From positions 1-61,365 of the IMG/VR virus record IMGVR_UViG_3300022752_000071: a stretch of DNA of 61,365 bases. The stretch is one strand, 5' to 3'. Below the pieces are notes generated by a model, which worked only from the letters and a program-made list of their open reading frames with translations, was not told the origin of the DNA and did no database searches. The stretch is from a virus. The stretch's first letter is position 1; each line of letters opens with the position of its first letter. Shown here piece after piece: positions 1 through 61,365 of this stretch. The position numbers were made by a program, and so were the translations under genes.

Positions 1-265
1 GCCCGTCGGCGCAGGCATCGCCCCAATCCAAGAGGTCGTCGCGCTCGCGTTCCATCTCCGAATACAGCGCGGCTACCGAGTCGGCCAAGTCGATGAGCGT
101 CATGTCATCGGTGCTGTTGACGTGCAGCCCGTCGAGAATGGCGCGGGTTTTTTCGCGTTCGACTTGCAGTTGCACGAGCATCGCGTCGAGTTCGTTTCCT
201 TCGGGGAGCTTCTGAACGCGAGCGCGCAGTTGCCACATAGGGTCATTGGGGTTCGTTGTCGGCAT
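1..265 (-). CDS. Hypothetical protein, N-terminal part (cut by window edge)
   Basis: N-terminal 88 codons of the gene that is complete at 60753-61181. It starts at an ATG (263-265) with a GAAAG element about 6 nt upstream and runs off the left edge. The two copies encode the same residues. The protein begins with a short polar segment followed by a Leu/Glu/Arg-rich helical region. It lies 20 bp downstream of the DUF488 gene in the same leftward operon. No family recognised. Confidence 0.75.
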   Translation of the reverse strand, partial: MPTTNPNDPMWQLRARVQKLPEGNELDAMLVQLQVEREKTRAILDGLHVNSTDDMTLIDLADSVAALYSEMERERDDLLDWGDACADG

Positions 266-449
266 TGGTGTCTTTCGTTGGGGTGTCAATCAAGCCAGTC
301 GCACAAGTCGAGCGACGGGCAGGGGTCTCCGGTCCGTAGCGCCACCGCTAGATCGGAAGCGGCGAGCACTTGATCTTGATGGACGTGGTAGGTGTCCACA
401 CCGAGCAACAGCAGGGGTTCAGCGAGTTCGTGGTGCCGGTGGCAGGACC
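1..449. repeat. Terminal direct repeat, left copy
   Basis: Positions 1-449 match 60917-61365 with substitutions at 128, 176, 245, 292 and 334 only and no indels. The repeat covers the start of one leftward gene and the C-terminal part of the DUF488 gene, so it is ordinary coding sequence. The simplest reading is that the contig runs past its own start, giving a circular or circularly permuted genome of about 60,916 bp. Confidence 0.95.
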
Positions 450-753
450 AGGGTTCAGCGCAGGCACAGAGCAAGATCAGGTTCTCTGTTTGCTCTCGTG
501 CCACCAGCGGACGTAGGCACTCTTCCGGCGCGCGCTGCCACGTCGGCGACTTGGTGCGAAACGCCCGACCACCAAGCGTCTCGCCGTGCCACTCGTATCG
601 CTCTCCGAACTCGCGGGCCAAGTCCGCGCCGCGCCACCCCTGGCGACCCTGCGGTCGCGCGCGAACGTCCACGATGCGCGCGTTGAGCAGACCGACGAGT
701 TCGACGAAGACGTCGCCGCTGTCCGGTGTGTTGTATCCGAAGGAAAGAATCAC
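286..753 (-). CDS. DUF488-family protein
   Basis: 155 aa from a GTG start at 751-753 that overlaps the upstream stop codon as GTGA, indicating translational coupling. The pattern matches the DUF488 family: an N-terminal beta-strand entering a V-D-V-R motif, a LGGR-like motif near residue 65, then LLCAC followed by CHR in the C-terminal half. The conserved Cys and the CHR motif are features of this family, whose biochemical role is poorly defined. Function in the phage is unknown; nucleic acid or small-molecule chemistry is possible. The 3' end of the gene is duplicated in the right terminal repeat. Confidence 0.7.
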   Translation of the reverse strand: MILSFGYNTPDSGDVFVELVGLLNARIVDVRARPQGRQGWRGADLAREFGERYEWHGETLGGRAFRTKSPTWQRAPEECLRPLVAREQTENLILLCACAEPWSCHRHHELAEPLLLLGVDTYHVHQDQVLAASDLAVALRTGDPCPSLDLCDWLD

Positions 754-1091
754 GTTCGCACTTTCTTCCAGAGGGCAAAGCCAGACGCCCACAAACCGCG
801 GGCCTGCTTCACCGTGTCGATGCCGCCGAGCCGGCCGAGCGCATCGCTGTCGCCCTTCTTGGCGCGTTCGATCTCGTCGTCCATGTCGTTGATGAGTTCG
901 AGAAGCATCCGCGCCAGCGCGTCTCGGTGGAACTCGCCCACCGCCATCGCGGTGCCGCGCGAACGCTCCAAGTGCTCGGCGATGTTCGCGGCGACGCGCG
1001 CCTCCTCGGTGTCCTCGTCGTCGAGGTAGCGACCGACGATCTCGATCTCCAAGAACGACGCTTGTGCTGGGGTGATGGGGAACAACTTCAT
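750..1091 (-). CDS. Hypothetical protein, first gene of the leftward operon
   Basis: 113 aa, starting at ATG 1089-1091. Predicted largely alpha-helical with many Glu, Asp and Arg; no domain recognised. It is the promoter-proximal gene of the leftward transcription unit that continues into DUF488 and across the genome junction. There is no good Shine-Dalgarno; a -10-like TATTGT lies 12 nt before the start. Its stop overlaps the next gene's GTG by GTGA. Confidence 0.7.
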   Translation of the reverse strand: MKLFPITPAQASFLEIEIVGRYLDDEDTEEARVAANIAEHLERSRGTAMAVGEFHRDALARMLLELINDMDDEIERAKKGDSDALGRLGGIDTVKQARGLWASGFALWKKVRT

Positions 1092-1103
1092 GGTGACGAG
1101 AGA

Positions 1104-1137
1104 ACAATAGTCTTTCCGTCAAAAAACGCAAGCGTTT
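1104..1137 (-). promoter_or_regulatory. Candidate leftward promoter with palindromic operator
   Basis: On the minus strand TTGCGT (1126-1131) is followed after 16 nt by TATTGT (1104-1109), then 12 nt to the ATG of the 1091 gene. The -35 box sits inside a perfect inverted repeat, AAACGC-AA-GCGTTT (1124-1137), a plausible operator for a dimeric repressor such as the XRE-type protein at 60481-60756. The assignment comes from sequence inspection only. Confidence 0.45.
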
Positions 1138-1229
1138 GAAACAACTTTTTTTGACGACGGAGTAAAAGCGAAACATTCCGAATACTTAGCGCGACAAGTA
1201 TTTTCGGGCCGCGTGGATTGTGGTGATAG

Positions 1230-1259
1230 TTGTTGCATTTGCTAGCCGAGAGCTATATC
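1230..1259 (+). promoter_or_regulatory. Candidate rightward promoter for the primase-helicase
   Basis: TTGTTG (1230-1235), an 18-nt spacer and TATATC (1254-1259). The ATG at 1269 follows the -10 box by only 9 nt and has no convincing Shine-Dalgarno, so the transcript would be leaderless or nearly so. It lies in the 177-bp divergent gap shared with the leftward promoter at 1104-1131. Confidence 0.35.
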
Positions 1260-1268
1260 CACGCAGGC

Positions 1269-3698
1269 ATGCAACCACCCCATATTTCCGTCACCGCATG
1301 GCCCGGCCTGAACGCGAAACTCCCCGGCGTTCGGCAGGACATCACGCTCGAAGAACTCATCGACGACTTGCGACAGCCGGCGCAGTACCGGGGCAAGTGG
1401 GACCATCCCGGTTGGTCGCCGGGCGTGTTCGATCCGCCGCTTCGCAAGAGCGGCAACGTCCGCGAAATGTACTTGCTCGGCCTCGATTACGACGGCGACT
1501 CGGGCGCGACCATCGACGAGGCGCTCGCGTGCTGGGAGGGCGTTCGTGGTTTCCTCTACACCACCAAGAGCCACACGCCGCAGCAGCATCGCTTCCGCGT
1601 GATGCTCCTGCTCGACCGTCCGGTTTCGGCGGTGGAATACAAGCGGCTTTGGTTGCTCGCCGATGCGATGCTGAAGGAGATTGGCCATAAGGTCGATCCG
1701 CAGGCGAAGGACGCCGCACGCTTCTGGTACGCGCCGGGCACGGACGGAGCGCCGCACGAGCTTCACGACTTCGACGGTGAGCCGCTCGCGGTAGACGAGT
1801 GGCTTGACCAAGCACCAGAACTCGCCGCCGTCGTGAGCGCCTACGACTGGGACGAAGCCGACGCGCCGCCGGAAATCGTGGCGAATGCGAAGGCGTACCT
1901 TGCGGCGATGCCGCCCGCCATCAGCGGGCAGGGCGGGCACCCGACGACGTTCCGCGCTGCCGTCGCCCTTGTTCGAGGGTTCGGCTTGTCCCGCCGACAG
2001 GCAGTGGACGTGCTGATGACGGACTACAATCCGCGCTGCTTGCCGCAGTGGACCGAAGACGAGCTTCGCCACAAGGTCGAAGACGCCCACGCCAATTCAA
2101 CGCGACCGTGGGGGTACCTTCGCTCGCGCCCTACCATTCGCCTGGGTGTCGATCTCTTCCGCGTCGTCAACGATGCGGTGGCGGCACTCGCCCAGGCGAA
2201 GACGCTGTACCAGACGACGGGCCGACTCGTCCGCGTCGTGCGGGTTGAGGAGGCGGACGAAGGCAGGACGCAGGCTACGCGCGGCACGCCGCTCATCTCG
2301 CCGCTGACGCCGATGGCGCTGCACTCGCACCTTACGGAAATCGCCCGCTGGGAGTCGTTCGACAATCGAACGCAGACGTGGGTGCCGAAAGAGCCAAGCA
2401 AGAACGCCGTGCTCGCCCTCGCCGAACTCATGGAGTGGCCGGGAGTCCCTCCGATTGCCGGAATCACCGAAGTCCCCGTCATGCGCGCCGACGGCACGGT
2501 GCTCGACAAGCCTGGCTACGACAACGCCACGGGGTATCTCTACTTGAGCCAAGGCGCGTTCGAGCCAATCCAAGAGTTCCCCTCGCAGGTCGATGCTCGC
2601 GCCGCCCTCACCGACTTGGTCGAAGTCTGGCAGGACTTCCCCTTCAAGACCGAAGCCGACAGGTTCATCCCCATTGCGGCGCTGCTCACCCTCGTCGCCC
2701 GTCCCGCCATCACCGGCAACGTGCCCTTGATTGCGTTCGATGCCCCCTTGAAGGGCACCGGCAAGACGCTCGCCATCGACAGCGTCGGTGTCATCGCGAC
2801 GGGTCGACCGAGCTACAAGATCAATTGGACCGGAAACGAGGACGAGCAGGAAAAGCAGTTGAACAGCTACGCGCGCCTCCGCACGCCGCTCGTCAACTTC
2901 GACAACGCCAACACGCCGATTCGCGGTGCGGCATTGGAGCGCGTGCTGACGAGCCGGGGGCGCGTGGCGTTGCGAGTTCTTGGTTCGTCGACCATCGAGG
3001 AGCACATCTGGAAGACGGTCATCTTCGTCTCGGGCAATCAGTTGAAGATTGCTTCCGACATGACGCGACGCACGCTTCGCTGCCGCATGGTTCCGCGGCA
3101 CGAGCGCCCAAGCGAACGGCCCCTCGACACGTTCGCGCACAACGACTTGCTTTCTTGGTGCCGACAGGAGCGCGAGCGGCTCATTGACAGCGCCCTCACC
3201 CTGCTCCGCGCCTACGTCGTCGCCGGCAAACCGCGGCAGGACATCGGCAATCGCGGAGGGTTCGAGGAATGGATCGAACTCATCGCAGGGGCCATCAAGT
3301 GGGCGGGCGGTCCCGACATTCTCACTTGCTGGGACCACGAGGACGATGACGACGAGCAGCGACAGGCGCATGTCGCGTTGCTCGAATGGTGGAAAGAACG
3401 CTGGCCGGACGGCACCACGTCGAAGGAGGCCCTTGCCGACTTGCAGTCTCCGTCTACGTCTCTCGGAGGACAGGCTCGCCGAGCCGAGGTGCTTGATGCT
3501 GTTCGAGTTCTTTGCGGCCTCACGGACGTGAAGAGCCTTTCGGCAAGGGAACTCGGCTTCGCGTTGCGTACGCTTCGCGAGGTCTACGTTGGCGGGAAGT
3601 TCTTCGATTCAGGCAAGAACACCAACGCCGGCAAGCTGTGGCTTGTCACTTCGCACGCAGAGCAGCAGGCAGCGCTCGCAAGCGACGCGGCCCAGTAG
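1269..3698 (+). CDS. Primase-helicase (AEP-like primase plus AAA-type helicase)
   Basis: About 809 aa, two enzyme modules. The N-terminal part has features of phage and plasmid archaeo-eukaryotic-type primases: an acidic GLDYDGD motif near residue 82, then a TKSH...RFRVMLLLDRP segment and a DAARFWYAPG segment. The C-terminal half has a Walker A (APLKGTGKT near residue 500), an acidic LVNFDNAN segment in the Walker B position and the basic VLTSRGRVALRVLG region seen in primase-linked helicases. The likely role is primer synthesis and DNA unwinding at the replication fork alongside the phage DNA polymerase. ATG 1269 was preferred to upstream TTG codons at 1230 and 1233. A hairpin lies 31 nt after the stop. 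Confidence 0.7.
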   Translation: MQPPHISVTAWPGLNAKLPGVRQDITLEELIDDLRQPAQYRGKWDHPGWSPGVFDPPLRKSGNVREMYLLGLDYDGDSGATIDEALACWEGVRGFLYTTKSHTPQQHRFRVMLLLDRPVSAVEYKRLWLLADAMLKEIGHKVDPQAKDAARFWYAPGTDGAPHELHDFDGEPLAVDEWLDQAPELAAVVSAYDWDEADAPPEIVANAKAYLAAMPPAISGQGGHPTTFRAAVALVRGFGLSRRQAVDVLMTDYNPRCLPQWTEDELRHKVEDAHANSTRPWGYLRSRPTIRLGVDLFRVVNDAVAALAQAKTLYQTTGRLVRVVRVEEADEGRTQATRGTPLISPLTPMALHSHLTEIARWESFDNRTQTWVPKEPSKNAVLALAELMEWPGVPPIAGITEVPVMRADGTVLDKPGYDNATGYLYLSQGAFEPIQEFPSQVDARAALTDLVEVWQDFPFKTEADRFIPIAALLTLVARPAITGNVPLIAFDAPLKGTGKTLAIDSVGVIATGRPSYKINWTGNEDEQEKQLNSYARLRTPLVNFDNANTPIRGAALERVLTSRGRVALRVLGSSTIEEHIWKTVIFVSGNQLKIASDMTRRTLRCRMVPRHERPSERPLDTFAHNDLLSWCRQERERLIDSALTLLRAYVVAGKPRQDIGNRGGFEEWIELIAGAIKWAGGPDILTCWDHEDDDDEQRQAHVALLEWWKERWPDGTTSKEALADLQSPSTSLGGQARRAEVLDAVRVLCGLTDVKSLSARELGFALRTLREVYVGGKFFDSGKNTNAGKLWLVTSHAEQQAALASDAAQ

Positions 3699-3732
3699 CA
3701 GCGAGGGGCACAGCGAGGGACACAGCGAGGGG
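3699..3732 (+). repeat. Triplicated CAGCGAGGG repeat
   Basis: Three near-identical 10-12 bp units (CAGCGAGGGGCA type) directly follow the primase-helicase stop codon. The last unit runs into the hairpin at 3729-3761. Role unknown; possibly a protein-binding or slippage-generated repeat. Confidence 0.7.
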
Positions 3733-3761
3733 ATACTGAAGATTCTTTCTTCGGTATCCCC
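3729..3761 (+). terminator. Strong hairpin after the primase-helicase
   Basis: GGGGATAC-T-GAAGA pairs with TCTTC-G-GTATCCCC around a 5-nt loop: 13 Watson-Crick pairs plus one G-T. No U-tract follows, so it may be a rho-dependent or processing structure and not a classical intrinsic terminator. Confidence 0.5.
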
Positions 3762-3764
3762 ACT

Positions 3765-3947
3765 CACAACCTGACCGGCCGTCCGCGCTTTTCCTTGAGA
3801 CGGCCCGCTGCCCGACGAACTTGCAACCCAACCGCCCACCGCAAAATCGAAGATTGGTTTTCCCGCCCGACGCCAGCACAACCTAACCGGCTGCCGCGCA
3901 CAACCTAACCGGCTTTCGCCCCGACGTTCTCACAACCTGATCGGCTT
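3765..3947. repeat. Dispersed CACAACCTrAyCGGC repeats, left cluster
   Basis: Four 17-bp copies begin at 3765, 3877, 3899 and 3931, and a degenerate copy lies near 3821. The consensus is CACAACCT-R-A-Y-CGGC. The same CAACC...CGG core starts each unit of the array at 8918-9134, so related repeats flank the GC-rich 4.0-8.7 kb block. The 630 bp from 3699 to 4329 contain no gene I can support. Confidence 0.7.
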
Positions 3948-3974
3948 CCGCGAACTCTCTCGAAGGCTCATATA

Positions 3975-4005
3975 GGTAATTACGAATTGCGAATTGCGAA
4001 TTACC
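3975..4005. repeat. Inverted repeat GGTAATT/AATTACC with GAATTGC iterations
   Basis: GGTAATT (3975-3981) and AATTACC (3999-4005) enclose CGAATTG units repeated in tandem. It is the most AT-rich spot of this gap and marks the change into the GC-rich block. It could be a binding site, an origin element or a boundary. Confidence 0.5.
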
Positions 4006-4132
4006 GAGCGCCTCACCCTTCATCCCTCACCGCCCTACCATCAAGCCAATCGCGCTTAGGCTGACGCCTTAAGTCAGGCCGTCGTGCTATTAATTTGGGC
4101 CGCCTTTCGCGCCGCCCCCGGTCGCCGCGCGT

Positions 4133-4339
4133 GCGTCGGTCGCCGCGCGCGCGTGTGGGTGCGTGTGGGTGCGCGTGCGTGCGCGAGGGCGGACTACGCC
4201 GCGCGCGCGTCGGTCGCCGCGCGCGCGTGTGGGTGCGTGTGGGTGCGCGTGCGTGCGCGAGGGCGGACTACGCCGCGAGGGGGAGCCGAGGACGAGCCGA
4301 GGACGAGCCGAGGACGAGCCGAGGGCGGACTACGCCGCG
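4133..4339. repeat. GC-rich tandem repeats (74-bp unit x2, then 11-bp unit x3.7)
   Basis: A 74-bp unit starts at 4133 and again at 4207, nearly identical and rich in GTGGGTGC and CGCGCG. From 4283 an 11-bp unit (GAGCCGAGGAC) is repeated, ending at 4323. The 19-bp word GAGGGCGGACTACGCCGCG occurs at 4185, 4259 and 4321; the last copy contains the stop codon of the leftward gene 4330-4677. Rightward reading frames here are compositional artefacts. Confidence 0.8.
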
Positions 4340-4677
4340 AGGGGGAGGGGGAGGGGGAGCATGTGGACGGACGCCACGTCCAGGCGCTCGGAGGACGTCG
4401 CCAGCGCGCGGAGGGACGCGCGGTGGAGCGTCTCGATCTCCGCGTCCGCGTCGACCGAGGCGACGCTCGCCATAGCCTCACCCCAGGCCATCGCGACCGC
4501 GACCGGGTCGATCAGTTCAACATCCGAGACGTCGAGGACGATTACCGCGTCGACGTCCGCGGGGACATCGGGCAGCGCGACCGAGCCCATTGCGAGCACC
4601 GCGAGGGTAGCGGCGACGAAGGACCAGCTAGCGCAGATCGGCAGGGCGAGCAAAGCGACGAAGATGGCGAGAGTCAT
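4330..4677 (-). CDS. Small membrane protein of the GC-rich block
   Basis: 115 aa. Residues 1-35 are strongly hydrophobic (one long or two short membrane segments). The rest is Ala/Val/Asp-rich with acidic patches. It starts at ATG 4675-4677 with a GGAGA Shine-Dalgarno 9 nt upstream, in a leader almost identical to that of the 5635 gene (CAACGGAGA...CACCATG). Its 3' end runs into the GC-rich repeats, so the C-terminal MLPLPLPLAA may be repeat-derived. Function unknown. Confidence 0.5.
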   Translation of the reverse strand: MTLAIFVALLALPICASWSFVAATLAVLAMGSVALPDVPADVDAVIVLDVSDVELIDPVAVAMAWGEAMASVASVDADAEIETLHRASLRALATSSERLDVASVHMLPLPLPLAA

Positions 4678-4717
4678 GGTGGGGGGTCTCCGTTGGGGGG
4701 TGTCGAGGACAAGAGGA

Positions 4718-4747
4718 CGTTACACACTAGCGTGTCGAAACGCAAGT
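4718..4747 (-). promoter_or_regulatory. Candidate promoter/operator for the 4677 gene
   Basis: On the minus strand TTGCGT, a 17-nt spacer and TAACGT. The spacer contains the inverted repeat ACAC-TAGC-GTGT (4724-4735). A 21-bp relative (17 of 21 identical) lies at 7878-7898 in the long gap upstream of the DUF932 operon, suggesting one regulator binds both. Confidence 0.35.
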
Positions 4748-4824
4748 ATTAATTCCCTCCCCTTTGTCGATTTTCGCGAATCGCGGCAAATTGCGGGCGA
4801 TCCGCGAGCCACAAAATGAAACGA

Positions 4825-4850
4825 CCCCCGATCGAGGGGCCGATCGGGGG
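4825..4850 (-). terminator. Terminator of the leftward GC-block operon
   Basis: A perfect 10-bp stem, CCCCCGATCG with CGATCGGGGG, and a 6-nt loop lie just past the stop of the 4880-5635 gene. On the minus strand it is followed by TCGTTTCATTTTG, a weak U-rich tail. Confidence 0.65.
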
Positions 4851-4879
4851 TTAGTAGCGGGAGGGGAGGGGAGGCTAGG

Positions 4880-5635
4880 TCATCCCCTCACTGGCATCAC
4901 GAGCGCGAGCGCGTCCGTGCCGTCTCGTCCCTCGATGTCGTACCGCATGGGGGCAAGGTAGGCCCATTCGCCTTGATCCTTCGCCGCCCCCCACGAGCGA
5001 TCGGGACGCCATTCGGCGTCTGCGATCGAGGCGCGGACGCTGGTCGCGCCGACGGCGTCCGCGACGTCCGCGAGCCGGGCGAGGTAGTGTGGATCGGCAT
5101 ACCAGATCGCGCTACCAGTAGCAGCGCCCGCGTCCGGCGTCGTCCCGTGCGTGCGTCGCGCGGGAATGACTTGGTCGACGGGGGGGTACTGCATCCCGCC
5201 ATCGATCACGACTTGCGACGTTGTCGAGGGGGAGCCGAGCATCGGGTCTCCCTCCCCCTTGCGTCCGGCGTGGGGGACGGTCGCGACGTCCGCGTGGAGG
5301 ATGGGTGAACCTTCGACTTGCGAGCCGATCGCGATCGCGATCGACTCGCGGGCACCGCATGCCTTGACCGCGCGCATCATGGTCGATCGGGGGATGACCG
5401 CGTATCCCTGGGGGGAGTAAGCGGGGATCGGCGTCGACCCACCCGTCCGCCCGCGGAGGAGGAGCAGGGTATGTCCGTCCGTCGCGATCGCCTCCGGGCG
5501 TCCGTCGACATAGCGCAGGCACACCGAGCACAGCGCGGTGCGCGTCTCGTCGGTCGACGCAAAGGCTAGCAGGGCCTTCGCTTCGGCTTTTGAGAAAGTG
5601 AGGTAAACGCGGGAATCGTGGCTGTAGGTCTGCAT
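4880..5635 (-). CDS. Putative sliding-clamp-like (DnaN-related) protein
   Basis: 251 aa. The N-terminal half reads like a beta-clamp domain: a KAEAKALLAFAS helix, then LRYVDGRPEAIATDGHTLLLL, the strand-turn-strand with ATDGH(R/T)L typical of DnaN domains. Length is below the 360-370 aa of cellular clamps, so it would hold fewer domains. If real, it could act as a processivity factor or decoy. The leader has a GGAGA Shine-Dalgarno. It sits at the end of an operon with a DUF932 protein. The assignment is tentative. Confidence 0.4.
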   Translation of the reverse strand: MQTYSHDSRVYLTFSKAEAKALLAFASTDETRTALCSVCLRYVDGRPEAIATDGHTLLLLRGRTGGSTPIPAYSPQGYAVIPRSTMMRAVKACGARESIAIAIGSQVEGSPILHADVATVPHAGRKGEGDPMLGSPSTTSQVVIDGGMQYPPVDQVIPARRTHGTTPDAGAATGSAIWYADPHYLARLADVADAVGATSVRASIADAEWRPDRSWGAAKDQGEWAYLAPMRYDIEGRDGTDALALVMPVRG

Positions 5636-5670
5636 GGTGGGTTTCTCCGTTGCTAGGTGGGGCGAGGGGG

Positions 5671-5853
5671 TTATCGGTGGGGACGCGGCCGGGGTGCCGG
5701 CCGGGGTGCCGGCCGATAGACTGGCCGGGAGTAGTGCGCGCGCACTACTGGCCCGGCATGCCGCGGGGGATCGTCGGGGGCCAGCGCGACTAGTCCGCCG
5801 AGCGCCGCGCCAAATAGCGCGGCCCCCAGGGCTTCAAGGATGGATCGGGTCAT
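5671..5853 (-). CDS. Small membrane protein with Arg/Pro-rich tail
   Basis: 60 aa. Residues 4-26 form a likely membrane helix rich in Leu/Ala/Gly. The C-terminal 20 residues are RPAPRPAPRPRPHR-like and come from a short DNA repeat (GGCCGGGGTGCC). The ATG (5851-5853) overlaps the stop of the 5850-6329 gene, so translation is coupled. A perfect 20-bp palindrome (5730-5749) lies within the gene. Function unknown. Confidence 0.45.
   Translation of the reverse strand: MTRSILEALGAALFGAALGGLVALAPDDPPRHAGPVVRAHYSRPVYRPAPRPAPRPRPHR
5730..5749. repeat. Perfect 20-bp palindrome
   Basis: AGTAGTGCGC followed directly by GCGCACTACT, flanked by GGCCGGG on one side and GGCCCGGC on the other. The full structure could form a hairpin or cruciform of about 16 bp per arm. 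It lies inside the coding region of the 60-aa protein. Confidence 0.8.
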
Positions 5854-6329
5854 GGCGCGCGGTATGCCTCGATAAAGCGGCCGTCCGCGTAGGTGAGGCA
5901 GACTCGCAGCGCCACCGGGCCGCGCGTCTCTTCGTCGTCGGTCTCGACCGACGTCTGGACTAGTTCGACACGCGCGGCTACGTCTGCGGCAATCTCGATC
6001 GCTGCGAGGCGATCACGCTCCGCGCGGAGCGCGCGCCATAGTGCGGGCGACGGCGTTTCGTCATCGCCGATTGCGGTCTCATGAGTGACTGCACCGCACC
6101 ACGGCAGGGTGTGGAGACGCACGTAGCCGAGCGATTTCGCAATCCCCCACAAATATTCCCCGATCTTCCGCTTGTACGGGTCGGAATGTGGGCCGAGTGT
6201 CGCGAGCCATGCGGATTCTTCCGCGTCATGCATTCCCGCCGCGGTGGCGAGCCGCGCAACGGCCGCGAGGCGCTCCGAGCGCGCGGTCGGATGATTGAGC
6301 ATGTAGTTGGTCTCGATCCAGTTGTTCAT
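5850..6329 (-). CDS. Hypothetical protein, GC-rich block
   Basis: 159 aa. A helical N-terminal region carries LAAVARLATAAGM and YLWGIAKSLGYVRL segments, followed by a polar, acidic C-terminal half. No family recognised. The start (6327-6329) has AAGGA 5-6 nt upstream. It lies between the DUF932 gene and the small membrane protein, overlapping the latter by 4 bp, so it belongs to the same operon. Confidence 0.55.
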   Translation of the reverse strand: MNNWIETNYMLNHPTARSERLAAVARLATAAGMHDAEESAWLATLGPHSDPYKRKIGEYLWGIAKSLGYVRLHTLPWCGAVTHETAIGDDETPSPALWRALRAERDRLAAIEIAADVAARVELVQTSVETDDEETRGPVALRVCLTYADGRFIEAYRAP

Positions 6330-6362
6330 GGGTTCCTTCGTAGGGGTGGGTGCGTCCGTCGC

Positions 6363-6402
6363 ACCCTTCGGCCGCTCACGGGAGGGTGAGCGGCCGAAGG
6401 GT
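6363..6402 (-). terminator. Large hairpin between the DUF932 and 159-aa genes
   Basis: A 17-bp perfect inverted repeat, ACCCTTCGGCCGCTCAC with its complement, around a 6-nt loop. A second 7-bp hairpin (CCCGACC/GGTCGGG) lies just beside it at 6406-6426. There is no U-tract, so it may attenuate transcription or process the operon message and not end transcription fully. Confidence 0.5.
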
Positions 6403-6434
6403 ACGCCCGACCGGACGACGGTCGGGTGTCCCTG

Positions 6435-7493
6435 TCAGCCGTCCAAGATCCAATCGAGGAGGCCGGCCTGCTCGGCCGGCACGCCCATCGCGACCGCTTC
6501 GGCGACCGCGACCGCTTCGACGCTGCCGTCCGGCCGGACGACTTCGACAAGACGTTCGATTACGGTCTCGATCTCCGCGATCCGCTTGCTCCGCGCTCCG
6601 AAGAGGAGACTGTCTAGGCGGTCCGCTCCCCCGCGACATTCGCGCGTTGCGCCGTCCGCTTCGCGATCGACCAGCCACGTAGCGGCATTCCACAGGCTGG
6701 CGACATTGCCGGCCGCACCGCCGACGGCGTTTTCGGGGCGGCGGGCCGCGATCCTCGCGTCCGTCCGCTCGTTCTCCGCGCGGGTCTTCGCACGCTGCGA
6801 AGCATCGTCGGGCGCGGAGGGAAACAGCGCGTCAAACGCTTCGCGCGCGGCGTCGGCGGGGAGAACGGTGCGGCTCGCTCGCTCGTACAATTCGCGCACC
6901 TTGCGTCCGCTGGCGATCGATTCGCCGATCGTGTCGGCGAGCACGTTTACCTTCTCTTCAAGGGATGCGGTGTGCCGCAGTCTGGCCATTCCCTTGCCAT
7001 CGCTCGACATCGCTGCTTTGAGGGTGTTCGCACAAACGACTCGGACGCTGCTCGTTCCCGCGGTTAACTGAAGCGTGCCGTCGAAGCTATCGGCCAACAT
7101 GAGATGGTCGACGAGACCGCTACCGCTACCGATCTCGAACGTCGCGAGCACTCGCGTGCCATCGCGAAGCGAGAACGCCCCGGTGGGTCGCGCACCGGCA
7201 GCGGTAGCAGCGCGAACCAGGGTCCGCCACTCATCCGGCGTCGTTGCGCGGTAGCGGTCGCCGACGACGGAGAGCGCCCGATCGGGGTGCGCGAGGTAGG
7301 ACGCGACGATCGCGGAGCCCGGAGCCCGGAGCCCGCCGGACGTGTAGACGTCCTCCGAGCGGAGAGCGATAGGCCACGCGCCCGAAGTCTCGCCGTGCGC
7401 GACGATGTCCTCCGCGGTGTGCATCTCCGCGACCGTTTCGAGACCGTGCCAAGACGATGCGGCGAGCACGCCGCGATGCCATTCGTGAGCCAT
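6435..7493 (-). CDS. DUF932-family phage/plasmid protein
   Basis: 352 aa. It resembles the phage/plasmid-like DUF932 family (TIGR03299): an N-terminal W-H-G segment, an SVVGDRYRATT motif near residue 75, a GARPTGAFSLRDGTRVLATFEI region and RVVCANTLKAAM in the middle. These proteins are common on plasmids and large phages, and their activity is not established. ATG 7491-7493 has AAAGGAAA upstream and begins the leftward operon. The family match suggests the block derives from a plasmid or satellite. Confidence 0.55.
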   Translation of the reverse strand: MAHEWHRGVLAASSWHGLETVAEMHTAEDIVAHGETSGAWPIALRSEDVYTSGGLRAPGSAIVASYLAHPDRALSVVGDRYRATTPDEWRTLVRAATAAGARPTGAFSLRDGTRVLATFEIGSGSGLVDHLMLADSFDGTLQLTAGTSSVRVVCANTLKAAMSSDGKGMARLRHTASLEEKVNVLADTIGESIASGRKVRELYERASRTVLPADAAREAFDALFPSAPDDASQRAKTRAENERTDARIAARRPENAVGGAAGNVASLWNAATWLVDREADGATRECRGGADRLDSLLFGARSKRIAEIETVIERLVEVVRPDGSVEAVAVAEAVAMGVPAEQAGLLDWILDG

Positions 7494-7877
7494 GTGGTGG
7501 TTTCCTTTCGTTCGGTGGGGCGCGCCGTCGCGCCGTTTGACGAAAGAGTTATGACACGCGACTATTAATCGGAGCAAGCAAAAATCGTCCTGCGATGTCG
7601 ATTTTTCTCAATTCGCGGAAATCCCCTGCGATTTCGGCGCTTTGCGGGATTCGCGAATTTCTCACGCGGGCCACCGCGGCGAACGGCCGCACAAATAAAG
7701 GAACCGCGCGCGCCCGCGCGAATAGTCGAAAGCGTTAAACAACGCAAGGGGAAAAGCACGGCCGCGTGACGATTTTAGGGGTGCTCGGGTGTAGGTATTA
7801 ACTTACCCGTTAAATTCCCGGGGAAAATCGGGATTTCCGTTTTAACGCATTTTCGGCACTAAAACGGGTCAAGGTAG

Positions 7878-7898
7878 CACAATAGCGTGTCGATGCGT
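7878..7898. promoter_or_regulatory. Shared operator-like box
   Basis: Matches 17 of 21 bases of 4723-4743, with the common core TAGCGTGTCGA. The other copy lies inside a candidate promoter. Candidate binding site for a block-specific regulator. Confidence 0.4.
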
Positions 7899-7980
7899 TA
7901 TAAAGGCGTTTGGGCGGCTTCGCGGGCATCACGGAATAAAACGATATCGTGCGAAAAGTCTTGACGGCACCCCAAAAATC

Positions 7981-8109
7981 GGTGGTGGTAGTGACTCGTG
8001 GATCAGTCCTAGCCTATAGAGAATGCAATTTATAATTGCGTATTTAAGCGTTTAGATAATATTGCGATCCCTATAGGGGTGGGCCAGAATTGGACTCACT
8101 ACCACCACC
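7981..8109. repeat. 129-bp AT-rich element with 17-bp terminal inverted repeats
   Basis: GGTGGTGGTAGTGACTC (7981-7997) and GACTCACTACCACCACC (8093-8109) are inverted with 16 of 17 matches. The interior is AT-rich and holds GCAATT-TAT-AATTGC and two CTATAG words. It encodes nothing. It could be a MITE-like insertion, an origin with a DNA-unwinding element, or a regulator array. Confidence 0.65.
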
Positions 8110-8141
8110 GCGCGCGGGGCGCGCGTCATCGCGCGCGGTGG
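8105..8141. repeat. GC-rich hairpin upstream of the 8181 gene
   Basis: CCACCGCGCGCG (8105-8116) and CGCGCGCGGTGG (8130-8141) form a perfect 12-bp stem around a 13-nt loop. It overlaps the right end of the 129-bp element and lies 40 bp before the rightward gene. Confidence 0.6.
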
Positions 8142-8180
8142 CGCTTGCCTTGCGCTCGTGTGGTGGGGCATACTTGACGC

Positions 8181-8654
8181 ATGCCGAAAATCGTGCGTCG
8201 GTTGACGTTGATCGAAGTCGCCACGCTGCTCGGCTGGCCTACGGACGGGCCGCCGATTGCAGCGCGTAAGCGGACGCGGGATCGCCTCCGGGCTATCGAA
8301 GCGCGGACTGGGGTCTCGCTCATTCGCCGCGGTGGGGGGCGTGGCAACCCTTCGACCGTTGCGTGGTCGTCGCTCCGTGCCGCTGGTCTAGTCGACGACG
8401 TCGCCGCTACAGCGGAGAGACTCCGCGAGGAACGGGACGAGCTAGCGCGGAGCGTCGCGACGCTACGTCGCGCATTGTCTCGGCTCGCGCGTCGCGTGAT
8501 GGCGCTCGAACAGGGACAGCCCCCCGCGCGTCGGCCACGCCGCCGCACGTGGCGACACCACGAGACCGCCGGAACGGCGCGCGCATCGACGCCCGACCCC
8601 TCGGTCGTGGCGCTCGCCGCGGCCGCGATGTCGCCGACGGATTCGGCCGGTTAG
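8181..8654 (+). CDS. Putative DNA-binding protein with coiled coil
   Basis: 157 aa, Arg-rich. The N-terminal 70 residues read like a winged or helix-turn-helix unit (LTLIEVATLLGWP then RDRLRAIEARTGVSLIRR). Residues 73-112 form a likely coiled coil (AATAERLREERDELARSV), and the C-terminus is Pro/Arg-rich and disordered. It faces away from the DUF932 operon and could regulate the block. The start has no Shine-Dalgarno; CATACT lies 6 nt before the ATG with TTGCCT 18 nt further upstream, suggesting a leaderless message. Confidence 0.45.
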   Translation: MPKIVRRLTLIEVATLLGWPTDGPPIAARKRTRDRLRAIEARTGVSLIRRGGGRGNPSTVAWSSLRAAGLVDDVAATAERLREERDELARSVATLRRALSRLARRVMALEQGQPPARRPRRRTWRHHETAGTARASTPDPSVVALAAAAMSPTDSAG

Positions 8655-8783
8655 CGGACGCCGAACGCGATCGCGGACCCTTTCGATCGCGCTGATTTTC
8701 CCAGCATCTTCTTCCACTGCCCCCCCTCCCGCGCGGGAAAATGCAGGGAATCCGCGCGCGGCCCGTTGCTTCGCGCGTGCGCG

Positions 8784-8811
8784 CTCGGCTCGGCTCGGCT
8801 CGGCTCGGCTC
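8784..8811. repeat. CTCGG pentanucleotide repeat
   Basis: Five CTCGG units plus CTC. The complementary word GAGCCGAG is iterated at 4283-4323 on the other side of the block, so both edges carry related simple repeats in opposite orientation. The surrounding 8655-8917 holds no gene I can support. Confidence 0.7.
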
Positions 8812-8917
8812 GCCGCGGTTCGCCGATTGCACTAGTTCGTCCGCGGTTCGGCCGGTTAGGCTATATGCAAGGGGTGTGCCTAATGGAGGAAAATCGCCGA
8901 TCACGCGGTGGTCCACA

Positions 8918-9134
8918 CACAACCTGGGTGGCCGAATCGGTGTTTTCGAAAAAAGACAACCTGGGTGGCCGAATCGGTGTTTTTGAAAAACGGCAACCCA
9001 GCCGGACGAATCGGTGTTTTTGGAAAACGGCAATTCAGCCGGACGCGGAGCGGTTTTCCGACGCCCGAACAACCCAGCCGGACGCGGAGTGGTTCTCCGA
9101 CGCCCGAACAACCCAGACGGACGCGGAGCAAGCA
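8918..9134. repeat. Six-unit direct repeat array (37-39 bp), iteron-like
   Basis: Units start at 8918, 8955, 8992, 9029, 9068 and 9107 (spacing 37, 37, 37, 39, 39). Each begins with CAACC or a variant followed by GG(T/C)GG or CCGG. The first three continue GAATCGGTGTTTTT with a small GTTTTT/AAAAAC hairpin; the next two continue CGGAG(C/T)GGTT(T/C)TCCG. The leading word matches the 3765-3947 repeats. It could be an origin, a pac-like region upstream of the terminase genes, or a regulator array. No protein supported here. Confidence 0.75.
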
Positions 9135-9241
9135 GAACAACACGATTGCTTAAAACAAAAGCGTGTTACGCGGTTTTGTGCGGGTGCGTTCTACTGGACA
9201 CACCTATCGCGAAGTGGCTAAGGTGCGAGGTGGAGGTGCCC

Positions 9242-9391
9242 ATGCCCGGTGAAGGCGGAAAAGGCAAAGGCGTCGTGACGCAGAAGAAGGGCGAGGGGTC
9301 GAAGGGGCCGAAGCTCGTCGCGGGTCGGACGACGAAGGAACTTCGCAAGAAGCTTTCTCGTGCGAAGGAGAAGCGGGAGCGCGTTAGGTGA
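9242..9391 (+). CDS. Small Lys/Gly-rich basic protein
   Basis: 49 aa with an ideal Shine-Dalgarno (GGAGGT, 6 nt before ATG 9242). Composition is Gly/Lys-rich at the N-terminus, with a basic helix LRKKLSRAKEKRERVR at the C-terminus. It is the first gene of the long rightward operon and its stop overlaps the next start as GTGA. A nucleic-acid-binding role is possible from charge alone. No family recognised. Confidence 0.6.
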   Translation: MPGEGGKGKGVVTQKKGEGSKGPKLVAGRTTKELRKKLSRAKEKRERVR

Positions 9392-10050
9392 AGCTGGCCG
9401 CGCTCGACCGCGCCATCGAGAAGGTGAAGGACCGCGAGGTGCTCGTGTCCTTCAGCGGTGGCAAGGACTCGTGGATCGTGCTCGACATTTGCTCGCGGTA
9501 CGCGAAGCGGTTCGAGGCGTTCTTCATGTACGTCGTGCCGGATCTTGAATCCGTGCAGGAGCAGATGGATCTGGCCGAAGCGCGTTACGGCATCCGGGTG
9601 CGGCACTATCCGCATTGGATGCGGGCGGCGTACATGCGCGAGGGGGTGATGTGCTTCGAGAAGGCGGACGCGCCGCACTTGGCGATCAACGACATCTATG
9701 CGCTCGCGCGAGCGGACGCGGGGATTGAGCTTGTCGGCCACGGTGCCAAGCGTGCCGATTCGGTTTGGCGAGCCCAAAGCGGGGCGAACAAGTTCAAGAA
9801 GGACGATGTGGTTGCGCCGCTCTGGGATTGGACCAGCCGAGACGTGATGGCGTACCTTGCGATGCGAAAACTGCCGATCCCACCGAGCACGAATCAGCGG
9901 GTGAACGGGATCGGTCTCGACACGGAAACGGTTTGTTGGCTCTATGACCTCTATCCAAACGACTTCAAAAAACTCGAAGAAGCGTTCCCGTTCTGCGGAG
10001 CCATCATCGAGCGACGACGCCTTTTCGGCATCGGCCCCAGCTACGCTTGA
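9388..10050 (+). CDS. PAPS reductase-family PP-loop protein
   Basis: 220 aa from GTG 9388. The PP-loop SFSGGKDS lies at residues 20-27, followed by a D-I-C segment. A GHGAKRADSVWR segment near residues 113-124 fits the second nucleotide-binding region of the phosphoadenosine phosphosulfate reductase/DndC superfamily. Phage members are usually described as CysH-like or as enzymes feeding nucleic-acid thiolation. The next gene encodes a ParB-like protein. The last 107 bp overlap that gene in another frame. Substrate unknown. Confidence 0.65.
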   Translation: MKLAALDRAIEKVKDREVLVSFSGGKDSWIVLDICSRYAKRFEAFFMYVVPDLESVQEQMDLAEARYGIRVRHYPHWMRAAYMREGVMCFEKADAPHLAINDIYALARADAGIELVGHGAKRADSVWRAQSGANKFKKDDVVAPLWDWTSRDVMAYLAMRKLPIPPSTNQRVNGIGLDTETVCWLYDLYPNDFKKLEEAFPFCGAIIERRRLFGIGPSYA

Positions 10051-10843
10051 AGACGCGCAGCGGCACGCTTCCGAGCGGTACGAGATCGTCGAGATCCATC
10101 GTTCGCAGATTGTCGAAGCCGACTACAATCCGCGGTACATCACTGAAGATGCGCGGCGCAGGCTGAAGAAGGCGATTGAGAAGGTTGGTCTTCTCGCGCC
10201 GATCACGTGGAATCGCCGAACGGGTCGTGTTGTTGGTGGGCATCAGCGCCTTCGCGCGCTCGACACCATCAACGGAAACCGCGATTACGTGCTTCGCGTG
10301 GCGGCGGTGGACATGGACGATGCGGAGGAGAAGGCGGCGAACCTTCTTCTCAACAACGCCGAAGCACAAGGCGAGTGGGATCTGGAGAAACTCGGCGAGA
10401 TGCTGAAAGCCCCGGATCTCGATTTGATGATTGCCGGCTTCGATGCGTCCGATGTTTTCAAGATCGTCGGCGACACGGCGACCGACACGGTGCTTGCGGA
10501 GATTGCCGACCGCGTCGAGCAGGTCAAGCAGGCACGAGACAACACCGCCAAGCACAACAACACGACGCACTCGTCGCATTGGTTTTTGGTTGTCGTCTTC
10601 CGTGACGATGAGGAGCGTCTCGCGTTTACCGAGCGCGCGGGTTTGCCGAACAACCGCTACGTCGATGGTCGGCAGCTTGCCGCGCTTTTGCCCGAACGTG
10701 CGGCAACGCAAGAGGACGAAGAGGATTTGCAGTTGGCCGAGGTGCCTACCGAGGAGTTGCGCGCGGTCCTCGAAGACCCAGAACTCGAAGACGATCTGCG
10801 AGAAGACATTCTGGCAGAGTTGAACAAGCGAGGTGAGGCATGA
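9944..10843 (+). CDS. ParB-like nuclease-domain protein
   Basis: 299 aa. Residues 45-125 hold a ParB/Srx fold signature: VEIHRSQIVEADYNPRYI, then GLLAPITWNRRTGRVVGGHQRLRAL. The GGHQRL motif matches the family's G-x-H-R core. The C-terminal half is acidic. The only usable in-frame start is ATG 9944, inside the upstream gene, giving a Ser/Lys-rich N-terminal extension of about 36 residues encoded over the PP-loop gene. Phage ParB-like proteins beside terminases may act in DNA modification or as nucleases. The stop overlaps the TerS ATG. Confidence 0.65.
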   Translation: MTSIQTTSKNSKKRSRSAEPSSSDDAFSASAPATLEDAQRHASERYEIVEIHRSQIVEADYNPRYITEDARRRLKKAIEKVGLLAPITWNRRTGRVVGGHQRLRALDTINGNRDYVLRVAAVDMDDAEEKAANLLLNNAEAQGEWDLEKLGEMLKAPDLDLMIAGFDASDVFKIVGDTATDTVLAEIADRVEQVKQARDNTAKHNNTTHSSHWFLVVVFRDDEERLAFTERAGLPNNRYVDGRQLAALLPERAATQEDEEDLQLAEVPTEELRAVLEDPELEDDLREDILAELNKRGEA

Positions 10844-11445
10844 CGGCTTCCGCGGTCGACCGGTTCAAGTCGCTGCTCTACACCAAGCAGGACATTGCCA
10901 CGCACGAGAGCATCACGCCCGCGGTGGGGACAAGCGGGCCAGACGAGCCGGTTCGTCCGCCGGCAGCGCCGGCCGTGGTGAAGATGACGCCGGGCGAGCA
11001 CAAGGCGCGGCTGAAGTACACGACCGAACTCGGGCAGAAGATTCTGTCGGTGATGCAGGCGGGCAACACGCGCGAGGTGGCGTGTGCCTCCGCGGGGGTC
11101 GACATTCGGACGTTTACGATTTGGGCGCGGCTCGCGAACGAAGGCGAGGAACCTTTCGCGTCGTTTTTCGATCAGGTGGATCGGACGGAGGCGGGACTGG
11201 AAGCAGTCCTCGTCGCCATCATCCGGCAGAAGGCGCAGGACGACCCGAACATGGCGTTCCGTCTTTTGGAGCGGCGCTTCCCGCAGCGATGGGCACCGGG
11301 CGTTCAACCCGCGGTGAACATCAACATGGGGCAGCAGAATCAGATGACGCCGGCGGACGCGCGGCAGGTCATGCGGAACTTGTTCGGCGATCTGTCGCCG
11401 AAGAAGGTCATCGAAGCGCCGACGAACGAGCCCGAAGAGCCGTGA
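10840..11445 (+). CDS. Putative terminase small subunit
   Basis: 201 aa, directly before the large terminase and overlapping it by GTGA. The middle (residues 62-105) is helix-turn-helix-like (ILSVMQAGNTREVACASAGVDIRTFTIWA), as expected for a subunit that recognises the packaging site. The N-terminal 50 residues are Pro/Ala-rich and probably flexible. The C-terminus is polar, ending in Glu/Pro. The call rests on position plus the HTH. Confidence 0.6.
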   Translation: MTASAVDRFKSLLYTKQDIATHESITPAVGTSGPDEPVRPPAAPAVVKMTPGEHKARLKYTTELGQKILSVMQAGNTREVACASAGVDIRTFTIWARLANEGEEPFASFFDQVDRTEAGLEAVLVAIIRQKAQDDPNMAFRLLERRFPQRWAPGVQPAVNINMGQQNQMTPADARQVMRNLFGDLSPKKVIEAPTNEPEEP

Positions 11446-12761
11446 TTTCCCCGGACGCGCCGCTTTCGGAAAACGCACGCCGCGCCCTGGACGCACTAAG
11501 CGCGCTGCCGGAGAACGAATGTCGAGCGATTCAGCTTTGGCTTTCGACGTTCTACCGCTTTCAGTTGGAGTGGCTGCTCGACTTCACCCGCTTCGCGCTG
11601 ATTCTCAAAAGTCGGCAGATTGGGTGTTCACACACCATCGCGGCGGCGAGCGTTCTTTGGGCGATGCTTGGAGAGACAACGACCATCATCTCTCTTGGTC
11701 AGCGCGAGGCCGACGAGGTGCTCGACAAGGCGAGCAAGCACGCGCAGGCACTCACTCAGCTAGGCTCGACGTGGGCGCAAGCCAAGCGGGCGAAGAGCAA
11801 GGAACTGGAACTGATGACAGGCGGACGGATCATGTCGCTGCCGAACAGCAGCGCGGGTCGTTCGTTCAGCGGCAACGTCATTCTTGACGAGGTGGCGTAT
11901 TACGACCGACCGGAGGAAGTCTGGGACGGTGCGGGCGGCACAGCACTTCACGGCTACCGAATCCGCGTGTTGAGTACGCCGAACGGCGCGGGCGATTTCT
12001 GGTACGGGCTTTGGTCCGACCCGAAGCAGCATCAGGGCTACACCAAGCACATGGTGACGCTCGATGACGCCATCGCCGACGGGATGCCGGTCAACATCGA
12101 GGATTGCTGGAAGCTCGCGCGAGGTGATGGGCGAGTGTTCGGGCAGTTGTTCCGTTGCGAGTTCATCAACAGCGCGCAGCAGTACATTCCGAGTGAAGCT
12201 CTGTACTCCTGCGCGGTGGACGACACGTACAGCTACGACGGGATTTGCTACGCCGGGATGGATCTTGGGCGTGTGAACGACCGAACCGAACTCGTCATCG
12301 TGAAGAAGGACTTCCGTGGCATCCGGTGGATGCAGTACGCGGAGAACGCCAAGCGGACGGCGTACGAGGACATCGAGAGGTTCGCGGCGCTCGCGTTCAG
12401 CCCGACATGGAACGTCAAGCGACTCTGCATCGACGCAACGGGTATGGGTGCTTTCCCGGCAGAACGGCTTCAGAAGCGGTTCGGTCGGTCGCGAGTCGAG
12501 CCGGTGACGTTCACCGCGCAGTCCAAAGAGGACTTGGCGACGGGTTTGTATTCGGCGTTCACCGAGCAGACCGTGAGAATCCCGGCGAACGACAAGCTTT
12601 TGATGACCGATTTGTCGTCGATTCGGCGAATCGTGACGAGCGCGGGGAATGTGCGCTACGATGCCCCACAGACCGACGACGGTCACGGAGACCGGGCGTG
12701 GGCACTCGCGCTAGCACTCCACGCTTGCAGCGGGCCAGATCGGCGGCGTCACGAGGTTTGA
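11442..12761 (+). CDS. Terminase large subunit (Mu gp28-like)
   Basis: 439 aa from GTG 11442. ATPase: a degenerate Walker A, KSRQIGCSHT, as in Mu gp28 relatives, and Walker B VILDEVAYY near residue 147. Nuclease (RNase H fold): acidic residues in YAGMDLGRVNDRTE, RLCIDATGMG and DDGHGDRAWA. Together they package DNA into procapsids and cut concatemers. It follows TerS and precedes the portal gene directly. Confidence 0.85.
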   Translation: MISPDAPLSENARRALDALSALPENECRAIQLWLSTFYRFQLEWLLDFTRFALILKSRQIGCSHTIAAASVLWAMLGETTTIISLGQREADEVLDKASKHAQALTQLGSTWAQAKRAKSKELELMTGGRIMSLPNSSAGRSFSGNVILDEVAYYDRPEEVWDGAGGTALHGYRIRVLSTPNGAGDFWYGLWSDPKQHQGYTKHMVTLDDAIADGMPVNIEDCWKLARGDGRVFGQLFRCEFINSAQQYIPSEALYSCAVDDTYSYDGICYAGMDLGRVNDRTELVIVKKDFRGIRWMQYAENAKRTAYEDIERFAALAFSPTWNVKRLCIDATGMGAFPAERLQKRFGRSRVEPVTFTAQSKEDLATGLYSAFTEQTVRIPANDKLLMTDLSSIRRIVTSAGNVRYDAPQTDDGHGDRAWALALALHACSGPDRRRHEV

Positions 12762-14168
12762 ATGTATCACGGGCAGAATTTGACGAGCATGGACGGCTAC
12801 GCGCAGGCCGCGGAGCTTATCGCCGAGCATCTTTCGCCTCGTTCGCAGCGCATGGCGAATCTGGAGCGGTACGTAGACGGCACGCAGTACGCCGGCAGGC
12901 CGGAGTTCTTCGACCGTTCGGTACCGCTTTGGCACCGTGCGCCGTGCATCGTCTATCCGCTGGTTCGAAACGCCATCGCCTCGAACACCGACTTGGTGTT
13001 GGGGGAGACGCGATGGCCGCGAATCACCAGCCGGCCTAGCGAGGATGATCGAGGCGTCGACATTTCGGGGCTGTCGGCGGAAGAGTCCGCCCTGATCGAC
13101 AAGTTCATCTGCGAAGTGGAAAGGCAGTCGCGGTTTCACGCGGCGATTCGCGAAGCGTTCAATGCCGCGCAGGGCTGCGGCAGCGCAGTGCTCATCCACG
13201 GCGTTCGTGGCGGGCAGTTGTTCATCGACTCGACCAAGGCGCGGTGGTGTGAGCCGGAGTTCGATGACGACGGCAGCGTCAAGCGGCTCGTCATCGAGTA
13301 CCCGTATTACGCGACGGTCAAAGAGCGGAACTGCTGGAAGGTCGTTCCGAAGATGTACCGCCGCGAGATCGACGACAAGAAGGACGTCGAGTTCAAGGCC
13401 GCGACGATCACGAGCGGCTACGCCGAACCGAATTGGCAGGTTCAGTCCTCTGTCGAACACGGCTTGGGTTTCTGCCCGGTCGTTTGGTATCCCTTCATGC
13501 GCGGCTGTTCGGTTGTCGACAACTACGACGGCAACGCCATCCACGAGAATCTTCTCGATGAAGTGACGGCGCTGGATTTCGCGTTGTCGATGAAGCATCG
13601 CGCGGCGCTCTACGCGGGCGATCCGCAGTGGACGGAGATCGGTGTCGAGCCCGGTTTCATGCCTTCGCAGATCGGAGACATCGTTTCGGTGCCGGCGACT
13701 TCCCGCGGCGGGCCGATCACCAGCGACAACCGCCCGACCGGCGAGTACCGACCGCAACAGCGGCAACAGGGACGCCGCAAGGGACCGGGCGAGGTGTGGC
13801 AGTACGAGTCCCCCGACGTGAAGGTGCAACTTCACACGCTGCCCGGTGACGCGCTCGCGTCGCTGGAAAACCACTGCATGGACCTTCGAATGAAACTTGC
13901 CGAGTCCCTCTCGGCGGTGTTCCTCGACGCCGACTCGATTCGCATGCGCGCCAGCGTCCTGTCGGGCAAGGCGCTCGAAGTCATTCGCGCCCGGCAGATT
14001 GACCGCTGCGAGCAGTACCGCGACGATGTGGGTTCGCGGCTGCTTCTGCCGAGCTTGCATATGCTGCTTCGCGTGTCCTACGTGATGGGGCAGCGAGGGC
14101 AGCTACGCATTCCAGCCCTGGCTTCTTCTCTCGAACTTCTGAGGCGTTCCGATGTGGCAACCCCCTAG
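12762..14168 (+). CDS. Portal protein, main part
   Basis: 468 aa, starting 1 bp after the TerL stop. Portal features are the N-terminal helical region, a central aromatic/acidic wing and a C-terminal stem (LHTLPGDALASLENHCMDLRMKLAES...SGKALEVIRARQIDR). The frame ends at CCC-TAG (14163-14168). The expected portal C-terminus, with a VWPPFF motif, continues in the +1 frame as the next gene, so the full protein may need a ribosomal frameshift or may be made in two pieces. Confidence 0.75.
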   Translation: MYHGQNLTSMDGYAQAAELIAEHLSPRSQRMANLERYVDGTQYAGRPEFFDRSVPLWHRAPCIVYPLVRNAIASNTDLVLGETRWPRITSRPSEDDRGVDISGLSAEESALIDKFICEVERQSRFHAAIREAFNAAQGCGSAVLIHGVRGGQLFIDSTKARWCEPEFDDDGSVKRLVIEYPYYATVKERNCWKVVPKMYRREIDDKKDVEFKAATITSGYAEPNWQVQSSVEHGLGFCPVVWYPFMRGCSVVDNYDGNAIHENLLDEVTALDFALSMKHRAALYAGDPQWTEIGVEPGFMPSQIGDIVSVPATSRGGPITSDNRPTGEYRPQQRQQGRRKGPGEVWQYESPDVKVQLHTLPGDALASLENHCMDLRMKLAESLSAVFLDADSIRMRASVLSGKALEVIRARQIDRCEQYRDDVGSRLLLPSLHMLLRVSYVMGQRGQLRIPALASSLELLRRSDVATP

Positions 14169-14490
14169 TCTTTCTCTTGTCTGGCCTCCCTTCTTCCGGT
14201 CGGATCGGACGGAGGAGCAACAGGTCATCGCGACCGCGGCACTCGCGCTTCAGTCGAACATGATCACTCGGAGGATGGCGCTGGAGAAAATCCGCTCCGT
14301 GTATCCCTTCGAAAACATGGAAGCCGTCCTCGAACAAATCGAGGAGCAGGCCGAAGAAGCCGCCGAGCACAGCGTCGAAAAGCTGCTCTCCAAGGCAATG
14401 AAGTCCGAAGAGAAGGACGAGGCGGACGAAGATGGCGCAGCCGAGCGAAGCGGAGAGGAAGAAGACGAGGAAGCTCCAGCTAGCCGCTGA
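14152..14490 (+). CDS. Portal C-terminal segment in the +1 frame
   Basis: 112 aa from ATG 14152, overlapping the portal stop by 17 bp. The VWPPFFRSDRTEEQQVIATAALALQSNMITRRMALEKI segment has the form of portal C-termini (a W-P-P-x-F motif, then helices ending in an S/T-R-R-x-A step). The tail is very acidic. It can be reached either by +1 slippage at CCC-UAG or by initiation at its own ATG, which has GAGG 7 nt upstream. Confidence 0.6.
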   Translation: MWQPPSLSLVWPPFFRSDRTEEQQVIATAALALQSNMITRRMALEKIRSVYPFENMEAVLEQIEEQAEEAAEHSVEKLLSKAMKSEEKDEADEDGAAERSGEEEDEEAPASR

Positions 14491-15052
14491 AGCCGTCTTC
14501 TTGCTGCTGCTCATGCGAGCAGCGAAAAAGTCCCGCGGAGCCAAAGCCGCACTCGTTCAGGCGCTTCTGGACGGGCAAATCCCTCTGCGACAACTTGCGC
14601 GCGATCGACTGCTCGTCGAATTGCGCGTCAAGAAGCCTCCGACGGGAGGGGTGTTTCGTTCGACACGCGCTCCGACCAAAGCCGAACAGCGTCGAGCGGC
14701 GTCGCTGGCTTCAAGCTTCATCGAGTTTCGAGACAAGAAACTGCGAATGGCGACGACCAGCGAACTGAAGAAGCTCGCCGAAACCGCCATCGACAGCCGA
14801 ATCCGCCTTCTCGCCGCGAACGAAGCGGTTCGTGTGTTGGAAGAGGAGCGGAGGAAAGCGGCGGAAACCGTGGTCGGCGTAGAGAAGGCGGTTGCGCTTA
14901 AGCGTTGGGATGCTTCCAACGATGCGCTAACGTGTATGGAGTGCAGCAGTTTGGACGATACGGAGATCCCGATTGAGGAAGAGTTCCCCCAAGGCGATCC
15001 GCCCTTGCATCCGAATTGCCGTTGCTCGATAGAATACAGTTTTGATAGTTAG
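14432..15052 (+). CDS. Minor head protein, SPP1 gp7 / Mu gpF type
   Basis: 206 aa, overlapping the previous gene by 59 bp. The C-terminal KRWDASNDALTC-x2-C...FPQG...LHPNCRC pattern (residues 158-199) is the hallmark of the phage head morphogenesis family found after portal genes; the cysteines and histidine may bind a metal. The N-terminal half is helical and basic. It probably joins the procapsid with the portal. Confidence 0.7.
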   Translation: MAQPSEAERKKTRKLQLAAEAVFLLLLMRAAKKSRGAKAALVQALLDGQIPLRQLARDRLLVELRVKKPPTGGVFRSTRAPTKAEQRRAASLASSFIEFRDKKLRMATTSELKKLAETAIDSRIRLLAANEAVRVLEEERRKAAETVVGVEKAVALKRWDASNDALTCMECSSLDDTEIPIEEEFPQGDPPLHPNCRCSIEYSFDS

Positions 15053-15060
15053 GTGAAGCC

Positions 15061-15381
15061 ATGAAGCGTTGCGTTGTTTGCGGACACAAGACTCCCGGCT
15101 CCGATCTCTCGTGCATCAAGTGCGGGGAAGCGTCGTGGGCGTGGGTTGCGGATGTTGCACCGGCAGCGCCAGCGGCCGAGCCCGCACCGAAGAAGGGCGC
15201 GAAGAAAAAGGCCAAGGTCGTCGAGCCGGTTGCTCCCGCAATCAGCGATGCGGAGTTCGAGGCGGAACTCGCCGCCGCGAGCGACGACGAGTTGTTCGCG
15301 TTGTACGCAGACGAGAATTTGTCGCCAGCGTGGCTGAAGCTCATCGAGGCTGAAGTCGCGCGCCGGGATTCGCAGTCGTGA
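15061..15381 (+). CDS. Zinc-ribbon protein
   Basis: 106 aa. Two CxxC pairs at residues 4-7 and 18-21 form a small zinc ribbon. A Lys/Ala/Pro-rich linker and an acidic helical C-terminus follow. It has AGGTGAAG upstream and a GTGA overlap with the next gene. Conserved function unknown; its place in the head operon suggests a capsid-assembly accessory. Confidence 0.6.
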   Translation: MKRCVVCGHKTPGSDLSCIKCGEASWAWVADVAPAAPAAEPAPKKGAKKKAKVVEPVAPAISDAEFEAELAAASDDELFALYADENLSPAWLKLIEAEVARRDSQS

Positions 15382-15695
15382 AAGATTCACACGTTTTCGA
15401 GTTTGGCGAGCAGTTCGCTCCTCTGCCGGAGACGGCGGGGGAGCCTGTGGCAGTTCCGGCTGCCGCAGCACCCCCTTCCGTTGAACTCAATTCGAAGCCG
15501 CAAGTCGCTACGGCGCTTCAGCCCATGTCCACTCAACAACTGGTTCGTGACTTGAAGCGGCGATTGCGATACGTCGAGAGCGAAATCAAGGCGCGCAAGC
15601 ACCTTGAGAAAGAACGAGATCAGATTCGGCGGCTACTGAAAGCCGCGAAACTTGAACAGGCTACAGTCCACGCGATCAAACGCGCGGCTGGTTGA
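15378..15695 (+). CDS. Hypothetical coiled-coil protein
   Basis: 105 aa from GTG 15378. The N-terminal half is Pro/Ala-rich. The C-terminal half is a basic amphipathic helix (LVRDLKRRLRYVESEIKARKHLEKERDQI region), probably a coiled coil. No family recognised. Confidence 0.55.
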   Translation: MKDSHVFEFGEQFAPLPETAGEPVAVPAAAAPPSVELNSKPQVATALQPMSTQQLVRDLKRRLRYVESEIKARKHLEKERDQIRRLLKAAKLEQATVHAIKRAAG

Positions 15696-15706
15696 GGAGA
15701 AATCAC

Positions 15707-16096
15707 ATGGCAGTCATCGCTGGTACGATTCGGGGTCTTCAGTGCGTCGGTCGCTCGTTCTCGGGCATCGGCTCGCGTGAGGCTTGGTTCATCACTGTGG
15801 ACTTCGGTGCGTACACCGGAGCCGCCGACACCGCGTCGCTCGCTGGCGTCGGTGCGGCCATCGACGCGACGGCGCGCGACGGCAAGGCTTCGACGCTCCG
15901 CGCCGGAAGCTGCATCCTCGCGGGTGCGGACACGAACAAGCAGGCGGTCTACTTCACCGGCACCGCTGTTCAGGCGCTCACCGTGTCGTCGGACAGCCTT
16001 ACTGGTCAGCTTTCGGCCGCGGACGGCACCGAGGTCACGACCTCGACCGCTCTCGACAGCGAGCTTGGCATCATCGCGGTCGTCGACCGCGCCTGA
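15707..16096 (+). CDS. Putative head structural protein
   Basis: 129 aa, beta-rich, with many Gly/Ala/Thr. ATG 15707 is favoured over an in-frame ATG at 15692 because GAGGAG lies 7 nt upstream. The smooth beta-type composition resembles decoration or stabilising proteins, but no family is recognised. Confidence 0.5.
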   Translation: MAVIAGTIRGLQCVGRSFSGIGSREAWFITVDFGAYTGAADTASLAGVGAAIDATARDGKASTLRAGSCILAGADTNKQAVYFTGTAVQALTVSSDSLTGQLSAADGTEVTTSTALDSELGIIAVVDRA

Positions 16097-16117
16097 TTCT
16101 AATCGGGAGGCGTCGCC

Positions 16118-16408
16118 GTGGCAGGGAAGTTCAAGAAGCTCGTGGACAAAAGCCGCGTGAAGCTTGGCAAACCCATGCCCGGCGACGTCAAGAAGTTCAA
16201 GGTGTTCGTCAAGAACGCCAAGGGCAACGTCGTCAAAGTGAACTTCGGCGACAAAAACATGGAGATTCGTCGCGACGACCCAAAGCGTCGCGCGAACTTC
16301 CGCGCTCGCCACAACTGTGCAACGGCCACCGATCGGACCACTCCGCGGTACTGGTCTTGCCGGATGTGGAGCAAAAAGCCGGTTTCCGCTATTCTGCGTA
16401 GCAAGTAA
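16118..16408 (+). CDS. Conserved phage protein with RARHNC/YWSC motifs
   Basis: 96 aa from GTG 16118 (GGGAGG upstream). It contains KKFKVFVKNAKGNVVKVNFG, then RRDDPKRRANFRARHNC and RYWSCRMW, a pattern I recognise from small structural-region proteins of marine and T4-like phages. The Cys and His residues could bind a metal. Likely role in capsid maturation; not proven. Confidence 0.5.
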   Translation: MAGKFKKLVDKSRVKLGKPMPGDVKKFKVFVKNAKGNVVKVNFGDKNMEIRRDDPKRRANFRARHNCATATDRTTPRYWSCRMWSKKPVSAILRSK

Positions 16409-16411
16409 CCA

Positions 16412-16828
16412 ATGTCCGTCGCGAAAAAGACCAAGCCGAAGATGTGGAGCAACATCGTTGCTTCCGTTAAATCGGGCGCAAAAGGCGGAAAGCCTGGGCA
16501 GTGGTCTGCGCGAAAGGCGCAACTTGCGGTTGCTCGCTACAAGCAGGCAGGTGGCGGCTACGTCGGGGCGAAGAGCGCGAGCAACGCGCTTTCCCGTTGG
16601 ACCAAGCAGAAGTGGCGCACCAAGAGCGGAAAGCCTTCGCTTCAGACGGGCGAGCGGTATTTGCCCGAAGCCGCTATCAAGAAGCTCTCGCCGCAAGAGT
16701 ACGCGGCCACCACGCGCGCGAAGCGTGAGGGGATGAAGCGCGGACAACAGTTCGTCTCACAGCCCTCGAAGATCGCACAGAAGACCAAACGCTTTCGGCG
16801 GTTGACCGCAAAGCAGAAAGGCGAATGA
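16412..16828 (+). CDS. Basic conserved phage protein (DUF5872-like)
   Basis: 138 aa, strongly basic. Segments GGKPGQWSARKAQLAV and KWRTKSGKPSLQTGERYLPE followed by YAATTRAKREG resemble a DUF-level family found in phages and giant viruses; the family name is from memory and uncertain. High Lys/Arg suggests nucleic acid contact. The stop overlaps the next ATG as ATGA. Confidence 0.5.
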   Translation: MSVAKKTKPKMWSNIVASVKSGAKGGKPGQWSARKAQLAVARYKQAGGGYVGAKSASNALSRWTKQKWRTKSGKPSLQTGERYLPEAAIKKLSPQEYAATTRAKREGMKRGQQFVSQPSKIAQKTKRFRRLTAKQKGE

Positions 16829-16998
16829 CCGTGAAGATGCCCAAACTCGGTACCGGCAAGCGTTTCGAGATGCTCACGAAGAGCCTTTCGGCCAAGGGAG
16901 CAGAAGACCCCAAGGCGCTCGCGGCGTACATTGGTCGCAAGAAGTACGGGGCCAAGAAGTTCGCCAAGCTGGCAGCGAAAGGTCGCGCCGGCAAGTAA
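16825..16998 (+). CDS. Small basic protein
   Basis: 57 aa, ATG overlapping the previous stop (ATGA). Rich in Lys and Ala, with an AYIGRKKYGAKKFAKLAAKG C-terminal helix. It is spaced and coupled like the two preceding basic proteins, so all three may act together inside the head. Confidence 0.6.
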   Translation: MTVKMPKLGTGKRFEMLTKSLSAKGAEDPKALAAYIGRKKYGAKKFAKLAAKGRAGK

Positions 16999-17065
16999 AC
17001 CAAACTACGTTCCCTAACTCCTCGCCTCACCGAGCGTTATCGGGTGTATCGGAAAGAAGGGAATC

Positions 17066-17722
17066 ATGTCACGTATTCAGCACACTCCTACGACTGTCGA
17101 ATCTCCCATGCCCGTTGAAGCACCACAGCAGACTGAGCCCGTCGCCGCTCCGGCGAACGTGGCCGAGGTGCGTCTCACGAGCGCGCAACTGAAAGAGCGC
17201 CTCGATGAGACTCGCGCTGCTGCGGAGCGTCGCGTGCTCGCGGAACTCGGCGTCGAGGATCTCGACAAGGCGAAGCAGTTGCTTTCCAAAGCGGCTCCTC
17301 GCACCGACGAGAAGTGGTCGCAACTTGAGAGCACGGCATCTCAGCAGGCCGAGAAGCTTGCTGAAATGGAAGCGATGCTCGCGGCGATGACGAGTGAGCG
17401 TGCAGCAAACACGCTTTCGGCTCTTCCTGAGCAGGCACGCCAAGCGATTGAGCAAGCCACCGACGACGCCGAGGAGCGCATCGCGCTCGCGCAGGTGTTC
17501 CAGGCGGCGGGTGTTCTTTCGCCTGCGACGCCTCCCGCTGCCGCGCCTACCGCTCCGGTCGCACCCGTTGCGGTTTCCACCGCACTGCCGCGTTCGGCTC
17601 CGGTCGACGCGAGCACCAGTCCGCCCAACCGCAAAGACGAGTATGATCGTCTCAAGCGGGAGAACCCTATCGCGGCGGCGCACTATCTCTCGCGGTTCAG
17701 CCGCGAAATTTTCCCCGGATGA
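17066..17722 (+). CDS. Putative capsid scaffolding protein
   Basis: 218 aa, immediately before the major capsid gene. Residues 34-150 are helical and rich in Glu, Lys, Ala and Gln (coiled coil). A Pro/Ala linker follows, then a basic C-terminal helix (KDEYDRLKRENPIAAAHYLSRFSREIF), the part that in scaffolds binds the coat protein. The call rests on position and architecture. Confidence 0.6.
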   Translation: MSRIQHTPTTVESPMPVEAPQQTEPVAAPANVAEVRLTSAQLKERLDETRAAAERRVLAELGVEDLDKAKQLLSKAAPRTDEKWSQLESTASQQAEKLAEMEAMLAAMTSERAANTLSALPEQARQAIEQATDDAEERIALAQVFQAAGVLSPATPPAAAPTAPVAPVAVSTALPRSAPVDASTSPPNRKDEYDRLKRENPIAAAHYLSRFSREIFPG

Positions 17723-17771
17723 TTCGATTTCGGGGAGCCTGACCTGACACCAACTAACAAGGATCACCGAA

Positions 17772-18866
17772 ATGCCGGTTTCACGTGTAACGCTCCCCGA
17801 GGAGTTCTACGACATCACGTCGGCGAAACTGCTCGTTCAGCCCGAGCCGCAGTACGCCTACGCCAACCTCATGCTCTCCGCGATTGCTGCGGACCTCAAC
17901 GTCCCCGACATGCTGGGTCTCCAGATTCCGGGTCGTCAGGTCGGCGGCGTCGGTGCTCCGTACTCCACGGCAGAGCAGGATCGTCTGGAGCTTGCCAAGG
18001 ATCTCCCTGGCGAGATTTTCGCGACGAAGTCTGACTTCATGGGTGGCCCCGGCCACACCATGCGGTTCAACCGCCCGAAGTTCACGAACTCCACCTACAC
18101 CGAGGCGTCGCGCGTCATCGGTACGGCGTCGTCGATCTCGACGACTCCGATCGAGGTGGGTTCGGAGCAGGTGGCGCTCACCATCAAGCGTTACGCCGGC
18201 CCTTACGGCGCGGCGGCTGTGCAGCCCTACGCGATCGATGCGTTCGACGCTTCGATGGGCGTTCACAATCTCGCCAAGCTCGTCGGCACGCACCTGAAGC
18301 GCGACTTCCATCGCTGGATTGATGCCGTGTGGGTTTCGCTCTTCGACCTCGCATCGACGACGCTTTACCCGAACGGCTTCGCGGCCGACAACGACATCAC
18401 TGCCAAGGGACAGGCTCCGCTCACCTACGAGCAGATCAGCCGCGCGTCCCGCGCGCAGGATGAGGCGAACCTGCCGACGTTCTCGAACGGCAAGCGTCTC
18501 ATGGTCGTGTCGCCGACGGGCAAGAAGCAACTGAAGGACGATCCGCAGTTCGCGCGTTACGCCGAGTTCCACAAGGAGATGAACCCCTTGTTCCCCGGCT
18601 ACTTCGCGTCGCTGCCGGAGTACGAGCTTGCGGTTTCGACCACGCTGTCGCAGCCGTTGAACTCGTCCAGCGTCAAGGTGCATCGCGCCCACGCTATTGC
18701 CCCCGGCGTGGCTCTCGCGGGCATGGGCGCACCGCCCGCCGTCGTCCCGGCTTCGGACGACAACTACGGTCAGCAGGCCAAGGTTATCTGGCTTGCTTTC
18801 ATGGCGTTCGGTCTCGCCGACAATCGGTTCGTGACCAGCGTCCGTTACTCGGAGGACAACGCCTGA
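17772..18866 (+). CDS. Major capsid protein
   Basis: 364 aa. Position after scaffold and before connector genes, length and mixed alpha/beta composition fit an HK97-fold coat protein. The N-terminal 50 residues resemble an N-arm, and LVGTHLKRDFHRWIDAVW resembles a spine-like helix. A good Shine-Dalgarno (AAGGA) precedes ATG 17772. It was not matched to a named family. Confidence 0.7.
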   Translation: MPVSRVTLPEEFYDITSAKLLVQPEPQYAYANLMLSAIAADLNVPDMLGLQIPGRQVGGVGAPYSTAEQDRLELAKDLPGEIFATKSDFMGGPGHTMRFNRPKFTNSTYTEASRVIGTASSISTTPIEVGSEQVALTIKRYAGPYGAAAVQPYAIDAFDASMGVHNLAKLVGTHLKRDFHRWIDAVWVSLFDLASTTLYPNGFAADNDITAKGQAPLTYEQISRASRAQDEANLPTFSNGKRLMVVSPTGKKQLKDDPQFARYAEFHKEMNPLFPGYFASLPEYELAVSTTLSQPLNSSSVKVHRAHAIAPGVALAGMGAPPAVVPASDDNYGQQAKVIWLAFMAFGLADNRFVTSVRYSEDNA

Positions 18867-19288
18867 TGAGCTTCCCGGCGCGTTATTTCAAGGGCGCGGC
18901 GGCGACGGGCAACTTCGACACGATCGCGGCGGGCGCTTCCGTTGGCGGTACTGCGTACCCCACCAACGAGATCGCCGTCGACACGCTCTCGTGCCAGTTC
19001 GTCCTCGACGCCGAAACGGACACCATCACGCTCGCTGCTCACTGGCAGGTGTCTCACGACAACTCCACGTGGGTGGACATCAAGCCGTCGAACGGCGCGG
19101 CGTACGTCGCGCAAGCGACGGGCACGATGGGTGCGGACAATCCCGTCACCGTCGTGCTCGAAGCGCCCACGGGCGTTCTCGGCTGGGAGTACGTGCGTCC
19201 CGCTGTGAAGGTCGGCGTCACGACCGGCGCAGTGGCCGACACGTACTCGATGCAGGTCTGCTTCCGCAAGTTCAACGGCTTCGGCTGA
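18866..19288 (+). CDS. Putative capsid decoration protein
   Basis: 140 aa, beta-strand-rich; the ATG shares its A with the capsid stop (TGATG). Segments such as DTITLAAHWQVSHDNSTWVDI suggest an Ig- or jelly-roll-like fold. Tight coupling to the coat gene suggests a decoration or vertex protein. Confidence 0.5.
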   Translation: MSFPARYFKGAAATGNFDTIAAGASVGGTAYPTNEIAVDTLSCQFVLDAETDTITLAAHWQVSHDNSTWVDIKPSNGAAYVAQATGTMGADNPVTVVLEAPTGVLGWEYVRPAVKVGVTTGAVADTYSMQVCFRKFNGFG

Positions 19289-19304
19289 TAGTTGAGGGGC
19301 TGAT

Positions 19305-19913
19305 ATGGCACTGCTCGATTCCGAAATCGCCCGCTGCAAGTACGAGCTTGGCTACAACTTGCTGACGGTCGCCGCGGAGCCGTACATCGGCGTCGCACGG
19401 GTTTTCGAGTTGGTCATTCAGCCCAACTTGCTGGAAGGAGCAAAGACGACGAGCGCGACGGTGGTCACTGCGGTGGCTGCCGGCGCGCTCGCGTCTCCTG
19501 TCACTCTGACGCTTGCGAGTGCTACTGGTTTCTCCGCTGGTGACCGCGTCATCATCGACGTGGACGACCGGCAGGAGACCGCCACGGTGCAGAACGTCGT
19601 AGGTTCGACGATCACCGTACTTCTTTCCAAGACGCACACCGGAACGTACCCCGTCACCGTCGAGCGGGGAGAGTCCATCGTGCGCGAGATTCTCGGTCGG
19701 CTTCGCGACATCGCGAACAAGCTTGGAACCAGCGTTGTACAGCAGGTCGGTATCAAGCAGGTCGACGAGATCGAGTTCTTCGGCGGCAACGTATTCAGCG
19801 TTCGCCGCGAGATGCTGAATTTGCAGAACTACTGGCGCGACGAACTGGCGAGCGCGTTGGGCGTAGAGAACCTTCGCTCGACTCGTGGCGGTTCGGCTGT
19901 CGCGGTCTACTAA
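19305..19913 (+). CDS. Head-tail connector region protein
   Basis: 202 aa with GAGGGG before ATG 19305. Helical N-terminus (LLDSEIARCKYELGYNLLTVAAEPY), a central beta segment containing TGFSAGDRVIIDVDDRQE, then helices. The central stretch resembles the short SH3-like domain seen in several phage structural proteins. Likely an adaptor at the portal ring. Confidence 0.5.
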   Translation: MALLDSEIARCKYELGYNLLTVAAEPYIGVARVFELVIQPNLLEGAKTTSATVVTAVAAGALASPVTLTLASATGFSAGDRVIIDVDDRQETATVQNVVGSTITVLLSKTHTGTYPVTVERGESIVREILGRLRDIANKLGTSVVQQVGIKQVDEIEFFGGNVFSVRREMLNLQNYWRDELASALGVENLRSTRGGSAVAVY

Positions 19914-20362
19914 TGGCGACGTTTCGCGATTCCATTCTTCCGGTGGTGAACTCGATTCGGGCGATCCCTGGAACGCTGGGATGGCGTCCGTACTCGTTGA
20001 CTATCGAACAGCGCACTTGGAGCGGTGCGGAGATTGGGGAGGGGACGGAAACCGTCACTTCCACGCCGATCACCGAAGCGAACGGGTATTCGCCAAAGAT
20101 TCGCTGGCTGAACAACGAGCAACTTGCGCTTGGTGGCTACGAGAAGGCCACGGTCGAAATCGGCCCTATGACGCCGAGTTATCCTGGCGGCGGCATTCTC
20201 GCGAGCGTGCTGGAGCCTAGCAATCTGCCGAACAACACCGTTGTTCAGTACAAGCTGGTCGGACCTGCATATCCGAACGGCGCGTACGGAAGACTGGTAT
20301 CCTTCAACCACGATCGCGCAGGGCACTACACGCTGCGAGTCGAGATTTCGGGGACGCCATGA
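19913..20362 (+). CDS. Putative head-tail or tail completion protein
   Basis: 149 aa, overlapping both neighbours (TAATG upstream, ATGA downstream). Beta-rich; FRDSILPVVNSIRAIPGTLGWRPYSL near the N-terminus and a central KATVEIGPMTPSYPGGG. No family recognised; role inferred from position. Confidence 0.5.
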   Translation: MATFRDSILPVVNSIRAIPGTLGWRPYSLTIEQRTWSGAEIGEGTETVTSTPITEANGYSPKIRWLNNEQLALGGYEKATVEIGPMTPSYPGGGILASVLEPSNLPNNTVVQYKLVGPAYPNGAYGRLVSFNHDRAGHYTLRVEISGTP

Positions 20363-21141
20363 GCGACGACGGCTATCTCTACGGCAAATTCGGTGACGTC
20401 GAGTTTCCGCTGCTGCCGGTGCAGAACGCGCAGCTTTTCAGCGCGCTCGATCCGGCGCGGGACAAGCTTCTCGCCTTCTTCAAAGCCGCCATCAACAAGG
20501 AACTGGCGCAAAGCACGACGTCGGTCGTGGCGAACAGCCCGTGGGCGATTGTCACAGCCGGCACGGCGCTTTCGGCGGCGATGCCTGTGCAGGATGTCTG
20601 CTACTTGCAGCCTACCAGCGACTTGGTCAAAGAGGCCAGTTGGGGGATGCCGCTGCTCTGCTGCTACCGCACGAGCGCCGTGCATGAAGAGTTCACACTT
20701 CAGCGAGAAGTCATCCGTACGACTTGGGGGATTGATTACATCCTCCCGCCGTTGCCGGCGGACGACCGTCGCAAGATCGCCGCGATGCTCCCCGGCGTGC
20801 GGTCTTTGCTGACGTTTTTGATTCGCCGCCGCGCCCATCCCGCCTACCAGAACGGTGCGCTTCAATTCGGCCAAGGGTACGGTGGATTCGATGTCATGCG
20901 CGTTGTGGCAAGCAACGAAGGCCCGGTAGCATTCTCGGACAAAGAAGGTTCGAACTTCTACTACGCCGTGCATCTCGACATCGAGACCACCGAACTCGAC
21001 GATACGACACAAACGTATACTGATTTCGACGGCGTCGATTACAACATCGGCGTCGGCGGAAGCGAGGGTGTTCTTCCTGATACGGTGCAAGCTCGCACCG
21101 ATACCATTCCCGATCCGAACTACGGTAAGGTGCAGACGTGA
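20359..21141 (+). CDS. Putative tail-completion/neck protein
   Basis: 260 aa. Mixed alpha/beta with an LLPVQNAQLFSALDPARDKLLAFF helix and an aromatic central part (TTWGIDYILPPLPADDRRK). Similar proteins of about this size lie between capsid and sheath genes in myoviruses. No named family recognised. Confidence 0.45.
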   Translation: MSDDGYLYGKFGDVEFPLLPVQNAQLFSALDPARDKLLAFFKAAINKELAQSTTSVVANSPWAIVTAGTALSAAMPVQDVCYLQPTSDLVKEASWGMPLLCCYRTSAVHEEFTLQREVIRTTWGIDYILPPLPADDRRKIAAMLPGVRSLLTFLIRRRAHPAYQNGALQFGQGYGGFDVMRVVASNEGPVAFSDKEGSNFYYAVHLDIETTELDDTTQTYTDFDGVDYNIGVGGSEGVLPDTVQARTDTIPDPNYGKVQT

Positions 21142-21653
21142 TTCAAGACGGCAACAAGGAATTGCTCCCTCAACTGCTGGCTCGCTGGGAGGAAACGGCC
21201 CCGGAAGCAGAGCCGTTGGCCCGGTCGCTGGCGTCGGTGGCGGTTACGCTGCGTGCGGTCTACCTCATGCACCAAGCGGCGCACTGGCAGACGAAGGGTC
21301 CGTCTTTCGTAGGCGACCACAAGCTCTTCGGCGACTTGTACGGTGCGGCGCTCGACGAGATCGACATGGTCAGCGAACGCGCCGTTGGCCTTGGGGATGC
21401 CCTGCTTGTTTGCCCGCTCAAGTCGAGCGAACTTGCGCTTGAATTGCTCGAAGCTTTTGGCCGCGCCTGCGACGTTCCCGACGCGGACAAGCTCATGCAG
21501 CTTTCTCTCGAAGCCGAGCGCGGGCTGCTCCAGGTCATTGCGAGCGCCATGAAGGACGATGTCACCGACGGTGTCTCGAACTTGCTGCAAGGCATTGCCG
21601 ACAAGCACGAGACGCACGTCTACTTGCTTCAGCAGCGGCTCAAGAAGCGATGA
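21138..21653 (+). CDS. dps: Dps/ferritin-like protein
   Basis: 171 aa from GTG 21138. Residues 45-82 read MHQAAHW...G..F..DHKLF..LY...DEID..SER, the Dps signature. His49, His61, Asp76 and Glu80 match in spacing the ferroxidase residues His51, His63, Asp78 and Glu82 of E. coli Dps; the position of Asp67 is Gly65, with Asp66 beside it. Length matches Dps (about 167 aa). Dps-type cages bind iron, remove peroxide and can protect DNA. The gene is embedded by 4-bp overlaps in the neck/tail operon, so it is expressed late. Confidence 0.75.
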   Translation: MIQDGNKELLPQLLARWEETAPEAEPLARSLASVAVTLRAVYLMHQAAHWQTKGPSFVGDHKLFGDLYGAALDEIDMVSERAVGLGDALLVCPLKSSELALELLEAFGRACDVPDADKLMQLSLEAERGLLQVIASAMKDDVTDGVSNLLQGIADKHETHVYLLQQRLKKR

Positions 21654-22111
21654 TCAACATCTCGATGATGCAGGCGACGCACGCTCGTTTCGACCGGGCT
21701 TTCCACAAGATGGTCGAAAACACGATGCGCGACCACAACACCGCAGCGATGAATGAGACTCGCGGTGAATTGCAGGAGCACGTCAAGAGCGGCAAGCTTC
21801 TCGCTTCGGCGAAAGGACAATTCTTGAAGTACAAGAATCACGTCATTTCGCGCGGTAAACTTGGGGAACGGCTTAAGTACGCTCAGTCTTTTGAATACGG
21901 TGCGCGTCCGCACATGATTTACCCGCGACGCGCGCGGTTTCTTCGCTTCATCGGTCGGCGGGACGGCGCAGTCGTCTTCGCCAAAAAAGTCAATCATCCA
22001 GGCAACCGCCCCTATTTCGTCATGGGTGGAGCTTGGTGGAAGATGGCGGCTCGCTATGCCGTCGTGCTGCGCGCCAACATGCACTTCCTCGCCCAAACGG
22101 AATTCAAGTGA
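21650..22111 (+). CDS. Tail completion / gp10-like joining protein
   Basis: 153 aa. N-terminal helix followed by SFEYGARPHMIYPR and KKVNHPGNRPYFVM. The V-x-H-P-G-x-x-P motif is characteristic of HK97 gp10-type head-tail joining and tail-terminator proteins. ATG overlaps the Dps stop, and the stop overlaps the next GTG. Confidence 0.6.
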   Translation: MINISMMQATHARFDRAFHKMVENTMRDHNTAAMNETRGELQEHVKSGKLLASAKGQFLKYKNHVISRGKLGERLKYAQSFEYGARPHMIYPRRARFLRFIGRRDGAVVFAKKVNHPGNRPYFVMGGAWWKMAARYAVVLRANMHFLAQTEFK

Positions 22112-22452
22112 CCACGATTCAAAAGCTCAAGTTTGTCCCGCGCGCGAATCTCCTCGTTCGTGTGCCCGGTGCGATGCAGTTCATTGGCCAAGCGGCCCCG
22201 TACGTTGGGCGCAGCAAGCGGCAGATGTCGGACGGCTCTTGGGGCTATCCGGCGGACAACCGACCGTATGAAGTTCCCGCAGACAGCAAGGAATGCCGAA
22301 GGCTGTTTGCGATGGTCAACCGTGAGCAGGCGCTTTGGCCTTTCGATGAGGCAACCGCAGCCGCTTGTGGTACCAAGTTTGTCGCCGTCGAGTGGCTCGA
22401 TGGCGAATGGGTGCCGGTCGAGAAACCGGCCAAGAAGAAATCAGAAGGCTGA
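22108..22452 (+). CDS. Hypothetical protein before the sheath gene
   Basis: 114 aa from GTG 22108 (GTGA overlap). Contains FVPRANLLVRVPG, FIGQAAPYVGR and a Lys-rich C-terminus. Basic and Pro-containing. Unknown family; probably a neck or tail component. Confidence 0.55.
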   Translation: MTTIQKLKFVPRANLLVRVPGAMQFIGQAAPYVGRSKRQMSDGSWGYPADNRPYEVPADSKECRRLFAMVNREQALWPFDEATAAACGTKFVAVEWLDGEWVPVEKPAKKKSEG

Positions 22453-22465
22453 AAGGTGAGCGACG

Positions 22466-24034
22466 ATGGCATCTATTCCCATTACTGGAGTACCTAGCAC
22501 GTACCGCGTTCCCGGCGGCTACACGGAGATTCTCTTCGCGCAGGGTCCGAGCACCGCGGCTGCCGCCGCGCGTGACGTGATCTTCGTGATGCCGAAGCTC
22601 GCGGCGACGGGTAGCTACTCCGCAAACAAGGTCTATCGTGTCAAGAACGAGCAGGACGTCATCACGGGCGCGGGGGCTGGTTCGCCCTTGCACCGTGCCG
22701 TCCGCAAGTTCCTGATGGCCAACAACATCGCGCGGGTGTTCGCCCTGCCGTACCTGCCTTCGAGCGGTGGCATGGGCCTCGTGAGCGCGCAGCTTACGGT
22801 GACGTTCGCGAACGCGGCGACGGGTACCGGCGTCGCAACGGTGACGATCTGCGGCGAGCCGAACACGATCGGCATCAAGAGCGGCGATACGGCGATTGCG
22901 ATTGCCACCAGCATGGTGGCGGTCATCAACTCGAAGTCTTGGCTGCCTGTGTCGGCAGACAACGGCGGCGGCACGCTCGCGGTGATCACGCTGACGGCGA
23001 AGATCGCGGGTGCTTCGCAGAACGCGCACATTCGCGTTCGCGCGGAGATCGCCGCCGGCATCTCGACGACGGTCGCGACGCAGAACGCGAGCGACGTGGA
23101 CGCTCTCGGCACGGGCGCGGCGACGGCGGGTGTCGATGGCACCACGACGGAAGCCACGAACCTCACGACGGCCCTCGCGGTGATTGACGCGGCGCGTTAC
23201 TACTACGTCGTCGTTTCGATCGAGGACTCGACGAAGCTGGGTCTTGTGCAGACGCACATCGCCACCAAGTCGCTGCCGATCCCCGGTCTGCGATCGGTTG
23301 CCATCGCAGCTTCGCCTCTTGCTCTCGCTTCGGTGCAGAGCCTCGCGATTGGTCGCAACTACGAGCGACTTCAGCTTGTTTGGCAGAAGAACAGCGAGGC
23401 GACTCGCGAGGAACTCGCGGCCAACATGGCGGCGATTCGTCAGAAGTACGAGCAGCGGGACTCCGCGTTCAACTTCGACAGCTACGCGGATCGGGGCGAC
23501 TGGCTGATCCCCGGCTGCTACCGCGATGCTGACCGTCCTGACGGCGACGATCAGAACGACGCGATCCTTGACGGAATCACCTGCATCGCGACCAACGATG
23601 CCGGCAGCTACGTCGTCATGTCGTGCACGACCCGCTCGAAGGATGCCACGGGCAACAACGACGACTTCCGCGCGACCGAGACGCATCGCATCAGCGTCGC
23701 CGACGAGTTCGTCGATACGCTCCTGCTTCGCCACGCGCTCAACTACTCGAACAAGAAGTTGGCGTCGGACGAGCTTCTGCCGGACGGCACGGTCAACTTC
23801 AACCAGCGGCTTTACCCGAACGTCATCACGCCGAGCAACTACGCGCCCTTCGTGCGCGCACTGCTCGACGAGTTCAACGGGCAGCGGCTTCAGAACGTCG
23901 CTCAGTCGAAGACGGGCTTGCGCGTCGTGCGCGACCCGAACAACGGCGGGCGTTTGGAGGTTGGCGTCGACATCAACGCCGTCGACCTCTTCCACCAGAT
24001 GACGGCGCGCGTCGCGGAGATCAGCGCGGCCTGA
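22466..24034 (+). CDS. Contractile tail sheath protein
   Basis: 522 aa with AAAGGTG before ATG 22466. N-terminal GVPSTYRVPGGYTEI and AARDVIFVMPKLA, the central ALAVIDAARYYYVVV region and the C-terminal VNFNQRLYPNVITPSNYAPFVRALLDE...V(D/N)INAVDLFHQMTARV fit phage tail-sheath proteins (Mu gpL class). It defines the particle as a myovirus. The tube gene follows. Confidence 0.8.
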   Translation: MASIPITGVPSTYRVPGGYTEILFAQGPSTAAAAARDVIFVMPKLAATGSYSANKVYRVKNEQDVITGAGAGSPLHRAVRKFLMANNIARVFALPYLPSSGGMGLVSAQLTVTFANAATGTGVATVTICGEPNTIGIKSGDTAIAIATSMVAVINSKSWLPVSADNGGGTLAVITLTAKIAGASQNAHIRVRAEIAAGISTTVATQNASDVDALGTGAATAGVDGTTTEATNLTTALAVIDAARYYYVVVSIEDSTKLGLVQTHIATKSLPIPGLRSVAIAASPLALASVQSLAIGRNYERLQLVWQKNSEATREELAANMAAIRQKYEQRDSAFNFDSYADRGDWLIPGCYRDADRPDGDDQNDAILDGITCIATNDAGSYVVMSCTTRSKDATGNNDDFRATETHRISVADEFVDTLLLRHALNYSNKKLASDELLPDGTVNFNQRLYPNVITPSNYAPFVRALLDEFNGQRLQNVAQSKTGLRVVRDPNNGGRLEVGVDINAVDLFHQMTARVAEISAA

Positions 24035-24049
24035 TAGGAGGCATCACAG

Positions 24050-24424
24050 ATGGCAACGCTGCAAGATCACGCAAGACTAGCGATTTTCGTGGATCAGGTC
24101 GTTCAGATCGAGATCACCTCGATTCAGATGACCACGAACAGCGGGCAGAACCGCGTGGACCTTCTCAACGAAGGTCTCGCCGGCTTCACCCCCGGCTCCG
24201 GCGACGTCAATCTTCAGATTGGTTTCGCGGTTCCGAAGGGCGGTCAGGAGTACCCCTGGCAGCAGAAGTGCGCGAACGGCGAGTACGTGTCGATGCAGGT
24301 CATCATCGGCTCGACGCAGTACGTCGGTCTCGGCAAGTTCCTTGACGTCTCGATCAACCAGACGGTGAACGCGAGCGTCGAGGGCACGGCGAACTGGCTT
24401 GGCGAATTGAAGCCGTTGCAGTAG
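24050..24424 (+). CDS. Tail tube protein
   Basis: 124 aa directly after the sheath gene. Beta-rich (VQIEITSIQMTTNSGQNRVDL, VSMQVIIGST), as expected of a tube subunit. A strong terminator follows 26 bp after the stop, so sheath and tube can be made in excess over downstream genes. Confidence 0.7.
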   Translation: MATLQDHARLAIFVDQVVQIEITSIQMTTNSGQNRVDLLNEGLAGFTPGSGDVNLQIGFAVPKGGQEYPWQQKCANGEYVSMQVIIGSTQYVGLGKFLDVSINQTVNASVEGTANWLGELKPLQ

Positions 24425-24450
24425 CCTAGTTTCGCCCTGCTCTCCTGCAC

Positions 24451-24487
24451 GAGCCGCGGGGTCGTACGACCTCGCGGCTCTTTCTAT
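24451..24487 (+). terminator. Intrinsic terminator after the tube gene
   Basis: GAGCCGCGGGGTCG pairs with CGACCTCGCGGCTC (13 pairs and one G-T) around a TA loop, followed by TTTCTATT. Probably partial, because the tail assembly genes downstream have no obvious promoter of their own. Confidence 0.8.
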
Positions 24488-24495
24488 TGGTACAT

Positions 24496-25380
24496 ATGGC
24501 ATTCCCCCCAGAAGAAGTTTCCGCAACTGAACTGTTTCTCAAGCTCTCCGCTCCGGTACGTCCGAGCGAAGTGGTTGACTTCCCTCGGCGAGATCCCGAC
24601 ACGCGCCTGCCGATCGGTCGAGTTCGCCTTCAAGTGTTGAATCTCGCCGAGTACGACGAAGCGCGAATCAAAGCGCAGAACTGGCTCGTCGAGAAGAAGC
24701 GCATTCCCCGTGAACAGCACGATGCGCCGGCTGTCAAAGAGGTACTTGGCGACCGCGTTGCCAAAGAACTGCTCTCGATGGCGTGCCTTTCGGTCGATCC
24801 GATCAAGAATACGGCCGAAGCCGGCAAACCCCGCTACATTCGCCATTTCATCAACGCCGACGCCGTCGACGTGCTGATGGCCGACGAACTCGAAGCGTTG
24901 TGGATGGCGCTTCAGATGGTGCAGCGCAAGTTCGGGCCGTACGAAGGAAACATTGAGACGCCGGAGCAAGCGACGGCCTGGATGAAGCGTCTTGTGGAGG
25001 GCGGCTCCGCGCTCCCTTTAGGAGTGCTGGGCTGGCATCACTTGGTCGAATTGACCGTGTTGCTAGCGGAACGCGCGTATTCACTGTCCGCCCTCCTGGG
25101 TACCCAGTGCTCGAACTTGCCTCCTACTTTAGCTGCCTCCCTCAAGAGTTGGGATATTGGCACTTCCTCATTTGGCGCGCTTCCTGTGAGTGCCACCGAG
25201 ATTGGATTACGCGAAACTGATTTGGGCATCGACCCTGCCGAACGGAAGCGCGCGGAGGAATTTGTCGAGAGCGTGCAAGAGCAGCTTTCCGCAAAAACCG
25301 CTCCGCTTCTTCCTGATCGCCCAATTACCACCGAAGAAGCCGCGGACGTTTTCAAGCGCATGTTCAAAGACGGCGGTTGA
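24496..25380 (+). CDS. Putative tail assembly chaperone
   Basis: 294 aa between tube and tape measure, the usual place of tail assembly chaperones. Helical and acidic; EVLGDRVAKELLSMACL and ADELEALWMALQMV are notable. ATG 24496 is only 9 nt past the terminator's U-rich tail and has no Shine-Dalgarno. No programmed frameshift site was seen. Confidence 0.5.
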   Translation: MAFPPEEVSATELFLKLSAPVRPSEVVDFPRRDPDTRLPIGRVRLQVLNLAEYDEARIKAQNWLVEKKRIPREQHDAPAVKEVLGDRVAKELLSMACLSVDPIKNTAEAGKPRYIRHFINADAVDVLMADELEALWMALQMVQRKFGPYEGNIETPEQATAWMKRLVEGGSALPLGVLGWHHLVELTVLLAERAYSLSALLGTQCSNLPPTLAASLKSWDIGTSSFGALPVSATEIGLRETDLGIDPAERKRAEEFVESVQEQLSAKTAPLLPDRPITTEEAADVFKRMFKDGG

Positions 25381-25397
25381 GCTACTTGGAGTAATGC

Positions 25398-27740
25398 ATG
25401 GCCACGCTTCAATACGACTTTCGGATTGTCGGCATGGCCGACGTTGCTCGCGCTTTCAGGTCACTGGAGAACCGCGCTCGCGAACACAATCGCGCTGTTC
25501 AACAGATGTTCGGCGGCGCTGCCGGCGCACGTATGCGCGCAGGAGGCCCGGTCACACACGGCGGGCGCACTCCTCGATACGATGCCCATATACGCGGTCG
25601 GCAGCAGGCGTGGGCCGTCGAGCAACGAGCGCAAGAAAAGCAACTGCGAGAACAGAAGAACGCGGACGATCGAAAGTTTCGCGAGCAGCAGAAAGCCGCG
25701 CAACGGCAACTGCGAGCGCAGGAGAAACTGGCCAGAGACCTGCAGAAAGCCAGGGAACGGCAAATGCGCGATGAGCTTCGTAGCGCCAGCCGCTACGATG
25801 CACACGTTCGCTCGCGAGACAGAGGCGACGATTATCGGGCGCAAGACCGAAGGCGATCACGCCGTAATCGGGAAGCGCGAGACATCGTTAACGCACGCCT
25901 GGAAAGACAGCGAGGCTTCTACGGGGGCTTGGCACAAACGGCGTCGTCTCTCGGCTCTAGGGCACTGACGTTCGCGACTGCGGGAGCCGGCATGTTTCTC
26001 GGCGCGACGTATATGCAAGGTCGTGATGCTTATCGCGCGTCAACCGCGTTGGCCTCTCTGTCACGACAGACCGGGGACAAGCGCAATTTGGCGGACATCC
26101 AGAAGGGCATTTTGGACAGAGCCGGAACAGTCGCGCAAACGTACGGCGTGAAGCGAGGAGACGTCATCCGGTCCATGCTTGCTTTCCAGGCCCCGACCGG
26201 GAGCGTGCAAGGCGCGCTCGACCTTTCTGGTTACATCACTGCGATAGCTGAAGCCACCGCTTCGCAACCAGAGGATGTCGCCAAACTGGCCGGTTTGGCG
26301 TTTAAGTTCGCCCGAGACAAAGACGTCGGCATGACCGAACAGCAGGCTACGCGAACGGCAAAGCAGATTGTCGGTTCTTTCGCCGGGCACGCGGCGAAAG
26401 AATCCATCGAGATGTCTGAATACGCCGCCGTTGCGCCGCCAGTGCTCGGTGCAGCGACGAAGATGATGTCTTCAGATTTCGCGCAAACCGCCGCGATTGC
26501 TTCTGCTGTGGCGCAGAAGAGCATCGGCGGCGGCTCAAAAGGCGCAGCAGAAGCGGCGACAGCCACCGCGCGCCTAGTGGACGATTTGACTTTCCATCAA
26601 GAAAAGATTCTGGCTCTCACAAGAACCCAAGAGTTTGGGGGTAACGCTATTGATGTCATGGGCATCGACCCGGTGACTAAGATCCGAAAACTCCGCGGAT
26701 TCGAAGAAACCATTCCTGCGCTGCTTGCAGCGACAAAAGGAGATCAGTCGAAGCTGCAAAAGCTGGGCATCAACGTGCGCGGCAATCGTGCCATGACCGG
26801 ATTCCTCGACGAATACGCCCTGGGCACGAAACGGCAAGGCTCCGGTACGCCCGAAGAAAAGGGTGCCGCGGCTGTTCGCGACTTCCTTCTTGCCGCGATT
26901 TCTGATCGGCAGAGAGTCTCTGAGGGAGAAGCTAAAGAACTCGCGAAATCACGCGAGGAACTAGATCCGTACGCCAAGCTGGAAAAGGCGCTGCTCCGCT
27001 TGGCTGATCAGTCCATGCCGATTTTGACGCAGGCTGTTGAAAAGCTCGCAAGTGCATTAGGGGGCGGCGATCCTACTTCTTCGTCTGCTATCGTCACGCG
27101 CGCGGGTACGGAAGCTTTCAAAGATGCTGTAGAAAATCCCGGCACGACTGCGGCTCTTTTGCTCGGTGTCGGTGCTACCGCTAAGGGGCTGCTTGGTGCT
27201 CTAGGCACCGGCCTAAAAGCGAATGCGCTTAGGGCGGCGGGCGCGTTGGGCATGGAAAGTTTCATGGGGGTGCCTGTCGCAGAGGCCGCCGCGATGACTG
27301 CGCCAGGATTTGTTTCTACGCTTGCAACCGGACTGACTGCCGGTGTTGCGGCACTGGGAGGAGGCGCTGCCGCGACGCTAGGTGTAGCAGGAGGGCTTGC
27401 TGCTGGAGGCGTTGGCCTCGCCGGGTACAATCTCTACAAAGCGATTGAAGAAAACTCTGAACGCCCATTCATGCTCTCGGAGCCGGATTTGTTCGCGCTG
27501 TCTGGCTTGCCCGATCCGCGAGGGTTTCCAACCAACGCCGGGGAACTGATGGGAACGCTGCAAGGGCGTGTGCAAGAAAACATCGCTGCCGGCGCTCGGC
27601 CTGGCGATGCGTTGAAAACTTCTGCCGACAAGCTTGGTGCCGCCGCAGATAAACTCACCAACGCGGCAAACAGTTTGAGCAGTTCTTCGCTCAATCGCGG
27701 CGACGCGCCCTCTTCTGCCAGTCCGTCTTCTCCTCGGTAA
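25398..27740 (+). CDS. Tail tape measure protein
   Basis: 780 aa. Residues 75-180 form a very basic, Gln/Arg/Glu-rich coiled coil. The middle is helical and Ala-rich. Residues about 590-690 are hydrophobic Gly/Ala segments (AALLLGVGATAKGLLGALG, AALGGGAAATLGVAGGLAAGG), typical of tape measures. At roughly 0.15 nm per residue it predicts a tail near 115-120 nm. Confidence 0.8.
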   Translation: MATLQYDFRIVGMADVARAFRSLENRAREHNRAVQQMFGGAAGARMRAGGPVTHGGRTPRYDAHIRGRQQAWAVEQRAQEKQLREQKNADDRKFREQQKAAQRQLRAQEKLARDLQKARERQMRDELRSASRYDAHVRSRDRGDDYRAQDRRRSRRNREARDIVNARLERQRGFYGGLAQTASSLGSRALTFATAGAGMFLGATYMQGRDAYRASTALASLSRQTGDKRNLADIQKGILDRAGTVAQTYGVKRGDVIRSMLAFQAPTGSVQGALDLSGYITAIAEATASQPEDVAKLAGLAFKFARDKDVGMTEQQATRTAKQIVGSFAGHAAKESIEMSEYAAVAPPVLGAATKMMSSDFAQTAAIASAVAQKSIGGGSKGAAEAATATARLVDDLTFHQEKILALTRTQEFGGNAIDVMGIDPVTKIRKLRGFEETIPALLAATKGDQSKLQKLGINVRGNRAMTGFLDEYALGTKRQGSGTPEEKGAAAVRDFLLAAISDRQRVSEGEAKELAKSREELDPYAKLEKALLRLADQSMPILTQAVEKLASALGGGDPTSSSAIVTRAGTEAFKDAVENPGTTAALLLGVGATAKGLLGALGTGLKANALRAAGALGMESFMGVPVAEAAAMTAPGFVSTLATGLTAGVAALGGGAAATLGVAGGLAAGGVGLAGYNLYKAIEENSERPFMLSEPDLFALSGLPDPRGFPTNAGELMGTLQGRVQENIAAGARPGDALKTSADKLGAAADKLTNAANSLSSSSLNRGDAPSSASPSSPR

Positions 27741-27749
27741 AGGACCAAC

Positions 27750-28673
27750 ATGGACGTCTTTCGTGATTTGCCTCGTCTGTCTTGGCGAGGCATCGAAGTT
27801 CCGGTCGCGGCGCGCAACGTCAGTTTCAGCCAGGACGTCGTTCGCCACAAGTACGCTTACTCGGACGGCGAACTGGTCGAATCTCTTGGCCGACGCAACT
27901 GGCGATTTCAGTACACGGTGCCGTTTCGCCAGGACATTACGAAGGGTCCGTACCGAAATTTGTTCATCGAAACGTACCCGGCGTTCCTTCGCGCGTGCCG
28001 AGACCGCACTGCCGGCGAGATGGTCGATCCTGTTCTCGGTACGTTCATGGTTCGTTGCGAGCAGGTCGAGACGACCAGCGACGTGAACAAGCGAGACGGC
28101 GACGACGTTCAGGTGGTCTTCGTGCATTCGCCCGATTTGGGAGACATTGACCAATTCGGTGCGCCGCTTGCCGGCTTGGACACCGCAGTCCAAGAAGGCA
28201 AAACGCTCAATTCGCAGGTCGCGAAAATCACCAACGCCGAACTTGAGCGGCTTCGTCTAGGGCAGTTCGACGGGGTGACGGAAGAGCTTGTTGGTGGGCT
28301 TGACGCGCTCGATCAAATCGCGGGCCTTGGTGCTCAATTGACGGCGTATGTCGATCGCGTCGAAGCGACGATCGCCAAGTACGAGCACAAGGTCAACAAG
28401 ATCGCTGACGTCCTCGCGCAGATCGACAAAAAGCTCCTGAATCCGGTGAACGCGCCGATCATCCGCACGGCTCTTCGGCAAATCGACACGCTGAACCGCT
28501 TCAATCCACTGGCGGACTTCCGGCTAATCGCCACTACGACGGTAGCACAAGACATTACCGCAACTGCTTTGGCAGCGCAGCTTGGCCTCACTGTTCAAGA
28601 ACTGATCACGCTGAACGCGAATTTGCCCCTGCCGCTCATTCCCGCCGGCACTACCGTGCGGTTCTACAAATGA
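27750..28673 (+). CDS. DNA circularisation-type tail protein (Mu gpN-like) with LysM-like C-terminus
   Basis: 307 aa. The N-terminal LSWRGIEVPVAARNVSFSQDVVRHKY with an FQYTVPFRQDI segment matches the DNA_circ_N / gpN family. The C-terminal DITATALAAQLGLTVQELITLNANL...IPAGTTVRF is LysM-like, as in several baseplate hub adaptors. It overlaps the next gene by ATGA. Confidence 0.65.
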   Translation: MDVFRDLPRLSWRGIEVPVAARNVSFSQDVVRHKYAYSDGELVESLGRRNWRFQYTVPFRQDITKGPYRNLFIETYPAFLRACRDRTAGEMVDPVLGTFMVRCEQVETTSDVNKRDGDDVQVVFVHSPDLGDIDQFGAPLAGLDTAVQEGKTLNSQVAKITNAELERLRLGQFDGVTEELVGGLDALDQIAGLGAQLTAYVDRVEATIAKYEHKVNKIADVLAQIDKKLLNPVNAPIIRTALRQIDTLNRFNPLADFRLIATTTVAQDITATALAAQLGLTVQELITLNANLPLPLIPAGTTVRFYK

Positions 28674-29995
28674 CGCAGCTAGACGAGCCTTCCCTGGGTG
28701 TTCAGTTCGAAGGACTGGACCTGACGACTTTCCGCATCAAGTCGTACAGCATCGACTCGGCTTACATGACGAGCACCGATGCCTTCTCGTTCACCATGTA
28801 CGAACCGGAAGGCGACGTCGATGCCACGAGATTTCGGGGTTTGGAGCTTCAGCCGGTGTCGCTGTACCTCGACGGAAATTTGCAGGTGCGCGGCCGCGTG
28901 GAGATCACGGAAGTCGGGCAAGGGCCGGGTCTCACCATCAAATGCGAAGGACGCGACTACATGGCCGACTTGGTCGAATGCCACGTCGACCCGGCGCTCG
29001 CTATCAGCGAAAACATGAAGCTGGAGCAAGTCGTCAAGTTGGCGGCTGGTCCTGTTGGCATCGACACGGTGTCGTTCGACGCCTCTGTTTGGCGTAATTC
29101 ACGGGTCGGTGTTTCGATCGAGACGCCGCTTGGCCCAAGAACTTTCCAGAACGCGCCGCTCAAGAACTACAAAGCCAACCCCGGAGAAGGGATCTTTCAG
29201 TTCCTCTCTCGGATTTGCGCCCGTTTCGGCTGCACCGTTCAGCCGACGATGGAGCGGAACAGCGTGCTGCTAGGTGCTCCTGACTACGTGCAGTCTCCCG
29301 CGTACTCGGTTCAGCGGAGCATCAGCAGCCCGACGGCGGCTTCCAACAACGTGCTTCGAGCAGTCGCTCGCCGCAATTACACCAAGTACCCTACCGTGGC
29401 TTTGGTGAGTGGCAGGACGGGAGGCGTGGGGGAAGGCCGCGTAACGGTTTCGGCGACGAGCGCGTTGGAGGCCAACACGATCGCGACATACCGGCGAGCT
29501 TCTTCCGAGAACTTCGGCTCTGCCAAGGCCACAATCATTTCTTCGGTGCCCCAAGCACCACAAGAAACGACAATCATTCCCAGCAACGTCCAGCAAACAA
29601 TCCTCGATTTGCTGCCGGAAGACGTCTCAATCATTACGCAGCGGATTTTGCCAAAGTCCAACTACGTCCCGACGAACGCGCTTTACCGCTTGTTCTACAT
29701 GCGCGACAACATTGGCAAGGACGTCAACCAGATCATGAACGTCGCCGCGCGCGCGGCAGCGGAGCGCCTGAAAGATTGCCTTCAGTACGAGATCGTTTTC
29801 CGCGGGCACAAGGACGTCGCTACTGGTCGAACGTATGCCGTCGATACGGTGATCCAAGTCGAAGACGAAGTGTGTGACATCAGCGGTTTGCTGTGGGTGG
29901 AGCACGTTCGTTTCAACTACGACGAGAATGAAGGGCCGACGACTACGTTGACCTGCTGGCGTCCCGGTTCGTTCGGGATTGGAGCACAGGAATGA
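28670..29995 (+). CDS. Baseplate hub protein (Mu gp44/gpP-like)
   Basis: 441 aa. Features of the late-control/gp44 family: FEGLDLTTFRIKSYSIDS at the N-terminus, a LQVRGRVEITEVGQGPGLTIKCEGRDYMADLV domain and the C-terminal LLWVEHVRFNYDE. It forms the trimeric hub that carries the spike encoded next. Confidence 0.65.
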   Translation: MTQLDEPSLGVQFEGLDLTTFRIKSYSIDSAYMTSTDAFSFTMYEPEGDVDATRFRGLELQPVSLYLDGNLQVRGRVEITEVGQGPGLTIKCEGRDYMADLVECHVDPALAISENMKLEQVVKLAAGPVGIDTVSFDASVWRNSRVGVSIETPLGPRTFQNAPLKNYKANPGEGIFQFLSRICARFGCTVQPTMERNSVLLGAPDYVQSPAYSVQRSISSPTAASNNVLRAVARRNYTKYPTVALVSGRTGGVGEGRVTVSATSALEANTIATYRRASSENFGSAKATIISSVPQAPQETTIIPSNVQQTILDLLPEDVSIITQRILPKSNYVPTNALYRLFYMRDNIGKDVNQIMNVAARAAAERLKDCLQYEIVFRGHKDVATGRTYAVDTVIQVEDEVCDISGLLWVEHVRFNYDENEGPTTTLTCWRPGSFGIGAQE

Positions 29996-30708
29996 ACGTC
30001 GACATCTGCCAGATCAACACCTCGAAGCTCGACGACGAAACGAAGCTTCCGCTCATTGAAGCGTTCGTGCCGATCACCAGCGACGAAGACTACGAGTCTT
30101 TCGGCGAGGTCGGCAGCTACCAAGCACTTGGGCTGTCTGTGCTGCCGTACCCGCCCAGTGACGTCGGATTCGCTGAAGGCGTCATTCTGCGCGACGTGGG
30201 GGCCTTCAACGGAGCAATCGTCGGCGCACGCGATCCGCGGTGCGCGGGTGTGGTCGCCTCGATGCAGCCGGGAGATGCCGTCCTGCATTCTTGCGACCCC
30301 GAAGCGAAAGCGCAGGTCCGCTGCCACGCGAATCGCCAAGTGGCGCTGGTCACCGAAGGCACGGACTCCAACACAATCGCGTTGGTTTTGGACGGCGGCG
30401 CGGACAAAGTCCAGATCGCGGCGTTTGGCGGGCTGATTCAAATGTCCCCGGACGGCATTGCGCTCATTGCCCCCGAAGGCAAAAGCTCGATCCTTCTTAA
30501 CAAAAACGGCACGATTAGCATTTTGGGTAAGGTGCAAATGGGTGGCACCACAGGGTCGCACAACGTACTTGCTGCTAGGGACTCGTTGTTAACAGCGTTC
30601 AAGGCATTGCCAACGGCTGACGTTGACGCTCCCCAGTGCAGCGCCGCTTTGACCGCGCTGAAAACGCTGCTGCTGACAGCCGGCAACATGACCGTCGAGG
30701 GCAAATGA
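29992..30708 (+). CDS. Baseplate spike protein (Mu gp45/gpV-like)
   Basis: 238 aa. Central OB-like region and a C-terminal repeated beta pattern (GGLIQMSPDGIALIAPEGKSSILLNKNGTISILGKVQMGG), which would form a trimeric beta-helix tip. The conserved position is between hub and gp46-type wedge. The stop overlaps the next ATG. Confidence 0.65.
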   Translation: MNVDICQINTSKLDDETKLPLIEAFVPITSDEDYESFGEVGSYQALGLSVLPYPPSDVGFAEGVILRDVGAFNGAIVGARDPRCAGVVASMQPGDAVLHSCDPEAKAQVRCHANRQVALVTEGTDSNTIALVLDGGADKVQIAAFGGLIQMSPDGIALIAPEGKSSILLNKNGTISILGKVQMGGTTGSHNVLAARDSLLTAFKALPTADVDAPQCSAALTALKTLLLTAGNMTVEGK

Positions 30709-31016
30709 GCGCCTGCAAGTTCCCGGCACTGCAACTTGCCCCTCTGCCGGCATTGAAACTTACGCCGCTTCCTGCTTTGACGCTTCCGTCGTTCCAGGCA
30801 CCGCAACTCCCCAAGTTGCCGCCGATGCCTTCGATTGCCCCTCTGCCGGCATTGAAACTTACGCCGCTTCCTGCTTTGACGCTTCCGTCGTTCCAGGCAC
30901 CGCAACTCCCCAAGTTGCCGCCGATGCCTTCGATTGCCCCTCTGCCGGCATTAAAACTTACGCCGCTTCCTGCTTTGACGCTTCCGTCGTTTACGATACC
31001 CTGCCCCTTGGACTGA
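30705..31016 (+). CDS. Proline-rich repeat protein in the baseplate operon
   Basis: 103 aa from ATG 30705, coupled to the spike gene by ATGA. After a short head it is almost entirely three copies of a 33-residue unit made of LPAL, TLPSF, LPKLPPMPS-type phrases, ending in CPLD. The units are nearly identical in DNA. Leu-Pro periodicity suggests an extended fibre or a plug in the spike/hub. No family recognised. A Cys lies near each end. Confidence 0.7.
   Translation: MSACKFPALQLAPLPALKLTPLPALTLPSFQAPQLPKLPPMPSIAPLPALKLTPLPALTLPSFQAPQLPKLPPMPSIAPLPALKLTPLPALTLPSFTIPCPLD
30738..31000 (+). repeat. 99-bp tandem repeat, about 2.7 copies
   Basis: Units begin at 30738, 30837 and 30936. The first two are essentially identical and the third is truncated, with a G-to-A change in its leucine codon region. 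Recent expansion is likely, because synonymous positions have not diverged. Confidence 0.85.
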
Positions 31017-31020
31017 ACCG

Positions 31021-31470
31021 ATGGTTTCCGGCTCTCCTGTAGGTTCGACGCCGTTCGCGATGGCGGCTCCCGTTGCTGCACCCGCAGCGGCAACGCAGGG
31101 ACCGGCTTTGTCTCGCTACATCAATCCTGGCAGCGGCGACTACCAAATCGATTCGTACGTCGGGCAGTTAGCCGGCATGCCGACACTTCGGCAGCGCGTG
31201 CTTCTCATCCTGAATACTGAGTACGGGTCTTCGAGCGCGCTTCCGACTCTTGGCATTCGCCGCCCCGCGAAGATCACCGAATCGTTCGTGGCCGAGACGC
31301 GCGCGGCGATTCGTCAAGCATTCTATCGACTCACGGATGTCGAACGCATCATGCAGATCGACAACATCTTCATCATCAAGCAATCTGGCGGACGTGTTGA
31401 GATCACGATCGAGTACCGAGACTTGACCGTTCTTTCGCCCACCCCGCAGCTTGCGACGAGGACGATCTAA
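31021..31470 (+). CDS. Baseplate wedge protein (gp25/gp46-like)
   Basis: 149 aa. LRQRVLLILNTEYGSSSALPTLGIRRPAKI near residue 58 and the C-terminal VEITIEYRDLTVL fit the gp25-type baseplate lysozyme-like family. The N-terminus is Ala/Pro-rich. The stop overlaps the baseplate J ATG. Confidence 0.6.
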   Translation: MVSGSPVGSTPFAMAAPVAAPAAATQGPALSRYINPGSGDYQIDSYVGQLAGMPTLRQRVLLILNTEYGSSSALPTLGIRRPAKITESFVAETRAAIRQAFYRLTDVERIMQIDNIFIIKQSGGRVEITIEYRDLTVLSPTPQLATRTI

Positions 31471-32984
31471 TGGCGCTGCCTACCGACCGCTTCTATGTTC
31501 CGGCGACTGCTGGAGAAATCCGTGACGATTTCCTTGTCGACGTGCGACTCGAAGCGCGGAAATTCGCAGACGAATCGCAGGTCGATCGCATCACTCGCCC
31601 CGGTACTGATTGGCACATTCTCGCGACGGCTGTCGGCAATCTGGGGATTCTGCAATACAGCAACATCCAGAAGGCAGACATCAACTCGAACCTTCTGACG
31701 GCGACCGGGGAAAGCCTCGACGAGATTCGGGCTTCTTTTGGCCTCGCCGAAATCAGCCCCGCTCCTGCTACTGGAAGCGTTGTTGTGACCATTCCGGCCT
31801 CTGGCGCTACGGCCAACTTCAACAACGACCAGCTTGTTTTGCCGAACGGACGACGCGCCCAGGTTGATGGCGTTCACATCAGCGTGCCCGATCAGGGCGA
31901 GGTGCCCGTCATCACGATCGACAAGGGCTCGGACTGCAACGCAGAAGCCGGAACTGTCGTTCGGTTCGTCTCGCCGCCTATCAACGTCCGTTCTGAAGCC
32001 AAGGTCAGCACCAATGACCCTCTGACCGGCGGCGCGGACGAAGAGACGGACGAACGCAAACGCGACCGCATCCTGAATCGGCTCCGCAACATCCCGGCGG
32101 GAGGGAACTGGGGATTCGTCGTCGAGACGTCGCTGAACGCTTTGGCAACGGTGCAGTACGCTTTCGTCTATCCGGCGCTCGGCGGTCCTGGCAGCACCAA
32201 GGTCGCTCTCGTCAAAGACATCGACCCCGATCAGTACGATTTCTCCCGCGCGCTTTCGGCGCAGGCGACATCCATCGTACGAAACGCCCTGCACGCGAAC
32301 ATGCCCGACGAGATGGAGATCGTCGTTTCGACCGTCATCGAGCAGCAGACCAACGTCGCCATTTCAGCCGTACTGCCCAATGCCGTCACGGCTGGCGGCA
32401 ACGGGTTCGGTTGGCTTGATGCGACACCTTGGCCGCAGTCTTTCGGCGGTCCCGTACTCATCAATGCCGTCTCCAACGGCGGCAAGACGATTGACATCCT
32501 GACCGCATCCACCGCGCCGATCGCCGGGCAAACGCACATCGCATGGTGGAGTCGAGTGGACCAAGCATTCTACGTGAGACTGATTGTCTCGTTCGTCGTC
32601 ATCGGCGGCGGGTACCGCATCACGTTCGACGAGGCGCTGACCGACCACAACAACGCCACCGCGCAAGTTGGTGAGTACATCAGCCCTGCCGCCGTCAACT
32701 CGACGCAGTACGGCAAAACTTGGCAGACCAGCATGCGACGAACAGGTCCGGGCGAGAGCACCACGGACGTCAATCGCTTGCCGCGCGCACTTCGCCGGCC
32801 TTTTGCCACCGAGGATTGGTATCCTTCGCTGTCCGTCAAGCAGCTAAACGAGATGTCTTCGGCACACTCTGAAATCTCCGATCTGTCCTGGCTCTATCGG
32901 TCGGCCACCTCGCCGGCAACCGCTACTCCGACGACAGGCCCGTACATTCTCGTCCCCGGCCATTTCGGGATCTACAAGCAATGA
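31470..32984 (+). CDS. Baseplate J-like protein (Mu gp47-like)
   Basis: 504 aa. A helical start, TGESLDEIRASFGL near residue 80, a beta-rich centre and DPLTGGADEETDERKRDRILNRLRNIPAGGNWGF, the most typical part of baseplate J proteins. It builds the wedges that control sheath contraction. The C-terminal 200 residues are more divergent. Confidence 0.7.
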   Translation: MALPTDRFYVPATAGEIRDDFLVDVRLEARKFADESQVDRITRPGTDWHILATAVGNLGILQYSNIQKADINSNLLTATGESLDEIRASFGLAEISPAPATGSVVVTIPASGATANFNNDQLVLPNGRRAQVDGVHISVPDQGEVPVITIDKGSDCNAEAGTVVRFVSPPINVRSEAKVSTNDPLTGGADEETDERKRDRILNRLRNIPAGGNWGFVVETSLNALATVQYAFVYPALGGPGSTKVALVKDIDPDQYDFSRALSAQATSIVRNALHANMPDEMEIVVSTVIEQQTNVAISAVLPNAVTAGGNGFGWLDATPWPQSFGGPVLINAVSNGGKTIDILTASTAPIAGQTHIAWWSRVDQAFYVRLIVSFVVIGGGYRITFDEALTDHNNATAQVGEYISPAAVNSTQYGKTWQTSMRRTGPGESTTDVNRLPRALRRPFATEDWYPSLSVKQLNEMSSAHSEISDLSWLYRSATSPATATPTTGPYILVPGHFGIYKQ

Positions 32985-33514
32985 GCATCACCCCCACCGG
33001 CTATCCTGTTTGGGTTCGCGCGAATGGCCACACCGCCTATGGTGGGCACATCAATAAGACCAACTACCAATCGGTAGGGACGGTCAATCCACGCACGGAT
33101 CTCAGCGCGGAAAATCTTTGCCGCATCGCCGCCGATCTTGCGGCAGTGGCGCGAACCGCGCCGTTTTCGGTGTGTACGTTTCAATGCAGCGACGCCGTAC
33201 CGGCCGCGCCTACATTGAGCACGTACTACGCGATGGCCGGCAATCCCCCCACGGCTACGCGCAACGGCAACGGCGACGTCAGTTTTCTTTGGCAAGACAG
33301 CTACGCCGACGACTACGGCGTGATTGCAAACGCGAACATCATCGCCGCGGTCGGTACGGTGCTGACGCCTGCCGCAACTCCCGGCTACGTCACGACGGAA
33401 ATCAGCGATGCCGACGCCGACGGTGTGAACGACACCGTTCGCGTTCGCGTGTTCGACGAAAACGGCATGGCTGTCTCGAACGCGGTTGTCTCGCTCATTA
33501 CTTGGACGGGTTGA
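32981..33514 (+). CDS. Tail protein, paralogue 1
   Basis: 177 aa, beta-rich. Shares with the next gene an (A/T)-E-x5-A-x-D-L helix, TAPFxV, PAAPT, a (D/T)SYxD(D/E)Y motif and a terminal W. Tandem duplication is likely. Probably a minor tail or fibre-attachment protein. Confidence 0.55.
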   Translation: MSITPTGYPVWVRANGHTAYGGHINKTNYQSVGTVNPRTDLSAENLCRIAADLAAVARTAPFSVCTFQCSDAVPAAPTLSTYYAMAGNPPTATRNGNGDVSFLWQDSYADDYGVIANANIIAAVGTVLTPAATPGYVTTEISDADADGVNDTVRVRVFDENGMAVSNAVVSLITWTG

Positions 33515-33517
33515 AGC

Positions 33518-33970
33518 ATGCCGCTAGGAGGATTCGCCCCCTGCCCCTTGCCGCTTGGCGGGACCGCTCTTGACGGGCTCACCGCGGAACAGCACGCGCG
33601 GCTTGCGTCGGACCTTCGTTCGGTGATTCAGACCGCGCCCTTTGCGGTGATCCGCTTCTCTACCAACAGCACCGTCCCTCTCGCCTATCTCGGGCAACAC
33701 GACGTCGGCATTCCGGCTGCGCCGACGATTACGCTTCTCGGCGCGGGACGTGTTCGCTTGACGTGGAACACGTCTTATCGAGACGAGTACGATAACGCCT
33801 TCGCGGTCAATTTCCGAACGGTTGCCGCATCTGCCGCGTTCAGCGGAGGCAACGCGCCCGCAGTGAACGCGATCATACAAACCACGAACATGATGGAAGT
33901 ACACGCTTTCATCGTCGTGGCGGGTATTCCGACCTTCGTCAACACCGACGTTTCGCTGGTGGTGTGGTAA
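33518..33970 (+). CDS. Tail protein, paralogue 2
   Basis: 150 aa. Paralogue of 32981-33514 by the shared LTAE..ARLASDL, QTAPFAV, PAAPT and TSYRDEY pattern and a beta-strand ending in VVW. Begins with a short Gly/Pro/Cys segment in place of the longer N-terminus of its neighbour. The stop overlaps the next ATG (TAATG). Confidence 0.55.
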   Translation: MPLGGFAPCPLPLGGTALDGLTAEQHARLASDLRSVIQTAPFAVIRFSTNSTVPLAYLGQHDVGIPAAPTITLLGAGRVRLTWNTSYRDEYDNAFAVNFRTVAASAAFSGGNAPAVNAIIQTTNMMEVHAFIVVAGIPTFVNTDVSLVVW

Positions 33971-34755
33971 TGGCAACGCAAGTGACGACCAAACTCGAAG
34001 GACAGCCGACATGGTCGCGTTCGCGAGTGCTTGGCCATTACGGCGCTGCTCCCGACAAGATGAACAGCCAAACCGAGGCGCGCGTGCCGTACGCCTGGGT
34101 GTTCTACCGGGAACTTCGCGCCGCGCGAGGTAGTGCCTACCGCACCGTTTACGACGGAGAGAAGACGGGCCTAGTCCATTCCGAGAACCTTGCGCTTTCC
34201 CGAAGCGAGGCCGCTCGTTGGCGCTCTGCCGACAAGATCGCGAACAACTCGTTGCCGGTGACGAGCGACGAGCGTCTGTTTTCGTGGCAGCAAATTCTCG
34301 GCGTCGAAGTTTCGCCGACGGACACTCGACACGACATTCGGTTGCGGTGCGCGGCCAAGTACCGCGCGAACACGGGCTGTTCGATTCGTGCGGTGGACGA
34401 AGCCGTCGCGCAGTTGCTCGGCGATCTCTTTGTTCGTTGCTGGCGGTACGACGGAACCGACCTCGATACGCCGCCTTCGCCGACGTTTCCTACGTATTCG
34501 CCCTACACAACGGGGCCGGTCGCGTACAGTCTCGGAGGAACGGCATGGCTTTCAGCACGGTGCCATCTTCTGGTAGAAGTCCAGCGCCCGCCGACGATGT
34601 CGCTCCAGACTTTCTTGGAAAGAACGAACGTCCAGCTTTTCGAGTTGCTCGATGCCTTGCTGCCGGCATGGGCGACGTTTGATTGGTCCACGAACGTCAC
34701 CGGATCGGGCTTCCTGCTCGACATCAGCAGTCTAGACTTTGACGGAATGTACTAG
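33970..34755 (+). CDS. Putative tail/baseplate protein (gp48-position)
   Basis: 261 aa. It occupies the position after baseplate J used by Mu gp48-type proteins. QQILGVEVSPTDTRHDIRLRCAAKYRANTG resembles the helical segment of such proteins; the C-terminus SLQTFLERTNVQLFELLDALLP is helical. Start ATG 33970 chosen over 33964 because of the TAATG coupling. Confidence 0.5.
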   Translation: MATQVTTKLEGQPTWSRSRVLGHYGAAPDKMNSQTEARVPYAWVFYRELRAARGSAYRTVYDGEKTGLVHSENLALSRSEAARWRSADKIANNSLPVTSDERLFSWQQILGVEVSPTDTRHDIRLRCAAKYRANTGCSIRAVDEAVAQLLGDLFVRCWRYDGTDLDTPPSPTFPTYSPYTTGPVAYSLGGTAWLSARCHLLVEVQRPPTMSLQTFLERTNVQLFELLDALLPAWATFDWSTNVTGSGFLLDISSLDFDGMY

Positions 34756-34766
34756 GGAGAACTCCG

Positions 34767-35591
34767 ATGACTCTTGTCGATCCTACTGGCGGTCTTGGGT
34801 ATTCGTACGGGCAGAAGTTGCCCAGCACGCACATGAGCACGCTGGTGACGCAGCAGCCGAACGCGCTCGACATCGTCAACGGCGGCACCTACGAACTGAT
34901 CAGCAGCGGGAGTAATCTTGAAATTACCTACAATCGCGACGTCGAGCACACCTACAACGAGGATTTGACGATAACAGCCGGTTTGGCGACTAGCGTATCT
35001 GTCTTGACGCCTTCCGGGTCGACCTCTGTGAATGCCCCGACGATTGCCTGGACTTCTGCTAACTCGTCTTGGCTATTTGCCGATTGGACCGTTGCCGCAA
35101 CGGGAAGAATCTCGTTCGACTCAAACGAAGACTTGTATATCGACGTTCAAGCAGATCCCGCAGATACTACCATTTCCGGTCGCATTCTTGGATTGGCGGA
35201 CTTTGTTTTTCAGAACACGTCCGCGAGCACCCATGTTCCAGCGGTGCGCGTCCCAGGCTTGGCGATTACAAGCATCGCACCAAGCATCGTTACGACAGAC
35301 GCAAATCACAATGTCGCGTACCGATACTCTCGCTACAACATCAACACCACGGCTCCGCGCGACATTACGTTGCCCAACGCAGTTGCGGGATCTGTGTACG
35401 TCGTTTCTATGGCAAACGGCGGCGGTGTTTTTTCGCTCAACTTGAGAGGGCCGGGGGGCTCCGTTGTCGGCGCTGTTCCGGCAGGTTCTCAGGTTTGCTA
35501 CGTCGTGATGTACTGGGCCACCAACTCGCCTAGAGTCATCGCGCTTGTCAACGGCACGACGTTCGTGCCAATCGGCAACTACACCACTTGA
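34767..35591 (+). CDS. Tail fibre/spike-type protein
   Basis: 274 aa, rich in Thr, Ser, Gly and Asn with beta-strand repeats (DLTITAGLATSVSVLTPSG, TTAPRDITLPNAVAGSVYVVSM). This fits a receptor-binding or fibre-type protein. It follows the baseplate genes and has GGAGAA upstream. Confidence 0.5.
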   Translation: MTLVDPTGGLGYSYGQKLPSTHMSTLVTQQPNALDIVNGGTYELISSGSNLEITYNRDVEHTYNEDLTITAGLATSVSVLTPSGSTSVNAPTIAWTSANSSWLFADWTVAATGRISFDSNEDLYIDVQADPADTTISGRILGLADFVFQNTSASTHVPAVRVPGLAITSIAPSIVTTDANHNVAYRYSRYNINTTAPRDITLPNAVAGSVYVVSMANGGGVFSLNLRGPGGSVVGAVPAGSQVCYVVMYWATNSPRVIALVNGTTFVPIGNYTT

Positions 35592-35603
35592 CGGAAAAAC
35601 CTC

Positions 35604-36755
35604 GTGACGATCACGCTGACGACGACTCCGACTTACGCCCTGCCGAATCCGGCGGTGCAGGTTACCGCCAGCGTCGCGCTGCCGACGACGTGCGACTTCA
35701 TCCGACTTTGGTGTGTCGCGGCTCCTGAAGGCAGCACGCTCTACAAGCAGCTTCAGAAAACGGAGTCGTCGCGAGTTCAGATCACGCCGCCGAACGCGCC
35801 GGTAGAAGGCGGCATTCTCCCCGAAGTGCCGTTTTCGGTCACGTTGGACGTCGGCGGTCGGTACATCTTTGTCGGGCAAGAGTACGAGTACGGCGCGACG
35901 ACGTACGGCGGTGGTTACTCCAATGCTCCCGCGGCGTACACGCCGGAGACCAAACTCGGTGCTGAACAGACGCTTTACGTCTACATCGGCCAGCGCATGA
36001 CGCAGCGCATCGGTGCCACGACTTACGGCACCGCGGCGCTCCTCGTGTATGTGTGGAACGACACCATCCGCGAAACGACCAGCACACTTCAAGGTGTCGT
36101 CTCTCCGGCGATCATCTCACCAAGCTCTCCGCGCGCCTCAAGTGCCGCGCAGTCTGCTGGAGTGCTGACGCAGCTTCTTCTGTTTCGGAATGCGGCAGTT
36201 TCCACGCTTGCCCCGAATCTTCAGCCGCTTGTTGCGGAATTGGTGACGAAGATCCCGCAGCACATGACCAACGACACCAACAACTGGCACGCCGATCCGT
36301 TCGGCTTGCCGGCGTATCCTGACTTGGTCGATAGCGTCGAGATCGAGAACCTCTCGACGCGCTGCGAGACGCCGTTGGCGTTAGCGGTGGCCGTACGAAC
36401 CATCGCCTCGTGGCTGAAACTTCACCAAGCGAACGGCTATTCTGGCCAAGAAAATTACCACAACGATCCCGACGTCACGAACGCCTTCGTGACGGAGGGC
36501 GCGGGTGATGAGTCCGATCCGGCAGTGTCTTTGGCGACGCTGGCCGACATCGTTCGCGTGTATGAAGCGCATCGCGTCGATGCGACTTCGCACACGATTC
36601 CTGACGTCGTCCATTCCATCACGACGGTTTTGGGGCCGCTCCTGACGCTCCACAAAGAGTTCCTATCCGCGATGGCCACGTTGACGCCGACCGCCTCCGG
36701 CGGTGAACAGACGGGCACGGTTCAACTGAGTGCGCTCGGTTTCAAATTGGGGTGA
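35604..36755 (+). CDS. Tail-associated structural protein
   Basis: 383 aa from GTG 35604. The N-terminal half is beta-rich with a fibronectin-like feel (VTASVALPTTCDFIRLWCV). The C-terminal half is helical and His-rich (LKLHQANGYSGQENYHNDPD, YEAHRVDATSHTIPDVVH). Histidines could bind metal, as in fibre tips. No family recognised. Confidence 0.45.
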   Translation: MTITLTTTPTYALPNPAVQVTASVALPTTCDFIRLWCVAAPEGSTLYKQLQKTESSRVQITPPNAPVEGGILPEVPFSVTLDVGGRYIFVGQEYEYGATTYGGGYSNAPAAYTPETKLGAEQTLYVYIGQRMTQRIGATTYGTAALLVYVWNDTIRETTSTLQGVVSPAIISPSSPRASSAAQSAGVLTQLLLFRNAAVSTLAPNLQPLVAELVTKIPQHMTNDTNNWHADPFGLPAYPDLVDSVEIENLSTRCETPLALAVAVRTIASWLKLHQANGYSGQENYHNDPDVTNAFVTEGAGDESDPAVSLATLADIVRVYEAHRVDATSHTIPDVVHSITTVLGPLLTLHKEFLSAMATLTPTASGGEQTGTVQLSALGFKLG

Positions 36756-36758
36756 ACA

Positions 36759-37424
36759 ATGGCCGGTATCCTCGCAAATTCCGCTTCTGAAACGATGACC
36801 GCGGGGGATACCGCGGTCGATAATGCGCGCTCGGGCTATGTCGTCGGTGAGCGGGTGACGCTCTCTACGACGCCCACGGGCACCACGTACTCGTGGGCGA
36901 TGGCGAAGCCGGGCGGTGCGACTAGCCGCAGCGATTTGACCGACACGGACACGGCAAGTCCGACGTTCGTGCCGGATTACGCCGGCACATGGACGATCAC
37001 TTGCATCGTCGATGGTTCGACGACGTACGTGCTTCGCATCACCGCCACGGCGGTTGCAATCACGTCGGTGGCAAACGCCCACAGGTTCAGCCCGACCGCG
37101 AACAACTCCATCCCTGCGCCCGCGCTCGGATTGACGCTGTTCTGCTCCAGCGACGCGAATAGCCAGCTTCGCGTCAAGAACGCTGCGGGCGCGGTTTTGG
37201 CGCTCGATGCGGCCTCGGCCCGCACCGGGACGTTCGTCCTTTCGGCGGGGACGGTCACCGTGGCGAACACTTCTGTTACGTCCACAACGACCGTCGTCGC
37301 GAACTGCACTACTGCTAGCAACCAGGGGCAGCTTCGGTATACGTTCAACGCGGGCGTCGGATTCACAGTCACCAGTGACAATCCGTCGGACGCAAGCTCG
37401 TATCGTTTCGCGCTGCTTGGGTGA
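36759..37424 (+). CDS. Ig-like tail surface protein
   Basis: 221 aa. Contains VGERVTLSTTPTGTTYSWAMAKPGG...SPTFVPDYAGTWTITCIVDG, the pattern of a PKD/Ig-like domain. Such domains decorate phage tails and may help surface binding. Confidence 0.5.
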   Translation: MAGILANSASETMTAGDTAVDNARSGYVVGERVTLSTTPTGTTYSWAMAKPGGATSRSDLTDTDTASPTFVPDYAGTWTITCIVDGSTTYVLRITATAVAITSVANAHRFSPTANNSIPAPALGLTLFCSSDANSQLRVKNAAGAVLALDAASARTGTFVLSAGTVTVANTSVTSTTTVVANCTTASNQGQLRYTFNAGVGFTVTSDNPSDASSYRFALLG

Positions 37425-37427
37425 TTC

Positions 37428-38258
37428 ATGGCGACTGCAAGTGCTCTTTTCCAAATCGACCCCGGAACGGGCGTTTACGGCGCTTCAGGCGTTGCCCAAA
37501 ATGCGGCGGCAGGAGCGACGATCAACTGTCGGCTCACTTCCACGTTGGGCGTCGATTCAGTCACTTGGCGAATCTTCGGCACGAGCGGCACCGCGACGCC
37601 GGTTCTGACGTTCTCCGGCTCACCGCCGGGGCAGATCGCCACTTTCACTCTGCCGGCAGGCGCAGGGCAGGCGTACGGCGTTGAATGCAAAGTCAACGGC
37701 GGCACGGGCGCTGAGTTCGGCGACACCAAGAAGAGCGCCGTCTACGTTCTGGATGCTGCCGCGCAACGCCCGTTCTTCATCGGCGAGACGTTCGAGTCGG
37801 ACGCGACGTTCGGCGTCGTGCCCCGACTCAACACGGCTTTTGCCAACGCCGGTGCGGCGGTTGCGCTGACCGTGCCCTTTTGGACGAAGTACACCGTCAC
37901 GTACACGCAACTCTCCGCTGCGGCGCTCACGAACAACATCCAACTGTTCTCGCTTGGTGCGAGGCAAACCGTTCACGCCGTCGTCATTCAACACACGGCG
38001 TCGTTTACGGGCGGCGCGATTGCTACGTACACGTTGAGCGTCGGCATTACCGGAACGCTTAACAAGTACGCGAGTGCGTTCAACGTGTTTCAGGCACCGG
38101 GCAATACTGTCCTTCAGTCTTCCGGCGGCGCGTTTACGGAGAACACCGGCGCTTCTACGAGCGTGCGCGTCGCGGCAACTAGCACGGGGGCGAACTTGAG
38201 CGCGGCCACCGCCGGCTCGGCGACCATTTGGGTTCTGACCAGCACTTTGCCGGTGTGA
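37428..38258 (+). CDS. Tail fibre-region protein
   Basis: 276 aa, beta-rich. Residues 1-110 (CRLTSTLGVDSVTWRIFGTSG, GQAYGVECKVNGG) read like another Ig-like domain. The C-terminal half is a Thr/Ala/Gly-rich jelly-roll-like domain (TYTLSVGITGTLNKYASAFNVF). Function inferred from position. Confidence 0.45.
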   Translation: MATASALFQIDPGTGVYGASGVAQNAAAGATINCRLTSTLGVDSVTWRIFGTSGTATPVLTFSGSPPGQIATFTLPAGAGQAYGVECKVNGGTGAEFGDTKKSAVYVLDAAAQRPFFIGETFESDATFGVVPRLNTAFANAGAAVALTVPFWTKYTVTYTQLSAAALTNNIQLFSLGARQTVHAVVIQHTASFTGGAIATYTLSVGITGTLNKYASAFNVFQAPGNTVLQSSGGAFTENTGASTSVRVAATSTGANLSAATAGSATIWVLTSTLPV

Positions 38259-38262
38259 GATT

Positions 38263-39072
38263 ATGGCGATCACCGAACTGAAAACCGATACGCTTTCTGC
38301 TTTTACGGTTAACACCGCTGGAGCAAATGTTCTTGGCGGCAATCTCGTTGTTTCGGACACTGGTGGCATCGTCGTTACTGGCAGCGGCGGGGTGACTACA
38401 ACTGGACTTATCGTCAACAATTCCGCGCAAGTTTCAGGCAATCTCAGTGTTACTGGCACGACGCCTTTCCGAAAGGTGCGCGCGGTCGTTACTGCGAATG
38501 TCGCGGATCTGGCAGCGTTCAACGTCAGCACGAACACAGACGGAGTGACGCTTGTCGCAAACGACATCGTTTTGCTGGTTGCCCAATCGACGGCTGCACT
38601 AAACGGCCCGTACGTCGTGGGCACTGTCGTGTCGGGTAGCGCGCCGCTCACTCGCCCGACTTGGTTCCCTTCGACAACGATTTTTCCTACCGGATTCACG
38701 CTGCAAGTCGGTGGAGAAGGCAACACGTTCAAAAACACGACGTGGAAAGCCATGAAGGCAGCCACAAGTTTCACCGTCGGTGCCACCGACGGGGAGTTCT
38801 ACCCGCTAGTCGTTTCCGGTTCGGCGGCGCTTAGTTCTGGGACTGCGACAATCACTTCGGTGCCTCTTCGTTCTACGACGTCGAATGTCGTGATCACGCG
38901 AATCGGTGCAGGCACTAGCGCATCTAGCACCATCATGTACGTGTTGAATGCTGCGCCTACGGCGGGGCCTATCGGCACGGCGACTTTCACCATTCGCTCG
39001 GCTCTTTCGTCGGGAAGCGTCAACACCAGCGACACTTCCACGCTTCGTTGGACCGTAATCAATCAGCCGTGA
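38263..39072 (+). CDS. Tail fibre-type protein
   Basis: 269 aa. Starts with a repetitive beta stalk (LGGNLVVSDTGGIVVTGSGGVTTTGLIVNN). The region KVRAVVTANVADLAAFNV...VTLVANDIVLLVAQSTAALNGPYVVG is a domain common in phage fibre proteins. The C-terminal domain is beta-rich. Confidence 0.55.
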   Translation: MAITELKTDTLSAFTVNTAGANVLGGNLVVSDTGGIVVTGSGGVTTTGLIVNNSAQVSGNLSVTGTTPFRKVRAVVTANVADLAAFNVSTNTDGVTLVANDIVLLVAQSTAALNGPYVVGTVVSGSAPLTRPTWFPSTTIFPTGFTLQVGGEGNTFKNTTWKAMKAATSFTVGATDGEFYPLVVSGSAALSSGTATITSVPLRSTTSNVVITRIGAGTSASSTIMYVLNAAPTAGPIGTATFTIRSALSSGSVNTSDTSTLRWTVINQP

Positions 39073-39079
39073 GTTCATA

Positions 39080-39460
39080 ATGGCATCTATCGTTCAACAC
39101 ACTCCTTCCGCTCCGCAGCACATCCCGGTCAGCACCTACAACTCGAACGGGCTGCTCGACGGCGAAGCCGTCAGCACGACGCCCGTCATCGTGAAGGAAG
39201 TGCGCGTGTCGAACGCCAGCGGCGCTACGCGGTACATCCAGCTTTTCGACGCAACCGCGCTCCCGGCGGACGGCGCGGTTCCGTCGATGCTGCCGGTCGT
39301 CATCATCAACGGCGCGGTCGTCTCCATCGCTTTCCCTGAAGGTCGGCTCTTCGGCACCGGGCTTTGCTGGTGCTCGTCGTCAACGCAAGTCACCAAGACG
39401 ATTGGCGGCGCGACCGACTTCTGGGTCGAGGTTGACTACGTCAAGCAAGGGAGCACCTGA
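39080..39460 (+). CDS. Small tail fibre-region protein
   Basis: 126 aa, beta-rich. VVIVNGAV-like strands and a GTGLCWCSSSTQVTKT segment. Possibly a fibre cap or attachment protein; no family recognised. Confidence 0.5.
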   Translation: MASIVQHTPSAPQHIPVSTYNSNGLLDGEAVSTTPVIVKEVRVSNASGATRYIQLFDATALPADGAVPSMLPVVIINGAVVSIAFPEGRLFGTGLCWCSSSTQVTKTIGGATDFWVEVDYVKQGST

Positions 39461-39463
39461 CCC

Positions 39464-41080
39464 ATGCCGATTACGCAACTCTCGGGACCGGCTGTCGCCA
39501 TCGACGGCGGCGTGTCGCTCGGCGCACCGCTGACTATCGGCACGAACGACGCGCAGCCGCTCATCTTTGAGACGAGCGGCACCGAACGCGCTCGTTTTAC
39601 TCCGACCGGCGAACTCATCGTCATTGGTCCGATCGTCACCATCAACTCGACGGTCGTCGACATCACCGACCGTGTCTTCACGGTCAACAAGAGCGCGGGG
39701 GCGAACGACCCGGTGCCGTCGCTCATGACTGGCCTCTCGGTCTACCGTGGCGCTGTCATGGGCGTTGCCCGCGACAAGTCGGTCGTCATCTGGGACGAGC
39801 CGAACTCGCGGTGGAACTTCTGTTTGAACACGGGCGGTGACGAGATCGCCATCGGCGCAGACCAGAACGTCAAGCTTGCCTCGCTGCTCGCCAGCAACGA
39901 GATGAAACTCCTGACGAACGCGAAGGCGCTCATCGGGCGGAACTTCGCAAACAGCGCGGACATTGAAATCGTTCAGGTCAACGCGAGCGACGAAGTCAAC
40001 ATCGCGGCGGGTGGCGCGAACATCACGTTTGGTGGCGGCTCGTTCCGGTGGGAGGGCGACGCCAACCGCACTCTGACGCTGCACGCTCACGGCACGGGCA
40101 GTGCGGAATTGCACACGCAGACCGGCACGCTCTCTCTGGAGACGACGACCGGCGCGATTGAAATTGCCACCACGAACCACAGCCGTTCGGTCAGTATCGC
40201 GACCGGCGGCGGTGCCGCGCAACAATCCGTCACCGTCGGTAGTCCTGCCGGCGCGTCGTCACTTACGCTGGACGCTGGTACGGGTGCTATTGGCATCGGC
40301 ACAAGTGCATCAGCGCGGGCGGTCAACATCGCTACGGGCACGGCGGAGCAGACGGTGGCGATCGGCTCCTCGACGGGCGCGTCGTCGCTCTCGCTGTACG
40401 CAGGCTCGCAGCCTATCAGCTTGAACGGCAGCACGTACGTTCGCGATGCTACGACCGGCCCCGGCACACAAGGGCTATACGTCGTCGACAGCAGCGGCAA
40501 CGGACTTCGTATTCGCCAGAATAGCGCATCGCAGACGTACTTTTTCCCGGTCGGGAGCGGCACCACGTTCGTTCTAGGCGCAACCGGCGGCTTGGTTACG
40601 CAAGGGCGAATCCTTCCGTTTTCTGACGGGTCTCTTGACCTTGGTGCGACCGGGCAGCGGTTTCGCGACGTGTACGACTCCCGCACGCTCCATAAAACGC
40701 ACGCCGCTTTCGCGGGCTCTGAATTTGTGGTGGCTACGGGCGCTGTTCAAACCACGACCGCAGCGATTACGACCGTTTTCACCTTGGCCATTCCCGATAA
40801 CTCTATGGTCGGCCTTGAGGTTTCGGTTGTCGCACGCGCCACGGGCAGCGCCGACCGCGCGCAGTACACGCTTCGCGCAGGCGTTTTTCGGCAGGCTGGC
40901 GGTGCGGCCACGGTTCTCGGCTCGGTGGCGCAAACCACCAACGAAAGCGCGGGCGCAGCCGCGTGGGACGCAACCATTACGGTGAGCGGGAACAACGCAC
41001 TTGTGCAAGTTACCGGCGCAGCCACCACGATTAACTGGGCCTGCAACGTCCGTCATCAGGCCGTGATCGGCAACGCATAA
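39464..41080 (+). CDS. Large tail fibre protein
   Basis: 538 aa. A long repetitive shaft (GTSASARAVNIATGTAEQTVAIGSSTGASSLSL-like units around residues 230-320), then DLGATGQRFRDVYDSRTLHKTHAAF and a C-terminal head domain of about 110 aa that is shared with the next gene. A trimeric receptor-binding fibre is likely. Confidence 0.6.
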   Translation: MPITQLSGPAVAIDGGVSLGAPLTIGTNDAQPLIFETSGTERARFTPTGELIVIGPIVTINSTVVDITDRVFTVNKSAGANDPVPSLMTGLSVYRGAVMGVARDKSVVIWDEPNSRWNFCLNTGGDEIAIGADQNVKLASLLASNEMKLLTNAKALIGRNFANSADIEIVQVNASDEVNIAAGGANITFGGGSFRWEGDANRTLTLHAHGTGSAELHTQTGTLSLETTTGAIEIATTNHSRSVSIATGGGAAQQSVTVGSPAGASSLTLDAGTGAIGIGTSASARAVNIATGTAEQTVAIGSSTGASSLSLYAGSQPISLNGSTYVRDATTGPGTQGLYVVDSSGNGLRIRQNSASQTYFFPVGSGTTFVLGATGGLVTQGRILPFSDGSLDLGATGQRFRDVYDSRTLHKTHAAFAGSEFVVATGAVQTTTAAITTVFTLAIPDNSMVGLEVSVVARATGSADRAQYTLRAGVFRQAGGAATVLGSVAQTTNESAGAAAWDATITVSGNNALVQVTGAATTINWACNVRHQAVIGNA

Positions 41081-41088
41081 AGGACCAC

Positions 41089-42219
41089 ATGCCCACCATT
41101 GAAATTCAAGAAAACGCGACCGGCAATTCCGTCGTTGTCAATGGCAGCCAGCGGCTCGCGGTATCCAATTCTGGCGTCGAAATCGGCGCAGCTACTACGG
41201 GCATCGCCGTAGCTTGTCGTTTTGGTTCGGGCGGCATGCTGTTCACGAACGCCGCCGAAACGAGCAACACGCCCGTCGGCGTTCGTTTCACCGCTGCGTC
41301 GCACACGGGACTCGCGAACGCAGAACTCGTTGAAGTGGACTTCAACTTGAATCGCTCGGTGGCATTCGCTGGGGGCGGGGCGGCTATTGCCAACCAGCGA
41401 GCCGTCCGAATCCAGGCACCGACATACACAGCGGCCTCGGCGCAGACCATCACTACGGCGGCAACGCTTGATGTATCTGGACCGCCCGTCGCTGGAGCGA
41501 ACGTCACGATCTCTTCTTTCGGGGTCAATACCGGCGCGTTTGCCGCGCGTTTCGGCGGCAAGGTTCGCCTTGACGATGCGCTTGCTATCCGCTCATCGAC
41601 GAACGACGGGCTGTTCATTACCGACGCCAGCGGTAACGGCATGTCGCTTCAGAAGCAGAGCAACACTCGCTGGTACTGGTTTCCGCAAGGACTGGCCACG
41701 ACGTGGCAGCAGTTTTTCATCCAAGAGATGTTCGCCAATATAACGGCGGGCAATGACACGCAGTACACCATCGGTACGGAAACGGCTCGCTTCTCCACCA
41801 TTTCCGTAACGCAGACTGCTGTTAAGTCCCACAACTCGTTCAGCGGCTCGCGCACGTTTGAGGCGACAGGCGCGGTGACGACGGCGACTAACGCCACGAC
41901 GACGGTCTTCGCGTCGCCCGCGCTGATTGACAATAGCGGCACTTGGGTGGAAGTGCATGTCGTCGGGCGAGCCACGGGGACCGCCGACCGCGCAATGGCT
42001 GTTCGTCGCGCGCTCATCACGCGGCAGGCGGGCGGCGGCGCTGCTTTGGTTGGTACATTTGAAGCGCCTTACACGAACAACACGCCCGGTTGGGGTGTAA
42101 CGAATTTGTGCTCAATCGGCGTCTCGGGAAACACGTTCGTCGTACAGGTCGAAGGTGCGGCGACGACCATCAATTGGACCTGCACCGTTCGCTACCAAAG
42201 CGTTTCGGGCGCGGCGTGA
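41089..42219 (+). CDS. Tail fibre protein sharing the head domain
   Basis: 376 aa. C-terminal 110 residues are homologous to those of 39464-41080 (shared VVxRATGxADRA, RQAGG and GAATTINW-C-VR-Q patterns). N-terminal part starts with an EIQENATGNSVVVNGSQRLAVSNSGVEIG beta stalk. Duplicated heads with different stalks suggest two fibre types. Confidence 0.55.
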   Translation: MPTIEIQENATGNSVVVNGSQRLAVSNSGVEIGAATTGIAVACRFGSGGMLFTNAAETSNTPVGVRFTAASHTGLANAELVEVDFNLNRSVAFAGGGAAIANQRAVRIQAPTYTAASAQTITTAATLDVSGPPVAGANVTISSFGVNTGAFAARFGGKVRLDDALAIRSSTNDGLFITDASGNGMSLQKQSNTRWYWFPQGLATTWQQFFIQEMFANITAGNDTQYTIGTETARFSTISVTQTAVKSHNSFSGSRTFEATGAVTTATNATTTVFASPALIDNSGTWVEVHVVGRATGTADRAMAVRRALITRQAGGGAALVGTFEAPYTNNTPGWGVTNLCSIGVSGNTFVVQVEGAATTINWTCTVRYQSVSGAA

Positions 42220-42237
42220 TGTGATAGGATACCCGGC

Positions 42238-42540
42238 ATGTCTGACGTTACGGAGATCCCCATCACCGACGAAGCCCTCGTGGAAGAGCTTCAAAAACTG
42301 CAAGCGCAACTCGCGCAGCTTCAGAACCAGACAATGGAACTGGTTCTGAAGCTCGCCGCGTTCGGCGCGCTCCCAACGTCGCTTCAGCAAGCGGCGCAGA
42401 AGACCGTCGAAGTGCTCAAGGCGCGAGAAGACAAGGTCAAGAAGCACGCGGCGCTGGCCGGTGTTGACCTCGACTCGCCCGACCATGTCGGCAAGTGGGC
42501 GTGGTCTACCGAAGACAACATGCTGCGGAAGGTGCGCTGA
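42238..42540 (+). CDS. Coiled-coil hypothetical protein
   Basis: 100 aa. Residues 9-75 are a coiled coil with heptads (LVEELQKLQAQLAQLQNQTMELVLK). Ends in WAWSTEDNMLRKVR. First gene after the fibres, at the start of the lysis region. Function unknown. Confidence 0.6.
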   Translation: MSDVTEIPITDEALVEELQKLQAQLAQLQNQTMELVLKLAAFGALPTSLQQAAQKTVEVLKAREDKVKKHAALAGVDLDSPDHVGKWAWSTEDNMLRKVR

Positions 42541-42541
42541 C

Positions 42542-42907
42542 ATGGCCGCGCGCGGAGTATCGAAGGATTTGCGAGAGTTGCTGGACGACAAGTTCACTCA
42601 ACACGAGCATCGCTCCGCGCTCGCCATCAACGAGCTTAAGGGCGAGATCGTCGCCTACATTCACGAGCAAGAGAAGGCCGCGCAGGAACGGCACAATCAG
42701 ACGCTCGGGGTGCTGTCCGCGCACGGCTCGCGGCTTGACTTGCACGAGCTTCGTATCGGCAAGGTCGAGTCCGCCGCGCTCGACTTGGTGAACGAGCGCA
42801 AGGCTTCGGCGGGAGATGTCAAGCGGTGGCTGCTTGGCATCGCCGCGTCGTTCGTCATGGCGCTTTTTGGCGCGCTCGTCACGATGGCTTTGCGAGGTGG
42901 CAAATGA
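42542..42907 (+). CDS. XhlA-like membrane-anchored coiled-coil protein
   Basis: 121 aa. A helical, charged N-terminal region followed by one C-terminal membrane segment (residues 97-117, LLGIAASFVMALFGALVTMAL), the XhlA/hemolysin-type architecture often paired with holins. The stop overlaps the next ATG as ATGA. Confidence 0.55.
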   Translation: MAARGVSKDLRELLDDKFTQHEHRSALAINELKGEIVAYIHEQEKAAQERHNQTLGVLSAHGSRLDLHELRIGKVESAALDLVNERKASAGDVKRWLLGIAASFVMALFGALVTMALRGGK

Positions 42908-43125
42908 AGAAGACGAATTGGAAAGCGTGGGCTTCGGTGGCTCTTTCGACGTTCGCGGGCGCGGCGCTCGCGTTTTTCTCCATGCCCCACGAGGGCAAGG
43001 GCACGAAGGAGCTTCTGCTTGGGGCGGCGCTCGCCGGCCTGTCGGCTGTGGCGCACTTGCTCCAGAAGCCGCAGATCACCATCGCTGACCCGCCCGCCGA
43101 TGCCCCGAAAGACGGTGCGGCGTGA
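42904..43125 (+). CDS. Putative holin
   Basis: 73 aa with two membrane segments (about residues 7-27 and 37-54) and charged ends, fitting a class II holin. It sits between the XhlA-like gene and the muralytic genes. The stop overlaps the next GTG. Confidence 0.6.
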   Translation: MKKTNWKAWASVALSTFAGAALAFFSMPHEGKGTKELLLGAALAGLSAVAHLLQKPQITIADPPADAPKDGAA

Positions 43126-43334
43126 ACGACTCGAACGGGCTTGCCCCGCTCTTGGCGCTCATGGCGTTCGCCGGGCCAATGTGCCCGCCAGCGGATACGC
43201 CCGATCGTGTCGCGCGCTGTAAGTCGCTTTATGACAACTGCGTCGATGTCTCTCAATCACAGAAAGAGTACGTCGAATGCCGCGCCGCGGTGGACGCGCA
43301 GTGCCTTGACACCGTGACGGAGGAACGACCATGA
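43122..43334 (+). CDS. Small Cys-rich exported protein
   Basis: 70 aa from GTG 43122. A hydrophobic N-terminus (APLLALMAFAGPMC) could be a short signal or lipoprotein-like anchor. Five cysteines at regular spacing follow. Could be an outer-membrane spanin-type or other periplasmic lysis factor; not certain. Confidence 0.45.
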   Translation: MNDSNGLAPLLALMAFAGPMCPPADTPDRVARCKSLYDNCVDVSQSQKEYVECRAAVDAQCLDTVTEERP

Positions 43335-43693
43335 ACATCGTCGCCGTGCTCGGCCTCATCGACTTGACCATTCGGAAGATCGATCAGGCAGTCGAACAGC
43401 AAAGGGTTGAAAAACTCCTGAAGATGAAGCAGCGGCTTCTGGAACGGCAGGCCATTCTTGACGCCCGTGCGGCAGCAGATGCCCGCGCCGCCGAGAAGTT
43501 CGCGCCGCCCGCCGCGCCCGTCGTCGAAGAACCGGCTGCTCCCGTCGTCGAAGAACCGGCTGCTCCCGTCGTCGAAGAACCGGCTGCTCCCGTTGTCGAA
43601 GAACCGGCTGCTCCCGTTGTCGAAGAACCGGCTGCTCCCGTCGTCGAAGAACCGGCTGCTCCCGTCGTTGAGGAAGAGCCCGCCGCCGGCTAG
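43331..43693 (+). CDS. Coiled-coil protein with PVVEEPAA repeats
   Basis: 120 aa. Residues 10-55 are a helical, basic coiled coil (Lys/Arg/Gln/Leu-rich). Then seven tandem 8-residue units of PVVEEPAA type form an extended acidic Pro-rich tail, suited to span a cell-wall gap. Overlaps its neighbour's stop. A spanin-like role is possible but no membrane anchor is clear. Confidence 0.5.
   Translation: MNIVAVLGLIDLTIRKIDQAVEQQRVEKLLKMKQRLLERQAILDARAAADARAAEKFAPPAAPVVEEPAAPVVEEPAAPVVEEPAAPVVEEPAAPVVEEPAAPVVEEPAAPVVEEEPAAG
43517..43684 (+). repeat. 24-bp tandem repeat (7 copies)
   Basis: CCCGTCGTCGAAGAACCGGC-type units with 24-bp spacing start at 43517 and recur to 43661. Units differ mainly by C/T in one codon. 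They encode the PVVEEPAA repeats. Confidence 0.9.
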
Positions 43694-43712
43694 TGTGACT
43701 TACTCGTCACAC
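43693..43712 (+). terminator. Small hairpin between lysis genes
   Basis: GTGTGAC / GTCACAC stem of 7 bp with a 6-nt loop, right at the stop of the repeat protein. No U-tract. TTGACC lies 14 nt further on, but no good -10 was found, so a promoter is not claimed. Confidence 0.4.
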
Positions 43713-43756
43713 CAAACTTGACCTTAGCGGGCTGAACGTGGTGAGGTATCCGAACC

Positions 43757-44317
43757 ATGCTCGGCCCGTTTCTCGTTTCGTACGTGCTCGCGTCCTGCCC
43801 GGACGACATGGTGTTTGCGAGCAGTCGGTCGTGTATCGATCGCTTCGCTTGGCCGAACGACCCTGAGTCACGCCCGGTGCTCGGGCTGTCCGCGCAGCGC
43901 GAGACATATCTCGACTTGCGTGGCCAGATTTGGGACTTGGAGACGCTCTGCGCGTCGCGCGGCAAACGAGTCTGCACCAGCCGCGAATGGCGCGCGGCCT
44001 GCGAAGGCACTTCGCGAGAGACTTGCCCGGCGCTCGTTTCGTACCGGGCACCGCGATGGGAACGAGTTCAACGACGCGATCCGTTTGAGTTGGCGCGGCT
44101 CGACCAGCAACAAGACGCTGTCGCGTACCCGAATTGCGTTGGAGCGACCGGGGCACGGATGATGGGAACCATTCAGGAATGGGTCCGCCATCGGCGAGGC
44201 TACGCCTTTTCCCGCGCGTTCTGGTCGCGAGAGGCGTCTTGCCAACAACTCACCACTTCGCATGATCCTCGATGGCATGACTACGCCACCGGCGGACGGT
44301 GCTGCTTGGACTTATGA
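43757..44317 (+). CDS. FGE-sulfatase-fold lipoprotein
   Basis: 186 aa. N-terminus MLGPFLVSYVLASC has a lipobox LASC with Cys at residue 14 but no positive charge. The body resembles the FGE-sulfatase (C-type-lectin-like) domain: CASRGKRVCTSREWRAACEG, YPNCVGATGARMMGTIQEWV, and a C-terminal Gly-Gly-Arg-Cys-Cys. Such domains are abundant in Myxococcota and in phage receptor-binding proteins. It is shorter than catalytic FGE enzymes. Its place among lysis genes is unusual. The stop overlaps the next ATG. Confidence 0.6.
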   Translation: MLGPFLVSYVLASCPDDMVFASSRSCIDRFAWPNDPESRPVLGLSAQRETYLDLRGQIWDLETLCASRGKRVCTSREWRAACEGTSRETCPALVSYRAPRWERVQRRDPFELARLDQQQDAVAYPNCVGATGARMMGTIQEWVRHRRGYAFSRAFWSREASCQQLTTSHDPRWHDYATGGRCCLDL

Positions 44318-44424
44318 ACTGCGATTGCCCTAAGTGCCAAAACGAACGACCCGATCTCGGCAACACGGTAGGACTGGTCCTCATCGTCGCTGCTCTTATC
44401 GGGCTGTGTCTCGGAGCCCTATGA
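44314..44424 (+). CDS. 36-aa membrane peptide with Cys cluster
   Basis: ATG 44314 overlaps the FGE stop (ATGA) and its TGA overlaps the next ATG, so it fills the gap exactly. Three cysteines at residues 3, 5 and 8 (NCDCPKC), a short polar stretch, then one membrane helix (residues 19-36). The coupling on both sides is the main evidence that it is real. It may be an antiholin, holin or spanin-like peptide. Confidence 0.6.
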   Translation: MNCDCPKCQNERPDLGNTVGLVLIVAALIGLCLGAL

Positions 44425-45047
44425 ACGCAACGAAACTCTTCACGCTGCTCGCGCAACTGGCGTTAGTCGAAACGCCTTTGCTGCACGACGGCACCCCCAA
44501 GAACAACAAGTACCTCGAATCCGTCCACACGATGGCGAACTTGTATGTCGAGGTCGGCAGCGCCGGCAGCTTCATCTCGCCGGAAATCGACCCGCTGGTG
44601 CTCGCGGCCATTGGCTACGAGGAAAGCCGGCATCGCGTGCGCGTCAACGACGGAGACTGCCGCTACGACTACCGCGCGCAGGATACCCGCTGCTGGTCCA
44701 TCGGGCCGATGCAGCTATCCCGCGCGACGCCGCGATGGTGGAAACAGATTGAGCCGAACGATCCGCTGTCGGTCGAGCAACTCCGCGACCCGCAAACGAG
44801 CGTTCGCGTGGCGTACCGAATGCTGTCGTACTGGAAAGACTCCTGTCACGGCGACTTGACCGCGACGCTCTCGTCGTGGAGCGCCGGCAAGTGCTTGAAG
44901 AAAGCCGCGCTCGGGCAGCGGCGCTGCTCGCTCGTCAAAGCGTTCGCTGCGGCGTCTGGCTTGCCGGAGCCGGTTTGTACCGGGCATCGCGGCGAGTACA
45001 CTGTCGCACGAGTTTCAGCGATTACGCGAAAGGATGAAACGAAGTGA
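44421..45047 (+). CDS. Lytic transglycosylase-like endolysin
   Basis: 208 aa from ATG 44421. The transglycosylase (SLT) signature is visible: catalytic Glu in LAAIGYEESRHR, then SIGPMQLS after a D-T-R-C-W segment, and a C-terminal AFAAASGLP region. Cleaves the sugar backbone of peptidoglycan. No clear signal sequence, so it would need the holin. The stop overlaps the next GTG. Confidence 0.65.
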   Translation: MNATKLFTLLAQLALVETPLLHDGTPKNNKYLESVHTMANLYVEVGSAGSFISPEIDPLVLAAIGYEESRHRVRVNDGDCRYDYRAQDTRCWSIGPMQLSRATPRWWKQIEPNDPLSVEQLRDPQTSVRVAYRMLSYWKDSCHGDLTATLSSWSAGKCLKKAALGQRRCSLVKAFAAASGLPEPVCTGHRGEYTVARVSAITRKDETK

Positions 45048-46453
45048 AAGCGCAGGCATGGCTTCAGGCGTTTCGTGACGGGCTGCTCGTCAACGATTGG
45101 GAGACGCTTCGCCTCGAAGCGAACGGGCGAGTGGCGATCTTGCGCGTCTCTGCTGACGCGGTTCGCATTCGTCGCGGGTGCGGCACCGTCCGCGAAACGG
45201 CTGGAGCCTATGCCTACCAGCAAGTCGCCGACTTGTTCGGCGCGCTGATGCCAACGGCGAAGATTCTGGAAGAACGGCATCGACAAGCGGCGATCAAAAT
45301 TGAGCCGATGGTCGCGCCGCTCATCAAGAAAGCCGGCACGGTCGGCACCGTCAACGCCACCGAAGCGAGCCTCGCCATCGACCGCGCTGTTCAGACGGCG
45401 ACGGTGGACCCGGCGCTGCCTCGCTTCGTCTCGAACGTCGGCAAGCAGTTCATCCTCGATCGCGGATGTACCGAGAAGGTGGCCGTCAACCACGGCTTCA
45501 TCGTCCACAGTTCGCAGTGCCGACAGGGCGCGTGGCGCGGCACGCGCGTTGTTCAAAGCTCGGCGCTCGGCCCCGATTGGTGGGTCATCCAGCGCCGCGG
45601 CATGGCGCACGGCTTCGGGCCGGCGGTTGACCAAGACGACTACAGCCAGATGGTGATCCTCGTCGACGACGTGTGCGAACTCGACGGCGTGGAGTTTCCG
45701 ACCGCCTCGCTCTACACCGATCCGCGACTCGCCCCGCTCGTCACCCACGACGGGCAACCGCTGCCCTGGTCGCGCCATCCTGGCGTACCGTCGCCGGTCG
45801 AAAAGCCCGCGGTCGCCGCGCCCCCTCCGGCAGAGCCGCCGCCATCGAACGGAACTTCCTTCATCCCGGCACAGAAGACTCCTGCCACCCCCGAAGAGGT
45901 CTACGCCGCGCTCGGTAAGGTCTGGCAAGACAAGTTCGGCCAGCCGGCAAAGAGGGAAAGCCTGCTCGTCTTGCTCGCTCAATGGGCGTTCGAGACCGGC
46001 CGGGGCAAGGCAATGTGGAACTTCAACTTGGGCAACCAGAAAGGGAAGCCAGACGGCTCCGATGGGCGATCGTGGACGTTCTTCGCCTGCAACGAACTGC
46101 TGCCCACCAAACACGCCAACGCGCTTTTCGCCAAGGCGGGGCCTCGACGCGACGGCGGTCCCGGCAACAACGTCGCCATCACGGCGGTGAAGGAAGACAC
46201 GGCAACGGTCTGGTTCTACCCCGACCATCCGGCGTGTTGTTTCCGTGCGTACCGAACGCTCGAAGAAGGCGCGGTGGACTATCTCAACTTGCTGCACAAG
46301 CGATTCGCCCTCGCTTGGCCTGCCGTCATTGCAGGCGACCCGGCACAATTCAGCAAGTTGCTGAAGCAGGCGCGGTACTACACCGCCGAAGAAAGCCACT
46401 ACACCAAGAGCCTGACTTCCATTTTCCTTGAGTTCGGCAAGAAAATCGCGTAG
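45044..46453 (+). CDS. Two-domain endolysin with glucosaminidase-like C-terminus
   Basis: 469 aa from GTG 45044. N-terminal 250 residues resemble a domain common in myxobacterial proteins (VRETAGAYAYQQVADLFGALMPTAKI, NHGFIVHS, DYSQMVILVDDVCELDG, LYTDPRLAPLV). A Pro-rich linker follows. C-terminal residues 285-469 resemble GH73/FlgJ-type glucosaminidase (LLAQWAFETGRGKAMWNFNLGN with catalytic Glu; FRAYRTLEEGAVDYLNLL). Last gene before the major terminator. The myxobacterial link is from memory of such proteins. Confidence 0.55.
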   Translation: MKAQAWLQAFRDGLLVNDWETLRLEANGRVAILRVSADAVRIRRGCGTVRETAGAYAYQQVADLFGALMPTAKILEERHRQAAIKIEPMVAPLIKKAGTVGTVNATEASLAIDRAVQTATVDPALPRFVSNVGKQFILDRGCTEKVAVNHGFIVHSSQCRQGAWRGTRVVQSSALGPDWWVIQRRGMAHGFGPAVDQDDYSQMVILVDDVCELDGVEFPTASLYTDPRLAPLVTHDGQPLPWSRHPGVPSPVEKPAVAAPPPAEPPPSNGTSFIPAQKTPATPEEVYAALGKVWQDKFGQPAKRESLLVLLAQWAFETGRGKAMWNFNLGNQKGKPDGSDGRSWTFFACNELLPTKHANALFAKAGPRRDGGPGNNVAITAVKEDTATVWFYPDHPACCFRAYRTLEEGAVDYLNLLHKRFALAWPAVIAGDPAQFSKLLKQARYYTAEESHYTKSLTSIFLEFGKKIA

Positions 46454-46485
46454 GTAGGAAGCCTGGGGTTTTTCGTTGCAGGCGA

Positions 46486-46516
46486 GCCGCAGGGCAGAAA
46501 TGTCCTGCGGCTTTTT
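46486..46516 (+). terminator. Terminator ending the rightward late operon
   Basis: GCCGCAGG / CCTGCGGC stem (8 bp) with a 10-nt loop, followed by TTTTT. It closes the rightward genes just before the leftward cluster, whose last stop codon (46516-46518) adjoins it. Confidence 0.85.
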
Positions 46517-46791
46517 CACATCAGCCGCGACACGCCGCTGTCTTTGTCAACGCGAACGGTTCGCGTCTCCCGCAACCGCTCCTGCGTAGCAGCGCAACGC
46601 ACTTCGATGCGATGAACGCGCGTGCCGTAGTCAAAATAGTCGATGCGGTCTTGCAGCAGTTCGGTCTCGACGGCCTCGAACACCGAAGCGCCATCAGCGA
46701 CGACCGTGCCGTACGGCTGGCCGTCCGCGATGACGGACCATTCGCGCGGCGCGTCGTTTTCGATGGCGGACCAAATCGCGTTTTCGCTCAT
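46516..46791 (-). CDS. Hypothetical protein, last gene of the leftward cluster
   Basis: 91 aa. Beta-rich with REWSVIADGQPYGTVVADGASVFEAVETELL and YDYGTRVHRIEV-like strands. Overlaps the upstream gene by ATGA. No family recognised. Confidence 0.55.
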   Translation of the reverse strand: MSENAIWSAIENDAPREWSVIADGQPYGTVVADGASVFEAVETELLQDRIDYFDYGTRVHRIEVRCAATQERLRETRTVRVDKDSGVSRLM

Positions 46792-47024
46792 GTGCGTCTA
46801 CTTAACCACACCTTGATGCGTTCGCGATACCTTTCGCACATTCGGCAAGGCGCGGCGGGTTCGCCGTTTCGCCGCTTGCGAAGTTTCGATCCGCTGATGG
46901 TGCGCTGCCAGCACACGCTACGCTCGGGGAAATCCTCGTCGAAAAGGTGCGCGGCACGCCGGCTTTCTTCGTCGGCGGGTTCCCACCAATGCAGTTTGGC
47001 GAGGCGTTCTTCAGCGGTGGGCAC
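46788..47024 (-). CDS. Small Cys-containing protein
   Basis: 78 aa, very basic, with cysteines in SVCWQRTIS and CRMCERY (CxxC), possibly a metal-binding fold. Helical C-terminus. Coupled downstream by ATGA. Function unknown. Confidence 0.5.
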   Translation of the reverse strand: MPTAEERLAKLHWWEPADEESRRAAHLFDEDFPERSVCWQRTISGSKLRKRRNGEPAAPCRMCERYRERIKVWLSRRT

Positions 47025-47235
47025 TGCGAAATTCGGCTAGGCGGGCGCGGATTTTGGTGATGGTGGCGCTGCTGGCAAATCCATGAGGGCCGGCGATCGT
47101 TTTCAACGTCTCGGGATTGGCGTTCAGCAAGCGGCCAAGTTCCGCCCATGAGGTAGAAAGGCGGCGAAGCTCCTGCCGTTCGGCCTCGGTGAGCATGGCA
47201 GTCCGCCGAGTGGCTTGCGGCACGAGCCCCTTCAT
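47011..47235 (-). CDS. Putative HTH DNA-binding protein
   Basis: 74 aa. Residues 17-65 read like a helix-turn-helix (RQELRRLSTSWAELGRLLNANPETLKTIAGPHGFASSATITKIRARL). Its 3' end overlaps the next gene by 14 bp, which is unusual in this tightly overlapping cluster. Confidence 0.5.
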   Translation of the reverse strand: MKGLVPQATRRTAMLTEAERQELRRLSTSWAELGRLLNANPETLKTIAGPHGFASSATITKIRARLAEFRSAHR

Positions 47236-47543
47236 TTGGCGGCTCCCATGCGCGACACGCGGAGCAGGACGAGATAGCCAAGCAGGTCGAGCACCGTGTC
47301 ATCGCCGTTGAACTCTCTGCCGCGCGCAATGCGAGAGAGCTTGTCGTCGATGCGGACGAGGAGTTGCTCTTCGGCGTTCGCTCGGCTGAACACGCGCAGC
47401 GGCGCGGTGGCGCTGTCGCCATAGGCGGCGTTCTTCGCGAGCAGTAGCTCTTTCACCTCGTCGCAAACGACGGCGATGCGTTCTGCTGTGGTCTGTTCGA
47501 CGGCGTGCAAAGCTCGCGGGTTGTCGTAGTCGGTATGGGTCAT
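47232..47543 (-). CDS. Nmad1/MazG-like nucleotide-pool protein (DUF1599-like)
   Basis: 103 aa from ATG 47541-47543 with AAGGA upstream. ELLLAKNAAYGDS, LLVRIDDKLSRIARG and DDTVLDLLGYLVLL match the nucleotide-modification-associated domain 1 (all-alpha NTP pyrophosphatase superfamily). Conserved Glu/Asp residues would bind metal and a nucleotide. It could remove a dNTP or serve modified-base synthesis, in line with the methyltransferase next to it. Confidence 0.6.
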   Translation of the reverse strand: MTHTDYDNPRALHAVEQTTAERIAVVCDEVKELLLAKNAAYGDSATAPLRVFSRANAEEQLLVRIDDKLSRIARGREFNGDDTVLDLLGYLVLLRVSRMGAAK

Positions 47544-47764
47544 GGGGTTTCCTTGGGGACGATTTGTTCTTTGCGAGGAACAACAACGTGCGCGGTGTTG
47601 CCGTGCTGTTCGACGGAAGCCGCCTTTGCGTTGCAGCAAGGGCAATGGATCTGCACGAACTCAACCGGCGCGGCTTCGTGCCGGGCGTTTTCCGTTTCAG
47701 CGACCACTAGAATCGCGGGGCGGAACTGGGCAAGTGCGCCGGTATTGATGTGGATCTTGTTCAT
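47540..47764 (-). CDS. Zinc-binding-like small protein
   Basis: 74 aa. CPCC near residue 41 (HCPCCNAK), otherwise beta-rich (PAILVVAETEN, HVVVPRKEQIV). Overlaps the next gene by ATGA. Confidence 0.5.
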   Translation of the reverse strand: MNKIHINTGALAQFRPAILVVAETENARHEAAPVEFVQIHCPCCNAKAASVEQHGNTAHVVVPRKEQIVPKETP

Positions 47765-47773
47765 GTCGGCAGT

Positions 47774-49540
47774 TTACCGGACGAGCGAACCGATGCGCGC
47801 TTCCGCAATCGCGATATATTCCGCCGATTGCTCAAAACCGACGAACTCAAAGCCTTCCAGCATGCACGCCATGCCGGTCGTCCCGCTGCCGGTGAACGGA
47901 TCGAGCACGCAACCGTTCGGCGGTGTCACGAGTTTCACAAGCCAGCGCATGAGTTCGACGGGCTTCACGGTGGGGTGGCTGTTGCGAACGGCGGCAGCGG
48001 TGCGGCCGGCACCAGCACGAGGTGAGTTCAGACCGTCCGATCCTTCCTCGCGGTCAACCGCTTGCGCGCCGGTCTTCGTGGGAAGACTCTCGCAGCCGCG
48101 TTCGCGTTCCTTGCGGCCCGCCTTGGCTTCGTACTTGAAGCACGGAAAGAAGCGGGAGGCTCCGTCCTTGTCGCCTTGCCGATCCATTTCGGGGACCGGG
48201 CAGTCCTCCGCGCACTCGTCGCCGCACTCGGGTGAATGATTCAGAAGGATGTTCGGTGGCCAACGACCGATGGTGCTGGCGTCGTTCGCGCCAGAGAGAT
48301 CGCTGGAGTTCTTCCAGCTATTCTCCATCGATCCGCCGCGCGCTTTGATCGCTTGCACGCCTGCCGCTAGCTTGGCGAAGTCCGACTCGGAAGCGTAGGC
48401 GACGCGCGTGCCGTCGATGTTCAGCGCCCCGGTGCCGTGCGCGAGCACGTTCTCCGAGACGGTGCCGTCGAGCGGCTTGCGCGCCACTACAATGGGCTTA
48501 TGGCCTCTGTCTTCCTCGCCCTGGCAACTTTCCAGCGATGCGCCGGTAGCACTCTCGGTTGCAGCAAGCGTTTGGATTGCGCGCAGCCTGAGCGCGCTGG
48601 CGCGAAACAGATCGTCCGCAAGCCGCACAAGGAACGAAAATGCGGGCGCGTTCGGGCGCGTGCTCCCGTCCGTGATCTTCGACAGACAAGACAGCAAGAT
48701 TGCAGAGTCGGTTGTCTGATTTGTCTCCGTTGATGTGGTGGACGTGCTCTCTCGTGCCGAGGCTTCTTCCCAGGTGCGCTGCCATGACGACACGGTGTTC
48801 AAGCTCAAATCGATTGCCGACGCGGACTGCCACGTATCCGTCTCCGCGCACGAATCGCCCCGTGTAGCAAACCGCCGCCCTGCATCCAGCAGAGCAGAAG
48901 CGAACGCCTCTACGAACTCGTTTTGGCTTGACGCTGAATGTTCCTCCGCAAGCCTCGCACGTAACATTGACAGGCATGAACCCATTGTAGCTGGTTTTGC
49001 GGCCACAATCACCGGCTCAAATGCTGGTTTCAGCGCCGTGCCCCATCCTTGCCATTGCTTCGCGGCGTCGGTAGCGGGTGCGGTAATCCCTCGTGTGTCC
49101 AAAACTGTTCTTGGGAGATCGCCGGGAGACATCGCTCGCGCGTGCTTGTTGGCGCGTGCCGCATACGGAGACAGGCCGATCACTTCCCGCTCTTTTCCCG
49201 CCGCCTTGTCGATCGCTTTGGACACGTCCATCGACTTCGGGAAGCCCGACCCGTAGATCCAATGGATCGAATCGCGCACTTCAAAGCCCGCGTCCTCGAT
49301 GGCGCACGCCATCCGGTGATAGGTGCGCGTGCCGCCGAACGCGAGGAGATGCCCGCCCGGCTTCAGCACGCGCAGGCACTCCCTCCAGACGTCTACGTTG
49401 TAAGCAATTCCAGAGGCGTCCCACCGCTTGCCCATGAATCCCAATTCGTATGGCGGGTCGGTGACGATGGCGTCGATGCACTCGTCGGGCAGATCGCGTA
49501 GGAGTTCTCGGCAGTCGCCCTGGAAAAGCTCGTAGGTCAC
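47774..49540 (-). CDS. DNA methyltransferase interrupted by an in-frame HNH insertion
   Basis: 588 aa, much longer than usual. The N-terminal part has catalytic DPPY (residues 28-31) and LKPGGHLLAFGGTRTYHRMACAIED; the C-terminal part has DPFTGSGTTG with the SAM-binding pattern, so it is an N4/N6-type amino-methyltransferase. Between AFEPVIVAAKP (about residue 184) and GHKPIVVARKPLDG (about 350) lies a foreign Ser/Thr-rich segment. Uninterrupted relatives read ...FEPIVVARKPL... directly. The insertion is a 3n length with no stop, and an HNH endonuclease is encoded in another frame within it. Confidence 0.7.
   Translation of the reverse strand: MTYELFQGDCRELLRDLPDECIDAIVTDPPYELGFMGKRWDASGIAYNVDVWRECLRVLKPGGHLLAFGGTRTYHRMACAIEDAGFEVRDSIHWIYGSGFPKSMDVSKAIDKAAGKEREVIGLSPYAARANKHARAMSPGDLPRTVLDTRGITAPATDAAKQWQGWGTALKPAFEPVIVAAKPATMGSCLSMLRARLAEEHSASSQNEFVEAFASALLDAGRRFATRGDSCAETDTWQSASAIDLSLNTVSSWQRTWEEASARESTSTTSTETNQTTDSAILLSCLSKITDGSTRPNAPAFSFLVRLADDLFRASALRLRAIQTLAATESATGASLESCQGEEDRGHKPIVVARKPLDGTVSENVLAHGTGALNIDGTRVAYASESDFAKLAAGVQAIKARGGSMENSWKNSSDLSGANDASTIGRWPPNILLNHSPECGDECAEDCPVPEMDRQGDKDGASRFFPCFKYEAKAGRKERERGCESLPTKTGAQAVDREEGSDGLNSPRAGAGRTAAAVRNSHPTVKPVELMRWLVKLVTPPNGCVLDPFTGSGTTGMACMLEGFEFVGFEQSAEYIAIAEARIGSLVR
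48487..48990 (-). mobile_element. HNH insertion in the methyltransferase gene, with inverted-repeat ends
   Basis: CTACAATGGGCTTATG (48487-48502) and CATGAACCCATTGTAG (48975-48990) are inverted copies with 14 of 16 matches, and they bracket the HNH gene. The amino acids on both flanks (VIVAAKP and PIVVARKP) partly repeat each other, as if the target had been duplicated and recoded. The exact ends are an inference. Confidence 0.55.
48498..48977 (-). CDS. HNH homing-type endonuclease nested in the methyltransferase
   Basis: 159 aa in a different frame from the methyltransferase. Zinc knuckle cysteines at 7, 10, 28 and 32; HNH core ELEHRVVMAAHLG, VHHINGDKSDNR and CNLAVLS, and a second CAAC...CCNREC zinc knuckle at the C-terminus. 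It fits HNH homing endonucleases of phages. The segment is flanked by an imperfect 16-bp inverted repeat. There is almost no sequence left for an intron, so it appears to be a free-standing insert. Confidence 0.8.
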   Translation of the reverse strand: MPVNVTCEACGGTFSVKPKRVRRGVRFCSAGCRAAVCYTGRFVRGDGYVAVRVGNRFELEHRVVMAAHLGRSLGTREHVHHINGDKSDNRLCNLAVLSVEDHGREHAPERARIFVPCAACGRSVSRQRAQAARNPNACCNRECYRRIAGKLPGRGRQRP

Positions 49541-50139
49541 TTTCGCACCGTCATGCTCGCTTCTTGGAAGAACTCCACGCCGGGGATGGGCGTCGGTGCG
49601 CCGTCGTCGCGCACGCTGCCGCGCATCTCCGCGTCGATCTTGTTCGGATCGGGCGAGCAGAATCGCGCAGGCACCGCCGACTCGTCAACAATTCGGAACT
49701 TCCAGACCATCCGCATCGACACGCCCTGCGGCATCGCGGTGGGCGTGGGAGCCGCAGCCAGGGCTGCGGTCGCTTCTTGGGCCGTCTGGGCCGCAGCAGC
49801 GAGCGCGAGCGCCTCGCGCGAGGCTTTCTCGCGCTCGGTCACGTAGAGCGCCACCTTTGCCTTCAGCTTCTTCTCGGCGTTCTCCAACGCGTCGAGCGCG
49901 GGTTTGAACCAGCCGTTGATCGTCTTGACGGTCGTGTTCAGCGGGCCGGTGACTTCCTTGCGCCGGTCGTCGAGTTCCTTGTGCTTCGCCTTCACCTCGC
50001 GAATGAGGTCGGCGGCGAAGGCAGAGTCCTCGTCGTTCGAGACAACGAACGTGTCGAGTTCACGCAGCGCCGCGACGGTGGCGGCGTGCTCGCCGTCGAG
50101 GTCGCCGGCTTGTTTACGGTACGGGGTCAGGTCGTTCAT
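49537..50139 (-). CDS. Internal-start product of the fused gene (coiled-coil protein)
   Basis: Candidate 200-aa protein made from ATG 50137-50139, which is preceded by AAAGGATCGAAGA. Starts MNDLTPYRKQAGDLDGEH and ends with a PGVEFFQEASMTVRK beta segment. Same reading frame as the larger fusion. Whether it is made alone cannot be told from sequence. Confidence 0.45.
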   Translation of the reverse strand: MNDLTPYRKQAGDLDGEHAATVAALRELDTFVVSNDEDSAFAADLIREVKAKHKELDDRRKEVTGPLNTTVKTINGWFKPALDALENAEKKLKAKVALYVTEREKASREALALAAAAQTAQEATAALAAAPTPTAMPQGVSMRMVWKFRIVDESAVPARFCSPDPNKIDAEMRGSVRDDGAPTPIPGVEFFQEASMTVRK

Positions 50140-50778
50140 GGGGTCTTCGATCCTTTCTTGTTTCTTCCACGTCATAGCGGCGCTGCCGGATTGCCAGCGT
50201 TTTCCGGTAGCCACTTGCCGCCATCCATTTTTCCGCATGTACTCAGCGGCATCGCCTCGTCGACAAATCCAATTCTCCCATCGTTGCAACGTCGTCGGCG
50301 GCGCTGCGATCAGTTCGCGACGATTCGTTTTGCCTGCTGAGTAGATTGATGCGCGCGAACCGTCCGGCAGCAATCGGACAACGGCACGGCGGCGAACGGT
50401 CGCCGTCCAACCGGAGCATCGGTAAACATAGCCAGTGTGCCCTTGGCCTTCGTCGCTGAACGTCACAAGGACCGGCCAGCGTGTGCGGTCGATTTCGTGT
50501 TTCATCTGCCGCATAAGGGGCTTCGACACATGCTTCAATCGGCGTTCATGTTTCGGAACAGCGACCATTCGGGACAAGGCAAGAACGCCCCCTGGTGCTT
50601 CTGGACACACAGATTTCGCGCAGCCGGGGGGGGGAGGTTGCCATGCGTATGCTGCGACAGGGCGTTCGTTTTCGTAGACCGCAAAACAATAAACGGCGAC
50701 TCGGCCCGCCGAAGCGTAGCCATGGTGTCGCTCACACAACTCGCGCACCACTTCGATTGAAACTCGTCGCAAATCCAC
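49537..50778 (-). CDS. Mom-like acetyltransferase fused to a phage DNA-metabolism protein
   Basis: 413 aa from a GTG at 50776-50778. Residues 1-210 resemble the Mom/GNAT class: LALSRMVAVPKHERRLKHVSKPL, then LVTFSDEGQGHTGYVYRCSGW. Residues 214-413 (from an internal ATG, 50137-50139) are a coiled-coil region (ADLIREVKAKHKELDDRRKEVTGPL) as in phage proteins that accompany recombination genes. The join sequence looks like a Shine-Dalgarno followed by ATG, so the fusion may be recent or give two products. Mom-type enzymes modify adenine to resist restriction. Confidence 0.5.
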   Translation of the reverse strand: MDLRRVSIEVVRELCERHHGYASAGRVAVYCFAVYENERPVAAYAWQPPPPGCAKSVCPEAPGGVLALSRMVAVPKHERRLKHVSKPLMRQMKHEIDRTRWPVLVTFSDEGQGHTGYVYRCSGWTATVRRRAVVRLLPDGSRASIYSAGKTNRRELIAAPPTTLQRWENWICRRGDAAEYMRKNGWRQVATGKRWQSGSAAMTWKKQERIEDPMNDLTPYRKQAGDLDGEHAATVAALRELDTFVVSNDEDSAFAADLIREVKAKHKELDDRRKEVTGPLNTTVKTINGWFKPALDALENAEKKLKAKVALYVTEREKASREALALAAAAQTAQEATAALAAAPTPTAMPQGVSMRMVWKFRIVDESAVPARFCSPDPNKIDAEMRGSVRDDGAPTPIPGVEFFQEASMTVRK

Positions 50779-50832
50779 CAGCAGGTTTGCTTTCGGTACG
50801 GGGTCTGGTTCCTTGGGGTTTAGGGTTCTCGT

Positions 50833-51090
50833 TCAGCCGCCGTCGTCCTCGGCCTTCGCCTCGTGAAACGCGCGGTAGTTCTCGACGGCGCGAAGCAGCG
50901 CGCCCGCAGCGCGAATCGTCTCGCCCTTCTGGCTGTGAAGTCGGCACTGCGCGTCGCAGATTGCGTGCGGGCTGACCGATGCGGCGACGTCAATCGCGCG
51001 CATCGCCTTCTCGGCATCGTTCAAGTCGAACGTCGAGTCGTAGTACCTCTCGGCGGCTTCAATCAGTTCGGCAAGCACATCAGGTTCCAT
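50833..51090 (-). CDS. Hypothetical helical protein
   Basis: 85 aa. Fully helical (LIEAAERYYDSTFDLNDAEKAMRAIDVA), containing Cys in AICDAQC. It lies 54 bp upstream of the Mom-like gene. No family recognised. Confidence 0.5.
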   Translation of the reverse strand: MEPDVLAELIEAAERYYDSTFDLNDAEKAMRAIDVAASVSPHAICDAQCRLHSQKGETIRAAGALLRAVENYRAFHEAKAEDDGG

Positions 51091-51277
51091 TGTCGTTCTC
51101 CTTCTTGTTCAGCGCGCACTCGGCGTGCGCGTCTTCAAAAGCCCTAGCAACCATGGCTAGGGAGTTGATCGAGCAGGGCAGCAGGATGCGAATCGAGTCG
51201 CCGCAGGCGTCACATTCCAACGGCGAGTACATCGAAGCGAGCGGCGCGGGTTTCGAGCGTCCGATCCATGCAGACAT
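51080..51277 (-). CDS. Small Cys-motif protein
   Basis: 65 aa from ATG 51275-51277 with AGGAG upstream. CDACGD and a later Cys suggest zinc binding. The start shares its A with the upstream stop (TGATG). Confidence 0.55.
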   Translation of the reverse strand: MSAWIGRSKPAPLASMYSPLECDACGDSIRILLPCSINSLAMVARAFEDAHAECALNKKENDNGT

Positions 51278-51696
51278 CAGGGTTCTCCTTTTCGTCGTCG
51301 AACGCACTCAGCGTGTGCGGAACGGTACTCCTCGCCGTGAATCCACAGGCCGCCGCCCATGCCGGTCGGAGGGTTCTTGCGCTTCTCCTCGGTGATGGCG
51401 AGACGCGGGCAGTCGGACGTGTCGCAGAACGGGCACGGCGTTTCTGGCACGAGTTCCCTCATGCCCCAGTGCGTCAAAGTGAACGCAGCGTCCTCGTGCG
51501 GTTCGTCGCACGTCTTACACTCCGCGTATTCGCTCAACTGCTTGATAAGGTTGTCACGCAAGAGACGACGGACGGCAATCCAGTCGCGCGAGCCGTGCGG
51601 AATGAATCCGTCAAAGTCTCCGTTTCCGCCAAGCGACGGGTGCAAGACTTTTTGCATCGCGCGCAGGACGCGCATGTCGTTTGCGGTGAGTTTCAC
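51277..51696 (-). CDS. Zinc-finger-like hypothetical protein
   Basis: 139 aa. LRAMQKVLHPSL, RRLLRDNLIKQL helices, then CKTCDE, CPFCDTSDC and a terminal HAEC. The Cys spacing suggests two metal sites. Role unknown. Confidence 0.5.
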   Translation of the reverse strand: MKLTANDMRVLRAMQKVLHPSLGGNGDFDGFIPHGSRDWIAVRRLLRDNLIKQLSEYAECKTCDEPHEDAAFTLTHWGMRELVPETPCPFCDTSDCPRLAITEEKRKNPPTGMGGGLWIHGEEYRSAHAECVRRRKGEP

Positions 51697-52004
51697 ACAG
51701 GCTCTCCAAGTCCGAGTGCTTCTTCAATTCGCCGCACCAGCTTCACGCTGTCCTCGGGGTCGTACTGCGACATGATGTGGTCGCGGCAGTCGTCAAGCAG
51801 CGCGGATAGACGCTCGGCATCGCGCTCGGAGGCGTCGAGTTGCTCACCTAGTTTTCGCGCCGTCTCGGCCCACTTGTCGCGAGAGTCTCTGAGTGCGGCG
51901 ACCATCTCCCCAATGTCGCGAGCATCCCATCCATGCAGATGCTTGGTTGGCCTACAAACTTGGCACGCTTGAATGAAAGCCTCCGGGCTTAATGTCCTAG
52001 TCAT
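51693..52004 (-). CDS. Hypothetical coiled-coil protein
   Basis: 103 aa from ATG 52002-52004 with GAGGA upstream and a TGATG overlap. Helical with DKWAETARKLGEQLDASERDAERLSALLDD. Confidence 0.5.
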   Translation of the reverse strand: MTRTLSPEAFIQACQVCRPTKHLHGWDARDIGEMVAALRDSRDKWAETARKLGEQLDASERDAERLSALLDDCRDHIMSQYDPEDSVKLVRRIEEALGLGEPV

Positions 52005-52672
52005 CACTCGTCCTCTTTCAGGATCGCCATGTTGATACGACACGCGAGGCATCGCTCGCAGTCCTCGTCGTGGTCTTGCCAGCAATGCTCGCACTCGCAG
52101 TCACAGCCGTTCTCGGTGAGGAGTTCCTCAATCTTCGTTATGGGAACGACAAGTTTCGCAACGGCCTTGCTGGTTTTCTGAAGCGCCTCGCGCTGCACTT
52201 CGACGTGCGTCTGCAACGTCTCGACGTCGGCTTCTCGCTCGTTCAGTTCCGCGAGCGCCTCTAGCTCGCGCTTCTCGGCAGCGCGCAGCGCCTCGCGCAT
52301 CCAGAGGCGACCGGCTCCGTGCATCGGACACGGGCTGTCGCCCGCTTCGATCTGACAGCAGCACTTCATCGCTCGGATGGCTTCCGCCGTGGTCAAGTTG
52401 CCGTGTCGCACGGCAACGCGCGCCGCACGCTCGCGAAACGCAACGAGGTCTTGTTCCAAGTACGCAATCGCTTGCTCCGCGTCGGCCTCGGCGTGCGCGA
52501 GCCGCGTCTTGTAGAAGTCACGCTCCTTCACCGCGACGTCGTGAAACGCCTTGGCGCACGCAAGCTCGGCTTCAAGCGAAGCGACTTTCTCGCGTAGCGC
52601 GTCGCGTTCTTCAACGACCTTTTGCGCGAAGACACTCCACGTTCCTTCTCCGGGTCCGTCAAGTACGCTCAT
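52004..52672 (-). CDS. Coiled-coil protein with C-terminal Cys cluster
   Basis: 222 aa. Long coiled coil (residues 18-80 and 125-185) and a Cys/His-rich tail (CDCECEHCWQDHDEDCERCLACR) likely to bind zinc. A second Cys cluster CCCQIEAGDSPC lies in the middle. Unknown function. Confidence 0.5.
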   Translation of the reverse strand: MSVLDGPGEGTWSVFAQKVVEERDALREKVASLEAELACAKAFHDVAVKERDFYKTRLAHAEADAEQAIAYLEQDLVAFRERAARVAVRHGNLTTAEAIRAMKCCCQIEAGDSPCPMHGAGRLWMREALRAAEKRELEALAELNEREADVETLQTHVEVQREALQKTSKAVAKLVVPITKIEELLTENGCDCECEHCWQDHDEDCERCLACRINMAILKEDE

Positions 52673-53007
52673 GCGATCCTCCGCTTGGCGATTCGCTTCT
52701 CGGGGTGCGAAGCGCGCACCGTCGCTTCGCCGACGCCGAAGCGCGAGGCGATAGCCTGTTCACGCGATCTCGCGTCGCGGTCTTCGCGCGTGGCGCGAAC
52801 CGTCTCCCAGTCCGCCGCGTCTCGTGAGTTCGCCGTCTTGGCGACGCGCCTGAGCCACGCTGCGACGTCTTCGACCGTCTGTCGGTCTTCGTCACTCAAC
52901 GTGTTCGGGATGTCGTTGTTTGCCAGATTGAGCAGCAAATCGGCGGCGAGCGTCACGTCGTCACCGAGAAGCGCCACGGGAATGTCGACTTTGGGGTTCG
53001 GTTCCAT
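52669..53007 (-). CDS. Hypothetical protein, promoter-proximal
   Basis: 112 aa from ATG 53005-53007. An N-terminal acidic helical part and a C-terminal Arg-rich HTH-like part (REQAIASRFGVGEATVRASHP). Immediately downstream of the strong promoter at 53024-53052, with a leader of about 10 nt and weak Shine-Dalgarno. It may be a regulator binding the flanking repeats. Confidence 0.5.
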   Translation of the reverse strand: MEPNPKVDIPVALLGDDVTLAADLLLNLANNDIPNTLSDEDRQTVEDVAAWLRRVAKTANSRDAADWETVRATREDRDARSREQAIASRFGVGEATVRASHPEKRIAKRRIA

Positions 53008-53023
53008 GCGTCTTGTATGTCGC

Positions 53024-53052
53024 ACCATACGCGCCCCCAAAGGGTGTGTCAA
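53024..53052 (-). promoter_or_regulatory. Strong sigma70-like promoter with flanking operators
   Basis: On the minus strand TTGACA (53047-53052), a 17-nt spacer and TATGGT (53024-53029). Direct repeats GTGCGACATAC lie beside the -35 (53053-53063) and overlapping the -10 (53015-53025). It is the best promoter match in the window. It drives the genes from 53007 leftward, and the operators suggest repression. Confidence 0.7.
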
Positions 53053-53062
53053 GTATGTCGCA

Positions 53063-53545
53063 CTAGGCGCGTTGCAGGAACCAGAGTCCGAGCGCCACGG
53101 CGTCGAGCATGTTGTGGTCGTAGCCGTGCGGGTGCGTCTTCGACACCTTGCGCTTCTCGCCTTCCAGCAAGCGCAACTCGTCGTCGGCAAGCTGCCGCAA
53201 GACGCGCGCGTGGTGGATCTCTTTGGGCACTTGCCCCTTCCAGTTCGCCGGGAAGGTCTCAATCACTCGCGTGACGAGCGGTCGGTAGTGCCCGCGAATC
53301 TCGCCGACCGTCAGCGCCAGATCGACGATGTCGTTCGGGTCGCCTTTCGAGCGATGCGGGTAGATGCGAGGGATTTCCAGAACGAGCGTCTGGTCGAAGC
53401 CGCGATGCCATACGGCGGGGTAGTCGTGGTCGCGAAAGATCCCCGCGGCCGACAGCTTTCCGGCGGTGAACTGCGCCCAACCGCTCGTTCGTCCTGGGTC
53501 GATCGCCGTCACGCGCTCGCGCATGGCTTGCTCAAAATTCAACAT
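53063..53545 (-). CDS. RuvC-like Holliday junction resolvase
   Basis: 160 aa from ATG 53543-53545 with GAGAAG upstream. RNase H-fold signature: VTAIDPGRTSGWAQF (first acidic residue) and C-terminal HPHGYDHNMLDAVALGLWF. Length fits RuvC-type resolvases. It would resolve recombination or packaging branches. It is followed by the 53007 promoter. Confidence 0.6.
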   Translation of the reverse strand: MLNFEQAMRERVTAIDPGRTSGWAQFTAGKLSAAGIFRDHDYPAVWHRGFDQTLVLEIPRIYPHRSKGDPNDIVDLALTVGEIRGHYRPLVTRVIETFPANWKGQVPKEIHHARVLRQLADDELRLLEGEKRKVSKTHPHGYDHNMLDAVALGLWFLQRA

Positions 53546-54002
53546 GCTTCTCGCAACTCCAACGATGTCGCAGCACGTTTCGTTTGCGCTCGATCTTGGC
53601 CGGTTCACTGCAAACCGTGCATTTGTGTGCGACCATTTTCGTCCCGCCGATTTGGTAGCCCAACACTTGGCAATGCAGGCAGCGGTACAGCAAACGGTGT
53701 TGTGGCGGTTCGGTCTGCCACTCGTGCGGTTTGTTCGTCGCGGGGCACTTGCCCTCTGCCGTACGGTTTTCGCGCTGCTTCTGAAGGCTCAAACGGGCGT
53801 TGTGCCGCACCGCTTTCGGCATGGACATATTCCGGTCGTCCCGTTTGGAACTGACCGTCACCACCAGAATGAAATCCTCTTCGTCTCGAATCTCGTACAC
53901 GCGAGCATTGCGTTCAGCGAGACAACGAGAGCGTCGCATGGCATCGAGCAAGTCGCGCTTCGCCTCGACAAGCTCTCCTTCGTACATGATTCGATACATC
54001 AT
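53532..54002 (-). CDS. Zinc-finger protein coupled to DNA polymerase
   Basis: 156 aa from ATG 54000-54002, overlapping the polymerase stop. The C-terminal 60 residues have CLHC, HKCTVC and a terminal Cys/His. The first half contains EKRDLLDAMRRSRCLAERNARVYEIRDEEDFILVVTVSSKR-type helices and strands. Its 3' end overlaps the next gene by 14 bp. Confidence 0.5.
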   Translation of the reverse strand: MMYRIMYEGELVEAKRDLLDAMRRSRCLAERNARVYEIRDEEDFILVVTVSSKRDDRNMSMPKAVRHNARLSLQKQRENRTAEGKCPATNKPHEWQTEPPQHRLLYRCLHCQVLGYQIGGTKMVAHKCTVCSEPAKIERKRNVLRHRWSCEKHVEF

Positions 54003-55828
54003 TCCCACGGCAGCAAGCGCCCCTGTTCGTCCTTCGTCGGCTTTGCCTTCTTGCTCCACCGCCGCATCAGAAGCGGTTCGACTTTCGGCGGAACGTCGGG
54101 CATCAGCACAATAGCGCCTTCTACCATGAGCCGGGCAAGCTCCATCGCCGCGTCGTGCGCCTTTTCTTCCGGCGTCTCGATGATGATTTCGTCGTGGACG
54201 AAGTTGACGATGCGCGAACCGTAGAGCGGCGAGGATGGCTCCACGTAGCAGGCACGCGAGACAAGGAATCCGGCGTTCTTCGCCGCGTCGGCCGCGAGTC
54301 CCTGGAACATGCTGTTGCACGCCTCGGTGTACGAAACGCCACCGCGTCGCCGACCGACGTACAACTGCTCGACGGTCGGGTTCAGTTGCTCGCAGACGTT
54401 ACCAATCCAAGCGAAGTACCGCTCGAACTCGGGCCAGCTTTGAAGCCAAACGCGCTTCAATTGCTGCGCCTCGTACTCCGTCATCTCCACGCCGTAGGTG
54501 CCGCGCGCGAACTCGACGAGCCGCGCCGCACCGAGCCCGCCGGGGAAACCGAAGTTCGCGACTTTGGCGGTTTGCCGTGCGTTGTCGATCGCCTCGTCGC
54601 CGGCCTTCTTCCGCCGCAGCGCCTCCTCGTAGCTGACACCGACGATGCGCGCTGCCATCTCTAGGTGCGGGTCGAGTCCAGCATTCAGCGCCTCGGCGAG
54701 CCGAGAGAAATGAAACTGCGCGAGGCAGACTTGCGCCACCGTACGCAGTTCCATCTGCTCATAGTCGGCGGCAGCGAAGACGTAGCCGGGCCTCGGAACG
54801 AAGCACTCCCGCATGCCGCCTTTGCGCGGAAGGTTTTGGATGTTCGGCGACGATGACGTACGTCCGGTTTCCAGCAACGTCTCGAAACGCGCCTGAATGG
54901 GCTTGCTCGCCCCCGACGCGAGCAAAGGCAAGTCGGTGTTGAGTTGCTTCGACAGCGACGAGAGTCGCGCGTAGGCCGACAGCACCGGATGACCGAGTTC
55001 TTCGCACGAGCCTCGGTCGAGCGCGACCGCGCCCTTTTCGGTTCGCGGCACTTCGACGCCCTTCTGCTTGCAGACGCTTTCGACGAGACGGCCGGCGGCT
55101 TTGGTGTCGCGCGTGCCGTTCTTACGGACGACGCCGGCAGCAACGCACACCGCTTGCGCCTCGGCGAGTTCCTCTTCCACTTGCCGCTTGAACTCGGCGA
55201 CCGCAGCAGGGTCGGTCTTTAGTCCCCACGCACTCGCAAGATGCAGCCACCACGCCGCGCGAGCTTGCCGGTGCTGGTCTTCCAGCAGTTCCTTACCTTC
55301 GCCTTCTTGGTCCTGCCAAACTGCATATGTGGTGATGGCGTCGTAGATGGCGTACTCCCGCGCGCCCTCGGGCCACTCGTGCAGCGGCAACGGAAGAAGT
55401 TCGGCGTAGCCGGTGCGCCAAGTCGTCTTGTCGAGGTCGCGTCCGAGCCGTCGCTTGGCAACGTCGGCGAGCGAATAGCCGAGCTTGATCGTCTCGCCGT
55501 TCACCTTGCGGTAACCGCGATAGATACCGAGCGCGATGTGTTGCAGTTTCTCCCGCAACATCGTGTCGGTGACGCGGTTCTCTTCGTAGGCGCGGAAGAT
55601 CGCCGGAAGGAGATCAGGCCACTTCGCTGCGAAGACGGCCATGTCGAACGCGACATTGTGACCCACTAGCTCGCAGCGCAGCAGGTCTTCAACGCGCCCT
55701 CGGGTCGCCGGGTCGTTCGCGTGCCATAATTCCGGTGTCGCGCCGTCGTAGCTTGAAATGCAAACGAGTGGCGGTGCCAGACGACCGGGGGAAATGAGCG
55801 CAGTTTCGGTGTCGAACGCAATCGGCAT
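53999..55828 (-). CDS. Family A DNA polymerase with 3'-5' exonuclease
   Basis: 609 aa. Exonuclease motifs: FDTE (residues 5-8), VGHNVAFD and YAIYDA. Polymerase motif A AADYEQMELR, motif B RQTAKVANFGFPGG and motif C VNFVHDEIII. Start at ATG 55826-55828 (MPIAFDTE) was chosen because GGAGAG lies just upstream; another ATG at 55838 has no Shine-Dalgarno. It replicates the phage DNA. A hairpin with a U-tract lies just before the start. Confidence 0.85.
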   Translation of the reverse strand: MPIAFDTETALISPGRLAPPLVCISSYDGATPELWHANDPATRGRVEDLLRCELVGHNVAFDMAVFAAKWPDLLPAIFRAYEENRVTDTMLREKLQHIALGIYRGYRKVNGETIKLGYSLADVAKRRLGRDLDKTTWRTGYAELLPLPLHEWPEGAREYAIYDAITTYAVWQDQEGEGKELLEDQHRQARAAWWLHLASAWGLKTDPAAVAEFKRQVEEELAEAQAVCVAAGVVRKNGTRDTKAAGRLVESVCKQKGVEVPRTEKGAVALDRGSCEELGHPVLSAYARLSSLSKQLNTDLPLLASGASKPIQARFETLLETGRTSSSPNIQNLPRKGGMRECFVPRPGYVFAAADYEQMELRTVAQVCLAQFHFSRLAEALNAGLDPHLEMAARIVGVSYEEALRRKKAGDEAIDNARQTAKVANFGFPGGLGAARLVEFARGTYGVEMTEYEAQQLKRVWLQSWPEFERYFAWIGNVCEQLNPTVEQLYVGRRRGGVSYTEACNSMFQGLAADAAKNAGFLVSRACYVEPSSPLYGSRIVNFVHDEIIIETPEEKAHDAAMELARLMVEGAIVLMPDVPPKVEPLLMRRWSKKAKPTKDEQGRLLPWE

Positions 55829-55857
55829 AGGGCTCTCCATCGCGACGAAGGGGTCGC

Positions 55858-55944
55858 AAAAGAAAAAGGAACGCTGCGCCCCTGTCGGCGCGACACGCTG
55901 AGAGAATCTCGCCCAAGCTCAACATGAGCGGGCGCAGCGTTCCT
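55858..55944 (-). terminator. Long stem-loop with U-tract upstream of DNA polymerase
   Basis: Perfect 15-bp stem (55867-55881 with 55930-55944), a 48-nt loop and, on the minus strand, TTTTTCTTTT directly after the stem. It could stop leftward transcription 20-30 nt before the polymerase start. The loop holds an ATG (55923-55925) that could open a short frame read toward the polymerase. It may act as an attenuator or regulatory leader. Confidence 0.7.
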
Positions 55945-55968
55945 AACTTGTCTGGTCTACGTCAGCCG

Positions 55969-56421
55969 TCAGCCAGCCGGCGACCAGTTATGCCGCGTGA
56001 AGTCGAAGCCCTTCTTGGTCTTGGTCGAGAAGGTTTCGAGGTTCACTTCCTGCCCAACGAGCGCGTTGTTCGTCTCGTTGCTGGTTGCTTCGTCCAGAAT
56101 GTTCTCCATCTCGGCGTTGATCTCGGCCATCGCGTCGCGATCACCTGGGTGAACGCCCGACACGGCGGCGACGAACGCCTTGATCGCCGGGAAGGCGACG
56201 GTCTTGTCCTGCATCTTCTGAAACCACGTTGCAGACGAGCCAACAGGATGCTCGTCAAGGTTCGACTCCAAGACGTCGAACTCGACGATGAACGCGAGCC
56301 CAGACTTGACCGACTCTTTCGCGAGCGTCTTTTTTACGCGCAGTTTACCCAGAAAACCGGGGCTGATGTACTTGCCGCGCTCGCTGATTTCCGCCTTCTC
56401 GATGCCTGAAAAAAGTCCCAT
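55969..56421 (-). CDS. Conserved phage replication protein (possible ssDNA binding)
   Basis: 150 aa. MGLFSGIEKAEISERGKYISPG and LRVKKTLAKESVKSGLAFIVEFDVLESN are beta-rich, like the OB-fold or DUF669-type proteins between polymerase and helicase in phages. The C-terminus is TRHNWSPAG. Function inferred from place and composition. Confidence 0.45.
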   Translation of the reverse strand: MGLFSGIEKAEISERGKYISPGFLGKLRVKKTLAKESVKSGLAFIVEFDVLESNLDEHPVGSSATWFQKMQDKTVAFPAIKAFVAAVSGVHPGDRDAMAEINAEMENILDEATSNETNNALVGQEVNLETFSTKTKKGFDFTRHNWSPAG

Positions 56422-56465
56422 GTTCTTCGTTCCTTTTCTTTCGGTTCTTGTGCTTTGTTTCTTGG

Positions 56466-58163
56466 TTACTTTCGCCAGCGTCCGCCGCCGCGTAGCGCGA
56501 CGTCATCGACGCTGGGGAAATCATGGTCGGCTACCAGAAGTTTCTGGGGAGAGCCGAGAGACGCCGCAACGTATTCAGCGTCGCGACGAGCTTGCCAAAA
56601 TGCTTCGACGTGTTCGGCAGAAAAACCGGCGACGTCGAAGTTGACTTCATCTGCTTGCTGTCCGTCGCGGTGCGTGCGTCCGAGTAGCTGCTCCCACTGC
56701 TCGCCGTTCGGCGGCGGGGAGACGACGAAGTTAGTGTTCCACGTTTGCAAGTTCAAGCCTTCTTTGCCGGCATGCACGGAAACAATCATCGGCTTGTCGG
56801 CGGGATGCTTCTCGGCGTCGCTCACGTTGCCCGCGCCGTAGTACCGCACGCCGCTCATTTGGGCCAAGCGTTCGGCGAAGTAGGTGTGCTCCGTCCAAAG
56901 GATGCCGGTCTCCTGCTTCAACCACTGCCAACAGAGTTCGAGCACACTCGGGCAGAGCCACACGGGTTTTGTGTTCGGTGTGAAAGAATCCTTCACCGCA
57001 TTCCACGCTAGGAGTTCCGGCGCGTTCGGGTGTTGCTGCTTGACTTGCAGTTCGCTGTCGAGCGAACGGGAGTGCGAAAGCGTCTCGCGAACGAACGAGC
57101 ACCACGCCTTGCGTGCGTCGAGCCACGCGCGCGGTGGGCGCGGATCCCAAACGTAGTAGAAGCCGAGCGCGATTTCGCGGGCGTGGCGGTAGACCTGCAT
57201 CGCATCGGCGAGGGGCCAGCCGTCTGGCGTCTCCCAGTTGTGCCGTAGGTGCTCGAACGCGGCGTCGATAGCAGGACTCGACGGAGGCTCAACGCACGTC
57301 ATGACAAGCGAAGCGTCGACGCTTGTCTCTTTCGTCGAGACGACACCCGACGTGTCGGTCAAGCGGCGGCGGTAGGCACGTCGCGCCCACTCTCGCGGAT
57401 TGGTAGGCCACATGCGGTCTTCTTCTGCGTCGCACAGCACGCGAAGAGCACCGGGGTCGGCGCGGCGCAGCATGCCTTTGCGTTCGTCGAGCGCGTCCGC
57501 CCAGAGTTCGAGGTCGTTGTACCCTTCCGGCAGCGGTACGTCCGTCTTCAGCGCCCAGCGAAGCAGGTGGACGTAGTCGTGCAGGCTTCGCTTGGTGATG
57601 GTGCCCGACATGACGACGATCTTCGTCTCGGGATTGACCTTCATGTACCGCGCGACGCGGCGCGTCACCGCCGCCGACTTGTTCTTCAGCTTGTGTGCTT
57701 CGTCGGCAACGATGAGGTCGGGAGCGTAGTCGTCGAGCGCGTCGGCAGCTTGCGCGCGGCCAAGCCACTCGTAGGTGATGATGCGCGGTTCGGGAATGTC
57801 CCAATGCACCGAGAGCGCCAGAAGATCGCGGCGCGTTTTACCAACGAGCTTCGCCGGAATGAGCAGCGCCGGTCGCTCCGCTTCGGCGACTACCGGAGCG
57901 AGCAGCGAGATCAACGTCTTGCCGGCACCGACGCGGATGATCCCGAAGAGTCCGCCGCGCATGCCGATTTCGGCAAGTGCCGTCGCTTGCACCGGACGGA
58001 GCGCCATCTTTCCGTTCGGTGTCTTAAGGGCGTCGGTCAGTTCTGCCGCCAGTCTCTCCGCGTCCTCCACCGACCACGAGCGGCGAGGCAACCGCTCGAT
58101 GCGGCGCATCTCGTCGTTCAGGCGAACGGCGTGGGCCGGGGAGGACGCGAAGAGACTAGGCAT
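56466..58163 (-). CDS. SNF2-type helicase
   Basis: 565 aa from ATG 58161-58163. Walker A IIRVGAGKTLIS, DEAH-type VADEAHKLK, then motif SGTITKRSLHDYVHLLRWAL, and late motif QLLGRTHRDGQQADEVNF typical of SNF2/RecG-class enzymes. An ATP-driven translocase or strand-remodelling helicase. It lacks a clear Shine-Dalgarno. It lies 20 bp after the nuclease gene. Confidence 0.75.
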   Translation of the reverse strand: MPSLFASSPAHAVRLNDEMRRIERLPRRSWSVEDAERLAAELTDALKTPNGKMALRPVQATALAEIGMRGGLFGIIRVGAGKTLISLLAPVVAEAERPALLIPAKLVGKTRRDLLALSVHWDIPEPRIITYEWLGRAQAADALDDYAPDLIVADEAHKLKNKSAAVTRRVARYMKVNPETKIVVMSGTITKRSLHDYVHLLRWALKTDVPLPEGYNDLELWADALDERKGMLRRADPGALRVLCDAEEDRMWPTNPREWARRAYRRRLTDTSGVVSTKETSVDASLVMTCVEPPSSPAIDAAFEHLRHNWETPDGWPLADAMQVYRHAREIALGFYYVWDPRPPRAWLDARKAWCSFVRETLSHSRSLDSELQVKQQHPNAPELLAWNAVKDSFTPNTKPVWLCPSVLELCWQWLKQETGILWTEHTYFAERLAQMSGVRYYGAGNVSDAEKHPADKPMIVSVHAGKEGLNLQTWNTNFVVSPPPNGEQWEQLLGRTHRDGQQADEVNFDVAGFSAEHVEAFWQARRDAEYVAASLGSPQKLLVADHDFPSVDDVALRGGGRWRK

Positions 58164-58183
58164 GGCGTGTGGGTGAGGAGAGG

Positions 58184-58846
58184 TCAGCCCTGAACGACGA
58201 TTGCCGCGCTCGCCTGGAGCACCTGCAACACGTCGCGAACTTCTTGGCTCGCCGTCGAGGCGACGATGCCGGCGCGTGGCGGGTTCTCTTGTAGATCGCG
58301 CGCGAACCCTTCGGCGAAGAGCGCCGGTCCCTTGCCGTACTCGTAGAGCTTGTAGTGGGTCAGGCCGGTCTCCGCAGTGAAAGCCAGCATGACGCGCGCA
58401 AGGCGATCGGCCACATACTCGGCGTTGCCGCCCTTCACCGGCTGGCAGTCCAAGTACAGCGTCCAGCCGCCCACGGGCACGGCGACGGGCGCGACCGCTG
58501 CGACACGCGGCGTCGGCGGCGCAGGCGTCGCAGCCACAACAGCAATCGACGCAGTAACCGGCGTCGCCTCTTCGACGGCGGGCGCAGGGGCCGGGGTCTC
58601 CGACTTGCGAGGACGACCGGGACCGCGCTTCACCGGGGCCTCGGCGACCGGCGCGGCGACCGGCGCGGCGACCGGCGCGGCGACCGGCGCGGCGACCGGC
58701 GCAGGCGCGGCCTCTTCGGCCTCGGGCGGGTTGACCGCAAAAGACGGAGCAGCCGCCGGAGCAGCCGCCGGAGCAGCCGCCGGAGCAGCCGCCTTGCGGG
58801 CCTGAAGACGCTGAAGAAAAGACGACTTGGAAAGCTCTTGAGCCAT
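58184..58846 (-). CDS. Internal-start product: AT-hook protein
   Basis: Candidate 220-aa protein from ATG 58844-58846, which has AAAGGAA 8-12 nt upstream. Contains AAPAAAP and APVAAP repeats encoded by 15-bp DNA repeats, and a GRP AT-hook. Same frame as the fusion. Separate synthesis is not proven. Confidence 0.5.
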   Translation of the reverse strand: MAQELSKSSFLQRLQARKAAAPAAAPAAAPAAAPSFAVNPPEAEEAAPAPVAAPVAAPVAAPVAAPVAEAPVKRGPGRPRKSETPAPAPAVEEATPVTASIAVVAATPAPPTPRVAAVAPVAVPVGGWTLYLDCQPVKGGNAEYVADRLARVMLAFTAETGLTHYKLYEYGKGPALFAEGFARDLQENPPRAGIVASTASQEVRDVLQVLQASAAIVVQG

Positions 58847-59560
58847 GATGGTTTGGTTCCTTTGATTGGGGTTCAGGTTGCAGTTTTGCTGAAACGGGCA
58901 GCCGCCGAACGCGCTGCATGCGCTCGCGTCGAACGGCAAATCTTTGGCACGGTAGCCGGCTTGGTGAATTTTGAGCATCTCGTTCGCGGAACGAACGGTT
59001 TGCTGTACTCGCAAGTCGATGTCGTCGCGCGTCACGCGCGCTCGCACGGGTGACACCGTAGGGGGGTTCTTTCTGGTGGCGTAGGTCCACTGCAAGTCGC
59101 AGCGGTCGAGACCGAACTCGTCCATCGCCACGCGCGCATAGAGACTAGCCTGCACGTCTTCAGCGAGATCGTCGCTGGTCTTCGCCCAGGTCAAACTGCC
59201 CGTCGTCTTGTGGTCGTAGATGGTGCAGTTCTCTACCGACGGCATGACGAGGTCCATGAAGCCCGTGAACGTCACGTCGCCTTCGGACCAGTGAAATTGC
59301 CGTTCGATGTTCTCCTTCGCCACCGCTTGCGGTGGAGGCAGAAGGGGGATGAGCGCACGCGCCATGACGTCGTGCAGTTTCTCGTTGCCGGGAAGCTCCG
59401 CTTCGCCGAGCCACTTCTCCAGCGCCTCGTGAACTTTGATGCCCACTTCCGCCTGCTTGTTGGGCGGCGAGGGCAGACCGTCGAGCTTTTGCCAGCCCCA
59501 CTTTCGCGGGCACAGTTCGTAGGTCGAGACTTGCGAGGCGCTGAAGACAGGCTTCTTCAT
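58184..59560 (-). CDS. PD-(D/E)XK nuclease with FeS cysteines, fused to an AT-hook protein
   Basis: 458 aa from ATG 59558-59560. N-terminal 238 residues: Cas4/AddB-like core with SQVSTYELCPRKW, VHEALEKWL, GFMDLVMP and the catalytic IYDHKTTGS. Cys17 and CSAFGGCPFQQNC give four cysteines for a 4Fe-4S cluster. After an internal RBS-ATG (58846) the second part has Ala/Pro repeats, KRGPGRPRKSE (AT-hook) and a YLDCQPVKGGNAEYVADRLARVMLAF domain. It overlaps the upstream 41-aa gene. Confidence 0.65.
   Translation of the reverse strand: MKKPVFSASQVSTYELCPRKWGWQKLDGLPSPPNKQAEVGIKVHEALEKWLGEAELPGNEKLHDVMARALIPLLPPPQAVAKENIERQFHWSEGDVTFTGFMDLVMPSVENCTIYDHKTTGSLTWAKTSDDLAEDVQASLYARVAMDEFGLDRCDLQWTYATRKNPPTVSPVRARVTRDDIDLRVQQTVRSANEMLKIHQAGYRAKDLPFDASACSAFGGCPFQQNCNLNPNQRNQTIMAQELSKSSFLQRLQARKAAAPAAAPAAAPAAAPSFAVNPPEAEEAAPAPVAAPVAAPVAAPVAAPVAEAPVKRGPGRPRKSETPAPAPAVEEATPVTASIAVVAATPAPPTPRVAAVAPVAVPVGGWTLYLDCQPVKGGNAEYVADRLARVMLAFTAETGLTHYKLYEYGKGPALFAEGFARDLQENPPRAGIVASTASQEVRDVLQVLQASAAIVVQG
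58620..58800. repeat. 15-bp and 12-bp tandem repeats encoding Ala/Pro tracts
   Basis: GGCGCGGCGACC-type units occur around 58630-58705 and GCCGCCGGAGCA-type units around 58750-58800. They encode the APVAAPVA and APAAAPAA tracts of the AT-hook part. Confidence 0.75.
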
Positions 59561-59682
59561 TTGCTCTTCTGATTCGGGATGATTCGCATCCGCCATTGTC
59601 CGTCTTCGAAGTACACGAAGACCGCTTTGGTCGGGCCAATGCGAGCGGCGAGCTTGTCTGCTGGATGAATGCGCGGCTTCAT
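59557..59682 (-). CDS. 41-aa small protein
   Basis: ATG 59680-59682 and stop 59557-59559 overlap both neighbours (ATGA). Contains PADKLAARIGPTKAVFVYFEDGQWRMRI, a short beta-type pattern. Too small for most automated gene calls; the double coupling makes it likely to be real. Function unknown. Confidence 0.6.
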   Translation of the reverse strand: MKPRIHPADKLAARIGPTKAVFVYFEDGQWRMRIIPNQKSK

Positions 59683-59921
59683 GCGTCGCCTCGTTCGTCG
59701 GGGTTGCGGAGCTTCCATCCAAGACGGACCTTGGAAAACTCCTTCAAGGTGCGAGTCAATGCGTCCTCGAAGTCGTTGTCGTCATGCCAGGAATGGCTCA
59801 CTTCGATTCCGCTGCCGCGCAGCGTGATGACTTGCTGCGGGCTCGCGGTGCAGCAGATGCTCTCCACGCCGGCCATTGCCGCGAGAGAGCGGAATTGCAT
59901 AAAGGTCAGGGGTGCGTTCAT
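59679..59921 (-). CDS. Hypothetical protein
   Basis: 80 aa. Contains FRSLAAMAGVESICC and a polar, acidic C-terminus. Overlaps the next gene by ATGA. The start overlaps the HTH gene's stop. Confidence 0.55.
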   Translation of the reverse strand: MNAPLTFMQFRSLAAMAGVESICCTASPQQVITLRGSGIEVSHSWHDDNDFEDALTRTLKEFSKVRLGWKLRNPDERGDA

Positions 59922-60118
59922 GGGGTCTTTCGGTGTTTGTCGAGCAGGTTACGTAGCCCGTGGCGCTCCACCCACCGAAGCAGCGTGCGTCTGTTGACAC
60001 CCAACTTCTCGGCGGCGTGCGTCGTATTCCAATCCGCCGCGACGTAAGCGGCGAGGATCTGTTCACGAACTGCCGCGCCTAGTACGGTCGCCACCGTCGC
60101 GCGTTTTGGGTGCGTCAT
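59918..60118 (-). CDS. Fis-type HTH DNA-binding protein
   Basis: 66 aa from ATG 60116-60118. AAYVAADWNTTHAAEKLGVNRRTLLRWVERHGL is a Fis-type helix-turn-helix. First gene after the 60128 promoter; the message would start only a few nt before the ATG. A candidate regulator of the leftward operon. Confidence 0.6.
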   Translation of the reverse strand: MTHPKRATVATVLGAAVREQILAAYVAADWNTTHAAEKLGVNRRTLLRWVERHGLRNLLDKHRKTP

Positions 60119-60127
60119 AGAAGTCGC

Positions 60128-60157
60128 ACCATAACGCGCGTTCGGCGGGGTCGTCAA
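60128..60157 (-). promoter_or_regulatory. Leftward promoter sharing the TATGGTGCGAC element
   Basis: On the minus strand TTGACG (60152-60157), an 18-nt spacer, TATGGT (60128-60133), followed by GCGAC. The same TATGGTGCGAC string occurs at 53019-53029. Nine nt separate the -10 from the ATG of the Fis-type gene. Same regulator probable. Confidence 0.65.
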
Positions 60158-60169
60158 GGCGCGGGTGTG

Positions 60170-60484
60170 TCAGTTCACATCTCGCAAGTCGGCGGGAAGA
60201 GCCGGCAAGCGATCGAGACGGTCGAGACGCGCTTTGATTTCTGCGCGATGGTAGTAGCCCTCGAAGTTCGGCACGTCGCCGGTCTCGGCGAGCGTAGGGA
60301 AGTCCTCGTCGGTGATGAGGCCGACGATGTTCGCTTCGCCGTCGCTGTCTTCGTATGCCGCCCAGACGACGACCGGGACGAAACGCGCGTCTTCTCCGTC
60401 GTCAAAGAACGCGAACCAGTCTTCGGCGCTGACGAGCGAGGTGTACTTGCGCTGCACGTTGAAGCGTTTGGCGGTGATGCTCAT
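60170..60484 (-). CDS. Hypothetical protein
   Basis: 104 aa, acidic. FAFFDDGEDARFVPVVVWAAYEDSDGEANIVGLITDEDF has beta-alpha features but no recognised family. Overlaps the XRE-type gene by ATGA. Confidence 0.5.
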   Translation of the reverse strand: MSITAKRFNVQRKYTSLVSAEDWFAFFDDGEDARFVPVVVWAAYEDSDGEANIVGLITDEDFPTLAETGDVPNFEGYYHRAEIKARLDRLDRLPALPADLRDVN

Positions 60485-60756
60485 GCCGGCACCTCAATGG
60501 ACATGCGGTTGTTCTCTTTCTTCTGCGGACGCAGTTCCGTCGGCGGCGATGGGCGCTCGACTTCTTGAATGGAGATCGTCATGCCGAGCACGTACAGGCA
60601 TTTGCGGAACACGTTCTCGGTGATCGACGGTTGGCGCAGCAAGTTGTTGATGCGCGACGGAGAGACGTTCAGCCGACGGGCGAGGTCGGTCTTCGTCCAT
60701 CCGAGATCCACGAGACGCTGTTCAATGATTTGGCCAAACGTAAAAGGGGTTTTCAT
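60481..60756 (-). CDS. XRE-type HTH regulator
   Basis: 91 aa. GQIIEQRLVDLGWTKTDLARRLNVSPSRINNLLRQPSI is a clear XRE/Cro-type helix-turn-helix. Possible repressor or activator of phage promoters; candidate binder of AAACGC-AA-GCGTTT or GTGCGACATAC sites. No lysogeny genes were found with it. Confidence 0.7.
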   Translation of the reverse strand: MKTPFTFGQIIEQRLVDLGWTKTDLARRLNVSPSRINNLLRQPSITENVFRKCLYVLGMTISIQEVERPSPPTELRPQKKENNRMSIEVPA

Positions 60757-61181
60757 TTCGAACCTTTCTGAAACGGAGCAACAACGGCTTTGGTGAACGC
60801 CACGAAGGCGTCTTGCACTTCAAACGGCAAGTGCGCCCAGATGGGCATGGGCTCGCCGTCGGGATACTTCCAGTCACAAGCTGTCGCGAAGGCGTGGTAG
60901 CCCTCGGCAGCGGCGTGCCCGTCGGCGCAGGCATCGCCCCAATCCAAGAGGTCGTCGCGCTCGCGTTCCATCTCCGAATACAGCGCGGCTACCGAGTCGG
61001 CCAAGTCGATGAGCGTCATGTCATCGGTGCTGTTGACGTGCAGTCCGTCGAGAATGGCGCGGGTTTTTTCGCGTTCGACTTGCAGTTGCACAAGCATCGC
61101 GTCGAGTTCGTTTCCTTCGGGGAGCTTCTGAACGCGAGCGCGCAGTTGCCACATAGGGTCGTTGGGGTTCGTTGTCGGCAT
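60753..61181 (-). CDS. Hypothetical protein (complete copy)
   Basis: 142 aa from ATG 61179-61181 with GAAAG upstream. Helical, with ERERDDLLDWGDACADGHAAAEGYHAFATAC and a short C-terminal acidic/aromatic part. Its N-terminal portion recurs at 1-265. Overlaps the XRE gene by ATGA. Confidence 0.7.
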   Translation of the reverse strand: MPTTNPNDPMWQLRARVQKLPEGNELDAMLVQLQVEREKTRAILDGLHVNSTDDMTLIDLADSVAALYSEMERERDDLLDWGDACADGHAAAEGYHAFATACDWKYPDGEPMPIWAHLPFEVQDAFVAFTKAVVAPFQKGSK

Positions 61182-61365
61182 TGGTGTCTTTCGTTGGGGT
61201 GTCAATCCAGCCAGTCGCACAAGTCGAGCGACGGGCAGGGGTCTCCGGTTCGTAGCGCCACCGCTAGATCGGAAGCGGCGAGCACTTGATCTTGATGGAC
61301 GTGGTAGGTGTCCACACCGAGCAACAGCAGGGGTTCAGCGAGTTCGTGGTGCCGGTGGCAGGACC
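60917..61365. repeat. Terminal direct repeat, right copy
   Basis: Second copy of the 449-bp terminal repeat. All five differences from the left copy fall at synonymous third-codon positions in the two leftward genes it covers. That is what natural variation looks like, and not what random sequencing error looks like. Confidence 0.95.
61202..61365 (-). CDS. DUF488-family protein, C-terminal part (cut by window edge)
   Basis: Second copy of the 3' end of the DUF488 gene, cut by the right edge. Differs from 286-449 only at synonymous positions (292 and 334 in left-copy numbering). Its stop lies 20 bp upstream of the 61181 gene. Confidence 0.8.
   Translation of the reverse strand, partial: SCHRHHELAEPLLLLGVDTYHVHQDQVLAASDLAVALRTGDPCPSLDLCDWLD

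Follow-up and report, generated by a model that had tools for sequence, protein, structure and literature searches.

Homing endonucleases are thought to need a berth in an intron, in an intein, or between genes, since they would otherwise kill the target gene. The closest described system to the locus reported here is the ShiLan domain, a hidden out-of-frame HNH endonuclease in actinobacteriophage methylases (Arsenault, Gosselin, and Gogarten 2025, PMC11855218), and related papers also treat ShiLan-type HNH proteins (Gosselin et al. 2023, PMC9957025; Applejack, PMC12613952). Our search of the literature for out-of-frame HNH genes returned only the ShiLan papers and Applejack. The preprint 10.1101/2025.01.02.630785, on actinobacteriophage inteins with noncanonical architecture and cited in PMC11855218, may overlap with the present work, since nucleases lying out of frame within inteins may already be reported there.

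Here we describe a locus in the window, by which we mean the entire 61,365-nucleotide stretch of DNA that was analyzed (IMG/VR virus record IMGVR_UViG_3300022752_000071). A paper of 2025 had already reported its arrangement (PMC11855218). The window adds a new and divergent member of the ShiLan-domain type, which shows this arrangement outside mycobacteriophages, in an unrelated virus. New in the present work are the statistical test, the finding that Shine-Dalgarno sites precede the HNH start in relatives, and a set of nested nucleases that are antisense, lie at other methyltransferase sites, or sit inside inteins.

An HNH gene nested in a methyltransferase gene

The initial annotation reported an HNH open reading frame (48498-48977, minus strand) in a different frame inside a methyltransferase open reading frame (47774-49540, minus strand), and both are present as given. 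The latter is a stop-free frame of 588 codons encoding a phage beta-class (N6_N4) methyltransferase with an insertion (PF01555, phrog_67), and the Pfam N6_N4_Mtase model matches it in two pieces (E = 2.5e-33). On the basis of alignment A1 and dN/dS, the N-terminal part (48992-49540, minus) runs from the DPPY motif to ...LKPAFEPVIVAAKP, and the C-terminal part (47774-48499, minus) runs from KPIVVARKPL through the DPFTGSGTTG SAM-binding motif. The DPPY motif before the TRD and the FxGSG-type SAM motif after it are both intact. Between the two parts, the methyltransferase frame continues without a stop through 164 Ser/Thr-rich residues that are predicted to be disordered (48500-48991, minus).

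Uninterrupted methyltransferases make the site of insertion apparent. Exactly 8 residues separate LKP from RKP in 51 of 80 IMG/VR homologues (by regular expression), and nearly all of the remaining 29 likewise carry an uninterrupted motif with small variants. The corresponding distance in the window is 181 residues, which gives a net insert of 173 codons, or 519 bp. Thus, the frame is open through the insert as first noted, but its size had been put at about 165 residues and is corrected by this comparison. Alignment to uninterrupted relatives places the insertion at EPIVVARKPL, within the conserved [FH]EP[IV]xxARKPL motif of phage DNA methylases. The repeat described at the flanks consists of an upstream copy of this target motif, EPVIVAAKP (48992-49018, minus), and a downstream copy, KPIVVARKP (48473-48499, minus), where the host sequence picks up again; it is evident in the protein, but in DNA only 16 of 27 bases match.

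The nested gene runs from ATG to TAA and encodes a homing-endonuclease-like HNH_3 protein of 159 amino acids (PF13392, E = 2.7e-10) with two Cys-rich zinc motifs and an HNH core whose HNH residues are invariant across alignment A2. Its codon positions 1, 2, and 3 coincide with methyltransferase positions 3, 1, and 2. An AlphaFold2 model of the protein has a mean pLDDT of 87, and the closest solved fold is that of I-HmuI (PDB 1u3e; E = 4e-3, probability 1.00). HNH endonucleases are frequent intron cargo and insertion of the element disrupts the site that it targets, as would be expected of an RNA intron (group I or II) that carries the HNH gene within a coincidentally open frame. However, the HNH gene covers most of the insert and leaves only about 39 bp outside it, the host frame and a length divisible by three are kept in all copies, and in the published study an intron signal was likewise absent from ShiLan copies (PMC11855218). 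No Rfam match reached the gathering score within the window, and a group I or II intron was rejected on this ground as very unlikely.

The initial annotation also regarded a pair of inverted repeats as the ends of the element. These repeats do exist (48487-48502 and 48975-48990, the latter spanning the HNH start codon), and their match at 14 of 16 positions is rare in shuffles of both ends. However, the relatives compared match at 9 to 11 of 16 positions, which is the chance level, and none has the repeat of the window. We therefore rejected the repeats as element ends. The repeat in the window might pair within the mRNA.

Matches to tail sheath, baseplate wedge, and terminase proteins suggest that the window phage is myovirus-like. 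An adjacent open reading frame (49537-50778, minus) overlaps the methyltransferase start. Its N-terminus matches a Mom-like DNA modification family and a region further on matches an exonuclease-labelled family, and it is possibly a fused DNA-modification gene.

Relatives at the same site

A tblastn search of phage records with the HNH protein matched 94 records, 16 of which cover at least 80% of it. These long matches come from the cyanophage Cr-LKS3 (Cylindrospermopsis phage) and from the mycobacteriophages Starcevich, Bipolar, Mantra, Totinger, Filuzino, Pollywog, MISSy, Murica, OwlsT2W, and ShiLan, with several phages present in two records. Plasmid records gave partial HNH matches only, with none reaching 80% of the query. 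The window protein is 49-50% identical to the HNH proteins of the ShiLan copies over 97% of the query, and about 55% identical to a mycobacteriophage copy over 154 aligned codons. All but one of the 16 long-match records are annotated as methylase or methyltransferase across the match. Several of the public records that we examined annotate only the long host frame, so nested nucleases are easily overlooked.

The methyltransferase frame is continuous through the HNH gene in 9/9 relatives examined (L081-L089). Likewise, eight full-length Cr-LKS3-type relatives in IMG/VR (L149-L156) and one further locus (L009) have an open host frame with the HNH register as in the window, and the GC content of elements at this site in IMG/VR contigs ranges down to 37%. 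Sampling methyltransferases from the host side recovered a nested HNH gene in 3 of 80 (L236, L198, and L235), with the frame kept in all three. In phage Eureka, which shares its neighboring genes with MISSy, the methyltransferase is uninterrupted and represents the empty allele. Among all loci found, none has an HNH gene between methyltransferase halves with a broken host frame; the halves always form one stop-free open reading frame. This uniformity would be needless for a split gene, in which the N-terminal half would end somewhere within the insert and translation of the C-terminal half would restart after the HNH stop to give a two-piece methyltransferase. Although the HNH stop codon (TAA, 48498-48500) is followed a few codons downstream by a GTG codon in KPIVV that could serve such a restart, we regard this arrangement as highly improbable.

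The elements of L081, L149-L152, and L155 are 90-96% identical, and 92-96% identical when compared with L081, whereas their methyltransferase flanks are only 54-84% identical (mostly 54-73%). Near-identical elements in diverged host genes indicate that the element is mobile. As judged from these alignments, the relation between element and flank identity matches what a homing element produces, and homing would presuppose cleavage of the empty site.

The open host frame compared with chance

An open shadow frame of this length is not rare in GC-rich DNA, as the initial annotation cautioned. We therefore held the HNH protein fixed and drew its synonymous codons anew according to their usage in the remaining genes of the contig. 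Permuting codons within the HNH gene provides a weak null, because the codon usage of that gene already avoids stop-forming codons, so usage in the contig was taken as the null. With the protein held and codons redrawn in this way, the host frame is open in the window with a probability of 0.057 (0.39 when the HNH gene's own codons are permuted). The caution thus holds for the window alone, where openness is weak evidence.

The relatives give a different result. Under the same contig null, the probability is 0.007 for L081, 0.025 for L149, 0.001 for L150, 0.0013 for L151, 0.001 for L153, 0.003 for L154, 0.017 for L155, 0.0007 for L009, 0.039 for L082, 0.008 for L086, and 0.022 for L087. It is 0/3000 for L156, whose element has 37% GC and 8.7 stops expected, and 0/3000 each for L070 and L128. 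The value for L152 was left out as independent evidence because its element, at 58% GC, lies in a contig of 40% GC and is a recent arrival from a GC-richer source. The copies share kinship, so these values are not all independent and are not to be multiplied. Stand-alone HNH relatives have a mean of 11.2, 7.3, 5.4, and 2.8 stops in the same frame across four rising GC classes.

These numbers bear on the simplest alternative, in which an HNH gene was inserted, the host frame is open merely from GC richness, and the methyltransferase has either lost its activity or does not matter. The window value agrees with such a chance shadow frame, as does the finding that 4 of 29 GC-rich stand-alone HNH genes are likewise open in the host-equivalent frame. 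However, the frame is also open at 37-43% element GC (L156 and L009), where 5 to 9 stops are expected, no broken cases were found, and purifying selection still acts on both halves of the host gene (see below). Low-GC and antisense members contradict chance for the class, and we consider this alternative unlikely. Across the whole class, the open host frame lies well outside what chance would produce, and its significance comes from the comparison with relatives, not from the window itself.

Constraint on the two frames

In pairwise comparisons, HNH codon position 3, which corresponds to methyltransferase position 2, changes more than the other two. Between L081 and L153, changes at HNH codon positions 1, 2, and 3 number 34, 18, and 48. 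Amino acid identity for this pair is 0.77 in the HNH frame and 0.64 in the host frame, and for the window and L081 it is 0.60 and 0.35, respectively. These comparisons indicate that the HNH product is the conserved protein, whereas the host frame is kept stop-free with its sequence not conserved. The initial annotation had proposed that conservation of the middle segment in the methyltransferase frame, and not in the HNH frame, would speak against nesting; we found the opposite. Outside the insert, dN/dS between invaded relatives, where unsaturated, is about 0.06-0.33 for the N-terminal half and about 0.12-0.36 for the C-terminal half, consistent with both halves still being under purifying selection. 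The earlier proposal that the insertion preserves the frame and spares the host gene is therefore borne out, given that none of the nested copies found interrupts the host frame and both halves are constrained.

An AlphaFold2 model of the long methyltransferase, which is of low confidence and was built on a thin alignment (13 sequences), has an overall pLDDT of 53, with the cores mostly at 70-93 and the insert at about 31-44. The insert is thus predicted to be disordered in the host frame, and it might interfere with methylation. These data also bear on the possibility of an unusual intein, in which the insert in the host frame would excise itself as a protein. The element is an in-frame insertion at a conserved motif, as inteins are, and intein-like insertions occur elsewhere in the methyltransferases of Starcevich, ShiLan, and StAnnes. 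Nevertheless, the window insert has neither a Cys/Ser at its start nor an HN-Cys/Ser/Thr at its end, it is predicted to be disordered, and its host-frame residues are less conserved than those of the HNH protein. Because the terminal splicing residues and a splicing domain are absent from the insert, we rejected an intein as extremely unlikely.

Translation start of the nested gene

Leaderless translation from a GTG located 18 bp into the insert, with an undetectable ribosome-binding site, has been proposed for the ShiLan domain (PMC11855218). This feature was not encountered in the window, where the HNH gene starts with ATG at 48977, and Mantra lacks the proposed GTG start. Instead, starts in relatives that align with the ATG of the window follow a GGAGG sequence. 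In seven Cr-LKS3-type copies it precedes an ATG by 7 nt (GGAG in L151), and in three ShiLan-type copies, Mantra among them, it precedes a GTG by 4 nt. No Shine-Dalgarno sequence is recognizable before the HNH start in the window or in L156. For the copies with GGAGG before the aligned start, internal Shine-Dalgarno initiation is the simpler explanation. The published GTG start is doubtful because the ShiLan copies have the homologous start further downstream, after GGAGG, and we do not use it to define the type. Furthermore, the presence of the element in low-GC phages weakens the proposed dependence on mycobacterial leaderless translation.

Nested nucleases at other sites and on the opposite strand

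Sense nested nucleases also occur at other methyltransferase sites (L070, L148, L108, L128, L198, L235, and a second one in L009). Antisense nested HNH genes were found in the methyltransferases of L069 (one) and L073 (two). At L073 (35% GC), the HNH genes at 4947-5429 and 5637-6239 (plus strand) lie inside a methyltransferase gene at 4375-6681 (minus strand) whose frame is open for 768 codons, and both are preceded by Shine-Dalgarno-like sites. For these two genes, P is 0/3000 each, with 6.7 and 8.3 stops expected; P is 0.007 for L069. The methyltransferase of L152 carries, in addition to its ShiLan-type HNH gene, an antisense Vsr-like nuclease frame of 271 codons near its N-terminus (host region 1436-2305), with weak Pfam matches to Vsr and PvuRts1I below the cut-off and P of 0/3000. 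A second methyltransferase insertion with an out-of-frame Cys/His-rich open reading frame is present at L155:3869-4324, and this frame has no confident Pfam family.

Outside the methyltransferase set, 23 of 124 HNH loci lie in an open host frame, with host identities read from sequence motifs. Some are inside intein-like insertions of polymerase, terminase, and clamp-loader genes (P from 0 to 0.034), either antisense (L123, L131/L132, L140, and L142) or sense (L050 and L105). An in-frame endonuclease domain would normally occupy the place of the nested HNH gene in such insertions. Others are antisense in giant multidomain phage proteins (P from 0 to 0.38), including the phase 0 genes at L006:4998-5522 and L095:2947-3519, which are located between a conserved GTGEGxQAxGWGIY stretch and a GNLYEVEIPD-like stretch; L003, L011, L013, L030, L033, and L034 are similar. 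At least four of the 23 loci are probably due to chance. GC-rich antisense shadows without a recognizable host (L018, L023, L110, and L113) were discarded as probable chance.

Discussion

We conclude, with a probability of roughly 0.86, that the window carries a mobile HNH gene that lies out of frame inside a methyltransferase gene and spares its host without splicing. To judge by its fold, its distribution, and the integrity of its motifs, the HNH protein would cut uninvaded alleles at the site that codes for EPIVVARKPL. Repair would then copy the element in, along with part of the flanking motif, and the element would be shielded from its own cleavage because the insertion splits the target. 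Because the insert length is divisible by three and the host frame is stop-free, ribosomes could read through and produce the complete methyltransferase, whose DPPY and SAM-binding halves would be joined by an additional disordered loop of some 170 residues. Codon choice in the HNH gene avoids host-frame stops, as the statistical comparison supports, and otherwise only the HNH protein sequence is conserved. The HNH protein may be translated from the shared mRNA by internal initiation, and neither RNA splicing nor protein splicing would be required. On this account, the element spares its host solely by virtue of being readable in a second frame, and it offers a natural case of two proteins that share DNA, one constrained in sequence and the other merely in the absence of stops.

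The additional loci suggest that nesting is far more widespread than the published cases, and the ShiLan paper makes no mention of antisense nesting (PMC11855218). We lean toward the view that phage homing endonuclease genes have, beside their intron-borne, intein-borne, and free-standing forms, a further general lifestyle of frame-preserving nesting. In this lifestyle, the nuclease would occupy a different frame or the other strand of a host gene, with its codons selected against host-frame stops. It would cover the ShiLan-type copies, the antisense and other-site HNH genes of methyltransferases, the Vsr-like frame of L152, the intein-nested nucleases, and the antisense HNH genes of giant proteins. 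Such a general and partly antisense class is the part that might surprise a specialist.

Several known systems can be compared with the window element. The intron-encoded HNH endonuclease I-HmuI shares the fold of the HNH model and the combination of an HNH core with DNA-binding modules, but the window element has no intron, and its host is spared by frame keeping rather than by splicing. Inteins are similar as in-frame insertions with a homing endonuclease at a conserved motif of a phage gene, whereas the window element lacks splicing motifs, encodes its endonuclease in another frame, and would remain in the protein. The host genes of yeast WHO elements are kept working by replacement of the gene end, not by an open host frame. 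WHO elements resemble the window element in being homing elements at a protein-coding gene that are neither introns nor inteins (PMC7282813). Finally, the ShiLan domain agrees with the window element in methyltransferase family, insertion motif, relative frame, stop-free host frame, HNH protein with flanking zinc motifs, duplicated flanking motif, and patchy distribution. The window element differs in that its HNH protein is about 55% identical to the mycobacteriophage copy, starts with ATG rather than GTG, is accompanied by 173 rather than 202 inserted codons, and resides in a myovirus-like phage.
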